64,000 bases of DNA from Rhyzopertha dominica (taxonomy: Eukaryota; Arthropoda; Insecta; Coleoptera; Bostrichidae), in contig QCXZ01000064.1 in the NCBI GenBank assembly GCA_025024175.1, positions 48,381,325 to 48,445,324 on the forward strand. Direction: 5' to 3'. The notes beneath the pieces are model-generated. The model saw nothing but the letters and a program-made list of their open reading frames with translations. It was not told the DNA's origin and searched no databases. The stretch's first letter is position 1, and each line of letters begins with the position of its first letter. The position numbers and the translations under genes are program-made. Below, one piece after another: positions 1-64,000 of the stretch.

Positions 1-2959
1 ATTGGCGTCCAGCCTTTTGCAATCAATGGCATCGCTGATTACGCACAATGTCATCATTTTTGACCTTACAAAAGATGCGTTGTTAATCCTTCATTATTTT
101 CAATATTTAACTAGTAATGTTGCACAGGCTACCCGCACAATAAAATAAAAACAAGTGGGTCTATGGAAGGAGCTACTTCTAATTATTGACTTATGCTACA
201 CTTGAACTCCATTTCACTATAAATCATATATTATTGACATTACGCTCTCGATTCCATGCACGAACCGTAGTCTGTTCGTTTGTCGCCACTTAACTGTGTT
301 AATGACGTTTCTCCAATAACCACTATAAAGGAATGCAAATGAGGGGTCTTCCCTATAGTTAACGTATTTGCTTGTAATATTCGTTTATAATGAATGGATC
401 AATAAGATCAATAAAACGATAGTCACCTTTTTAATTATTTTGTCGGGGTTATTGGGAGTTTTATAAACTTCCTTATTACTTGTTAAAGAGCNTTGACGGC
501 ATGTTANCTGACCCGGTAAATAGGTCCTTAAATGTTTGGTGTTTGTAACGTCGTTATTTAAACCAAAGCGTTATATCAAAGTTTCAACTGTTAGTTATTG
601 ACATTTTATCCCCTTAACGAGCGAATCTATCTAATATGAATTATAAGCTGTGGTTACCACTTATTGGGATCCCCTTTTATACTTGTATAGCACCAAGAAT
701 AGCTATGTTTAATTTAGTAGGGATTGCTTCTAATTACATGAAATCGCGAGTTCTGGTAATCGCATGCAAAGTATTCATAAATTTGATTGAACAGTGATAA
801 TAGATGCCTGACCCTTAGGTTGAACGGACTCTGACGACAAAACCTACACACGACACCAAGGGATATTTAGTGTAACAATAAAAGGACGATGTATTTAAGT
901 ATTAACCAATACAATCTTAACAGAGTCAAACCAAATTAAAATCAAGAAACAAAGCACTCATGCTCGCATATTCACACTTTCCTTACGCTGGGATAGTTAT
1001 GGTCGCTAAAAACAATGGAAGTATCGATATTTTGTATCGTCATTCTTCAATACTTTGCTTGCGAGTATCGGTACCGAACGATACCAGGTCAAAAAATATT
1101 GGTAGGTACACGGAATATCGCAATTTCGATAGTCAATGCATTTTTTAAATCATTAGATGGCAGGTACAAAAAAACATTAGCAATGTTGTCAGATCTGTTT
1201 CTTACGCCGCGCCGCTTCACCCTCTAACTCACTCGCAACATTGTTGACATTTTCCAACTATTTGATGTGTACAAAAAAATAAAACAGACAACCACGTAAA
1301 GCGCAAAGTTGCGGTTTTTACCTAGATACGGAAATCAAAAAGATCGGAGAGTCACGTTCGGGCTTGATCAGCGAGAGGTTGTGACACTGCCAACCAGGTA
1401 TCCCCATTACTTAAAAAAGATGTAAGTACAATAATTCACGTAAGAAACAACTTTAACTTTTATTGTCTTTTAAAATTTTTTATCGTTAATGTAGCTTCAT
1501 CATATTTTTGTGTTCGTAGATAATTTCTACACTTTTGTGACATGCGTAACTTGGTCTTTATTTTTGCATGTCCCTGTTGAGTTGATCTGACCATTTTTGT
1601 TAAAATTATTACTCATTAAATCTAGTGGTTTGTATACGGGCTTTGACTTCACCACTGATACCGTCCAGCTCCAAGTGTTCACTGTCGCTGAGGCCCAGAT
1701 GCGACAATATACTATATTCCCTATTTTTTATTTACTTATAATTTGCATTTATATAAAAAAATATCAGAACAAATTCTAATTTCTATGTCTGTAGTTTAAA
1801 ATTTGTAGCTCTTAGTTTAATTTGCTGTTTGTTAATTTATTTTGTTTATAAATATTCTACTGTTGACATAGTTATTATATAAACTGTCTATCTGACAACA
1901 CTGGGTCCGAAAGTGCAGAAATTATCTGGGTTTTTATATCATTCATAAATTTTCCCAAATTGCATAGTTAAATTTACGAATGCTAACAACACAAGCACTG
2001 TGAATGCATGATGTAATACAGTTTACATTTACATCCTACATAATACTTGTGTTTTGTGTTTTCAGCGTTTAACGCAATGATGGCGCCATGAGCTACTGAT
2101 ACCCTGATAGGTACCACAGTATTTTTAAACAGTATCACGGTATAAAAAGGAACCAGTAAAATCATTCTCCACTTTTCTTGGCGTTAAATTTACACAACTG
2201 AACAGTTACAGCAGTGTACAGGTATACTATTTATTGCTTGCTCTCTGCGTGGTGCTTGCTCGTTATCCTGGCAATGCAAATGCACGTGTTTAGCACAGTG
2301 TAAACAAAAACATATGTATGCCTACTACTGGGGAATCGGGAACGTCATTTTTAACGGAGACTGGGGTTAAATCAAAATCAAAAATAACATACATAATAAT
2401 AAACCAGGAAAACATGCTTGGTAATCAAATCTGTTGGCGTCCTTTGCAAATCTAAACAAAGAAACTGCCATTTTCGATGCCATATAACGTCCAGCAATCA
2501 GTATGGATTAAAATAATCGATGTTGGTATCAGAATCTCGAAATTTTAATAGTTTCGAAGCATCTCAAATCAAATTCACCTTTATAGGTAGTTAAAAATTA
2601 TGATATCAATCGTAGAATAAAAATTTGGGAAATAGTGGAAAAGTACACCAGAAAATAAAGTATCCACAAAAGTAATATCTTTTTTGAGGGTGACAGTCTG
2701 TTAAAAAAAGTCGTGTACTTTGAAGAGCTCAATCAATATTCTAAGAAAATCACTGCTGGATCATAATATAGGATACTTGAATGTTGAAGCTAAGGTACTT
2801 TTTATTCTTTTTTGATTTTGAAAAAAGCATTGAACGCAGCACCATAGTTAGAGGTTCATCAGCTTCATGTTATTCCAGATTTGACAGAGATGTTCTTAAA
2901 CCAGGAGAAGCTCGATTTACCGAACGGTAATATTTTATTATCTAAACGTAGATTTCCAT
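1..2959. other. No gene recognised
   Basis: AT-rich sequence with only short chance frames on both strands (the longest near 60-70 codons, without splice-site or domain support). Single Ns at about 492 and 507 mark draft assembly. I see no repeat structure I can delimit. Confidence 0.6.
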
Positions 2960-3145
2960 TGTAGATGAATTGGTAGAAGGACAGCTATCAAAAGCTCGCC
3001 TAGTTATCCTGATTTAACCCCATTATATCTTTTCTGTGTGGTTTCAAGTGTATATTAATAAAACATACGCAGTCGTCAAGAAAATCGACCAATTTTGAAA
3101 AATTCCGTTTTATATGAAGTTTTTACGAAATCCAATATGTTAACC
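2960..3145 (+). pseudogene. Remnant of a Tc1/mariner-type transposase (C-terminal catalytic region)
   Basis: Read across frames, the plus strand gives a degraded version of the C-terminal catalytic block of a mariner-like transposase: a piece like WIGRR, then SYPDLTPLY where functional members read SPDLTPLD, then FFC-V in place of FFLWG, followed by VYINKTYAV. In this family the Asp of PLD is the third catalytic residue. Here that codon is TAT (Tyr), so the site is dead. Frameshifts lie on both sides. The region just upstream (2820-2960) may hold more of the same protein but is too decayed to align by eye. No terminal repeats were found. The assignment is by motif recognition only. Confidence 0.45.
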
Positions 3146-5172
3146 CCCATCGGTTTGCTGTTCCTTTGACGGTAATAATTAGAAACTCCGTTTCGCTTCA
3201 CTTGATGAAATATAGTCAATGACTTTATAATCAAAATGACGTACATGATAAATAAGCTTAAAAAGAAACTTTTGTTTACCTAATTCATAAGTAGTCTGAA
3301 TATGGAGAAATATTCAGAATTGTGGTTGAACTTGTGCATATCTCGGAATAGCATTTCAGTTTTTCTCTGATGTTTACTTAAAGCCTGCACATGCTTCTTA
3401 TGTACACCTCATACGTTTTAAAGAGTTAAAAAGCAATTATATCTATTCATAGCACTATTAAAACGATAATTAACAAGTCTGGTTTGATCATAAACTTGAG
3501 AGTAGCTAATTGAGCAATCATTACAATACGTTCAATACTGCGTTACTGCCCATACATTCGAAGAAGCTCTGATAATGTAAACTGTAAAACACACACATCA
3601 AGCTTGTCTAAAAGGCTGTAATTAGGTGACATGTTGAAAAGGTAGCTCAGTTAGTGCATGAAATTCCTTCAAAACACAGTAAAATAACCTTTCTCTTTAG
3701 TACTGTTTTATCTTCTGCCACATACACGAGACACTTTGATTTTTGGAAAGACATGTTTTATACTAATATGTTTAGTTCGTTTTCCTAACAGTGATCAATA
3801 TCTCCAATATAAACCCATAGAACTTAATATCTTACAAACAGCTAGCTACACCTATATCACAATGGGTTTTCATGGATCCATCTGACATGCAAGATGTAAT
3901 CGCTGCGATTGTATAGGTATAGCTGCCCCAGGAAGCACTAAATCAACTAGATTCAAGAGTATTGCACCTGAATGAAAAATTGTTGTGGTGATACTACTTA
4001 GCCAAGAACCTAGAACAAGAAAATCGTTATAACTAACTACAGGCTATAAAAAGTTGACGTTCTAATAGTTTTTTTAGTTTAGTTTTTGTTTTGTTTAACA
4101 TCTATTTATATTTTTACCCACAACCTTAAAGTAACAATAACAATAGACACCCGAACACCTTCTCTAATAATAAGTGAACAATACACATGTACTATTATCT
4201 AGCAAGATAGTTAGTAGTTAAAGCATAAGTTTTAGCAGGCTTAGGATGTATGTGTTTCTTTCTTGCCTAATAAAATAAAAGTGTGATGCCAATTGCTATC
4301 ACGATTGGTCGAATCATTATTTATCTGCAGTTTAGGTTAAGAGCCACGAACAATATACAGAAAGTTTTCGTTTTATCGCCGACCTAAACCCTGGTATTGA
4401 TAATACAACGGTTGCATATGCGCTACATAATGTTGAATACGGTACACCCCTAAATACATACATTGTAATTTCAGAATAATTACGAAACAATAGGCTTATT
4501 ATCTAGGAACACACTTCGTGTTTATACACTTATAAATCATGTATTATAAATTACATATTACTGAACAAATTAAAAAAAAATTAATTGCTCTTCGTTTTAA
4601 AAGTACTTGTTGAAGATGTTTTTAGTACTTATAAAAAAATTACATACTGGCAGTAGTAGTTTATATAACTTCGCCGATACATTGTAGCGTAACCTGCTAC
4701 TTATAAAGCAATACCGGTCAATGGTCATAACATTTGTCAATAATATTTGTTATATTTTTGGATTAAAAGAGATTCGCCTTTGGTCTTACATAAATCTAAA
4801 CAACTATGCAAACTCGGAGTTTAGGTAACAGTTACAGGTCATTAAAATTCACAGCCCGGCGGTTTTCCAAACATGTGCTTAAAATCTGGATTCAGCAACA
4901 ACGTGATCGCATTAATTTCGCTATATTGAAGGACCTCCTGAGCTTGACGTCATATGACAGGTATAGCTTAATTCCGGTCTCGAAATGCAAAGCTCAGCTG
5001 AATGTAGGCAAATATGCACGTGTGCTGAATCAATTTAGTTTATTCGATATTAAATTCATTTGTGAACTGCAATACCAGGTATACATATTAATAAGTTGCC
5101 CTATAAATAAAGCCGCTGGATCCCACACCTTGGAGTTACTCAAAATTGGAGTTTAATACTTGCATTAAATAG
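3146..5172. other. No gene recognised
   Basis: No supported gene. A 116-codon plus-strand frame at 4806-5156 has no recognisable domain, signal or splice context and is within the range of chance for this length of sequence. Confidence 0.55.
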
Positions 5173-5174
5173 TA

Positions 5175-5879
5175 CAGGGTGTCTATAAATGATTCATGCA
5201 ACGCGGGCGGCGTTAATTTCTAGATTCTTCGTGCCGCTTTTTTATAACTGCTGCCAAGCTACAATATGCACGGCGATCACTGAACATCCATCAGCACAAT
5301 AGTACTGAAGGTTGTACAAAATTGATGGCTTTATAAAGATTTCCAACAATTTACGGTTCTATTCTTTTTTCAAAGATAAGAAATAACAATAATTAATGGT
5401 ATCGAAGGCTTGTAGTAACCTCTACAGTCTACACCCTTGTACTGTGGAAGCTTTAAGTAGTGCAGCTAACCTTACTACCACCTAGTTGGTGAATTTTACC
5501 ATCGCGACAGGCTAAAAACATCTTTCAGTCCATCATAGTACTATTATTTAACAGGCTTACTGTGTTACTGTAACCACAACCTCACAAATACGATGCACAA
5601 CCTAAAAGTTATAAGAAACCGTGTCACCCCACAGCTCCGGTATGTGAGCTTTCTGTAATCTTAAAGTTGATTATTGAACAAAACACTACAGAATATGTTA
5701 AAAATACAAACACCTGTGCGTTTTCTCATATTAAAATATATAAAATATTTCAGCAAACGACAGATGACAAGTGCATATCAAAGAAATTGTTGTGTTTACC
5801 TACCTGAGAGGCGGCAAACTGATTTAATCGATAATTTCCGAAAGCGCCCTGGATGCATGAATTATTTATAGAAACCCTG
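5175..5879. mobile_element. MITE with CAGGGTG ends and TA target duplication
   Basis: The sequence is bounded by imperfect inverted repeats of about 35 bp, starting CAGGGTGTCTATAAATGATT on the left and, reverse-complemented, CAGGGTTTCTATAAATAATT on the right, and is flanked by TA on both sides (5173-5174 and 5880-5881). The TA duplication and CAGGG start are typical of Tc1/mariner-mobilised elements. At 705 bp with no transposase-like frame it is non-autonomous. The 65-codon frame at 5674-5871 runs into the right TIR and looks like a chance frame. The CAGGGTG start is shared with the elements at 14173 and 49282, although the sequences diverge after it. Confidence 0.8.
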
Positions 5880-5948
5880 TACTTAAATCACGCGTAGTGA
5901 TGTGAGTTGTACTGTAACATGTCTACAAAAAGAGTGAGACTATGTATA

Positions 5949-7035
5949 ACCACAGCATAGGGAAACCAGCAGGCGCACTTCGACCAAAAGTGCGCTCGAA
6001 GCATCCTAAGTTATGTTTCTGCCATATTCTCCGGATGCAGAGCGTCAATATCGTTCCTGCAGCGGTCGGGGAATTAAATTAAACATTATGTAAACGTACT
6101 GTTTTTGACCATTTTATTATTTTTATACAACAATTTTTTAAATCCGGATCTGGTCAGGCAATTGGGGATTATAACTTTTTTTTTTTAATTACGTAAAATG
6201 AATCTTGGAGTGCATATATATCTGAATATATATCTGAAATTCGAATCTTAGGAGTCACCGCCAACTTGTGACGTCTAGTGTCATGTAAACATTACCTAGG
6301 AGCGTGCTGTTTAATGGTGTAGCATCATTCTTGTATTGGAAAAGCTTTTGTGTGGTGTTTATTGAAAGGGCGGTGTAAGAGGCCGCACCAAAAAGTGATT
6401 TGTGAGTTTTATAAGCACCTATTATATATGGAAGACAAAACAAGTGTTGTTTTGTACATGGTTATAAAAGTATTTCAGTCAGTACAGTTAACAAAATTTT
6501 TGTAACTGTTCCTCGAGATTATCAACGTATGAAAAAGTTGTTTAAGGCCCCTAGACGCCGTAATCGCAAAGTTTGTTTTTCTGTTGTGAAGATCATCTTA
6601 ATTCTTACTGAAGTTTTATTATTCTTTTTGGGGTTACAAGTGTTAACCATTCAGTTTCCATTTTGTTATAGCTTGAAGAGGATATGAAAAATTATATGCG
6701 TTTTAAGTTGATAGAGGGAAATGTTATAATAAAGAACGACGTTGTTCCCCATATATTCGACTGTTAGCCAGACCGGAAAGGAGCTCCAAGAGCCCCGAAA
6801 ATATATGGCAGTTTATATTTATTCTGACCTCTAAAATAAATGTCAAGTTTAGGTGCTACCTATTAATATGCAATTTAATAAAATATAAATACATGGCAAA
6901 TACCCAATTGGCACGCGAGCATTATGACATCGGGTATCTATCCCCACTACAACCTCACCGTATATGGCGAAACATCACTTGCTAAGTCAAAGTGCCGCCG
7001 CTTGAGTTAGTCTGCTGGTTTCCCTATGCTGTGGT
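5949..7035. mobile_element. TIR element B, hosting repeat A
   Basis: A perfect 24-bp inverted repeat bounds this 1,087-bp block: 5949-5972, beginning ACCACAGCATAGGG, and its reverse complement at 7012-7035. Weaker symmetry extends inward to about 45 bp. The flanks read ATA on both sides (5946-5948 and 7036-7038), a possible 3-bp target duplication; that is short enough to be chance. No transposase is encoded. Most of the interior (6159-6910) is repeat A, which also occurs alone at 12156-13463 without these TIRs, so A probably inserted into B. Superfamily is uncertain; a 3-bp duplication would fit PIF/Harbinger. Confidence 0.7.
6159..6910 (+). repeat. Dispersed repeat A, copy 1 (internally deleted)
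   Basis: This matches 12156-13463 in reverse complement over nearly its whole length, with many scattered substitutions. Its ends read CAATTGGGGATTATAAC on the left and AAATACCCAATTG on the right, an 8-9 bp terminal inversion. Compared with copy 2 it lacks about 470 bp, with CTAA at both breakpoints of the longer copy. The 62-codon minus frame at 6255-6443 corresponds to nothing conserved in copy 2, so A is treated as non-coding. Confidence 0.8.
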
Positions 7036-9033
7036 ATAACCTTACCACATAAATACATGAGCCGCTTCTTTGCAATAACAGGTAATAGTAACAAGGTAAC
7101 TAAGCAATATAAAGTATGCCATCAATTTGTCATGCTACGCAGATTAAAAAAAAATAAACGTGTAAAAACAATAATTTTTAAAGTCAGGCTCTATATGGAC
7201 GCATGCCTAAAGCTAAATATGACCCTTAAAATTTCTCGTTCTCGTTTAGTTTAGTTTTTGGTCTCTGTAACATTACCTAAGTTGAAGACGTACCTTATAG
7301 TGAGAGCGTAGTTGTTTTGTTTCGATTACATAGAAACGACCCACGTATTTATGTGGTTATACATAGTCTTATCTTTAGGTATCTTATCTTTTCGTTGTAG
7401 CGTTAAAAGAGTGGTCCATTAACAACGAAAGGTCGACCTTAATAAATATTAGGATTAGTGAACACCATACTTTTTTCTTGTGTTAACAACCACAACGAAA
7501 AGTAACAACCAATATTTAAATGTTTGTTCTACCTGATCTACATCATCGTACCTTATTATAATAGCGATGCTGACACTTACTTATTATCTTGGTAGTAATT
7601 CATTTGGATCATGCATGTCTAGTTTTGTCCTTGTTGGTACTCTTCAGACAGAATGCCGAATAAAACAACCACAGCAGACACTATTGCCTATATCTCGGCG
7701 GGGAAAGCATGTTGAGAGCATCAGCGCTTAGATTGAATTTTCATTTATTTTGCACAAATCGCCTATAAGTCATCTAGCGAAGTGTTACGGCCGGTAAGTA
7801 CACGAGAAGCCCAGCGAAAAAATAGTTCAGTGGTAAAATTACTTTGAACGATAAATCTTTGTCATATACACTTTATGTAACTGCCTGATCTACTACGTAC
7901 TTAAAATACACGTGTCCACGTCAAATTTACGAGTGTATCAAGGATACAGCTACCCGGGACTTTTACTCGGTAGAATGCATAATGCGTAAAATTTTAGCAA
8001 ACTTTCACTCTTTACTCTTGATCCTTCGAAATCACTCTTACGTACCAGAACAGACAGCTTCACTCCCACGATTCGCCGTCCTCAATCCGAAAAGACGAGC
8101 TTGCAAGCTTTTATTAAGCTATCGTTATTTACTGCTTTTCGACGTTCCATTGTTTACGGTGTAATATTTTTTAGACGGCCCTCTTTTATGCGCGGTCGCC
8201 ATTCAGAATTTGACAAGAATTCAATTCTCGCTTCCGTGCTCGCAAATTCAGCTTCTGTATTCTGAATCCGATAGCATTTAACAAAGTTTGAAAATTCAAT
8301 ACGTGTACTTTACTCGCCACCACCGTCAAAAAATGGTAATAAACATCCGACATTTGCAGGTAAATGGGAATACAGGTTTTTAAATAATTTATTTTACACA
8401 TGAAACCTAGAGATACTAGGTGAGGAGGATGGATTTATTTTAAAATCTAAACCTAAACGTTGCTAAAAAATGTAGTGATTCTGTCAGAAAAAGGAGTGTG
8501 TACATGCTGAGCAAATAAGCTCAAGGGTTTTACAGCTTGAGATAAACATACTGGAACAACAACTTCAAATGTCAGCTATATTCGACTGGAAGGGCGTCAA
8601 CTCCGTCGCAGTCAGATTAGGGAAAATTGAGTAGAGTACGGAACATAACTCAAATTATTATGTGAGATACCTTAGAATTTTCACGATAAAAATATGGTCC
8701 CCATGCACAAAGGTGTGGTGACGTACAGCGACGCGAAAAAGGCATTTAAAGCCTACAATGGTTGCACCCTACTTCTGACCCTACCTGTTTTCCGTTTTTC
8801 TTATGCTAGCAGCTGAATATGTTTTGGTAAACGTTGTTTAGTGAACAGCTATAAAAATAAAGTTATTAGTACCGGTGTGACATTCCGAAGAGAGTATTGT
8901 TTAGTTTGGTTACAGGTTATACTGTAACTGTCCATAATGATTTGCAATTTGCAATCGATAAATTTCAGAGGTACTGAAACAAAATAGGCGTAGAAGTACA
9001 TAATATAAAACCACTATTTACTGGCTTCAACAG
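7036..9033. other. No gene recognised
   Basis: Short unsupported frames only (for example 7057-7254, 7982-8164 and 8186-8401). No terminal repeats or domain signals could be delimited. Confidence 0.55.
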
Positions 9034-10515
9034 CTGCGTTAAGTTGGACCAACCCAATATAATCTTTAATGTTTTCAAAACACCATGAATTAGTGCTGAT
9101 TTGTGCTGATAATTTTACAATTTGTTCAGGTGTCCATAATTAGTGACTAGAGGTTGAATAGGGATTGGTCTAACTTCATGCTGAGCAACAAGTGTTAGAG
9201 AATTAAAATTTTATTGTCAGTAATTAGTGCTCATTTGTGCTGATAATTTTATAATATGTGCTGATGTCCATAGATAGTTATTAGTGGTTGAATAGGGGTT
9301 AAGAAACTTCATGCAATGCAACCCGCGTTAGAAAAATTAAATTTTATGTTGTCAGTAATTGGTGCTCATTTGTGCTGATAATTTTACAATTTGTTCAGGT
9401 GTCCATAATTAGTTACTAGCGGTTGAATCGGGGTCGGTCCAACTTTACGCTGCCCAACCAACGTTAGTAAATTAAAAATTTTTACTGTCGGAAATTAATG
9501 CTCATTTATGCTGATAATTTTAGAATTTGTGATGGTGTCTATAATTAGTTATTGACAGTTGAATAGGGATTGGTCAAACTTCATGCTGCTCTCAGTAGTT
9601 GGTGCTCAATTGGTGCAATTCTGTGCTGATAGTGTCGTATGTTTAGTATCAACTTATAATATCTACTTTGCTATTATAACTACTTACAACGCAAATGGAT
9701 AACGGAAATACGTCCAAGAAGAAAACGAAGGATACATGGGAGTAACAAATGACAATAGTTTTTTAAACAATTTTTTAATAGTGATATAATATGTTGCAGC
9801 GGATAGTGAACATTCTGCACCAATTCTTTCTTTTAACTTGCATGTTGACAAAAATTCCAAAAGAGAATTACACAACCAATAATTATATTTACACCCACCA
9901 GTATAAATTCTAAAATTTTCAGAGTAAATAAGCAATAATTTCGGACAGCACAAAATTAATTTACTGACAGCGGTCACGCAGCGTTGCACTAATCCCTATT
10001 AAATTGCTAATAATTAACTATGTGTAACAGCACAGATTCTAAAATTACCAGCACAAATGAGCACTAACTATTGCTAGCATAAAATTATCTAACACGGTTG
10101 TACAGCGTAAAACTGGAACTGCTAACAATTAGTTATGGACACCACCACAAATTGTAAAATTATCAGCACAAATGGGCACTAATTACTGACAACATAAAAT
10201 TTTAATTTTCTAACATGGGTTTGGGCAGCGTAAAGTTTAATCAACCGCTAGTACCTAACTAATTATTGACACCAGCACAAATTGTAAAATTATCAGCACA
10301 AATGGGCACCAATTGAGCAGTAATTACTGACAAGAAAAAACTTAAATTTTCTAACACGGGTTGCACTGCGTGAAGTTGGGCCAACCCCTATTCAACCGCT
10401 AATAACTAGTTATGGACACCAGCATAAATTGTAAAATTATTAGCTCAAATTAGCACTAATTATTGGTGTCTTGAAAACTTTAAAAATTTGTTGGTTTGGT
10501 CCAACTTCACGCACC
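9034..10515. mobile_element. Foldback-like element: inverted arms made of ~135-bp units
   Basis: The left arm (about 9034-9640) carries four to five head-to-tail units with recurring blocks TGTGCTGATAATTTTA, GTGTCCATAATTAGT and GGTTGAATAGGG; block starts at about 9102, 9236, 9371 and 9507 give a period near 135 bp. The right arm (about 9990-10515) carries the same blocks in reverse complement. The outermost ends match as inverted repeats: TGCGTTAAGTTGGACC on the left against GTGCGTGAAGTTGGACC on the right strand. The centre (9640-9990) is unrelated and holds a 101-codon minus frame with no recognisable domain. Long inverted arms of tandem units are the hallmark of foldback/Galileo-type elements. 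I could not find a target duplication, so the edges are approximate. Confidence 0.7.
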
Positions 10516-12155
10516 TTAAACATACCTGTGAAACGACAAAGAAGGAAACATCGTCAGGCGAAACATAATTAGTCTACTAGTATATGATCGAGCTATTTGA
10601 AAATTCGTTAACGTGTGAAGACGAAGTTTGGGTTATAAGTTCAGCAAAGGAAAGCAAAATCACGCCAAACTTCAACCTGGTTTGATACTCATATACTCGT
10701 GAGGAACGCGGAAACTGGACAAGTTAACTAAGAAATACGATATACTGACTGGCATGAAGATAAGAACTCTTACTATTACTTGTTTATTTAAACAAAATTT
10801 GGTACACTTGTTTGTTTTTATCCAGAACTACGATAACAATCCAGTAATCACATTATGTTTGTAAGAAGTGGTACTTGTTACTGCCTGCCTAGGCAGCTCT
10901 ATTAGGAAACGAATCTTTGAGAATTTAACCAGTATATGTTAAATATACTATCCATACAATACAGAGTTGAAATTTAATCTTTAATAAGGTGACATTACGT
11001 CGTAGAAAATAAAATGAAGTACAATTGTAGAGTAACCAGGGTGTTTGCCTTTTTGTTTAATAGATTAATAATTACTTGCGTTTTTTTCAAAGCTTTTGCT
11101 CTCTAAATAACTGCAAGCATTTAATTGGAAAACAGAGATGGTAATGTATTATTAAGCGCTGTTGTTTAATTAACTATAGGCAACTCAACACCTACACGGT
11201 CATTTAGTTAATGGCGCGAATCCCTGAAATTATGTGAAATACAAACATACTGTCAATATAAATTTATTCAGCGATCCCAAACACCTCCGATTCCAGTTGC
11301 ATAAATCTGGTTTATTGGTTTGTGTTTTTAGAGTGTGTGATTTAATTGGAGTAAATGTCATGTGCTAAAAGCAAACATCTATTTTTGGTTAAGCTCAAAC
11401 TAATTACAAATGTTTTTCTGCGAATTATATAAGCAGGCTGAAGGACAGTATGTAAACTATACGTATAAATACACACACCGCATTTCGAAGGTAACTTCCG
11501 AAATAGAGCAGCCATCACCATAGAGTTAAAAAAATACTTGTAGTACAGATAATTCATCAACTGACCAATTATATTAAAGATCATACATGCTATAACCGTT
11601 ATAGTTTTACTACTTATTTTTATTTTACAGAGTCAAGGTATCTCTGTACGTTACATAATGTTAATATTCTGCAGTGTTGCGTTTACAGGTTTCATTTTTA
11701 CCATAAAGGTATAGTCACCTTGCTAATACATGTAATGTATAAATACAGACTTTAGGGTTATATAGCAGTAGTGATTAGGGTTCGTAAAGACGATCAAATA
11801 TCGACATTTCCTTGCCAACATTGATACTGAACGATACCATCCCATACTTACATAGAGCATCGCCATTTTTATACTCAAAGCATTATTTTCTCTCGTTGGC
11901 ATTAACTGACACGCACCAGAATATCACGGTGTTACCAGATCTAATCTTTTATCAGAAGATCTGCTTACCTTATTAGACTTACGTACACCGTTCTGTTTTC
12001 ATTTCGAAATCTTCTGTTTGATAAAATTCAGCGGCAGCCAGCAACAAGCAACAAATTAGAGTAATCGACCGCTTTTTATATTAATCGGTTGTTCTTAAGT
12101 TTCTAGGTAAATTATACTGCACAATGTATATTATGTACAAATTTTATTATGTCTT
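10516..12155. other. No gene recognised
   Basis: AT-rich sequence without supported genes. The 80-codon minus frame at 11342-11584 has no recognisable features. Confidence 0.55.
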
Positions 12156-13463
12156 TAATTGGGTATTTGCCATGTATTTATATTTTATTAAATTGCATAT
12201 TAATAAGGTAGCATCTAATCCACAAAACAGCTGTGACAGCTTATAAATTCGAAAAAATGGATCGTAAGGTGTATTTTTAATATAAAAAATGCGAATATTT
12301 AAAGGGACCGCCAAAACGCGAATATATTGGCCGTGACGTCAGGTGTCTTGTAAATGGCCGCTTGTTTAAATCTGGCGTCAGCGGGTCACGCGTCATCCTC
12401 AGCCCGTCAATTTATCAGTTTGTTGTTTGCGTTCATTTTGTAACAAGCGAATTAAAATATGCCAAGAAAAAGTAAAATACTTATGGGATATGACTTCTGA
12501 AGGCATGTTCATTGTTATGGAATTTGTGTACAGCGACGAGCGGTTCAACGCGGCGGAGATGAGGAACGTAAAAGCAACACAAGTGAGCTTTGTATTAAAT
12601 TAACGTAGCATTGATAATTTGATCACAGTGGGTTATTGGACACATACTATTTGTAAACATAAAAATGTAAGAATCAAAAGTGTACCCTAAACTTGACATT
12701 TATTTTAGAGGTCAGAATAAATATAAATTGCCATTTATTTTCGGGGCTCTTGCGGCTCGTTTCCGGTCTGGCTAACAGTCGAATATATGGAAAACAAACG
12801 TCTTTCTTTATTATAACATTTCCCTCTATCAGCTTAAAACGCATATAATTTTCCGTATCCTCTTTAAGCTATAACAAAATGGAAACTGAATGGTAAACAC
12901 CTATAACCCCAAAAAGAATAATAAAACTTACATTAAGAATTAAGATGATCTTCAAAACAGAAAAACAAACTTTGCGAATTCGGCATATCACGTCTAGGGG
13001 CCTTAAACAACTTTTTCATACGTTGATAATTTCGAGGACGGGTTACAAAAATATTTTGTTAGCTGTACTTACTGAAGTACTTTTATAACCATGTACAAAA
13101 CAACACTTGCTTTGTTTTCCATACATAATTGATACTTGTAAAACTACACAAATCACTTTTTGGTGCGACCTCTTACACCGTTCTTTCAATAAACACCACA
13201 CAAAAGCTTTTCCAATACAAGAATGATGCTACACCATTAAACAGCACGCTCCTAGGTAATGTTTACATGACACTTGGCGTCACGAGTTGAATAACCTTGG
13301 ATAGAAGCGTTTTGGCGGTGACTCCTAAGATTCGAATTGCAGACCTGAAATTCTCTACCTTCAAATATTTTTTTTTGTTTTTTCTTTTAATATGACGTAC
13401 GATATATATGCACTTCAAGATCCATTTTACGTAATTTAAAAAAAAAGTGATAATACTAAATTG
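12156..13463 (-). repeat. Dispersed repeat A, copy 2 (longer, inverted relative to copy 1)
   Basis: Reverse complement of 6159-6910 plus about 470 bp (12219-12690) absent from copy 1. The extra segment begins with an arm GGGACCGCCAAAACGC (near 12303) whose inverted counterpart GTTTTGGCGGTGACTCC lies near 13313. The symmetry continues into a GTGACGYCARGTGTC block on both sides, so this copy has internal inverted arms about 1 kb apart. The extra segment has higher GC and a TGACGTCA-like motif. No transposase frame is visible. It looks like a non-autonomous DNA transposon of unknown superfamily. I found no convincing target duplication. Confidence 0.75.
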
Positions 13464-14170
13464 TTAGCTAAATCTTTTACATTAATGTTGACAAAAATGA
13501 TAAGAACCTATCATCTCCCATTACTGATATGGATCTTAGAACTCTAGTTATTTCCTTATGAATGGGCACACAGAACTGCTTGCTTATATCGGCGGCGTAC
13601 GAATATATGAAAGTGAAGCAATTTCCCCTAGCTCAATTTACTGGAACTTCTGTAGACTGAGCAGACCAACACTGGTAACCACTTGCAGCCTAGTGAATGG
13701 TCTTAACGCTAGAATCAGGTTTTTTTTGTGAGTTTAATGATATAAATATATAACATCTACTCTGGTCCACTGATTAGAATTTCATAACTCGAAATTTTGT
13801 TGTTATTTGAACTGGTCAGGCGGAAATATCCTTTGAGGCAAAATAAGGTCAAAACCGAAAACGAAAATCGAGTCTTGAGAGCGGAAGTCACACAAGGAGA
13901 TGACTGAGGGCCTCTCTGCATGATCCTTGTTCGCCTAGTGTGGAGTGGCTCCGTTAGATTGCGCTGGTGGCAACTGCTCCTGTATGCTGCGGCTATAGGT
14001 GGGCAGTGTGCTGCTATCATTTGACTTTGGCATTTCTGCTCGATAAGTCTAAATAGGAATGAAACTTGAGTTCTCTGAGATCCAATTACGTCACTCACAC
14101 TAAGTAAGCTTTTTACCGATTTTGTAGGGTAGTTGCATACAAAAAATATATAACTTGACTGCAAACTATA
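13464..14170. other. Unassigned sequence with a 135-codon frame
   Basis: A 135-codon minus-strand frame (13757-14164) ends beside the next mobile element. It overlaps a locally GC-richer patch (about 13850-14060). I recognise no domain; the protein is Ser/Arg-rich with no signal peptide or repeats. It could be a chance frame, a decayed exon or repeat-derived sequence. I do not call it a gene. Confidence 0.4.
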
Positions 14171-14172
14171 TA

Positions 14173-17113
14173 CAGGGTGATTAGTTAAGGCTGGACAGTG
14201 GTTATATCTTGGGAACTAATTGTGCTAGAATCTTACGGTAAAATTTCTTTGAATGAAAGGGCCACCCAGATTTCATTCAAAATATTTTGAAGTACGTAAC
14301 TTTGCCGCTAGGTGACGCATTTAATGTGACATATCAAACAATCGTTCGTTTCTCTATAAGCTTGCAATACAATGTTGGTCTAAAATAAATTTATTCAATC
14401 TATGTTTATTTCTTAATAAGATTTGTTTGGACATTTTTTCTAGTTGCTATGGCAACGACAATAGAAGGTATAGAAGTTTGAAATCTTTAAAATGGCATAA
14501 CTCAAGTATGGTTTAACAGAATTTAACGAATGAAGGCTAGTTTTAAAGTAAATTTTATGTGCTTCATTATAATTATAAATAACTTATAATTTATTGCAAC
14601 TGTTTGACAATAGGGGGCGTTAATTAAAATTTTTTTATATTTTATGAAATATCTTTAAAAAATCAAACGCAACCCTATAGACTTTTTGTTGGGTGTTATT
14701 GTTCATTAATAAAACTAGATAAATTTGAAAACCAGAGGTCGATTTTTTCCGTTTCTCGGTTGTATTAAAATAACTGCAAATCTGTCGTTTGGTTCAGCTA
14801 TTTTTTTTTACTTGAAATAATGTTAGGTTATGTTCAAAAGATGACACGTTTACTCATACATAACGACTTTTCTCTGGTGTTTCCAAATACCAAATTATTA
14901 CTGACACTAGCTGACGGTAGCTTTCATCTTATATTAGACATTGTTTCTACTAATATCACATTTGCTTGATGTACCTCTCCAGACAGATCACACGGAATTA
15001 ATAATCTGTCATTCCCGGAGTGTCCCTGATCTATTAATTATTAGTATTACTATTGCTTACTGTTGCCAATGAGAAAGCTATTCAAATTAATAAAATAAAA
15101 AACAAGACATACTATATGTTGGTCAGGAAACTATTTATAATATATTAAAAATCAAATGATTAAATGCAGTGAATAAACTAACAGTATAAAGCAACATAAC
15201 AATATTTCAAATATTCTACAGGATTTGCCACCTAAAACTCACAGGCTCGTATTTTCTTTATTTTTTCAGATGCAACCTTAAGTGAAATGCCAAATTGAAG
15301 GTCTTTTCAAACTCTTTAAAAAGGTATAGTGTGTGTAAAAAATATTTGTAGATGACGATATTTTCCAAATAAAGTGAATTTTTGTAAATATCTTTATTTT
15401 CAAAGGATTTCAAATATTCATTTTTTTAATTTTTTAATTGAGTACACAAGAATTTGTTATGCTTATTCGTTTTTATCGTTATTTTTACTTTGATTACATT
15501 AATTGGTTAAAGCGAAATTTTAAATTTATAAAGGTAGTTAACAGAATACGGCGACCATGAGTTTTTTTTTTGTTTTTTATTAACAAGTAGTAAAAATGAG
15601 GAATACATGATAATGACACAAATTAAAGAAGAGAAGAAACGGCATCCAGGAACTAAGGAACTATAAAGCAACATTTATTATACGAAATAAGATAAAAAGC
15701 AACAAAAACACTGTTTGTGAAATATTATCTGCAAATATTTTTTTTTCAAACGTCATTAAAGTGGCAATTTTCTGCAGCTAGCATAGGAGCCAAAGTGTCA
15801 AATTATATCTTAGCAACAATGACACTCACTTTTGCTGCATATACGCAGCAAAAATCATTTGCAGCCACGGCGGCAAATATTAAGGAAACTTGATTAAATT
15901 ATTTACAACTTCTGAAGCGGCCTCAGCCACTTTAGGGGGCGTGCATTCGATGTCTGACATGGCGTAAACTGCAAAATGATTAGTTCCAATGGGAAATATT
16001 TTTAGAATATTCGGTAAAACTTACAAAATGCAGCCAGGTTTTGTGACACATCAAATTATTTTTCTGGTTGTTTACATTTCGTCACTAGAGAAACCTTTCC
16101 CAGAGCAAACTAAAATAATCACTGAAGCACGATACGCAAATTTAAAATTACTCAAATTTTTAATTAGTGCTAGATTCTTTGTCGACGTTTTAAAAAAAAT
16201 AGCATATGTTATTTGGAGCTAAAGTGACTTTATGTAGCGCGGCTGGTCCTATCTGCCTCGCAAGCTCGGCAGTTAAACTCCAGCCTTGCTACATAAAAGT
16301 TCACTTTATCTCCTCATAACATAATATACTATTTTGGACACTGACTATGCCATTTTAAAGAGTTTAAAAAACCTTCAATTTGACATTATGCTTAAGGCTA
16401 TATCTAAAAAATAAAGAAAATACGATCCTGGAGAGTTTTAAGTGGCGAGACCTGAATTAAAGTAAATAAACAGTGATCCTCAAAATCGTCACCATTGCTG
16501 GCTAATCACCGTCTAACCTAACCTAATAAGACGTAATTCCAAGGAAAAAAATAGCCGAACCCAAAGACGGATCCACAGTTTTTTTACTATAACCAAGAAA
16601 CGCAGAAAAATATCGACTTTCGGTTTTCAAATTTATCTTGCTTTATTAATGAGCTATAACAGATATAAAAAATTTCACAATTAACACCCCCATTGTCAAA
16701 AAGTTGCATTAAATTATAAGTTATTTTTGATTATATTGAAACTTGAAAACTAGCAATCACTCGTTAAATTCTGTTAAACTATACTTGAGTTATGCTATTT
16801 TAAAGATTTGAAACTTCTATTTCTCCTATTGCCGTTGTCATAGCAACTAGAAAAAAAATGTCCAAACAACATTTATTAAGAAATTAACATATTATAGATT
16901 GCAATGAGTTTATTTTAGACCAACATTGTATTGCAACTTTTTGGAGAAAGAAACGATTCTTTGACATGTCATATTAAATGTGCCGCCTATCGGCAAAGTT
17001 ACATACTTTATTATAATTTTAAGTAAAATTTAGGTGGCCATATTTGTTCAAAAGATTCTAGCGCGATTAGTTTCCAAGATACAGCCCCTGTCCAGCCTTA
17101 ACTGATCACCCTT
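14173..17113. mobile_element. Long-TIR (giant hairpin) DNA element, 2.94 kb, TA duplication
   Basis: The two ends are extensive inverted repeats. The left end CAGGGTGATTAGTTAAGGCT pairs with the right end, which reads AAGGGTGATCAGTTAAGGCT on the minus strand, and TA flanks both sides (14171-14172 and 17114-17115). Similarity continues for about 650 bp (14173-14840 against 16490-17113). It resumes further in, at 15228-15350 against 16330-16455, where both arms share blocks such as CGTATTTTCTTTATTTTTT. The arms therefore cover well over half the element. No transposase is visible; the 77-codon frame at 15989-16222 is unsupported. TA duplication and CAGGGTG ends fit mobilisation by a Tc1/mariner-type enzyme. 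A read-through transcript would fold into very long dsRNA. Confidence 0.85.
16199..16327. repeat. Internal hairpin with ~44-bp arms
   Basis: Inside the long-TIR element, an arm around 16203-16243 (with AAAGTGACTTTATGTAGC and GGCTGG) is the imperfect reverse complement of 16277-16325 (CCAGCC, GCTACATAAAAGTTCACTTT). The loop is about 35 bp and GC-rich. This may be a separate small insertion or a structured centre of the host element. Confidence 0.65.
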
Positions 17114-17115
17114 TA

Positions 17116-19094
17116 TATTATATAGTTTCCTTTATATATTCGTACCAGTACTATTTTGAATAATTTCAAGGCGATAAGCTATATGGAATAATTTAAAATA
17201 ATAGTTAGTAATTTACCAGCTAGTCACTTATATTTGCCATAAAGCGTGGTAATGTGAGACACTACACAACGAAGGAGACTACATATAAACATCCTGTATG
17301 TTCTATATACCTACTGTATAGCATTCTAATATGTAACGTAAGAAAGCTTTTAAAAGCTTAGCACGTTCAATATGATTGGTGTAGTTTAGTACTGGCCGTA
17401 ATCAAAACTTGGTTCCGGTCCTTAACGGTATGTTTCTTTAGTGGATTTCTAGTTTGGGTTGAAGTAGGTATAGCATTTTAAACGTTAAACAAACGTTTTA
17501 AGTTCCTACGTCTAGTTAATTGCCCAGCAGCAAAAAAGGCATGCCTGTAAACAAACAAGAAAGGTTTTAGGGTCACACAACGAATACTCCTGTAAGCGAC
17601 CACTTTAGAAGAATTATCAACGACGTTTTTGCTATATACGTTTAGCCCCTAGCTTCACATTACCCTTACGGCCTAATAAAAGCTCATGTCACTAGATTAT
17701 ACTTTGTGAATTTTAAGCCGTAGGCCTACGTTCTTCTGCCCTGATATCCGTAAAATGAACCCCAGGATTAATGTATGACGCTCACGTCACATGAAAAGCG
17801 CAAGAGACCAAGAATTTCACTTTCGACGCGGTATATAATAAAACTGGATCATATAGATTGAAAAATTGATCTACCGTAAGATGCAATATACTTGTGGAAA
17901 TAGAATAGCGTGGGTGTGAAAAATAACTTTTCATTTTTTGTATACCAATTCTCCTCTGGTTTCGTAGCAAGTTATCGCTCAAAGTAAGTTATCCCTTCAA
18001 CAACAACAAGCAGTAGTAAAATACCCTAGAAGTTGCTAATTTACAATTGCAGATCACTATTTTAAATTGCTAAAGTAGGTACTACGTGTTAAATTAGAGA
18101 AAGGGTAAATGCTGAAATTATGTAGGTATGTCACTATTTAGTAGCATGCGTACCATCAATTATAAGCGATGGCTCACGAACATTATATGCGTTAAATAAT
18201 GTTATAATGTTTATACATTTTCAACCCCGAGTATTTTGCCATTATTAGTACCTACTTACTAAATTCCTACGACTACAACGTATAAATTATAAGTCAGGGT
18301 TAAAAAGGTTCGCCTCTTGAGGCACACCTTGTTGAATAAAGTCTGGAAACTCGGGCACTGTTTGGGGAATAAATAATGACAAACTCGCTCAAGGTTATGA
18401 TGTGGTTTGCAAAGGGACATGATTANTGGAGCGTGCTGTCAACATAGGTATATTATAAAATTATAGTTGCGGAATGGTCACATTGAAACGGCTGGTGAAG
18501 TACTTTGTATAATTAGAGGGTATTGAATGGATTATGGCGGACGGAATGCTGAAGTAAATATTTCATAAATGAGTAACTAGCGGGAGTAAACTGTATACAC
18601 CATATGTATAGGCTATAAAAATAACGTACGGCAATCGAAGTCCAACATCAAAGTGGTGTTAGTTGTTTGTTTTTTCATTCGAAAGAAATTATTCCAGCAG
18701 AATTTATGTCTCGAGGTACTACTTGTAATTCATAATTATTTGGATTTGATTTTCTTCTGCAGCTCGCTAGCGAATCCTGTTTGTCGACAGCAGCCATATT
18801 TCGCAAGATTTATCACCTTGTACTTCTTGTTCTTCCGTAAAATTACAATAACTATGACAGAAAGAAGCCACGGCATGCAGGAAAATATTCGGAACTAAAA
18901 GCTTTTACTATAAACAAGACCGCTTGAAGGTTACAATTTATTTAGGGTTTAAAAAATCACAAATCGAGATATTTGGTAAGAACTGACTATTGTAGACATA
19001 AAAGAAGTTAATAAAATGACACAAGCTTTCCCGGCCGTAGTCAGTAGTAGAACTAGAATCCTGGTGGGTCGTAGTCGATTAGAACTATGAGGTC
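17116..19094. other. No gene recognised
   Basis: No supported coding frame. One N lies near 18426. The 81-codon frame at 18653-18898 and the 66-codon minus frame at 17782-17982 show no domain or splice support. Confidence 0.55.
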
Positions 19095-20363
19095 CATATG
19101 TTTCGTCAGTAAACGCGGCTGCAGTAGTAGTACACTGAGAGAAATGTAGTACCACATGTTTAGTCCTACTAAGTTGTTTTTACAAAACTTTATGAGATAA
19201 TCCTAACTGCAATATTTGCTATATCTGGTATATATCGTTCTTTAAGTATACAAAATTATTAGTTAGTACTACAGACCCTTTAGAATGTTATACTTTAAAA
19301 TATGTTTTTAAGAACAGAATTTTTGTAGTTATTGTATTTACAACTACGTAGTATTATTTTACTTGCTGTATATTTAGTTGTCTTTTCAGTGTATTTCCGG
19401 CATGTTAAGTTCATTAATTCATAAATATACCTTTACAAGATGCGTGTTTTTTTTGTGAATTTGGTATACGTGATATGCCTTTTAACTTTAATATGAAAGT
19501 TGCTTTTCTTTTTTCAATATCCGGCGGGCTATAGAAATAAGACCTATTTGCATAAAAAATAAATTTATTATAAAAGTTGAGTGCTATTACTCATCTATAT
19601 AAAATTGCCAAACAGCTGAGGGATTAAATTTGTTGTATTGTGCTAACAAGTTTTCGATCACCTCCTCAAAGAACGTTGTTTCCAGCGAGATAAGGTAAGC
19701 CTTCTGAAGCTCTTCGTTGGTAGCAAAGATTACTAAAACGTAACTTATTGATGGCAAAGTTCTTTAAAGAGGAGATCGAATACCTGGTGTCACGATAGCA
19801 AATATATTTCAAGTGTTTAGACAATTATGTAGTAAAATGGGCAAGACCAATCTCAACTTTTAATAATACAATTAATTATTATCTTTTTATGTAAATGAAT
19901 CCTATTTCATAACCCATCGTAGGTTGAAAAAAATCGCCTATATTATAGTAGGTATATAACTACGTTTTAAAAAAAAACAAACTTGTAGTAATAGATTATA
20001 CTACTACATTATGATTATAGTTCACATTTAACATTGTAATTTTTGCAACTACAATACTTTAAAATAAAAGAATGTGTAGTTGTAATGCATACCAGTACAT
20101 GATGAATATATTAAACCACCTGGAAGTACAGTACTTGAAAGCTAAAAATGTGTAGTTTTAAATTATACCTAAACACTTTAAATATTATGCAATAAACTTC
20201 CTAGTATAATATTCTGTAGATGCATTGAATAATGGTAGTTGTATTTTAAATCTACAAGTTGTAAATCATTAAGCTTTTCTTTTATATTTAATAACCCATT
20301 TCTCTCAGTGATAGTAGATCGGCAGCCACTGAAGATATGAGCCGCGCTTACTGACGAAACATG
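19095..20363. repeat. Pair of inverted repeats bounding ~1.27 kb
   Basis: 19095-19146, starting CATATGTTTCGTCAGTAAAC and continuing to GAGAGAAATG, is the imperfect reverse complement of 20297-20363 (CATTTCTCTCAGTG to CTTACTGACGAAACATG); the right copy has about 15 extra bases. Between them short motifs with TGTAGTT or AACTAC recur in both orientations. This resembles the ends of a non-autonomous transposon, but I found no target duplication and cannot fix the outer borders. Confidence 0.5.
19587..19810 (-). pseudogene. Possible decayed coding fragment of unknown protein
   Basis: On the minus strand one frame runs 50-odd codons and ends in TAA at 19587-19589. It includes ATNEELQKAYLISLETTFFE and, further on, FNPSAVWQFYIDE. 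AATAAA occurs about 25 bp past the stop. Upstream in another frame is VFDLLFKELCHQ, so a frameshift would be needed. The amino-acid usage looks coding-like, but I cannot name a family. The same DNA is also part of an imperfect palindrome: 19650-19680 pairs with 19755-19785, both containing TCGATC and CTCCTC blocks, which could generate the frame by chance. Treat as a lead only. Confidence 0.25.
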
Positions 20364-22929
20364 TATACATATATACATATATAACATTGGTCAACTCGTT
20401 AACGGCCCACTAGCCTCGATTTTGGTTTAACAAACTAAAGGGCCATTTAGGATGCTGCCCTTGTATCCAAAATGCCCATATGGAGGATGAGTTGCGCTGG
20501 CAACATCCACGGGCGTAGGTTCTCATATTTTTTGCTAAATGTTTCCAGTTTTCTTAGTAATCTTTAATTATGTAATTATGTAAACTTCCCCAAAGCTCAC
20601 ATAAAATGATAAAAGAGGTCAGGTCAGAATTACGGGATCGGCTAAATCATCAGCAAAATATTCACGCTGAAAATTCATGGACAAATTTGTTGCTGGAAGA
20701 ATATTTCCATCCTGTTGGAATCCAGTAATAAAACAATCTACACATATGTATGATATCTAAGGTTTTGATATACATCTCTGCGCTGACAGTAGTAGTAGGA
20801 ACTGCGCTCAACTTTTTTAGAATGTAAAGAAGTCTTCACGGTTTTATTTGCCTTATTAACTGATCAGGTGCAATAATTTGAAGAATCATCACTGGAAAGA
20901 CGCATTGCTTTCGAATTCCGTCAAGTGCAGCAACTAATGCCGGATACTGAAATCAAAAAGTTGTAATGTACCCGTGAAAAAGTTTTTTGCTTATATACTT
21001 TGCCGAACTTAAACTTAAACTGAACATTTAATGACCCCCAAAACTGGTTTTCTTTCTTTCTAGACGTAATTGTAATTGCATTGCGACTGGTAGCCCTCTC
21101 ATTAAACCCGGCGGATTTCGTTGGCATTTGCGTTTTAAATGGACCAACCGTGTATTTTAGTGGAGCATAAAATAGTTTGTTAACTATAAAGCAGGTTTTA
21201 AATGCTTGGAAACAAGCTTATAGTTCACGAGTTTTATAACATAGCTTTTTTCGGAGTGCCAAAACTATACTGAGCACATCTTACGCCTTTGATATTACCG
21301 AAATTACAAATTCCATCTCACACCTGTATCTAAATTTTACAACTTCTGTATAAATAGGGGACATGAAAAAAATTCTGCACATCTGAGCTCAGCATAATTT
21401 TGATGTTACTTGAAAATAATGGTTTATGGTCAAAGCGGTCTGATCAAATTCTTGAAACAAAGTACGTTCAAACAATCTATCTATATATCTATACCACATA
21501 ATGAATTTTGAATGTTACACAATGAGTACATCTTCGAAATAGTTCAATTTCTTCTATATGTAAACTATAATTTTGAATTTAGCTGTTCATAAACAATCTG
21601 CCAACATGTAGAAATATACTAAATGATCCCTTATTTTATTAATATTGTGAAATGTGTGTAAAACCTAGGACGAAAGATAACCAGTTCATTCAGAATGTGG
21701 TAAAAGTTAACAAAGAAAAATAATGTTTTCATTCAAAAATGTCTTTTACAAGCTCAACAAATGCTTAATCATTCAAAAGCAATTTCACTGAGATAAATAC
21801 TGGGTCTCAATCTCGAAAATACTGTCTTCGGTTATTCATGTAATAACCGTCTGAAGTGCCAACAGACTTATCAACGGATTTGTTTTTATAAATACCATTC
21901 TACTCTCGTTATTTTCCTCACCTTTTGAATGCATGAATCTGTGTTCCCTTGTTATCTTACAAAGTCTGGAATCAAGCAACTTAGCTATTGTAACTTCAAC
22001 TATTTTCTGTTTTGTTGGAAAAAAAACATATCTCCAGAAACTGTGCATTTGAACTCAATATACCAAATAAAGGATTCCATACCAATCATGCGGTCATGAA
22101 TTTTACGGGATAAATTCAAGAAGAAGGTGTAATGGCACAGACAACAAGGTAGCAATTACTACAATATTACTAGTTAAGCTGTGTTGTTTACCACTGCTAT
22201 CTAGATGCAATCGTTACCGTATTGGTAATAAGCATTTAGCATTACAAACTAAAAAAGAAATAGTACTTCATTCCTATAATCTAGTGCAAAATGTAGTATT
22301 ACTATTATAGGTAGCTTTACTAACAGATGTAGTTTGGGGTAGCACCTTACCTCTCGTCGTCTTCAAAGGAGGGAGCTTTCATTCCATCTACCAATTACAA
22401 TAGCTGCAAACCAAGCAGTCACGGAATGTAATTGAGGGAAATTCATCGCTAAGAAAATAATTGTTATTAACGAAGTTTTAAATGTTATAATCGCTGACTT
22501 AAGACTTAGGTGCAATTAGTAGCTGAAATTGGTAAGTATCGGAAAGTCAATACCGCACTAATTACAGTACATAGGTTGGCCCATCTTTGCATCCCATAAG
22601 ATCCCTCTAGCGTCCAGAACCAGAGCAGGAAGGGTCGAGTAAAATTCATTTTAAGGCTGCTTTCATTGTCTATGCAATCAAATCCGTTTTTTTTTCAACA
22701 TCCTATTTGAAATGGCGCTGTTGAAGTGGCTGTTTTTGGTCACCTTTCAATCTCAAATATCTAAAGTCTAAAAAAATAACGTTCATGGGATTGTCAAAAG
22801 CCAGAAGAAATTTTTTCATATTTTAGTCAGACACACTGTATGTGCCGCATTCAGGACCGTGTTTAATTAAGTTTCTTAGACGTGTACTTTTGCAAGCTGT
22901 AATGAGATTCTCGGACGTATATACTAGGG
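20364..22929. other. No gene recognised
   Basis: Only short unsupported frames, such as 20921-21127 minus and 21836-22048 minus. A GC-richer patch at 20400-20520 has no recognisable content. Confidence 0.5.
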
Positions 22930-23517
22930 GAATTCGATCTTGTAGCAGAAATTACTGCATTTTTTTCTAATTCTAAACTTTCGTCTTTGTTTAATACATT
23001 TCCAGGGCTTACTACAAGGTACAACTTAAAATTAATTTCTTAATACATAAATTCTTATACTACTTGCAGAAATTTGAGATTATATTATTCTGGACAATGA
23101 AAGAAATATCTAAGAAATTATATTAGAAATGTGCCATATACAAAAAAAAAACGTTGTAATCAACAAAAAAAAATATATATACACGTATTTGCTCTCACAA
23201 GAAGTACGACAGGGCCTTAATGATTAGTAGGTTGTTTTGTTGTGTGATTAAAAACTAGGATGTTAGATCTAGTGAGGTACTGGTACACCCGCCATCATAA
23301 AATTGAAATTTTGCGTTTAGCGCGTGATAAGCTGGTTTTTGCTGTTTGAAGAATATAATCTCAAATTTTTGCAAGTAGTATAAGAATTTATTTATTAAGA
23401 AATTAATTCTAAGCTGTACCTTGTAGTAAGTTCTGAAGATGTATCAAATAAATACGAAAGCTTGACATTAGAAAAAAGAGTGCACAAATTTCTGCTTCAA
23501 GGTTGAATTCCCCCAAA
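22930..23517. mobile_element. Hairpin MITE with ~170-bp inverted arms
   Basis: 22932-23092 is the imperfect reverse complement of 23345-23515. Long shared blocks are TTACTACAAGGTAC, AATTAATTTCTTAATA and ATAAATTCTTATACTACTTG. The arms end near GGGGAATTC on each side and are separated by about 250 bp of AT-rich sequence. No coding capacity. A target duplication was not resolved, so the superfamily is open. Confidence 0.7.
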
Positions 23518-24572
23518 ATACATTTTACTAGTTTCACAAATTACCACCGCTATAAAAGGTATATACTATAAAAGGAAAAAGGTTGTAGGATGATCGGCAG
23601 CAGCATCTTAGTCTGAATCCAATAAAAGCTCGCTCAAGAAGCAGGGCGCGCCTGGGTGGGGATGCACCGCTCCGAAGGCTTTTGATTCCAGTGCCTTTGA
23701 CCTTTCTCCGCATCAATTACTTTACGAGTTTGGTTCTAATATCCAACGAACTCTTGAAAGAGACCAGCAGCGACTTTTTATTCGCGAGTACGTACTGTTT
23801 AGTAATCCTTGAGCTATATTTTAAAGCGGTTATCAATGCTTTCTCTTGTCACAGCGCCTAGTCTAGCCTCCGCGCCACAAAATACCCAGTCCCTTCGGTT
23901 TTCATGGACCGACAAAGCAAACGCATGTTGAACATTATGTTCTAGAACTGTCGTTAAGTTAAGCTTAATGGCGAGAGGAATATATATCGGCATTTTGCGT
24001 CACAACTGCATACTGTCTCGACAGTTGCGGACGGAATTTACATAACTGCCATTAACATTTGGCGGTATAAATGAACAGAGAGCTAATCGCATGATCTAAA
24101 CCATTAGAAAGTTATTTTTTTGTGTACCTATAATAATAAGTATAGATAAGTTTTGTATGAGACTAAGCGAATTATTAGGAGAGGAAACGTACTAAAAATT
24201 ATCACTAAATCACTAATCAAAAATTTCCAAAATTAACCAAAACTTGATTTTCGAATGAGAAAAAGGCATTCTTAACTTAACTAATGTCCCCTTAAAGCCT
24301 ATAGTCAATCCGATTTTTTGCTTAGCTATTTAAACCGTTATGTAGGAAAACAGACATTATTGTCGCTGTAAAAGATTTGAGTATTTGAGAAACTGATATT
24401 TTGGTTTATTTTGAGGAGACCTTTTTATTTACGAAAGCTCCCATACCTAAAACAATAGATATTATCAAACCCAAACCTAGTAGAGATCTTTTAGGTGATA
24501 GGATTATCTGAGCACTGTTTATATTTTACATATTTTTTATGGAACGCTAATTTTTCTGAACAAAAATCAGGC
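23518..24572. other. No gene recognised
   Basis: Includes a short GC-richer segment (23580-23900) with a 60-codon minus frame (23534-23716) lacking recognisable domains. Nothing else identified. Confidence 0.5.
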
Positions 24573-24770
24573 TAAAATGCATATCTATGCTGTGCTGTCT
24601 GCACCGCAACCAACTGCAGATAGATCTATTTCGCTATCATTATAGCTCATCAGTGAAGTTTAGGTCTAGTGCAGATAGCACGGCATAGAACTGGTTTTGT
24701 CTATATACCAAAGGCTGCATTGATGAGCTATAATGATTTGTGCAGACAGCACAGCAGAGACATGCATTTT
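24573..24770. repeat. 198-bp imperfect hairpin
   Basis: The outer arms 24573-24603 and 24740-24770 pair with few mismatches (core GCTGTGCTGTCTGCAC). An inner pair, ATCATTATAGCTCATCA at about 24637-24653, is the reverse complement of 24721-24737. The left strand carries about 33 extra bases between its two arm blocks. The two overlapping opposite-strand frames seen here follow from this symmetry and are not genes. Possibly a very small MITE just upstream of the Penelope remnant. Confidence 0.6.
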
Positions 24771-24924
24771 AATATATGTCGGTTCTTGCCCGCTTGCAAT
24801 AAGTGCCGTGGGATCTGCTATCAAATTGAAGTAAGCAGGTGCATACCAATTTTTTAGTAGTAGATGCTGTAATGCTGATGATGTAGTAATGTGTAATGCT
24901 GACAGATGCATTGCCATCTAAATT

Positions 24925-24960
24925 CTTACCTAAAAATCAGGTTGCGCAATGTGTTGACAT
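24925..24960 (+). pseudogene. Penelope-like RT, 5' part, cut by the hAT insertion
   Basis: The plus strand reads KSGCAM just before the hAT insertion site. Joined by eye to the sequence after the element, it gives a GCAM-x-x-HLSPI then NLFMESF series, matching the G(V/C)AMGxPLSP block of Penelope-like reverse transcriptases. One or two frameshifts are needed. The last eight bases, GTTGACAT, are the target duplication of the hAT. Further upstream (24780-24920) I could not follow the RT reliably. Confidence 0.5.
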
Positions 24961-25001
24961 CAGTGATGGGCGTTTACACGTAAATTATAATTTTCTACGT
25001 T

Positions 25002-25115
25002 ACAGATGATACCTTTGTTATTTGGCCCCACGGTATGGAAGAGTTAAGGAGGTTTCTAAATAAGATGGCAATTGCAGCAGTAACTGTAGACAGTATTTTA
25101 TATGACATGGCATAA
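25002..25115 (+). pseudogene. Penelope-like RT fragment carried inside the hAT
   Basis: Immediately inside the left hAT end the plus strand reads DDTFVIWPHGMEELRRFLNK and ends in TAA at 25113-25115. The DD pair followed by TFVIWPHG and a Leu-rich FL stretch is the signature of the RT catalytic DD region of Penelope-like elements. The host Penelope copy around the hAT has its own DD region at 27536-27547 with a different sequence (YLDDILLFDQVN). This fragment is therefore from a different copy and must have been carried in by the hAT. About 36 codons remain. Confidence 0.7.
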
Positions 25116-25176
25116 ACTATTACTATATTTGGTTTTATTTACATTAGAATATAGTGTAAAAAACACCATTTCTTTA

Positions 25177-25204
25177 TTTTTTTATTCCATATGGAATAAA
25201 AAAA
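25177..25204. repeat. 28-bp perfect palindrome
   Basis: Seven Ts, ATTCCAT, its exact complement ATGGAAT and seven As form a perfect 14-bp inverted arm with no loop. It lies within the Pack-hAT candidate, about 300 bp downstream of the exon in the exon's direction. It could be a chance AT-rich palindrome, a cruciform, or the scar of a small insertion. Confidence 0.8.
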
Positions 25205-25504
25205 CAGGGTATCCCCTAGTGCTAAGTGTAAAAACTACTTGCTAGATTTAAGACTGCCGTTTATAGAAGGATAAAGTCCTTGCTAATTTTTTATTTGATT
25301 TTTTTAAAGCAATTGTTTCATACAAAAATGATAAATGTTTAGCTCAGAGAATCTTATAATATTAATTACTTCATACTTTGATTTTTGCGATTTAAAAATT
25401 GATTTAGTTTTTTTATACTTCTCAATTTTTGAATTTAACACCAAGACCACTTACATTGTTTTCCTTCTTTGCTTCATCATTCAACAAAACTATGCGTTAC
25501 TAAC

Positions 25505-25742
25505 CTTTGGTTGTACTTGGTTTGGATGCTGAAGGCACGGTAGGTTTAGCCCCTTGTACTTTGACGGCTGTCATCTGCTGCTTCATTTGTACGGGCGTCG
25601 CGGTGCGTATGGCTACAGGTGTTCTCACTTGACCGGGGGCAACGTTGCGCACCTGCATTGGTTGTCTTACGACGCCCGCCCTCACCTGGTTGGCCGGAAA
25701 CACAGGATGCAACGCGGGCGGTTGCGAACCGGACACGATGAC
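25505..25742 (-). CDS. Captured internal exon of an unidentified protein (Pro/Gln/Val-rich)
   Basis: On the minus strand a 238-bp open segment (79 codons plus 1 base) starts after the acceptor TTTTATCCATCACAG and ends at the donor AAG/GTTAGT. The frame stays open through both splice sites, to a stop just beyond the donor. The reading begins VIVSGSQPPALHPVFPANQV; later stretches are RQPMQVRNVAPGQVRTPVAI and KPTVPSASKPSTT. It is basic and rich in Pro, Gln, Val and Ala, without Cys, Trp or Asp/Glu clusters. Such composition suits a disordered segment of a nuclear or transcription-related protein, which is inference; I cannot name the gene. It is strikingly GC-rich against its surroundings. It lies wholly between the TIRs of the hAT at 24961-27431, so it is probably a transposon-carried copy of an exon whose parent gene is elsewhere. 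GTG at 25734-25736 is not a real start; this is an internal exon. Confidence 0.7.
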
Positions 25743-25952
25743 CTGTGATGGATAAAATGCAGTTTTTTCTTTTTCATTCTGGCTGTAATTGATGTATACC
25801 CAAGCAAGTTATTGTTATTTAAAAATTTATCTAGTCAGCTTAATTACAACAAAATAGTATTTTGTTTAATTAAGAATAAATGTAAAATAATAATAAAATA
25901 CAAAATAATATTGGCATTTGGGGGGTTTTGAGTGGTACTGATGATGAACACC

Positions 25953-27281
25953 CGTAGGCGTACCGAAGGGGGGCAAGGGAGAAGAATCTGCCCCCCCCTC
26001 CCTGGACCTGGGTTGCCAACTCTGGACCCTTCCAATTTCCCACACATTTAGCTGGTTAATTATGTGTGTACTCTATAAATTGTCTTATTTTCAAAATTGT
26101 AAATACAGTAAAATTTATAGGCAAGTGTATTTCACAATTTTCATCCAGAACTCATATTTAACCCTTGCAAATGACTTCTCTGATAAGTCAAATGGTTTCC
26201 AAGCTTAATCGATGACATGTGTGTTTTGAAGCTGTAACTACAACACTCTTGTTGTTACGAATCGTTGTCTTAGGGCTATCTTGGTCAGGATGAGTAATAA
26301 CACGATTTCTGCTTAGTTCAGCTCTTCTACTTTTTCCTATATATAAAGATTGTTCAACTAACTACTGTTATATAGAACCACTTTAGAATCTGTCATATAT
26401 TGGGTGATAACTCAAACATTTGTACCAAATTTCTAAATTCACATTACAATTTAATAATTAGTACAAAAAAAAAGCTAGAAATCCATTCGAACTCACGTTT
26501 ATAGTTTATTTAATATAAGTTTTAGGAATCCAGTAAAAGCATTAAAAGCACGAATTAAAACCCGGTGTGTTGTTAAAAATGCAATTAAATATATTTCAGT
26601 TTATTTAAATGAAGCTTAATTTCGTTAAAATATTAAGCAATCGGTTAATTTTTGAAAGCAATGCACTGGCAATCTAAGAAGGTTGGCTTGACGCATAATG
26701 CTGAGCCATTTGTCATTCTGAGATTTAATAATGTTAGTTATTCATCGAGTTTCTTTCCCTGAGAAGTTGAAACTGTACTAAAAGCGCATCGGTTAGTGCA
26801 TTAATCTTTGATATGTGTTAATTCTGAATCAGAAATCGTGCTCCTATTTTTAGAACTTTTAAGGTGAAATTTATGTTCCTTGGGTACTTCATATGATATT
26901 ATTATACACTATGTGGATCACGGATCTTTATTCTCCCAAATAAAATGTATGAACTCATTTTTTGTTAAACACGAGAACGATGCAGCTGAATGCGCCTCAC
27001 TTAACTAAGTTCATCAATAACGGAATTAGTAATAAAGGGGCTTTGTATGATCAGTGTACATAGAAAACATATACATAAATGATTTGGGTTTTTATTTCAC
27101 AGAAGATGTTTTAAGTCACCTTGCAGAAAATCCACGAAGATTATTCATGGAATAAATACTTCATTAATTACTTAAGTACCTACATCTCATAAACATTTAT
27201 GATTTCTATTTATGTTGAATTATATGCTACAGGACGTTCCTGCTTTGCTCCCCCCTAGACCAAAAGTTGGGTACGCCCATG
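25953..27281. mobile_element. Nested hAT element inside the Pack-hAT candidate
   Basis: The left end CGTAGGCGTACC and the right end (minus strand) CATGGGCGTACC form a 12-bp TIR with two mismatches. The flanks carry a perfect 8-bp duplication TGAACACC (25945-25952 and 27282-27289). Poly-G/C tracts with GGGGGGCAAG and GGGGGGAGCAAAG sit just inside each end. The element is 1,329 bp, AT-rich inside, with no transposase-like frame, so non-autonomous. Its terminal sequence differs from the outer hAT and from the hAT at 29597, so a different transposase probably moved it. It is younger than its host element. Confidence 0.88.
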
Positions 27282-27431
27282 TGAACACCACTAAAAGAAG
27301 TATATATTTCTAGAATTATGTTTGTTTACACAATGCTATTTTCTACAGTAGACTTTTAAGGTAAAATATTACATAGTTTACGCGTAGATAATAGCGTAAT
27401 TTACATGGCGTATTCTACGCGCCCATCACTG

Positions 27432-28010
27432 GTTGACATCTAAGTCCTATATAGCGGTCAATTTGTTTATGGAAAGCTTTGTTGAGGTAGCGACTAATAG
27501 TTTTCATTTTTAGCCAAAATGTTGGCATAGGTATGTACCTAGACGATATTTTGCTATTTGATCAAGTAAATTCTCAGTCGACACAAATTAAATTTGAGTT
27601 TTCCTTATGTGCGAGACCTTTCAGAAAAATTAAGGAGGATGCTTAGAAAGTAGCAGTTGTTTATAGTACATTTAATAATTTAGATAAAATTTTAATTTAT
27701 GTAATGAAGATATAATACATTTAGAAAGTGATGGTTTTAAAAAATTACTTTCTCTTGTGGCAAGTGTTACATAGGTCCGACTAAAAGAAAAGTAGGTACG
27801 CGTTTGAAAGGACACATACTTGCTACTTGGCTGTAACTCGTGTTTTATAAATACATGGCTGACTTTGATAAAACAAATTTTACATACAGAGGAATATTAT
27901 TACAAACGTCTGATAAAAGAAGGCATAGAAATACTAATATCTTTAATAGGGACTGTGAAAATTATGAATTGGATGATATTTTGTACTTTTTTATGAAGCA
28001 GATCGTGTAT
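27432..28010 (+). pseudogene. Penelope-like element, RT end and GIY-YIG endonuclease remnant
   Basis: After the hAT the plus strand resumes a Penelope-type RT: VNLFMESFVEVATNSFHF, a TAG, then PKCWHRY and, one frameshift later, YLDDILLFDQVNSQ, holding the catalytic DD pair (27536-27547). About 220 bp on comes CGKCYIG (27758-27775), followed by TKRKVGTRLKGHILATW. CYIG matches the YIG half of GIY-YIG and the rest fits the conserved Lys/Arg stretch of that nuclease, which Penelope elements carry C-terminal to the RT. It continues to about NRDCENYELDDI. Several stops and frameshifts make it inactive. Its 5' part lies left of 24961. Confidence 0.7.
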
Positions 28011-28054
28011 GTCTAGTAGGTAGATAGGTTTGAATTTTAATCAGGTCGGTACGT

Positions 28055-28430
28055 TGTGCGGTAGCAATGGATAATGCAAAATACCATTCTAAGCAGTCGA
28101 ATAAGAAACCGATTCAGGCTACTAGAATACAGGACATAATGAGGATAAATAACATTAACAAACAACAAAGCTACAAAAAAAGACTCTTTGGGTCGGATTA
28201 AACATTTAAATATCCTTCAGCAATACGGGATCGATGAAATTGCAAAAAAAGAAGGGCATTGCGTTCTCAATATTATTGCAATAATTTGGAGTGATCTTAA
28301 AAAAGGGATTAGAAGGCACAATAATTCTTTTAATATAGTGCTAGTGTGGTGAAGGTTATTAGGTACGAAGTCGATAAGATTACTGCCGGAAGGTGGATAA
28401 ACTGTGAAAAGCATGTTACTGAAATTAAAT
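28055..28430 (+). pseudogene. DDE_3-type (Tc1/mariner/IS630-like) transposase remnant
   Basis: The plus strand shows, in order: AMDNAKYHSKQSNKKPIQAT (the second catalytic Asp in the MDNA-YHS motif of this family); DEIAKKEGHCVL; IIWSDLKKGIRRHNNSF; and, after a frameshift, VDKITAGRWINCEKHVTE. Intact relatives I know read roughly CELNPIELIW between the second and third of these. Here the sequence goes straight from CVLN to IIAIIW, so the catalytic Glu is missing or replaced. It begins just past the Penelope remnant. No TIRs found. It is a different family from the DD41D element at 49282. Confidence 0.6.
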
Positions 28431-29108
28431 TGAAATTTAAATTCGTTTTCTTGTCGCAGAAAACTCCTCTTAATGACGAGTGTTCAAAAAGCATTTTACA
28501 ATATTAGCAATGGGGTTAAAACTACATAATAGCAAACTAAGATGCTTACTAAATTAGGTTAATGGCATCCCAAATTCGATCGCTTTAAAAATTGAAACCC
28601 GTTATTCCTTTAAAGATATAGAGACAATAAGAAACATCGTTCAAACAAGGTTTAATCATAACTGAATATAAGTCGACAGACTTAAACCTAATACAAGGTA
28701 AACTTTCTTTTGGAAGTTGTAATTACTATACTCTAAAATATGACTGTGCTTACTTTCAACGTTATTAATTTTTACCGCGTTTATTTTTTTTAATATATCG
28801 GCGTGCTTCTTTGTGCCCGAATAAAAAAGTTCTTCTTGCCGTATGTTTGGAAAGCTAAGAACTCACTCACTCCACAAATGTATTTGCTTTCCACTCATTT
28901 CAGTAACCAGTTGAGATAAAATTACTAGAATTTTCAAGCAGGTCAGGTTTTTGACTAAAAACCTACTAATAAATACGAGATTCCCAAACATAATAATTTA
29001 AAATTGTAAGGAAGTTTCAATTACCTTGGGCCTAGTCTTGTTAATAAGTTTTCTAGTGGCTTCCAGTAGAGTTCGTTGACGGTATTTAAATATGATCTTT
29101 ATATGCGT
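28431..29108. other. No gene recognised
   Basis: AT-rich; no frames or repeats that I can support. Confidence 0.5.
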
Positions 29109-29214
29109 CTTACTATTATTATTATTATTATTATTATTACTATTATTATTATTATTATTGTTATTATTATTATTATTATTATTTATTATTATTATTATTG
29201 TTATTATTTGTCTT
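29109..29214. repeat. (ATT)n microsatellite
   Basis: About 100 bp of near-perfect TTA/ATT trinucleotide repeat with a few interruptions (ACT, TTG, a T shift). The Asn-rich 76-codon minus frame across it is an artefact of the repeat. Confidence 0.95.
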
Positions 29215-29596
29215 AATTTGGGGAGCACAGAAAGAGTAGTACCGTGATCAGATTATTTATGGCTTAAAATTTTGCTTGGAAGGAACCTTTTTATATAGGT
29301 ACAGATTTCTTGAGTAATTTTCTTTAAAAAATGTTGTTTTATACTGTTTGCTGTTTTTCTTAAATGGAAGTTTTTCATAAATTGTGCATCAATCTTAATA
29401 AGACAAGCTTAACGTTGATTTTTGCTCAAATTTTAGTAATATACATCAATTTTTGGCACCAGCAGATCGTCTAGTAAAAAACTTAACCCAGTTTCAAATA
29501 TTTGTAAATTTACTTCAGCCGATTGCTGCAATAGATGAAAACAACACTCTTAACGCCAATTCAGTAGGCTACAGATTAGTTAGCTAGCATTTCTGC

Positions 29597-30800
29597 CAGT
29601 GGCGGCTCGTCCGGGTCGGCAGAATTTTGATCGAAGAAATTATTTTTTTTTCGTATTTTTATGTATATTTTGTTTTATTATGTTCAGATATCTTGAAACA
29701 GTTGGAGCGTATTTTTTTACATTACCATCAAATTAATAATTAGCCAAAATCACATTTTTACGGGTTATCCCGAAAAATTTACGCTACTCGGCAACCGTGA
29801 CTGGGCCGTGTATGTGTTTGTCATCCAAGCCCGTGATCCAAGCGCTGGGTCGGCAGACCACATCGTATAAGGAAGCAATAGCATCGTTTTCCTATGAGCT
29901 GAACAAAGACGCAACCCTGCGCGCATATTGAATCCCGAGGCGAAAATCGAGACTCTGCAAAGCCTGGGGCCGGCAGACAGCATAAAACATTAAAACGGAC
30001 TTCATCATTTATTTCAATTATTTCAAGTTTTTTTTTTTAATTAACCAATTATAGTTCTGTTTTCTACTGAGTATTACAAATTATCTGATTGACACCCTTT
30101 ACATGCTTACAGTTTTTTTTATAATCATAATTTAATTTTACGTATATATGTTTCTATTGAAGTTAATAAAGGAGGCCCGGCATTCATAATCGTCGGATTC
30201 CGAAAATTAATTTTGACATGTACGTTGAACAACAATTATATATATAGTTCAATACTGAAATCACGAAAAACTACCCGAATGTTCTACGAAATTTTTCATT
30301 TTTCCAAGATTATTGTAAGAGCTATCCTCTTAAATAAACAATTTTAAGCAGATACCTTCAAACATTTAACAGAATTAATTAAATACATGTTATAAATTTA
30401 GGCAATCTGAAATCATTGAAGAATTTCACACAAAAAGAAAATAACAAAATAAGTAAGCGCCAATACCCATATAATCGCTTAATGCTGTCTGCCGGACTTC
30501 CGAATATATCTTTGGATTGGGCTCGACATATATCGACTTCTCCTCACCGGTGCAGTACAGGTGCACGCTTAACTTTGAAATTATGAAGCTAGTTGTCAGA
30601 TTAGGCTATTTGGTACCAAATGAACTATCTTTTTAACTTGCGGCGATATGAAAATTTACAGAAGTAGCAAGTAATAAACAACAACAACTACGAGTATATA
30701 CAAAATTATTTACTAATTTATAAATAAATAATATTGACTAACTAGAGTGGACCAAAGTTTTTACTGCCGACCCAATAGAATTTGTCACCAGCCGCCACTG
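29597..30800 (+). mobile_element. Non-autonomous hAT element, perfect 8-bp duplication
   Basis: The ends are CAGTGGCGGCTCGT on the left and, on the minus strand, CAGTGGCGGCTGGT on the right, flanked by an exact 8-bp duplication ATTTCTGC (29589-29596 and 30801-30808). It is 1,204 bp with no transposase. A GGGTCGGCAGA-like motif recurs near 29613, 29850 and 29967 and, inverted, near 30765 and 30485; these may be subterminal transposase-binding sites. A relative in the opposite orientation lies at 53060-54572. Confidence 0.9.
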
Positions 30801-30808
30801 ATTTCTGC

Positions 30809-33800
30809 ACGTATGTTCACAAAAAAGATTCTCTAAACGATTAACCTGTAATGTGTTCTAGTGTTGCGACATTGTGTTTCTGTTCTAACAAATCAAGTTG
30901 TATCAGTTATTAGGTTTTGTACTGTCTATGTTGAGTTATGTATGTATTCATTTTTCCAACTCTCTCAGTTATTAATTTTTGTAACATTTACTATGTTTTA
31001 AGTTCCTCTGCTTTTTTATTGGCCAGTTAACCAGTTGGGGCATATTACAATCACACACTAGAATTGATAAATTTAACAGTAAAGAATGAAAATCTGTTTG
31101 AATCAGAAAATGATTCAATCGGGTTCACAACTTATTAGCTTATTAGCGACCAGGGTTGTATACATACGCGTTAGCGAAACACCTGCGGCTAATTTACTAA
31201 CCATCCGGAAATTACCAAAGCAAACTTTGGGTTTCCATAACAGGTTGGTAATTAAGTTAATCACTACACAACTGGTGTATGTACATGAAATCTGGAAATC
31301 GCATCAACCTTGAATTACTTTTAAATGCTTCTTCTTCTTCATTAAAACTCGCTTTATAGACACAGTATTCGTGACGCTAACCGTTAAATTCGCTACTGCG
31401 GAGGGCAATACGACATGCAATACAAAGAAAACTACTGTGCGTCAGGAAGTTTCTATAAATGCAAAACAAATGCAGAATTTGTTGTATGGTAAGAAGTTCC
31501 TGTAACGGCTAGTTTTAAACGCCACCATTAGTGCAATTAAACTCAATTTTAATGTATTTTTACACCTTAGCGTTGGGAGTAATTAGTACATGCCGATGCA
31601 AATTGCAGAACACATGATTAAAGTTTTGATAATTGTACAATATTAGTTTTACAGCTAAAACTAAAATTAGCACTTATTTATAAAGCTAGGCATGCTGTGT
31701 ATAAATACTACTACCTGTTGTACTCGTTGCATTTCAGAAAACTAGATCAATTAATGCAATACTGCGGAGTAGTTATTGGTTGTTTTAGTAGTTTCTGATT
31801 ATAACATGTACCTACTTAGGTATATATTATACAAAAAGGCAAAGATAAAAGAAATATAGCTAGTTATTTAAGGTTGTCAAGCAGCTTAAACAATTTAGGA
31901 ACAATAGTACCAATATATTTCGTATTCTGATTGTTAACTAGAAATAATCCGCGTTAATATTTTCAGTTTAAATTGTGAGAGAACGGATAACTGAGGGCAT
32001 ACAAAAAACATAGGAGCATTCTCCATACAAGATATGACAGAAGTGGTGTAGTCGCCAACATTTTACGCCGCAACAAGGCTGACACAAATAAAAGCATAGA
32101 AGCATTTTACTAATTGAATCTGATGCCACATAAACAAAAAGAAACAGTACTTTGAATAATTTTTATAAGCAAAGGTGGCTAAGGACAAAAGCAATAAGAC
32201 GTATTCTTTTAAGGTAAATTTGATGGGGGGTATACCCTACAACAAATACAGAAGATGAAGTTAGAATAGCCATCAATAAGTTAATGTTTCTGAGTCGTTA
32301 TAGTGAGTGGCATGTTTTAAGAACTTACCTGAAATTTTGAGTATACCTTTTTAGGAGGTACGCTACATTATAGACCTATATTGCTAATCTTGGAAGCAGT
32401 CTCGCAAACAGTAAATAATTTCGTTATTTTAAATGTAACACTTTATATATTATCTCAATTTTAAATTTATTATAGTAACTGTTTTCAGCATTGTTTTAAG
32501 AATATAATACCGTGCTTTCTTTGCTATAGATACTTTCTGATTCTATATTAGAAATTGACATACCGTCTTATCAACTTTGATACATCTAGATAACTTGATT
32601 TTCTTAAATTGAGACATGTTATATTTAGCTAATGATAACAATTATGTTACTTTTATCTTATGTAATAGATGATAATAATAATAACAAAAATAATAATAAA
32701 AATAAATATAATATGTATAAAATATCACCACTCATGTAACTGTATTGTTATTAGTTTCTATAGAAATTAAAGTCAAACGATATAAATTTTGCTGCAGCGA
32801 ATTATTACTCGCAAACACGTTTCATAATATCTGTTTTTAAGTAACACAATGCGATGAAAAAAATGAAATCGTGCAGCTTTTCTGCTGGTAAAATTCCCTA
32901 AACTGGCACAGATGGATCGTTTTCACTTCAAATGCTAATAGTTTCAGTGATTTGGTGTTTGTGTGGTAAATTTACTTCTCTTTGACAGTAATAACATGCG
33001 TAAACAGCGCTTTTTTTTCAAAAACGACGAAAGGTATTGTTACATCATAATCAAATAGTACGAAATTTAATTCCACATTGAAATTGTAAAAAGAAGTTAT
33101 TCAAGCTTAACGTTTATCAAATATAATAACCCCATAAATTATTTCCTAAAATAGAGTTGGAAGATATTTGTGGTGAATACATAACAGTGAGAGTTAATTA
33201 CTGCCTGAATTCAATACTTTTTAATTTCTTCTTATGCCTGTTAACCCATTAAAAATATCACTACGTGAATGCATAACTATATTCTAAAATCAATTGTGAG
33301 AACCGTAACTCGATATCTTAACTGTTTACGGAGATACCGATTTCTTTGTTCAAAAACGATACAACATAATACGAAAGGTGTTTTTAGTAACGTAGAGACT
33401 ACTTCCGGTCTAACCAGTAGTTATACAGGATTGGAAATGTTTTTATTAGGTAAAACACCGTTTGAAACATGAATGTTACAAATTTCTGATTTGTATAGCC
33501 ATTAGTTTCCAAATGCGTCTAATAAACCGCTCACCATGAAAGGCCCCGTATATTAAGTTACTAGAAACAACTAACCAGGATAACAAGGTGTGGTAAGAAT
33601 GATCCCTATGAATAGTCATGCTAATATGAAAAGGGAAATGTGCAAATTGTATAGGGATAACACTCTAAAAGTATGCCATAACACGTACTACCAAGAATAT
33701 TAGGGATCTAGTTGAATAGATATTGGAATAATTGTATTACTTCGAAACTTAACTCATATTTATCTTGTGAAAGACCTTTTGTAAGTCAATAGAGAGGGTG

Positions 33801-35934
33801 TGCAGCTGTTTTTCTTGTCTTATTACTTTTTATAATATTATTCTTATTCTTAATATTAGATATTGTGCAAGAACTATGGTTTTCAGCCGATATAGTACTA
33901 CTGACAGGCCTTTCAAACACTATAGAATAATATACGAATCTACCAAAGATAGCTTACAAAATTAAACATGAAAATTAATAATTAGAATGCAAAATCTACG
34001 GAAACGGCAAATGATAAGACAAAAGATACAGTTTAATTACCGCAAATCATAAAAAACGTACTGAAAGAAAGAGAGATAGATTCGTGATGAATATAGCGCG
34101 CTTGCACAGAATCAAAGACAGAATCGTCCAGCAGGTATACGTAAGACGTTAGAGTATAGGAAAAATAAATAGGAAGGATACTGAGGAGATTGCATGACGC
34201 AACAAAGCATAGAAAAATAATAATGACAGGAAGTTATAGAAAGAAGAAATAAAACCGAAGCCAATAAAATTAAAGTATAATACAGGCAGCTTATAACTTC
34301 TGCCTAATGCGACAACTAGCGCTAAATGGACGCGTGATGGTTAGATAAAAAATATTATATATTACACCAAACTATATACTATGGCCCATGGAAATTAAAC
34401 CATAGCATTTTCTAACACGTCTCGCCTTAAAACAATACTAAGGTTAAAATATTTCGAAGTATTTTTACATTTAATAATTAACTGTTGTGTACCTACTGGT
34501 TTGCATATTTTTTTAGAATTAAAGTTTGAGGATCTTTGGCATGAAATCTATCTTATATGCAGGTATTGACAGTAGCATACAAGAGTAATCTCTCTAGGTC
34601 CGCTGACATGACCCTAGCGGTAAAATTAAAAATTACTGTGGCAATTAGCGCAACTTCTGCATTCTCCAAAATATACGAGGCGAGACTAGGTTTCACTGGG
34701 AGCAATTTATATGGAAATTCCTTACTGTTTAGTTAATGAAATATTTGTTGTTTTCAAATATGCAATGAATTCAAATAATTCGGGGATTAAGTGGAAAATA
34801 TTATTATACGAACTTAGCGTAGACACGATTTTCTGTATGGTGTTAATAAATTTTACAATAATAACAGACTGCTTTGTTTCAGGTGATACTGCTTTCCAAA
34901 GAATTTCTAGCCGAGGTAAGAGTACGTAACGGCATCGCGTCATTCCAAAGAAACCTGTTTACGAAATAATTTGAATTCGAATCTTTATAATATCTGCGTA
35001 AAACGACGGTATAATCAGAGAGTAAACATTAGTCACAATAAATAACACACACACAACGATTTATTTGAAATAAAAGCAAGTCTCCTAGAGAAATAAAGCA
35101 AGTGACCTTGCGATTATTGTTAAAGTATGCAGCCAGCTTATTATCGCTTACTAAATACCGTAAACCACAGGATTTTAGAATAATTAACTTAATACTCAAA
35201 CACTAGAAATCTTTAACGACACTCGCCTTCCACCATTTTTGTTCCTCTTTTCAACCGTAGATCCGCTACAGCAACCTTTGGAATCATTAACTATTCTCCA
35301 CTAATTTACTAACGTCTAAGAAAACTCGAAGTAGGTCGAATATTTTGCACAAGTATAAATACCTAATACGGAAACCGGGTTTCTAAATTCCCAAGAGTTC
35401 CAAACTTATAAAGGATTCACTGCTGGTGCAGTATTAAACAGCTAACCTTTTGAAAGATAGTCTCTACTGAGAATTTATGCGATCCACTCGTTCAATAAAT
35501 TTGTAAACTATTTCCTCTAATCGTTGCGTTTTTTTCTCCAGATTAAAGTGTATTTAGTTAGATTTCTTTAGTTTATATCGCGTTGCGTCTTTACAGTTTT
35601 ATTAATTGTTGAAATTTGCTTCTAATTCCTAATCATTTATAATATTAAATATATTAAGGTAGTCACGTATCACATAAATTCAAAACGATGTAGCATCTAT
35701 TATAAATGGAATGCTAATTTTAATTCTAATATGAAAACTTTAAATTCCAAATAATATTATACACAAACGGAGCGTATTTTGCATGTTTTAGTTGGCCTCT
35801 TATTATAAACCTCATTTTCAAAGCCCTGACGAAGATTTGAAATAAAAATCGAAAGCTTGGCAAAAAAGAAGGGTAAACATTATTTTTACGCAAGAATTCG
35901 ATTAATTAAGAAGACTTTAATTTAGTAGATAAAT
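30809..35934. other. Longest stretch without a recognised element
   Basis: About 5 kb of AT-rich DNA with only short chance frames (for example 31086-31313, 33269-33472, and the overlapping pair at 34711-34943). A short ATA-rich run lies near 32665-32715. At 35823-35862, CCTGACGAAGATTTGAAA followed by ATCGAAAGC resembles the GAAG-then-CGAAA motif I associate with Penelope-element ends; this is weak. Confidence 0.5.
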
Positions 35935-36430
35935 ATAATATTTGATGCAAATCCCTTTAATGGCGTATTTACCTACGGGGTACTGGATGAGAACCGAAGG
36001 CGTCATATTTCTAGATCCTGTTGTTTAACCGAACCGATTTAGTGACGCTACTGGGTGATCTTTTTTACCACATTCCTTTGGAGAAAAGGCAACAAATGTG
36101 GGTCCAGCATGTTCTGCTCCAGCTCATATTTCTGTTGCCGTTAGAGAGCATTTACAACAAACCTTTTCACGTAGGAGTAGGAGTAGGAAAGAGAGGACTT
36201 GTATAATCTCCTGCAAAATCTCCTGATTTAAATCCTCTAGATTTGCTTTTTTTGTGAATATTTGTAAACATCAGTCTGCGGAACTACTACAGATAGTTTT
36301 GAATATAAAACTGACAGGAAGGAGCATATGATTCCATTCGTGTGACCAGAATGGAGGTTGCATATGGCCGACTGCTATCTCCGCTTTGGCAGTGGCGTAG
36401 GGCAGTGTTTGAGACAATGAGTTATTGTAT
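35935..36430 (+). pseudogene. Decayed transposase of the same broad family as the element at 49282
   Basis: By shifting frame one can follow PLEKRQQMWVQH, then a piece like APAHISVAVREHLQQTF, and then SPAKSPDLNPLD at about 36208-36243. These correspond to the MWFxHDGAPxHF block and the SPDLNPLDF block of DUF4817/DDE_3-type insect transposases. The catalytic Asp after the His is lost to a shift; the Asp of PLD is readable. At least three frameshifts and several stops. TIRs were not found. Confidence 0.5.
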
Positions 36431-37374
36431 AAAATATATTTGCTACACCTTAAATTAATAAAGTATTATAAGTTAATAAGAGTACTGCAGTGAAAAAACG
36501 AGTTAATTATCTAGATATGTAATTATATGGTGTTTTAGGGATAAAACCTTAGTCCATGTAAGTCAACGTGCAGTGCAGTTCTCATCCTGATCTGGCCGAA
36601 GCCCATAACTGAAAAACTGATATATGTCGACCAAAATAGTCATTGGCGAATTTGGACGCAATTATAGTCAAGGAAGGCTGACACCGTAAAAATAAGAAAT
36701 NAACCTTATGTATTAAAAATATTAAGATTTGATGTAATTTCGAAGAGATTTTGTACAATCATTTCAGGATGATTGTGCAATTTAAAAAAAATATATTTAT
36801 CGCGAGTACAATTCGTAGAAAAATTCACTAATGTTGTCGGAATCTAGAAAACAAGGTCATTTAATTTTAAAATACTTTCTTTATGTAATCTGGCTCTGAC
36901 TCTGTTTACATGAGGTAGTACGAGCTCAATAACAATTAGGTTAGAGTTAACATCTGCGTCCATAGCCTTGATTTGACAGAATCAAATGTGCTTAGAACAA
37001 CATTTGCAAATCGTTTGTTACACAAAAGTAATCCTTTAAAATCTTTTTAGAAAAAATAATGTTTTTTTATAGCCTATACCTATTAATGTGTATTGTACAT
37101 ATGTTTATCACCTCCTGTAATAAACGTAAATGCTAGTATTCTCACTCAGTCTTCACTGTACTCTTCTGTAAGAGCGTTTATTTCATCTTTGTCGNAGNGT
37201 GTAATTGAATTTTTCGGTTGACTGTGGGTACTCTGTCTAGATGTATGTACTTACCTAATGTGTATTATTTTCTTTGATTATCGNAGATACGCGAGCTTTT
37301 TTACTTACTGATGAAGTAGAGGCAGAGAAAAAATTTTATTAAAATTATTAAATTATTATTATTAATATTATCAT
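36431..37374. other. No gene recognised
   Basis: AT-rich, with several Ns near 36702, 37195, 37198 and 37284. No supported features. Confidence 0.5.
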
Positions 37375-37529
37375 TACAGAGTGAGACATAAGTCTTTGGA
37401 CCTCGAAAAACGAAATAAAATTTTTATTTTGCAACAAAGTCGAAAAGAACTTTCACAATAACAAGTAAGCAACATAGCGATGATATCATTTTAATACATT
37501 TTAAAAAGGACCACCCTAGGCTTTAATGC

Positions 37530-38399
37530 AACAACGAACGCTCTTCTCAAAATTATTTACAATTCTCTTTGCAACGCGACTTTCAGGGACTAGACGGTTC
37601 CGTAGCGCTTAGCGCATACTCTGCTCTCCAAGATGGACCACACTGCAAAATCCAGCGGGTTGAGATATGGTGAGTTAGCTGGGCAAATATCCCGAGGAAT
37701 CAGCTCAATTTTCGCTTTAGAACCATGCAATTATCGACGTCGCGGAATGAGCCGGCGCCCAGTCCGGCTGAAACTGCCCAGTTTTCTTGGATCATGGAGC
37801 TAGCACGTCCTGAAGAACGNCTTTTTGATACATTTTGGCGGTTAGTCGAGCGCTTAGGTTGAAAAAAAAAACAATTGAAGCTTTCCAAGAGCTGAAATCC
37901 CGACCCAAATCATGACTACCTTCGGATGGTAGGATCGAACAATGGGCTCACTTTCTGCTAATCAGCCCATAAAATTCTGCACATGTCTGTACGATCACGT
38001 AAAATTTGACAGTGATTTCGACTGTTCGGCACCGGTTCAATAGTTCGATCAATGTTCAATCTCGAAGAAGACAACAACGCGGAAGTCTATCCCGCCTCAT
38101 CCGATTGGGAAGCACTTGAGCAGTTCCATGAGTATAAGAACGACGCTTTAGTTTTTTTAACCACCCTACGAACTGTTTTTCTTGAGATATGCAGCTCTTT
38201 TGACATTCTCTACATCCAATGTCCACTGTTGCGGTCTTCCACTTCCTGGGCGGTGCTCCGATGTGCCAAGTTCCTTGTGTCGTTTGATCGTGTAACAGAC
38301 GATTGATTTAGCAGCATTGAGCTTCTTAACAATATCGCTAATGGCAACGCCTGCCTTATAAAGACCCAAAGTTACTGCTCGTTTCTCTTTAGCGCTCAT
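37530..38399 (-). pseudogene. Tc1-like transposase, inactivated
   Basis: The N-terminus (from ATG at 38397-38399) is well preserved for about 75 codons: MSAKEKRAVTLGLYKAG, then AKSIVCYTIKRHKELGTSEH and PGSGRP. This is a helix-turn-helix DNA-binding region followed by the GRP-type hook motif of Tc1/mariner transposases. After that the frame breaks repeatedly. Near the C-terminus PANSPYLNPLDFAVW (about 37635-37682) carries the third catalytic position as Asp, and ESRVCAKRY follows. The first two catalytic residues cannot be placed with confidence. One N lies at about 37820. The normal length is near 340 residues and the remnant spans about 290 codons. It binds and moves its own TIRs in active relatives; here it cannot. 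Confidence 0.75.
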
Positions 38400-38545
38400 G
38401 TGTAAAAAGTAAACGTGAGTTATGAGAACTTAAATATAAGTTTCTTGTACATAATTTGACGTGGAATTCCAGTATAACAATATGAATTTTCTAAATTTCA
38501 GAAATTGTAACGGAAATTGTCATCAAACTGAGATCCAAAGACTTA

Positions 38546-39121
38546 CTGTGCGTTTCATAAGTGTTGGCCCATGTGGTGGGGACGCCACTACATGCGATCC
38601 CTTTAAACTATTGGCGTGCGCCCACATTTTATCAATTAAAAGTTACATCAAAACAAAAGTGCACATTTACGTTTGATGAGTTTATGTAGTAATCTTCTCA
38701 CCTTGATTCTCGAATAAACCGTCAGTTTTCCAATATTCGTCTCCAACTTTAATAACGTGGCGTACAAATGCCTCCCATTTGTGAAGATAGGTAAATTTGG
38801 TCAAATGCTCGATGCGTCACAGAAATTAAAATTTGGGTTCCTAAATCTCCCACATTATATTCACGATAAAATCATTCAAATAAAAGGAAATAAATACTGC
38901 TACATATTATTTTTGTTTTTAGCGCTCTCCAAAGCAATGTTCCCGTTTCTTATTCGCAACTACTATCACACAAAATACTCGCGAAATAACAGAACTACGC
39001 ACACGCCACTGGTGACGCTGCAACAGCGCTGTCCACAGTTTTAAGCGCAAGGAAGCCGTTGTGCTTCGTTAACATGCTGAACTTCATTCCAATCCGGGGC
39101 CAGGACTTAAGAAACGCACAG
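38546..39121. mobile_element. MITE nested in the Tc1 right TIR
   Basis: The ends are CTGTGCGTTTCATAAGTG on the left and, on the minus strand, CTGTGCGTTTCTTAAGTC on the right, extending to about 25 bp with TGGCCC shared. TA duplications are at 38544-38545 and 39122-39123. It is 576 bp and non-coding; the 95-codon plus frame at 38757-39044 has no domain. TA duplication suggests Tc1/mariner-type mobilisation, but the ends do not match the Tc1 host. Confidence 0.85.
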
Positions 39122-39135
39122 TATGTGTCACCCTA

Positions 39136-39735
39136 TATCATTATTAAAAAATAATTTCCAGAAAAATGTATATATAACATATACGCCTTACGCAATTTTC
39201 ATCCGTTTATCGGATACAATAAAAATAATAACATAAAAATAACTAATAGTAGATATAGATGTTCTTCCTGAACCGATTCTATATTTTATAGCATTTTTAA
39301 GTTTCTTTGTGGGAAAACATTATATTCGTAAGTATGAAACAATAAGTGAATTCTAAACTTACATTGGGAGCTAAATTGTGTTTAACTACCTGCTCTCTGG
39401 AACATGGCAAAATGTTGTTAAGAATAAAGATTCAAAAAGGAAAGACAAATAAGAAATTTCACAGATCTACACATATATACTTTGATACTATGATATGTTT
39501 GTGATATTTATTTTTAATATAAAGGTTACTATTACTAATTAACAATTGTTTAATTGTACACATCTAGATTTACAATTTTAACTAGGGATTATTTACAAAG
39601 ATATAACATTTAAAACAGATCATAGCATTAGGTACAGAAGCAATGAATACCATGAATGCACTGGCAGGTGCTTGTGTATGGTATTTGTAACTAGTATAAG
39701 AATTATGAGTACAAAATTTTTCTTTTCTATTTCTT
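39136..39735. other. No gene recognised
   Basis: AT-rich spacer between the Tc1-like element and the next retroelement. Confidence 0.5.
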
Positions 39736-39739
39736 TCTA

Positions 39740-41345
39740 TCCACAATAGGAAGACTGCCACCAGTTCAACTCCTGATGACTGTTTAGGTAGTTTTCACTA
39801 ACTGTATGCCACCATTTTTTGGCAGCGATTGAATAACGGCCACCACACAAACAATTTCTCAAACTGGCTGGCATGACATTAAGTATTATAATCAAAACAG
39901 CACTGGCCGAAGGTTGTGCATTTAAATGGGGTTAGGATTTTATTGGCACTCGCATTTCTCGTATTCACAGTATGTTGCGTGGATATCACTAGTCCGGATC
40001 TGCAACAGTAAGTAACTGCTGCCCAGCAGAACAGCTTTCCCACTGGGTGTACACTGCACACCTCCCACAACGGCTCAGATGAGTAATTGCGGGGTCAGTG
40101 CACTATAATTTTTAAAACAGATTTTTGGATTGTTTCAATTGGCGCTAATACATTTTTATAGGCAACTGCCCAGGCAATAATGCCGTATTCCAACATCGAC
40201 TGAAACAAGGCAGCGTAGACCACTTGTGATTGATTAAAACTTAGAATATTCCGCAGCTTATGAAAGATAACTAGTAGATATCTTAATTTCTCTAGTATTT
40301 TCTGAATATGGTAATTCCATCTTAAGTGAGAGTCCAACTCCACATCCAAGCAGCAAACACTCTCTGCTCGTTCAATTTTTCTACAATTACTTGAGTTGGT
40401 GGCTCGTGGAACACCAACTCATTTACATTGGACAAGCTGTCCGTGCAGCACCCAAAAGGCAGGAACTTGGTTTTCTCTGTGTTTACTGTTAGAAAGTTAT
40501 TTTCAAACCATTTAAAGATGTTGTCAGCGTCTCTTTGTGCACAATGAAATAGTTCTTTTCATGCGTCCCCGAAATCCACATATTTTCAGTTTTTCAATAA
40601 GTGTTGTGTGACACAAGGTATCAAAAGCTTTGTTTAGATCTATAAAAACGACCAATGAAGGCTGCGACTTATCCAAAACTGCGTAAACTAGTTTAGTAAG
40701 AACCGCTATAGCATCTTGCGAAGATCTGCCCTGTATAAACCCATATTGGGCTGTTGACATTATACCTGTTGTGTTTAGTAATTCCACCATATGTTTCTTT
40801 ACGATGGTGTCAAAAAAATTTGAACAGGTAAGAGGCCAATGCAATGGGTCGGTAGTTATTTACCAATGTTTTGTCTTTTCCTTTGGATATAGATACTATT
40901 GTGGCTTTTTAAAAGTGATCGGTACATCTCCCATTTTAAAAAATCAACTATTTCCTGCAAAGTCTTGGGTGTCAAGTTGTCAGGTCCGCATGCTTTGTAG
41001 GGCTTCCATTTAAGCATAATTGCTCTTATTTCATTAGGTAACACTGCATGGTGTTAGATACATAGACTGCTTCACCGTGTTTTGAAGTTTAAACCGCACA
41101 GAGTTTGTTTACTAGCCAAGCTTTTTCCCATGTTAGCAAACACTGTACTTGATGAAATCTCTTTTTTGTTGTAAATGCTGTTTCCTTGTTTCGTTGGTAA
41201 AACCTTACTGCCTTTTTTGCTTAAGCAACTGCATTCCACATTCTTGCTTTATCTTATTTGTTCTCTTATCTTTATGATATTATATTTATTGTTAAAATAT
41301 GCCAGTTTTGCTGATATATACCCTTGCATAAATTTACCCTTATAG
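39740..41345 (-). pseudogene. 5'-truncated non-LTR retrotransposon (LINE) ORF2 remnant, RT core deleted
   Basis: Minus-strand pieces in order: YISAKLAYFNNKYN near 41300; KPYKACGPDNLTPKTLQEI (41044-40856); YGFIQGRSSQDAIAVL and VVFIDLNKAFDTLCHTTLIE, the first catalytic Asp block (40844-40524); KWFENNFLTVNTEKTKFLPF; then ELDSHLRWNYHIQKILEKL and YGIIAWAVAYKN (40349-40095), the thumb; and a C-terminal tail to about 39795 with TPFKCTTFGQCC. The stretch between GFRGRMKR and the thumb, which should hold PQGxxLGP and YADD, is missing. The RT could not work. Belongs to the Jockey/CR1-like group by motif style. The 5' end is truncated near 41345. Confidence 0.75.
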
Positions 41346-42824
41346 TCAGTGTTCACAAAAAAAGAAATTACGGCGTAGTCATTTGAAATTTAGTATTCCT
41401 AGCAAGNTTTCTCTTCCAAATATTCACTCTTCCCGAGATGTTGCCGCATTTTTNCCAGAAATGCATTTTATTTGCCTATGAAATTTTAAATATCTAAGAC
41501 ACACCCAGCTACTTTATTTTTCGTAACTAAAATTCCGACTCAAATTACTTTAACCAAGCAGGGCTTACCCCCAAACAGTAAGATTTATATTCGCAGATAT
41601 TTTGTCGTTCATACTAATATTCACGTAGCGACACCGCTTTTCTGGTAAAATTTAATATGGGTAAGTACCTACCACAACAATCAGCTGATCTGAATCCATA
41701 AAAGAGAAAGGAAGCAAAAATACAATCCCGCGATCGACTGGTTATCAGTTAATGCATCATGAATAAAATCGGTTATTGTATTTAAATGAGAAATAGCATG
41801 CTTCCATGGAAGTTTAGAAACTTGATCTTCGATGACAATGTCCCTCCTAAATTAACCCGGACAATTAATCGATTCGCGCGCTTGCTGGAAAATACATCCT
41901 TGTTCGACCTTCGAACATCACCGAAATAAATTAAATTTAGATTCCGCGCTGACGACTATAAATTAGTGAACGCTGTGGCAGATAAGCGTACGTGTTTTGT
42001 TTTTGTATTTTGCGCATGTTGGCAAGCACGTGTGAAAAACAGTCAGCTTAAATACCCTTGTGTATAATGAAATCCAATCTGACTAGTTAGCTTTAATTAC
42101 TTCACGCACAACATACGCAAAAAGTTTAAAATACTGAGTTTCGGGTTAAAAACAGATATGTGAGCGTCAAACTTATATGCGTACATGAAATTGTTCCTAG
42201 GTTCACCAGCCTAGTCTAGAAAACTCAAACTAATCATTCCATAAATATACACACAGTAAAAAAAGAGTACTCTGCATATACTCTAAAATAACACTAAGCG
42301 AAGCTGGAGCAAGTCCACTCTAGTATAGTAAAAAACTTGGCTACATTGTTGATTTTTAATCTAGTCAAACGTAATTTTTGACACTAGATTTGAGCAAATA
42401 TGTTTTTATTCTAGAGTAAAGATACTCTCTAATGGTGTTAGCTGACAGTGTGTGATATACCTTACTAGAGCATTAATTAACTTGCGTTATTTGATATGGT
42501 TTTTTATAAAGCAGTAAACGAAAGTCAATTACATTTAACTAAAATAATTCCCATATATTTTTTGCTTTTGTGTTTGTTCTACAAAATATTTTTAGTCACA
42601 TTTTGTGTATAATGTGTAATTGGATAATTGACAGANAACGTGCCTACAGGATATTATAATTTGCAATATGTCAGTAGACTTACACTTTTGTCAGTTATGT
42701 GGCCTGCTATCGATTTAGACCTCTTTTGTTAACTTTCCGAAACACAAGGAGTTTGATTCATTTCTCTTGGATTTTCTCTTGTTCATTGGCTGCAAATGGA
42801 GCTGCCGTTCTTTAGAAATACCAT
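41346..42824. other. No gene recognised
   Basis: Ns near 41407, 41454 and 42636. No supported features. Confidence 0.5.
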
Positions 42825-43125
42825 TCTTTATTCGAATTCGAATAAACGTTTTATTCCAAAATGTATATAAAAATATTTGTTTTCGTTTTATTCGGAAACG
42901 AATCAATGAATATTCGAATGAAAGCAGGTGCTACGCAAACTTCAAATATCTTAGCTACCAAAATTGGTCGAAGACTGACATTACACATTTTATATTTGAA
43001 AACTGATAAAATCCAAAAACGAATAATATTTAAAACTTAATAAAACGAATACCATTACCTGTTTCTTAATGTTACAAACGTTTCGTTGTCGCTCGTTCGT
43101 TTCGGAATAAAACAAATACTAATAT
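42825..43125. repeat. Cluster of ATTCGAAT / AAACGAAT motifs
   Basis: CGAAT or its complement ATTCG occurs about a dozen times in both orientations (for example TTCGAATTCGAATAAACG, TTATTCGGAAACGAATC, ATATTCGAATG, AACGAATACC, CGTTCGTTTCGG). The style resembles the CCGGTT repeats of the element at 46971, so it may be a subterminal motif field of another non-autonomous element. I could not find its ends. Confidence 0.45.
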
Positions 43126-43523
43126 TCAATAGCAAGTCGCAGCAAACATGTATCTTAAATAAATAGCTTGATGTATAATATGCCCATTTTCAAAACTTAT
43201 TAAATCCATACATAGGATATTTTCAGAAAACATATAATACTGACAGTGTATTTCTTCTTTCATATACAACGCTGCCCTTGTATAGGAGGCTAGAAGAAGC
43301 TTCCTAATGGACATTTACTGTCATATTAGTCGATTTTTATGTTTAAAGCCCTAGTTTTAAGTATAAGTATGTTGGATTTAAGAAGTTTTGCAACTAACCA
43401 AAGGATTAATAAAGTTCTGAAACTGTAAGTGAAGGCTTACAGTATTGAAGCAATGATAATTAAATGAACGTTTATTAATAATCATAATGTTGGAAGGTTA
43501 ACAATATTTGGTACTTATTATTT

Positions 43524-43830
43524 TTAAATCATTCCATGTTCTGATATTTTCTCTCCATCCATTTCAACAGTATCATGGACTCCATCAATAATACCAGAAT
43601 AAAACTTTAAAATCAACACCGGAATAGTTTTTCCAGTCTTTACCGAAATTTTTAAGTAGTTCTTCAACATTCTTGAGCATCTGTGGTTTGACTTGTACTA
43701 GATGAGCAAAAGGTTATGGATTTATATCACTCGAAGGTTGTCTCTTTTTTAACACCTGCTTATAAACCCCTAAATCATTTTTTTCTGCCACGGCCACTTG
43801 TTGATGGCGATGGGTTTACATACATAGTGT
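43524..43830 (-). pseudogene. Possible exon or decayed gene fragment, unknown protein
   Basis: The minus strand is open in two frames that both look coding. One frame runs from a possible acceptor (TTGCTCATCTAG at 43698) for 57 codons to TAA at 43524-43526, including KTGKTIPVLILKFYSG and then GVHDTVEMDGEKISEHGMI. The other runs from about 43830 with AEKNDLGVYKQVLKKRQPSS, one stop, then VQVKPQMLKNVEELLKNFG. A frameshift joining them would give roughly 95 codons. I do not recognise the protein. It may be a decayed transposon ORF or gene copy. Confidence 0.35.
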
Positions 43831-43941
43831 TAAACTATGAAGCCACATAATGGTTTATTAAACTATTAATTCACTTAACGATCTACAAAGATTTATTTAA
43901 GTACACATATAAGCAGTTTTGCATCAATATGGATACACTAA

Positions 43942-44084
43942 GGCCCCGTTGCACAAAGCGTGGTTAACCAGGCCCCCTGGTTAGCACGCGGTCAACGGGC
44001 AATTGTCATGGAAACGGTTCTTTTTAAGCGTTCTTCATTGGTGCTTCATTGGGTCTGGTTAACCACGCTTTGTGCAACGGGCCC
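43942..44084. mobile_element. 143-bp PIF/Harbinger-like MITE
   Basis: About 30-bp inverted ends, GGCCCCGTTGCACAAAGCGT on the left and its near-perfect complement on the right ending in CAACGGGCCC, each continuing through GGTTAACCAG. Flanks TAA (43939-43941) and TTA (44085-44087) fit a degenerate TWA duplication of PIF/Harbinger type. A small non-coding core lies between the arms. Confidence 0.75.
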
Positions 44085-44599
44085 TTAATGTTCTGCGTCT
44101 TGCTAAGATAAACACGATGGATTTACAGTTTTGCAACGATTGAAAACTTTCTGCATTAAATTATGAAGGAAAATTATCAGTTTAGCTGCAGTACGACAAC
44201 GGCATCTTATGGAAACTATCTTTGTCCCGTCAACGCCACCTGCATTTTCGAAAAAAAAAAAACTGATACATCGAGTTTTCAAACTGAGCTCATATTATGC
44301 ATAAATTGATTATCTGGTGGAACCGCTACCTCTAATAAGCTGTTCATAATTTTGATTTATTTCTGTTTCATATCCAACCTGTCTAGTATCTGTAATCGCA
44401 AGATTACTTGGCTCGTGAAGAATTTTGTTAGTGGATTTTACATAACCATGATCAACCTGATAAAGTTTTACTGACGAAACATTTTTTAGCAGATACGAAA
44501 TAACAGGTAAACGGAATTAACAAGAAAGAGAGAAAGAAATTTCCACAACCGTTTTTAAGCGAATACGGTATCATAGAAAATTTATCGAGACCATTTATC

Positions 44600-44870
44600 A
44601 TTGGAAACCGCTTTACACGAAAAATGCACCTAAACTTTTTGCGGTAATCATCGCCAGAATTATTGGAAAATGTTCCATTTTATGTTAGGTGGTGAATGAG
44701 CGGCTTATGAATCGATGGTAGGTCGACTGCGCCTGCTAAATCACTTGATCTCACTCCACGAGATTACAACCTCTGAGAAGGCAGGAAGATACCTGTTTAT
44801 TCTGTAGTGACACAAATCTGGCAAGAATTAATCGGAAGGATAACGTAAGTGGCAAATGAAATAAAAAATA
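44600..44870 (+). pseudogene. Transposase C-terminal remnant (Tc1/mariner type)
   Basis: Near 44731 the plus strand reads STAPAKSLDLTPRDYNL, matching the WPARSPDLTPLDYFLWG block; Asp is kept at the third catalytic position. After a frameshift comes IPVYSVVTQIWQELIGRIT, matching the usual VYxxPVxxxxELxxRI continuation. Upstream sequence to about 44600 is too decayed to place. No TIRs. Confidence 0.5.
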
Positions 44871-46970
44871 ACACAGAAAATCTTATACATTCCATGTTTT
44901 TCATTATCCGAAGATCTCGGCTTTTTATTAATAATTAAGATGGCCATTTCATGACATTCTTACATTAAAATTAAATATAAGTGTTTTTTAAATGCTTAAA
45001 GTTTGAAAATAAAGGTTGATGTTTTTCTGACATAAAATGCTACTGTTACAATGGGCCTGTGGTGCCCATTTTTCTTATTGTAGAACATGAATCTACATGA
45101 AAAAATAATAGACTTTTTCATTTTTCGCAAAGNGCTTAGTTAATGCTTAAAAAATTGTTTATGTTTAAAGTCTGAATCTCTGACGTCACCGCTCTCTGGC
45201 ACGCTTATTGCGGTGTAACTGTGTGATGCTGCCATGATCATTTTGTGNTCCTGGGATGCCAGTTATTGGGGTCGGCCGAGACGAGGTTTGTTAAACCGAC
45301 GTCGCAGCAGCGATGCCAAATTTGCAACAGTAATTGTGAATTATAACAACCTGTACGCGAATAGATGTATTAAACGCGATACGCTAGTCATTTTTACTGT
45401 AAACATTAATATGTAAAATACAGGTAGGTATTAAATTAAAATATTAACTTGTAGAGCATATATCGCAAACAGAATTCAATTTATGGCAGCCACATGATAA
45501 GTACATATTTCAAGCGATTGAAATAATTGGAATAACTATTTATTAAGTAAACTCGTTTAAACCTGAATTACAGCGTATATAGCGGCCATTACATCATTTT
45601 ATCAAGTCGCAACCCTTAAAAAGCAAAATCGCCTAATTTACGTGAAATCGAACAATCCGGCCACAAGATTTTCCTTTGTATGCTTGTTTTGTCAACTGTC
45701 AACGTCTATAACGTAAATAATATAAACTGTTCTTGTTCTGGAAATTTTTTGTTAAAAGTGTGTCTTGTTCTTGGTTTTACGGTTGATAATGTCTAATGAA
45801 AAATTTTTTTGTATAAATAACAAGAAAATAAAAACAAAACTTTAACGCGTTCTCAGTTCACAAAACCAAAACGTAAACAAAGGTTACGCGTGTTCTACAA
45901 CGACATAGGAAGGAGTCAAGCATGCAACAGGGCATTAAGCGCATCGGTGCAATAGCACAGTGCGTCTCCAGGAACGGTGACGTATCACGCAATATTTGAA
46001 TTTGGCGGAAAGCCTTTAAGAACACTAAAACATTACAAATATTTTTTCTGTTGCTAGCTTCTAATTCCATTCAATCCAGGCTAAGTCGCACATGTGATAT
46101 AATAACGATTTGCTGTCAAGGGCTAAAACCCCTTTACTTGCAATTTTAATGTAGACATACCTACAAAACGGCCCACTTCAGGATATATGTTTGTTAGGAT
46201 TTTTTCATCCAGAATGACCACATCAGGAATATGTATATTCACTATAACTATTGAGTTGCGGGACACACTGTATATGCGAGAGCCGATAGAGCCATCTGTT
46301 AGCTTGATGTGATACTAACATTTGAGTATTTATTAAACATAAATGTATTAGTACAAAAAACATACATGGAGTTCCATTTAAACTGAGCGACAGGAAATAC
46401 AAAATATTACAAAGTGTGTGTACTTAAATTACGTCCTAAAATAAGTTTTAATAACTTTGTCGCGTGATTAACCTTAAAGTCGCCTATCCCACGGAGTTTG
46501 AACCATTTTGAATAACGTGGGAAATAAATTATTTGCTAACTTTATCTACTACGGGAACATTAAGATTAAGAACTAATAAAATGGTTGGCGCTCCTCAACG
46601 AATTACCGACTTACTGGGCTTGGGTTTTGCTATTAACCACTATCAGATAGTACATAGTAATTGCAGGAGGTTTGTGTAAAGACACGCGACAACGAAAATG
46701 TCTTACTTGCGGATAACCCTAATTAAAAATTTCTGAGGGTCGGGGCTCTGTCCAACTAGATTTCTTTCTCCCGATACTAATCGTGCACGAATACATGAGC
46801 GTGGGTTTTTTTATAAGCAGTTTAGACTTTTCAATCTAGAAGTGCTAATAGAGAATTATTTAGTTTAATTGAACCGTATAATTTTAACGGCCTTTTGGTC
46901 ATAGTTCTGCAAGCAAGTGCGTGTATGTATGTACAACGAATAATATACAGTGTTTGGCATTAAGAGCATC
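44871..46970. other. No gene recognised; one GC-richer island
   Basis: 45170-45370 is GC-rich, with TGACGTCA and a 60-codon plus frame (45234-45416, one N inside). It could be an exon, a regulatory patch or a piece of repeat; I have no support for any of these. The rest is AT-rich. Isolated copies of ACACACTGTAT near 46265 and 22835 may be stray MITE ends. Confidence 0.45.
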
Positions 46971-48953
46971 TAGTGCTGTCAATGGTTACGGTTAACCGGC
47001 TAACCGATTACGATATCACAATATTAATCGTAATAAGTGACCCTTTAATATCCGATAAAAATTAACCGGTTATGAAATCGGTTAAAAACTAATCGGTTAC
47101 GAAACCGGTCTAGATTTAACCGGTTCTGAAATAGGTGTTAATTAAACGGGTTAAGATTTAGTCGATTCTGAAACAGGTTAATATTTAACCGGTTCTGGAA
47201 GCTGTTCTGATATAACCGGTTCTGAAACCGGCTAAAAATGAACCGGCTATGAAAGCGGTATATATTTAATCGGTTCTAAAACCCCTTCAAATAACAGTTA
47301 TTAATCGGGTTATGAATGATACGCTAAGGCTCATAGACGAAAACTACCACGAAAACAAATTTCCCGATAACGATAGCGAGTAGCGACCGTAAAATTGATT
47401 TTCAGTCAGATTGTGAAAAACTAGTAGGTACGTGTAACGTCCTTAAAATTGGTTAATGATTAATAAGTTTGGCATGTTAGGCAAACTACGAAGGTATAAT
47501 TATGATGTTAATTCTGTGACTCTTAGACAGAAGCTGATATGTCAACAAATCCAGTAGTTTCAATTTTGTTGTAGACATGTCGTTGCAGATCTCCATTTTG
47601 ATGTGGCAGAAGCATTATTTTAAATACCAACATCATTTGGCAGATACTGATATGTCACATGCCACACTTCGCGATTTTTTGACATATCAGCTTCTGCCTA
47701 AGAGCCTAAGAGCTACAACGGATATAATCGAGAGTTTATCATTTCCATTGAAAGAAGCTTTACCCAATCGCTTAGACTTTTAACATCTGTTGCTCAACAC
47801 ACAGTGATCATTATTGACCTTGTTATTTAAAACCTTAAAACTACTATATGACCACACCAATTCTTGCACCAAAATCGGAAATGCAGCCGTTCTAATTTTA
47901 GGCTGACTTATAATTAGTGTTGGGTGTGCCGTTACAGAGGTATTCGTTCAAAAATGAGCTGGTTAGGTCTTTTTTTGTGGTAACTATACTAACATTAACA
48001 ACACTAATCTGATATCAAGTAATTTATGAAATACACTTCAAAATCACAGTCCAACGTGAGTGTCTCTCAGAAATAAAGTATTAAAAATGTCATGGCTAGA
48101 AGCACAAAACTCTTAAATCCAGAGCAGTTTGGAGCAGTTATCATTGTGACAATAGGTACCACCTCCAGAATAAAAGCCTCCCAGCGCCCTTCATGGCCAC
48201 TGTCACTGCTACTTAATAATACACTATACTGGGTGAATCGTAAATCCAAAGTCGCTATGTAGTATACATATATATGGTGGTAGACTGTTTTCATTGGGAT
48301 TGCAGAATACAGGCTAAACGGGAAGGGGTAAAGAAACACTAGTCTAGGTATCACGATCTTTTTTTTTCAATCATAATCCAATAGCATCATAAAGAGATCT
48401 TGGCCAACTTATTTCGACTTGACGTTCGGGTGTTTTTTAAATTATTGACTGATTAACTCCCGTATGTCGGTTGTTATACTAACCGTTGAAAAACTATTAA
48501 GTCTGAAACCAGTTAATATTTAACCAGTTTCTAAGCCGGTTAAGATTTAACAGGTTCTAAAATCGCTCAAAATAAGCAGTTATGAATCCAGTTACGAAGA
48601 ATACACCAATGCTATTACTGTTGGACAATATAAACCGATCATTATTGAATTTGTTATTTAAAACCTTTAAATTAGTTTATAAGCACTCCAAATGTTTGTA
48701 TATTTTGTAATAGTAAAGTCTTGATGTATATGTATATCAGCCAGTTAGCCAAAAGACTTATTAATGGGTTAACATAAACCGGGTCACCTTAACCGATTAA
48801 CCGGTTAGCATAAAACGGTTAAACAGCTAGCATAAACTGGTTCAGCTAATTTAAACCGGTGAACATTTTTTATGAAAACTTGTTATTTTTTGTAACCTAT
48901 GAAATTTGTTGTAACCGCCAAACCGGACAGAGCGGTTTCTATTGACAGCACTA
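46971..48953. mobile_element. TIR element filled with 27-bp CCGGTT repeats (hAT-like ends)
   Basis: The ends are inverted: TAGTGCTGTCAATGG on the left, TAGTGCTGTCAATAG on the minus strand at the right. TAGTGxTGTCAA is the style of many hAT termini, but the flanking 8-mers (AGAGCATC and ACTAGTAT) do not match. The left interior (about 47005-47290) holds around ten units of 27 bp, consensus near AACCGGTTCTGAAACCGGT plus an AT tail. A second field lies at 48490-48600 and a third, with a different spacing, at 48770-48880. A segment with GTTATTTAAAACCTT occurs twice in direct orientation (47805-47870 and 48637-48710). No transposase; the 95-codon minus frame at 48067-48354 has no domain. Confidence 0.7.
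47519..47705. repeat. Inverted repeat with ~32-bp arms
   Basis: The left arm 47519-47549, with CTTAGACAGAAGCTGATATG, pairs with 47673-47704, with CATATCAGCTTCTGCCTAAG. The loop is about 120 bp and contains further partial copies of TGATATGTCA. It lies in the core of the CCGGTT-repeat element and may be a small insertion. Confidence 0.7.
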
Positions 48954-49281
48954 ACTAGTATCTCAGTGTTTTATTATAGAACATAGTAATAATTGGATCT
49001 ACATTTATTTAAACGCTGAAAATTATTTTTCTTACATATTCATATTTCGACAGAAAATACTTACCTATATCGAGGAGAAACTCTCTCCACTTTGGAAGGA
49101 CCTGTACGAAAATAGAGAAAGAAAATCTAGCCAGCCGGAAGTTCTTTTTCACCAAATATTATAACTTTGGTTATGGTTAGTGACGTTTGATATAAAGTTG
49201 ATTTGAAAGCGCTTTGCGGGAAATATGACTTCTGTTTGCAGTGTGTGTACTTTTGATTATTAACGAGTTAAAAAGTACATA

Positions 49282-49400
49282 CAGGGTGTTTCCTAAGTAA
49301 TCTAAAATATTATATGGGGCGCTTTGTCACTCAATTTTAGGACGAAAAGTTCATATAAACATGTGTGGTAAGTCTTGTTGTTAATGAGATACTGGGTGTT
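49282..49400. repeat. Left 119-bp TIR of the DD41D element
   Basis: Near-identical inverted copy of 50745-50863. Inner edge TACTGGGTGTT echoes the outer CAGGGTGTT. Confidence 0.92.
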
Positions 49401-49411
49401 TTATTATTTTA

Positions 49412-50533
49412 TTAGAAGCAACAACATGTGTTAAACATAAAGATAAAATAGTACATTTCAAGCATATGTTCAAAATGTCCACCTGCAGCTAAAATGCAAG
49501 CATCTGCTCGATGTCTAATTGATTGCCGAATACGTTCGAAGATACCAGGATTGTTACGAATAACATTACAGCCTTGTATGATACGATTTTGAAGATCTTG
49601 TACGTTTAATATCGGGGTTGTGTAAATGAGCGATTTCAAATATCCCCACACACAAAAATCCGGAGGATTGTGTCCCGGTGATCTAGGGGGCCACGGGTGT
49701 GGAGATCCTCGTCCGATCCAATGGTCTGGAAAAACGTTATTTAAAAACTCGCGTACAATCACTGAAAAATGTGGAGGAGCTCCGTCATGCATGAACCACA
49801 TGCGCCTTCTAATAATAAGAGGTACATCTTCCATAAGAACTGGAAGTTCATTTTCTAGAAAATTAAGGTATGTCTCACCGGTCAACCGCGCAGGAAGGAA
49901 AAATGGTCCTAGTAAATAATCATCGATGATGCCAAGCCAAACATTGACAGAAAATGTTTGTTGAAATCGTTTTACACTTATGGCATGTGGATTTACATCT
50001 GCCCATATGTGGTTATTATGAAAATTCATAATGCCATGTCTTGAAAAGTTGGCTTCATCCGTATACAGAATATTGGCAGCAAAATTGGGATTGTTTGCGA
50101 TTTTATTTAAAATCTATTGGCAATACTGTATGCGAAGCGGATAGTCAGTAGGTAGCAAATGATGTACACGTTGAACGTGATATGGATACAATAAGTTATC
50201 TTTTAAAATATTCCAAACAGTTCTGTTACCAACATTTAGTTCATGAGCAATTTTTCTGGTACTCGTTTCTGGTTGTTGATCAATCACTTGAAGAATCTGG
50301 TTTTCCAATTGTGGAGTTCTCACAATTCTGGGTCGTCCAATAATATTCTTTGATTTGGCAAAAGTTCCAGTTTCTTGTAAACGAATATGTAGCTTAGTAA
50401 ACGTATCTGAACATGGTAAACGATTATTTGGATAACGCTGGGCATACATACGTCTACCCTCTAAGGCATTACAATTTGCTAATCCATACAAACAGTGCAT
50501 ATTAGCCATTTCAGCATTAGTAAACACAGGCAT
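49412..50533 (-). pseudogene. DUF4817/DDE_3-type transposase with one in-frame stop
   Basis: A single reading frame of 374 codons, broken only by TAG at codon 140 (50114-50116), where related proteins have Trp in a CQWLL-like motif. The N-terminus, MPVFTNAEMANMHCLYG with ALEGRRMYAQRYPNNRLP, matches the DUF4817 DNA-binding domain. A second helix-turn-helix with RKIAHELNVGNRTVWNIL follows (about residues 92-110). Catalytic residues by count are Asp159 (YTDEANF), Asp250 (MHDGAPPHF) and Asp292 (NPPDF), giving 41 residues between the last two: DD41D. The usual SPDLNPLDF reads SPGHNPPDF here, which may impair activity. Cuts and pastes its element at TA in active relatives. Full length is plausible for the family, so this is a nearly functional copy. 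Confidence 0.88.
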
Positions 50534-50744
50534 CGTTGTTAAGTTAACACAAAAAGGTCGTATTTATAAAAATTTCTTGTTCGTTTTTTGCGTTGGTTTT
50601 TAGGTTTGACACAGTATTTGTCAACGTTACTCCAAAGGCCACTTAGAATAAACATGTTTTTTCGTATAACTTTTAAAAGCCAGTAGCGTCACCAGAAAAA
50701 ATTAATTTCAAATACACTCAGACCTGATTTATTACAAACAATTC

Positions 50745-50863
50745 AACACCCTGTACCTCATTAACGACAAGACTTATCACACATGTTTATATGAACTTTT
50801 CGTCTTAAAATTGAGTGACAAAGCGCCCCATATAATATTTTAGATTACTTAGGAAACACCCTG
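50745..50863. repeat. Right 119-bp TIR of the DD41D element
   Basis: Inverted copy of 49282-49400; inner edge on the minus strand reads TACAGGGTGTT. Confidence 0.92.
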
Positions 50864-50924
50864 TATACATAACAGAATTTTACTCAGGAAGTTATCCCTT
50901 GCAGGGTTTTGTAACAATTTGTTA

Positions 50925-52100
50925 GGTTTCTTTGCGTCCATGTTATGGGATCGTAGACAGTAAGTCCAGTATAGTGGTTATATGTCTAAATCATATGTAA
51001 CGCACAGTGGTGTAATCCAAGGGTCGAATCTCGGTCCGGTTCTGTTTATCATATATATATAAATAATATGTTATTGCGTTTCCAATGTCGTGTTTTCGCA
51101 TATGCTGCTGATTTGAAGATAGTAAAGACTATTTCATGTGAAGCAGGATCGTTACAAAACGACCTAGATAATTTAGCTGAAATGTGTGTGGAAAACAACT
51201 GCTTATAAATGAAACAAAATGTAAACTGTTGAGATTCTCAAGAATATCATCTATTGCGAATTATGATTATAAATTAAACGGCACGACAATTGATAGTGTG
51301 ATACAGTTTAATGATCTAGGTGTGGTGATGGATTCTCGTCTATCATTTGCCCCCCATATTAATTACATATCTAACCATGCAGCTAAGATGTTAGGCTTTA
51401 TTATTAGGAACACAAAAAATTTCAAAAATATAGAATCGTTAAAACTGTTATTCTATGCGTATGTTCGTTCTAAGCTTGCTCAATCGTATGGGATCCGTAT
51501 TACAATATTCACATTCTGAGTTTTGAGCGTAGGTTCTGTAAATTTCTTTATAAAATTAATCACGGGATCTATCCTGAAAAACATTATCAAAATGCTGATC
51601 TGTTAAGTGAAATGAATTTAAATTCACTGAAATTTAGATGAGTGTTGGCAAGTAACGTTTTCTTATATAAATTACTGGGTGGATTTACAGATAGCATTGC
51701 TTTGTTAAAAAGGATAGGTTTCCGTATTCCTCGGCAGAACTGTTCAAGTAACATTACATTTAATATTAAAGTTTACCGTACGAACCAGCATTATTTTTCG
51801 CCGCTCAGTAATATGTGCCGTAATCACGACACAATAACCTTTTTTTTGGACATTTTTAGATCGGATATACGATATTTTATAAAGAGTGCAGGAGGCTGTG
51901 ATCACTTTTTTTGAAGAAGAAGAAAGCACTAGTAGTTGTTTTAGCCGTTTGTGTGTAACATTAATTTATTATGTTATACTATACTTACTTTTTCTGTACA
52001 CTTGCTTATCCTTTTTAGACCCTTGGTCTGTTGGGTAAATATATATTATTATTATTATTAATATTATTACTATTATAATTATTATTATTATTATATAATT
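50925..52100 (+). pseudogene. 5'-truncated LINE, 3' half, with (ATT)n tail
   Basis: The plus strand, over several frames, gives SGVIQGSNLGPVLFIIYI, then VFAYAADLKIVKTISCEAGS, then the 111-codon frame 51184-51519 with NETKCKLLRFSR, FNDLGVVMDSRLSFAPHINY and AAKMLGFIIRNTKNFKNIES. A C-terminal piece (51642-51914) contains NVFLYKLLGGFTDS. This is the RT palm, thumb and tail of a non-LTR retrotransposon (Jockey/CR1-like). The catalytic motif that should read (Y/F)ADD reads YAAD, so the second Asp pair is broken. It ends in an ATT-rich simple tail (52039-52099), a normal 3' end for some LINEs. 5' truncation near 50925 fits incomplete reverse transcription. Confidence 0.8.
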
Positions 52101-53059
52101 CAGATTTGTATCGGCTACCTGGGCTTCTTTACACTGCGTGCTTATCAAGACCTAACAACTCTGCTCTGTTAGGTGTTAGGTTCGTTTTGATGTGTTTTGA
52201 AGAAGATTTTAAAGGGTAAGATAGATAATTTATTTCCATTAAGGAAACAATACAGGAAGTGGTGAATCAAAAAGAGGATATAGTGGAATTTATTTTAAAA
52301 AGCAGTTATTCCAAATTTTTATAAACGATAAAGTTTATATTAAGAATTTGCCTCACCCTTTTCCCAGAATACAAATTTAGTACATGGTAGATATTGTCAC
52401 GACCCGCCACTTCTACCAGGGATTTCTGGTTCTTGCTTCTCATCTGTCCCTTTTTTATTTTTATTGATACAAAGAAGCGCGGTAATTTGAAAAATGCAGT
52501 AGGAGACTGCGTTCTAAAAGCTCGTCTGTTTACTTTAATTCTGCCGACGTCAATATCGATTTAATTCTCTCGTGTAAATATTCCTACGGTTAATCAAATG
52601 TTGAACATGACGGAATGCGAGCCAGAAGTGCTGTCGTGAGTTTTTTCACCCAACCCCTCCATTCTTTCATCCCTTGTCAGCGCTGTCGATATTGACACAA
52701 CTCATATATACCATTGCCCTAGCTATAATTCCAGCACCTTCATATGTCGAATATTTCGGAAGGAATTCAAAGCGGCAGACTACGTCGATGCGTAGAATGT
52801 TTGTACATGAATATAGTCCTCGGTCCCCGAAACACGCCCGTCAAAAATCGGCGTCCTTAACATATATGCCTAGATGATGAGCACCGATGAGGTGGAAATT
52901 TACTGAGGGGTTCAGTCGGATGACAGGTACGAAATTCCCGTCTGTGGCAAAAAAGTTGCTTTCAGCATGGATAGCAAATTATTATAGAAAGTATGTATTC
53001 CGCCGCAGTATCTTTGTCGGCTATATTGATCTTATTAGAAAATAATAATNNGAATATTT
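52101..53059. other. No gene recognised
   Basis: Contains a moderately GC-rich part (52390-52880) with a 67-codon frame lacking recognisable domains. Ns at 53050-53051. Confidence 0.5.
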
Positions 53060-54572
53060 CAGTGGCGGCTCGTGACAATATCTACTGGGTCAGCAGTATA
53101 AACTTAGGTGCACTCTATTATTTATTATAATCCTATATTCGAATGACTTGCTGGATTACTCTCTACTAAAAGCAAATTTTTACAAAAACTTTGACGTCAT
53201 ATGAAAATTGAGAAAAACTGCATTTCAAAAATAACTTTTATTTCAATCGTAGAAGGTATCCCATAATCACCGTAAACTGACAAACTGATTAACCACTCAA
53301 TCAATGTGCAACGTATATTGTAAATAGAATGTAGCATTTTGTTAATTGTTAACTTCTAATTGTATTGTTGCTAAATTATACGTATATATAAAAAACAAAG
53401 AAAAATGATTTTTTTTGTTCAGTTGCATTAGGTACAGTCAAAAATGTACCTACTAGATCTTTCTATTAACACTGTGTTTATAGTAATATAATACCGGAAT
53501 ACCCATAATATAGAATGTTATAATCAAAGGTACCATAATCTACTTAACACAGACTTTCCATTTCAAACTTATTTGAACTATATGTAATAAAAGCAGATAT
53601 ACAGCATAGGCCATAACAAATTACAAATTTACATGAGTTGCATTTATAAATTTAATAAAATATATTCAGGCGATACAATCTTTAGTCTTATATGATAAAT
53701 TATAGTAGGTATGGAACTTTTATTTAACTTTTTAGTTACATGAAGAGCTAACTGTTAATAATTATTATTGAGAATCACACACGTAGTGCCTATAGTAGCT
53801 AAGTATAATACGNACGAAGATAAAATATATTCTAAATAAACAACGAATTGGTTATAAGATTATGGAATAAAATAGGAAACTAAAATGTTTTAAAAAATTT
53901 ATTACAAAAATGTAGTAGGATTGCGAAAGGTGTTATAGCGTACGAGATGAATTTGAAATGTAAGATACATCTACTACAATAATTGTAACAAGTAGCGCTG
54001 GCAATTCTGCTTTATACTATATGAATATACGACCATATCTGACGGTTTTACGTCCTTTCTCTGCATTGCTCCCAAGGGAATTTATAAACCGAATCCACAA
54101 ATATAATTATTCAAAATATTGGGATCATGCTTCGTAGGTACTTCTGCATGCCATGTATTGCGTTAGTATGTGATACACGCGTCCATGGGAACTGTGAATC
54201 TAAGCGAGAGGGAACAAGGCGCCCGATGACGCAACTGTTCCCTATTGGCTGGAGCTCGAATGCTGCAACCTGTAGTAGTCGAATAGACCTTGAAGCATGT
54301 TAACGTATTCTAATCGTCAGTAAAAAACTAAATGCTGAAGTCTGTTTTGCCATTTTATGCCGTCTGTCGAACCAGGTAGTGCCGATTCTCAATTTTAACC
54401 TGGCGATTCGATGTGCACGGAGGATTGCGTCTTTGTTCAGTTCATAAGAAAATGATGTTATTGTTTTCCTACTACGTTGTCTGCCTACCTAGCGCTTGGA
54501 TCATACACGCATACACGACACGGCACAGTTACGATGTACGCCGTGTTGCCGAGTAAAGTAATTTTACTTCCA
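53060..54572 (-). mobile_element. hAT copy related to 29597-30800, inverted, one end missing
   Basis: It starts CAGTGGCGGCTCGTGACAA at 53060 and matches the right end of the element at 29597-30800. At 54320-54560 the minus strand matches its left half (GATCCAAGCGCT, TATGAACTGAACAAAGACGC, ACTCGGCAAC). The middle is longer and diverged. The second terminus, expected past 54572, is not recognisable, so no target duplication can be checked and the border is approximate. Confidence 0.75.
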
Positions 54573-57500
54573 CATCCAACGGATGAGAAGTATTGTATCG
54601 CGAAAAAAGTTTTCAAAAGTGTTTATTTGCTCATTCGCAAAAAAAACAAAATTTGAGCAAAAACTATTTCTTGTCTGTGAGTCTGTATCTGGTATTGTTT
54701 GTGGACACGATAACTTCCGAAGGACTTAATATATGAACTTGAAATTTGGCAAAGGTATAAATCTCAACTACCCAAAGCGACCTATAGTTTGTGGGGTAAG
54801 TAGGGTATCAGGAAGGGGGCGAAATTGGGGGGTAACTACCATTTTTTGCAAATTTTTATTTTTCATTTTTTTCGTTTTAATATGTAATTAGTAGTATAAC
54901 TGCGAGTATTATTCGTTCTTATAAATTTTCAGTGCAGTAAACTGTTTAGAAGATATTAGCAAAAAAGCGTCACTTAAAGAAAACGGTTTTTCTCTAATAT
55001 CTCCGAATATATTCAATATATTCAAAAAATGGAAAAGCCATCAGATAGGAAATAAAATTTCTCACAAAAAGTGTCTTAGAAAATTTATCCAAAATTGACA
55101 TTTTCGAAATAATTCCAAAAAACCTATTTTGGACCCTGCTCGTACGATTTTTTTTTAAATTATGGTATTATATAGAAAATCAAATTTCTGATCAGAAAGC
55201 GCTCTCGTAATCTTTTTTGTTAAATTAATAATTTTCGGGTGATTTGGAAAAACCCGATTTTAAAAATGTATATATCTTTGCTAATATCACGAGAACTGTT
55301 TGTCTTAGAAAAATGTGTAGAGAGAAAAAAATGCTCAAAACCTGATTACTAGTCGTATAGTATAAGAAATAAAAACATAAATGTCATTTTGACAATTGGA
55401 TGTATTGATTCAATTTGCAGCGGTTTTTTAAGTTCATGCAATGAAGTCATTGAATTAGCTCTCTTGTTGGCAATTCTGCATTTCCAAGTCTGCAAGAACA
55501 AAATCTTCCTCTAAGTTTGTGCTGAGCATCAATACACCGTATATGATTGATTTTTAACAAGTATAAAATGTTAACTGGCAAATGAATTTAGTTTAACAAT
55601 ATTAGTATGAAAGAGTCTTAACTATGACAAAAAACTAAATAATTTTTAATGTGGAGAAGTTGTCTTAACCTTCTGCCCCTATGTGCTGGCACAAAATATA
55701 AACATTGGCTTTCCTGCAAATTTTCAATAAAATCAACTTAGTCACGTACTGACAAGCCCCGAAAGAAATTAATTCAGCATCAATGAGCTGTACAATAAAA
55801 AAGGTCAATATTCTGATAATGGAGATTGCACGCGATCGTCTGTTATGAAATCTGCTGTGAGTATGTTGAATTAAAAATATATTCATAAAATTGGCAGTCA
55901 AGCTTTGTTTGTGATGTTGTAAAATCTTCGGAATGAATGATAATTCAAATTATCGAATGTTCCAATGATTTGCTAAAAGAAAAAAGTTAAGCGTTTTATT
56001 TTGCGAAATTGAAAATTGAAGGATGCCTATAAAATATTTTTACCAAATCTTTATTATTAATTTATTATATTGATGATTTAATTTTCTACAAATAAACACT
56101 ATAAAAAATTCAATACGGTAATATATACCGACATATTGCTAATAATACACTATTTTTGAGAGTTAGAGTCCTAAAAACTGACTCATGTTAACCACTTGTC
56201 AATAGAACGAAAAAAATTACTGCCTTCCCAAACTATTTAACAAAGTTATCATTTAACTGGAACTCCACACCATTCCTAATTGGTTGCCTAAATCACTGAA
56301 GATGTCGAAACTTTGGCAAGAGGGCCCGTAGTCCGAGGGCCCACCGGAAAGTGTTGTCATAGGAAAAAATGATCAGCAACTCGTATGCATGGATGTTGCC
56401 TGAACAACCCACCGGTCACAGATCAGTATTAATTATCATATTTTAGGCCGAAAGGTGTTTGTCAAATTATCATAGCATCAAAACTCATTCTCGACGATAC
56501 CTACTCATGATGAAGAATCGAGTTTTGCATCTTTGGTTATCATGTAACCTTATGCGTTATAGTCTTAGTGCAAATTTAATATGTGCCGTCATATTCATCA
56601 CCAAAAATCACGCTCAACAACACCCATGAAGAGAATCCCATTACCTATTACCACGATGCATGTACATACATACTGTATGTGTTCACCGTGGCCTTAGTTA
56701 TCAAAATTCGGCACGCACCATTTTGGGTGATCTTTTTTTATATTTTCTTTTTCTGGAAATGCGTTACTTGTATGTCTATTGCTATTTACATATTGTATGG
56801 TGGAAGCTGTTGATTCACTACCCATGTCATCCTCATTTATTCATTTAAGAACTCTTTTTGTTCACTTCTTATGTTTACGAAAAAAAACAATACAATGTAA
56901 TGCTCAACAAAAAAGTTATTGTACAAATGCTGCATGTGAACCGATCAACCTCTGAACTACTAACGAACTAGACTACTCGTTTCCCATAAATGATCTTCTC
57001 TACAACTAATGCATCCATAAACATTTACAAAAGCATCTAGAGGTCCCGGGTGGCTGTGATATATCCGTACGTTCTACGAGGTCACATGTATCTTAAATAC
57101 ATTGTAGAGGAGCTAGTTGAACATTGAACTATAATGAATATGGCAAAGATTAATCAGTCAAGGTAATTTTATTTCATCGGACTCTTTTTTCGCTAGTGTT
57201 TTTCTGCACTTACTGACCATAGCACGTTCTAGTTCGTAAACCCACCTCTAGATTAGGCGCAACGATTTTCCCCAACTACCCTAAAGTGCTGTGTAAAAGG
57301 TGTCCACGTCAAAATAAACAATATTCAGTTAGCTGGCGATGCTGCTTGCCGATTCCGAAAATAACAAAATCCTGATATCATGTACTAATTACATTAGTAT
57401 TCTATTAAGTGCTGCAACCAGAAATTTACAGATTCGAACGCAGTAATTGATAGAGGCCGTTTGCTATTTTGTTTTTGAAAATTACTTTTGCCATGTGTCA

Positions 57501-59989
57501 TCTGTGTTCGTAATTGACAATCGTCATTCTCTTGTCCCTACTAACAACAAATTTTGAAACGAATCCGTTACGATAAAACGTTTGTCCTATTAATCAGCTT
57601 CAAGCTGTTCCCCAAACTCCGTTCCATTCCCAGCGACGCGATGGTACATAAATTCGGGATGCTCCCTGATTACTTTAAATGTTAAAATGGACGTGTTTCG
57701 AAAGGACTATTTTTTTATTTTATACGTTATACAGTAAAGCGTGCCGCCCAAGAGCTAAAGAAGTATATCAAATAAATTTTGCCTCGTTGATTCGAGAATC
57801 TCCGCATATTCCATGGGAAGCTTCATAGGAGCGCGTAATTTGATTAAACGAAAATATTTATCGCACTGCATGAAAGGATCGCACATTTTGATATACATGG
57901 CAGTTATGACTACGAAGAATAATCCAGAGCGCCGGTTAAATCAATATCAATCTGTACAAAGTTGTGAAATAATAAGCTCCAAATTAAATTTCAACTTTAT
58001 CTTAGGCTCTATAAAGAAGCTTACTGAGTTAAGACATAATTAGTTTATAAATTATTAGGTATTGGAGGGTGCCTATTGATTTTGTTGGAAAATAATAACT
58101 CAAATGGTGTGGTGTGGTTCTTTAAGTTATTATAAGCGAAGCTCTTTGCAGAAATGGATTAAAATAGTAGTTCTAATCCTGTAGGGGAATAAGACAATTC
58201 TACTATAGTAAACTTAACAAAAGATAAAAAAATTGCTTCATAGTTGAATTAAACATTGTCGGTTTACACAGCAAATATAATAAAAACCCAATGAGAAGAA
58301 ATTTGAACAGTACCAAAAATTCTTATTATTTTAGTAACATACTAGATCGTATGAATTTCGGAATTCGGAAAGCTTCAGCAACGTAGCTGAAGGGGCCCAA
58401 TACTCCAAAGGCACAATCTAACGGTAAAATCCGACGAGCACAAATTTTTTGAGAATACTGTGTTACACCGTGTTACCCATGATAAAATGAATTAGACGGG
58501 CCGGGTAGACCTTTAAATAATAATTTATAGAACCATAAAATCGTAACGTCTGCTTACTGTTCTGACCGTCCGCGATTCAGTAAGTTTGCAAATATTGTAA
58601 TGTTCCATAAAGCCGGTTCAGCTACAAAGTAAGTACCGTTGAGAAAAATGCGCTTTCAAATAATATTCTGCAGAAATTGTAAGTCGCTCTTGAAAGAACC
58701 CATTGTACTGTGCTATGACCCTTAACACAATTATAAATATTTTTTTATGGTTGGTTATTAGGGGTTGCGCTTCGAGTTGAACTTTCGCATCTGCTTTAGC
58801 AAGCTGAATAGCGATATAAACGTGAATAATAACTGTTAACGATGATTTTAATTTAGTTATGAGATAAAGAAAAACAACTTTAACTCACAAAATTCTAAAT
58901 AAGTAATTACATTTTCTAATAATTTTATAACTACGCCACTGTTTTTTTTCGAATATAATCTATATTGGAGAAGCAAGAATTGTGCCAATATCTGTAATAA
59001 GTAAGTATCTAAGGTACATTGAAATGAAGCCTAGGACTCGTGATTAATTTTACCGTCACCTAAAATTTTCAAAACTTTCTTTTTACTATTTGTTTATAAT
59101 TGATATTTTTGCGTAGATAGGTATTGCAAAAATTTATTTTACTTCATGATGTCTCTTAAACATAAACTCGGTACTACCTCACTCCTTTTGTTTAAATATT
59201 AGATTGTAAGCAAATCTATTGCTTTGATTTTGTAGTAAGGTTTACATTAGCAGTTTTGTATTCTTTTCAACGATATTCTTTAATAAACTAAGAGTGACTT
59301 CTCCATGTAAAGCTTTATCAAATCAGAAAATTTACTGATTCATTTTAGTAACGACCAGGGAATGTACATTTCTTTTGGCATTTTTAATTGGTGGCATTTA
59401 TTCAAGCACAAAGCTTGGTGCCGAGTAGTATTTTTTGCACTGTGTACAGCGCCACACTAGTTGTTGGTAGTAGAATTAATATTATGGTGCTACAATAACT
59501 CCGTTTACATGTTATTATTTTCTTAGCATTTATCCCATAGTTCTTTACATTACGCAGTAATGCTTGCTTGCTATCGTAGTCGTACTACCTATATCAACGG
59601 GAATACAATCTATCCTCGGTTTAAACACCTGCCTTATTAGTGAACCATTTTTTTAACTTGTAAATCAGTATTACCTAAATTGCAGCTACCTATGTAGATA
59701 TTGTAGACATGGTGATAGTAAACCAAATAAACATTAAATGTAAAAATAGCACGCTGTTTAACTTAAAAAAAATAATCTACGCAAGAAACATAATATGAAA
59801 ATAAAATAAAGCCTAACTGAAACTGCTCATCTATGGCATTCATTATCAATCACTTGCCCAACAATGGAAGTGAGCGAATCAAAGTGAATATCACAAGAAT
59901 TAGAAATACGATTAAAATAAGAACACATTGATTGGCGATCGAAGTGAAACATTTGTACGACTATTTCTGCAATAGAAAGACGGTTGTTG
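54573..59989. other. No gene recognised; probable unknown repeat at the left
   Basis: 54573-55400 has the low-complexity, poly-A/T and poly-G style of a dispersed repeat (GTCTGTGAGTCTGTATCTGG, ACACGATAACTTCCGAAGG, GGGGCGAAATTGGGGGG) but I cannot assign or delimit it. 56298-56330, with CTGAAGATGTCGAAACTTTG, is another weak Penelope-end-like motif. The remainder is AT-rich with chance frames (55665-55901 minus, 56583-56848, 57813-58043). Confidence 0.45.
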
Positions 59990-60905
59990 CCGAGAGTTTA
60001 TACGAGGTACAAGAAAGTTAACTTTCTCAAGCAGCGAACTACAATCAATCCTACTCAACAAATTATATAACATTTTGACCACAGCAGTGAAATAAACTCG
60101 AATCCGTTCAACAAGGTTTGATGATCATATCCTCTAGGAGGATAATATCCTTGGGTTAAGTAAAACATAAATTTAAGTAGCTTTCTCTGGACAGATTCAA
60201 GCTGAACNATATGCGTCTTGTATATGGGAAACCAGATCAAAAGAAAAAATAATGTTTGCAAGGTACCCAATCGTCTGAACTCTCTACAGTTTCTAAATAT
60301 AAATCCATAATATTTGTAAGACGAATTGATAGTGTTTAATACGTGACTGCAAAAAGTGAATTTGTGGTCAAAGATAACACCGAGGTCCCTGAAGTCATCC
60401 ATCCTGTTCAAAATCATACCGTTAACATTATATTGATAGTTAACTGTATTGTGTTTTCTGGAGAAAGAGAGAACAAAACATTTGGAAACATTGAGATTTA
60501 AGCTGTTAGTAAGACACCACGTATTTGGATAATTAAGATCATTTTGGAGTAAAAGACAGTCACTTGGAGAAGTTATAGTATATAGTATATAGCAAAGATA
60601 AGGTTCAGACATTTAAGTGAGTCAGGAAGATCATTTATGTACATAAGAAACAGAAGAGGGCCCAGATTTGATCCTTGCGGGACTCCGGAAGTAGGAACGA
60701 AAGGAATATAAATGTAGTTTGCATAACGCACTCTATTTTCTCAAAATGACAAATATGAGTAAAAAGGTCGTACCAAAGAGGAAGAGAAGCCGAACCATTC
60801 TAGCTTATTTAAAAGAACAAAGCAATCAATCTGATCGAAAGCCTTCTGAAAATCAGTGTAGATAACGTCCACCTGACCAAGTTCATCCAATGGTTCAGAA
60901 ACGAG
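59990..60905 (-). pseudogene. Non-LTR retrotransposon RT remnant with altered FADD
   Basis: Minus strand in order: VIYTDFQKAFDQIDCFVLLN (first catalytic Asp block, near 60860-60800), EWFGFSSSLWYDLF, SGVPQGSNLGPLLFLMYIND (about 60690-60630), then LNLIFA followed by an AT-repeat instead of DD, and a 185-codon frame (60612-60055) with LQNDLNYPNTWCLTN, DFRDLGVIFDHKFTFCSHVL and QRKLLKFMFYLTQGYYPP. These are RT palm and thumb of a Jockey/CR1-like LINE. FADD has been overwritten by TATAGTATATAGTATATAGC (on the plus strand). One N near 60208. Frameshifts separate the blocks; the 5' end is missing. Confidence 0.75.
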
Positions 60906-63900
60906 TTGTAATTAAGATAATTAAGTAAGATATACATATTTGCTCCACGTACAATTAGTTTTAGAAGGTTGTAAAATTTAGATACAAAAATATATGGGTT
61001 TGAAGATCGAATTTATAAACGTAGAAACATCAAGAGCGTAAGGGCCTGGTATTTTAAACTTGTCTTGATCTAACAAGGATTACTTTAGATCATATGGTCT
61101 ACAAAACCCCTTGTGTCTTTATTTGAGTGTATTATTGCAATAAAGTTTTTAATACTATTTTAGTTGCTGATTATCTTATATAGGTATATAAGTATCCTGT
61201 AGTATATGTTTTAGTTCGCCAACACTGTTTTTGAGTTTATTGTAAGGAAAATATATCCCAAAGTAGCAATCATTTACCTTACCGCTTTTATTCCGATTAA
61301 CTGAATCTGATTTTAAGACAAGTGTTAACAATTTCAATACAATTTACTGACATGAAAATATGGTTTCCTGCAGTGTGTGGCATATCGGGGTAGCCTTCGC
61401 GCTCACAGTTTTTTTTTTTAGCGTTTGTCGTTTATCCGATACCTGCACAGCTTCGTTTATGTTATTGTGGAGCTGCGTCAACTGGGAGAGTACGGTTGTA
61501 TTCATTTCTGGCCTGATATACAGCTTTTTAATACCTACGCATTTTCTGCAAGAGACATTTTATTATTGCGCTGCGATTCACAAAACCTAAGCGAGATTGT
61601 ACTGTTATAAGCGTGACATTTCCGCCAAAACCATATTCATTGTAGAATACGTCATCAAACTCAAAATAACCTGGATCTGTGCACATTTACACAATATTTA
61701 ATTTAATAGTTGTTATTATTATTAGTGCTTGGTATATGTGCATTTAAGGGGATAGAAATGAAAAGGTTGGAAACATGAAAAGGGACAATAAAGACGTTAG
61801 ATTCAATTAATACTGTACTCGCTTTATTAGCGACGCTCACCGATCTATTTGCGCTGCACTTCACTTCAATTGAATGCGATTGAACTGTTATTAAGAAACT
61901 TGCATAATTTATATAATGAAGCATCAGTACAGCAAATGGAGAATGGCCTTGTGGGTCATTATTCTTAATGTATACTTTTCCTAGTTTGTATCATATATTT
62001 TTAAGATTTTAAAATAATTATGAAATGTTTCTGGTGTCAGCTTGAAGGATCTTAATTAAATTTTGAAAAGCTGATTGTATTTAATAAATTATTTCCTTCA
62101 GTCTGGTGCCCATAACGTTATATATTACTCGTTTTATAAATAATGCTTTGTATTCATCTATCTTCACTGGTCTTAATTTAGTATTTTATCTACTACTAAT
62201 TCTCTATTTATAACAAATATTCCAAATTATTCTTTGAACGCTGGTAAATTGTGTGTGAACGTAGTTTAGGCCCTTGTGTAATAATTCTTGTTTTGCCCCA
62301 GATATTACATGAAATAGCTAAAGTAAAAAAACTAGGTCTTTTTCTATTAGAAGCTCACTCTAGATGTAGGTTAATTATCTCAACAAATATTACGCTGTCT
62401 AGTCTTTTATGTAGTTCTTTATTGATTAATTTTAATTGCTCACCTAAGTTTTGCTGAGTGTGTTACTTGTTTATTTCCAAATCGGTGCAAACGGTTGCTG
62501 CCTTCTGTACGACCTTTTTTTATTATTAATTTAAAATAACTTACCTATATACAATTTCTACTCTGCCAGTAGAACTTGATGGTGTGCTGTAAAAACGTAA
62601 TTTTTTTGTAATGGGACTCCCCTGAAAAGCTATTAAATAAGCGTCTTTTCCTTTTCCGTGTCTCGGAAACAATGTACTAGTTTATTTCGTCTTCCGAACC
62701 CTATTTGCAGAAGCAGATATAAAAAAAACTAAACATAAATCAGCGGGATATCTACAGATCGGGCGAAATTAAGGCTGATGGTAAAATGAATTGGCCGAGT
62801 AATCCACGTGACGTTGTGAAAAAGCGACCGTATTCAGGATGGACTGTAAATTACGTGCTATAAATTTCCGACCTTGTTAAGATCAGCCCTAAGAAATAAG
62901 TCACCTAATTATCCCATTTGCAAATTGAAACACTGATTCTGTGACTGCAGGACAGGGAAATTTGAACAGATATAATGATCAATTAAATGAACTCCCGAAG
63001 CTTGAAAACAGTACATGGATATTCTTATTGTTTAACTTCAGTTTTTCGTACAACGCCCGGACGTGTCAATTTTTGTTTGAGGGGAGAATCAACATTTCTT
63101 GGGTAATTTACGTGACTCCACCCTTAGGGTAAGGGTAAACAGTATTGCAACAATTTTAATTGGGAAGGGTATCAAAAGGACACGTAGTGGTAGACTAATA
63201 AGATGGATATGGATGGTTACGCTATTTTTTTCAAAATGACGAATATGCAAAATGAATGACAAAAGCAGTCAATGCTATATTACAACCATCACAAAACGAG
63301 CAAAGCCAAAAGATTTCGATTACTTGTCCAAATGAGTTGTTCATTTGTGATTTTACCTTGTATCCCTATATCAAGAAAACAATGAACCTACCTGATGAAG
63401 TATTAATAGTAGTAGGATTTATTTGACTCTGACATATGTTTGTATCTCCCTCTTGCGTAAAGTATAACTTCGTGACTATTAAACATTCTTGATCTGGAAT
63501 AAATCAGTTCCACCAGTGTGGTATCCAAGGTCTATGATTCTTGTTATCAAGCAACGGCACTTGAAAATATGCTTTGAACATAGAAGTCACCAGAGGTAAA
63601 GGTTGAGTTGCTGCATTAAAGAAAGTACCATCAGTTCGATTCCCAATGTTTTACACGAGCTAACTCCTGTAAACTGTCTTCTGGTTTTTTCTAATGCGAA
63701 TATAATATTTTCTCGGAAAGATCGCTGTCGCTATAAAACTGACAAAAAGTTATTATAGTGTGACGTTTCGATTGCGCCTGTAACCTTTGTCAAAGACGAG
63801 ATCCTCAAAATTTTTAAAGTAAATAAACATATCACCAAGGAAGCGGGACGTCATAGAAAGTATGTGCCAACCTGATAAAATATTAATCTAACGATGAAAA

Positions 63901-64000
63901 AGGAACTACCTACCTACTAGATATACATGAACTACTTGATAAAAGATAACTACAAAATAGCCTTCCAAATGTCACCTAAATCATAATTTTCGCAGTCTTC
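60906..64000. other. No gene recognised
   Basis: Only short frames (61360-61590, 61703-61924 minus, 62251-62457, 62941-63132) without domain support. At 63740-63815 the minus strand reads CTTTGACAAAGG followed by ATCGAAACGTCA. This matches the 'coding end then CGAAACGTCA' style I associate with Penelope-like element termini; no RT could be confirmed beside it. Confidence 0.45.

Follow-up and report, generated by a model that had tools for sequence, protein, structure and literature searches.

A TAF4 exon within a single-copy Pack-hAT element of Rhyzopertha dominica, probably acquired by repair inside an older hAT copy

The hAT-like element E1 of Rhyzopertha dominica is a real, recent, single-copy Pack-hAT that holds exon 5 of TAF4. 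It belongs to a known class of gene captures and adds one unusual mechanistic clue. The element lies in a stretch of 64 kb (hereafter the window; C64:48381325-48445324) of a genome of 479 Mb in 138 contigs, and its donor lies on C3, so that donor and acceptor are on different chromosome-scale contigs. Because the donor, the acceptor, the two junctions and undisturbed siblings can all be read, the capture can be followed base by base (Table 1). We consider it probable that E1 was made by in-place repair of an older hAT copy, in the course of which TAF4 DNA was copied into the element.

Table 1. Features of E1, its cargo and its surroundings (positions in the window)
Feature	Position	Strand	Evidence or remark
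Element E1 (hAT-like, with captured block and nested E2), 2471 bp	24961..27431	.	TIRs, TSD, sibling copies
Left target-site duplication (TSD) of E1, GTTGACAT	24953..24960	.	identical to 27432-27439
Right TSD of E1, GTTGACAT	27432..27439	.	identical to 24953-24960
Left TIR of E1, CAGTGATGGGCG	24961..24972	+	12/12 bp match to right TIR
Right TIR of E1	27420..27431	-	perfect 12/12 bp
Retained left hAT end of E1, 44 bp	24961..25004	+	43/44 identical to L024
Captured block (TAF4 intron/exon 5/intron), 773 bp	25003..25775	-	donor C3:8481645-8482418
End of Penelope-like RT fragment (from TAF4 intron), first ~59 bp of block	25003..25061	+	partial matches
Start of downstream TAF4 intron, donor site GTTAGT	25003..25504	-	donor alignment
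TAF4 exon 5 copy, 238 nt, phases 0 and 1, open frame	25505..25742	-	donor alignment
End of upstream TAF4 intron with splice acceptor	25743..25775	-	donor alignment
Extra A at right junction	25776..25776	.	absent from donor and from siblings compared
hAT body of E1 right of captured block	25777..25952	+	sibling comparison
Left 8-bp duplication of E2, TGAACACC	25945..25952	.	sequence
Nested hAT-like element E2, 1329 bp, ends CGTAGGCGTACC / CATGGGCGTACC (two strands)	25953..27281	.	same-site insertion in 2/7 siblings
Right 8-bp duplication of E2, TGAACACC	27282..27289	.	sequence
Right end of E1	27290..27431	+	genome search
Penelope-like repeat, left flank	24434..24571	+	74% identical to repeat beside donor tract
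Penelope-like repeat, on to E1 insertion point	24921..24960	+	flank alignment
Penelope-like repeat, right of E1	27440..27560	+	flank alignment

The ends of the element are as originally predicted: the TIRs and the 8-bp duplication are perfect. When the window was scanned for exact inverted repeats at most 6 kb apart and flanked by exact 8-bp duplications, two 12-bp pairs were found, against none in each of 12 windows simulated under a Markov-1 model; 10-bp pairs numbered three in the window and one across all 12 simulations, and 8-bp pairs five in the window against 0-2 per simulation. A chance origin is not expected for TIR and TSD pairs of the quality of those in E1. Short repeats inside the element (25382-25408/25809-25835 and others) were judged to be chance. 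The TIRs of hAT elements are short, start with a CAGTG-like motif and are accompanied by subterminal repeats; in E1, CTACG/GTAAATTA motifs were recognised by eye at both ends. From its TSD and TIRs E1 is assigned to the hAT superfamily, apparently as a non-autonomous member. Its longest stop-to-stop frames measure 102 aa (the exon), 86 aa and 75 aa, and no Pfam family was found in the exon frame, which was the one scanned.

The hAT family of E1 is well represented in the genome. A search with the right end of the element gave 1343 first-look candidates, and among the 40 places scored are the window itself at 100% and 39 others at 94-96% identity. Seven siblings fetched from these matches were compared, five short (e.g., L024 373-1261, 889 bp) and two long (e.g., C43, 2113 bp); an eighth and more diverged copy, L020, was met by chance in a 10-kb sample. 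All seven siblings display the ordinary family interior, which runs from hAT base 44 to the TTCTGG motif and measures 515 bp in L024 and some 543 and 549 bp in the two long siblings. The copy in the window lacks about 515-550 bp of this interior and has the TAF4 block instead. Exact 8-bp TSDs flank five of the eight further family copies (C136, C75, C64:59.1 Mb, C43 and L020); the TSD of the C42 copy has 7 matching bp at the cut edge of the sequence, that of the C1 copy is imperfect with a 2-base length difference, and the left end of the copy at C64:28.65 Mb lies outside the fetched sequence.

Two of the siblings are long because E2 sits in them at the same site as in the window. In C43 both edges of E2 are altered, and its duplication is therefore no longer exact. 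At the E2 site, all five short siblings (L024, L027, L030, L031 and L032) read TGAACACC-AGAAC(A/G)CC, which looks like the hAT excision footprint of an E2 that left E1.

The captured block differs from its donor by three substitutions and one 1-bp gap over its whole length. Its exon is the GC-rich minus-strand segment of the original prediction, and the features then described are all present: G+C amounts to 57.6%, against 27.8% and 32.4% in E1 on either side, the splice sites have consensus form (acceptor ...CATCACAG/GTC and donor AAAG/GTTAGT on the minus strand, the slash marking the exon edge), and a single frame stays open through 79 codons and one base, the other frames containing 6 and 1 stops on the minus strand and 4, 1 and 1 on the plus strand. 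The lone substitution between the exon copy and its parent is synonymous. That prediction had overlooked both the extent of the captured piece beyond the exon and the nested element E2. At the left junction the hAT sequence reads ...TTACA/CGCG and the donor ...TATGCA/GATG, with a 2-bp microhomology, so that the last two bases (CA) of the 44-bp left end are common to hAT and donor. At the right junction the donor sequence ...TTTTTC is followed by the 1-nt filler A and then by hAT TTCTGGC.

The 238-bp exon has two matches in the genome, the window and C3:8481678-8481915 (2/2 candidates scored), and because of these two places, window and TAF4, we regard E1 as a single-copy Pack-hAT. A search with the whole block, in which 40 of 1076 candidates were scored, yielded 42 stretches; two are full-length and the other 40 are partial. 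Of the partial matches, 34 are confined to the first ~59-65 bp, with 89-95% identity, and represent a dispersed repeat. The expectation that other hAT copies would carry the exon was not borne out, since none of the seven siblings has it and the exon places genome-wide are the window and the parent. Several copies with different TSDs, which would mark a multicopy Pack element, were likewise not found: the one exon place besides E1 is the parent, and the candidates scored for the block (40 of 1076) include its two full-length places and no other.

By contrast, the proposal that a non-transposase exon was captured from a gene elsewhere proved correct, and the parent carries this exon in the same phase within an apparently complete TAF4 gene on C3. 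Two exons downstream of the match contain Pfam TAF4 (PF05236; E 1.5e-36 and 1.1e-25), and one downstream donor exon matches PDB chains named TFIID subunit 4 (E 2.8e-27). A sub-threshold TAFH match (E 0.0086) comes from the exon that precedes the captured one. Exon-like frames of 50 aa or more with a GC content above 0.44 follow each other in order (by eye) from the N-terminal start to the last exon over C3:8472536-8488358, the first and last exons being what we take them to be from the layout of the protein. The gene looks intact. The reading frame continues across the splice from exon 4 to exon 5, and one base remains at the end of exon 5, which gives phases 0 and 1. P0001 was the sole relative that protein searches found (64% over 42 residues). 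Its resemblance to the window begins exactly at the acceptor, and its upstream residues match donor TAF4 exon 4. PDB matches to the exon peptide had E 0.21 or worse and were judged chance, and no relatives of the exon in the viral collection or of P0001 in the genome collection were confirmed. No TIR of E1 was seen in the 9.9 kb surrounding the donor; the element is absent from the parent, which sets the copy apart from a segmental duplication. A native host exon in place is ruled out, the parent gene being elsewhere, and the capture of a TAF4 exon by a hAT element is a clear and confirmed case.

The comparison of substitutions points to a capture younger than the element that holds it. Between the window copy and the closest fetched sister (C64:28654620-28657000), 6/318 outer sites and 47/1315 E2 sites differ. 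Changes private to the window copy amount to 0/305 outer columns (8 sequences) and 21/1095 E2 columns (3 sequences), i.e., 21/1400 in the element against 3/773 in the captured block (Fisher p = 0.017). Because the block differs at fewer sites than the element, we interpret the E1 copy as probably older than its TAF4 cargo, a signal that comes from E2 only.

E1 sits inside a degenerate reverse-transcriptase repeat, and the TAF4 intron holds another copy of the same repeat. We take the repeat to be Penelope-like from its motif layout (CAMGSP, YADDTFVIWPHG); Pfam RVT_1 matches it at E 1e-4 and 22.5 bits, against a cut-off of 29.6, and a PDB search returned nothing better than E 0.84. The captured tract starts within the intron copy, at a site some 98 bp past the point that E1 occupies in the window copy, and the orientation is the same. 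Alignments of the E1 flanks with the donor repeat score 66 and 55, whereas none of 300 random 600-bp pieces exceeds 28. The chance of a same-orientation start at most 150 bp from the collinear point is about 5e-4, calculated post hoc and with every candidate taken as a copy; the repeat density behind this figure is 1628 first-look candidates in 479 Mb, 40 of them scored. Among those scored, 39 copies elsewhere in the genome reach 84-87% identity with the donor repeat, the window copy about 75%, and similarity alone cannot single out the two repeats because these 39 copies are closer to the donor's. Neither the 420-bp donor repeat nor the window's own repeat has a DNA match in a sample of about 310 kb of other sequence (170 kb random, 40 kb C64-flank, 30 kb TAF4-neighbourhood, 10 kb hAT-copy and about 60 kb from the rest of the window), and a wider 870-bp repeat query gave one match of 55 bp there, to another part. 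Distant protein-level RT matches among the random loci fetched (L021 and L013, 33% and 40% identity) belong to other RT elements. On the left of E1 a further insert splits the repeat as far as about 24920. Pieces of this insert (24572-24920), which is probably a MITE, also occur near TAF4 in both orientations (L003 6922-6996 and 7722-7861); it was not linked to the capture and was set aside.

In the course of events that we favour, a hAT copy that contained E2 and belonged to a common and apparently non-autonomous family would have inserted into the Penelope-like repeat on C64, and a break or stalled fork would later have arisen in the interior of that copy. Repair would then have copied the 773 bp from TAF4 on C3 in place of roughly 515-550 bp of the element, switching into TAF4 at hAT base 44 via the CA microhomology and leaving the extra A on switching back. 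We infer that E1 was already at its C64 locus when TAF4 was copied, and that the repeat common to flank and donor intron helped to choose the template. That repeat homology itself made the choice, the flank repeat pairing with the copy in the TAF4 intron and synthesis running on into the exon, is a more tentative suggestion; such pairing of two repeat copies could stand in for the missing proximity of donor and acceptor. The junctions, with 2-bp CA on the left and a 1-nt insertion on the right, have the form left by gap filling, and note that microhomology is present at the left junction alone, where 2 bp are weak evidence. The donor is not near the acceptor (C3 vs C64), which is less usual under gap filling, where closeness is a bias and not a requirement.

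Alternatively, the capture may have depended on transposition (FoSTeST-like or by aborted repair elsewhere), and the finished Pack-hAT would then have jumped into the Penelope-like repeat and made the present TSD. This we regard as rather unlikely. The perfect TIRs and TSD of E1, the large size of its family and the distance between donor and acceptor, which parallels multicopy Pack-TIRs in the available portions of Tan et al. 2021 (PMC8277862), agree with such a move. However, only one TAF4-bearing copy was found, and transposition-dependent capture leaves unexplained why the donor tract starts in the flank's repeat at a near-collinear position. In-place gap filling keeps the older TSD, and a perfect TSD therefore does not prove that the exon travelled with the element; a cut-and-paste move following the capture would yield the same structure. 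A chimeric assembly, in which TAF4 sequence was wrongly joined to a hAT copy, would fit the single occurrence and the 17 N bases scattered across the window, but none of these lies within E1, copy and parent differ by three substitutions and a gap, and the junctions fall precisely inside a single hAT copy whose two ends and TSD are intact, which makes an artefact very improbable. The two outcomes named in advance as fatal to the capture, an exon that is an autonomous hAT's own coding sequence or TIRs from two different elements, are practically ruled out: the exon is TAF4, with a parent, and not transposase, and complete siblings of 876 to 2113 bp have both ends, with exact 8-bp TSDs at 5/8 further copies.

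Under in-place repair, E1 compares closely with the single-copy animal Pack-TIRs, for which the available portions of Tan et al. 2021 (PMC8277862) infer mostly gap filling, with a median microhomology of 2 bp and donors within 15 kb in 56.9% of the gap-filling cases. In E1, as in Pack-TIRs, a host gene fragment is enclosed by the TIRs of a single element, and the parental copy of the fragment is unique. Like the Pack-hAT class of that paper it is single-copy, has hAT TIRs and a unique recent parental copy, and like other single-copy Pack-TIRs it combines a multi-exon gene fragment with introns, a 2-bp microhomology and a 1-nt filler. It differs in the size of the block (773 bp vs a median of 224 bp), in a donor on another contig, and in a donor tract that begins in a repeat also flanking the acceptor. 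The filter applied in that study, which rejects parents with a TE at 100 bp or less, would have removed E1, the Penelope-like repeat crossing the edge of the donor tract; the rule is a screening filter and not a defining feature. The same portions of the paper report no Pack-TIRs in its insect and bird reference genomes. Its multicopy Pack-hAT-N8_XT of the frog likewise holds a gene fragment within a hAT element, but is found on three chromosomes with three distinct TSDs, whereas no second copy of E1 was found. In what was accessible of Gisby and Catoni 2022 (PMC8903248), plant Pack-TYPE elements resemble E1 in TIR-bounded captured coding DNA and the 8-bp hAT TSD; they are numerous, with a proposed gain by tandem insertion and re-mobilisation, whereas E1 is one element with an exchanged interior. 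Duplications formed by repair within TEs (PLoS Genet. 2009, PMC2671141, as far as its available text extends) show the same copying of a donor into a TE break with microhomology and filler, but mostly within 5 kb of the donor, unlike E1. No paper on E1 or on a TAF4 capture was found in a search of open-licence papers.

The proximity model leaves the choice of an unlinked template unanswered. E1 is a very young Pack-hAT, and the repeat shared by its flank and its donor gives a testable idea of how such a template is found. Were the choice of template by repeat homology general, dispersed intronic repeats would direct DNA transposons to the genes that they capture, and surveys discarding parents with nearby TEs would have missed such captures.

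The TAF4 exon copy is most likely a non-functional passenger. The original prediction that the exon is now able to spread and to enter new transcripts by splicing found no support, as no second copy was found and the exon, its 238 nt not being a multiple of three, would shift the frame if spliced into a coding intron. We consider it improbable that the exon is used, i.e., transcribed from a flanking promoter into chimeric or TAF4-matching RNA. Its splice sites are intact and its one change is synonymous, and the available portions of Tan et al. (PMC8277862) report chimeric transcription for at least 30% of the Pack-TIRs that were profiled in three species. Against such use, the length is indivisible by three, no host gene was recognised nearby (6 of the 163 listed ORFs scanned with Pfam), and the youth of the capture alone accounts for the intact frame.

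Several other structures were noted in the window. A further hAT-like candidate lies at 29597-30800, with TIR CAGTGGCGGC and TSD ATTTCTGC. At 49279-50866, inverted ends of 131 bp (94%) surround two adjacent long frames, one with a sub-threshold match to a Tc3-type transposase HTH and a DUF4817 match, the other with no Pfam match; this element is probably Tc1/mariner-like. A stretch of five TTAGG units had no match in the 479-Mb assembly. A large inverted repeat spans 6262-13289, its arms of up to 143 bp being about 6-7 kb apart with 96% complementarity, and at 47044-48572 repeats are built on AACCGGTT-like cores with a spacing of mostly 27 bp.
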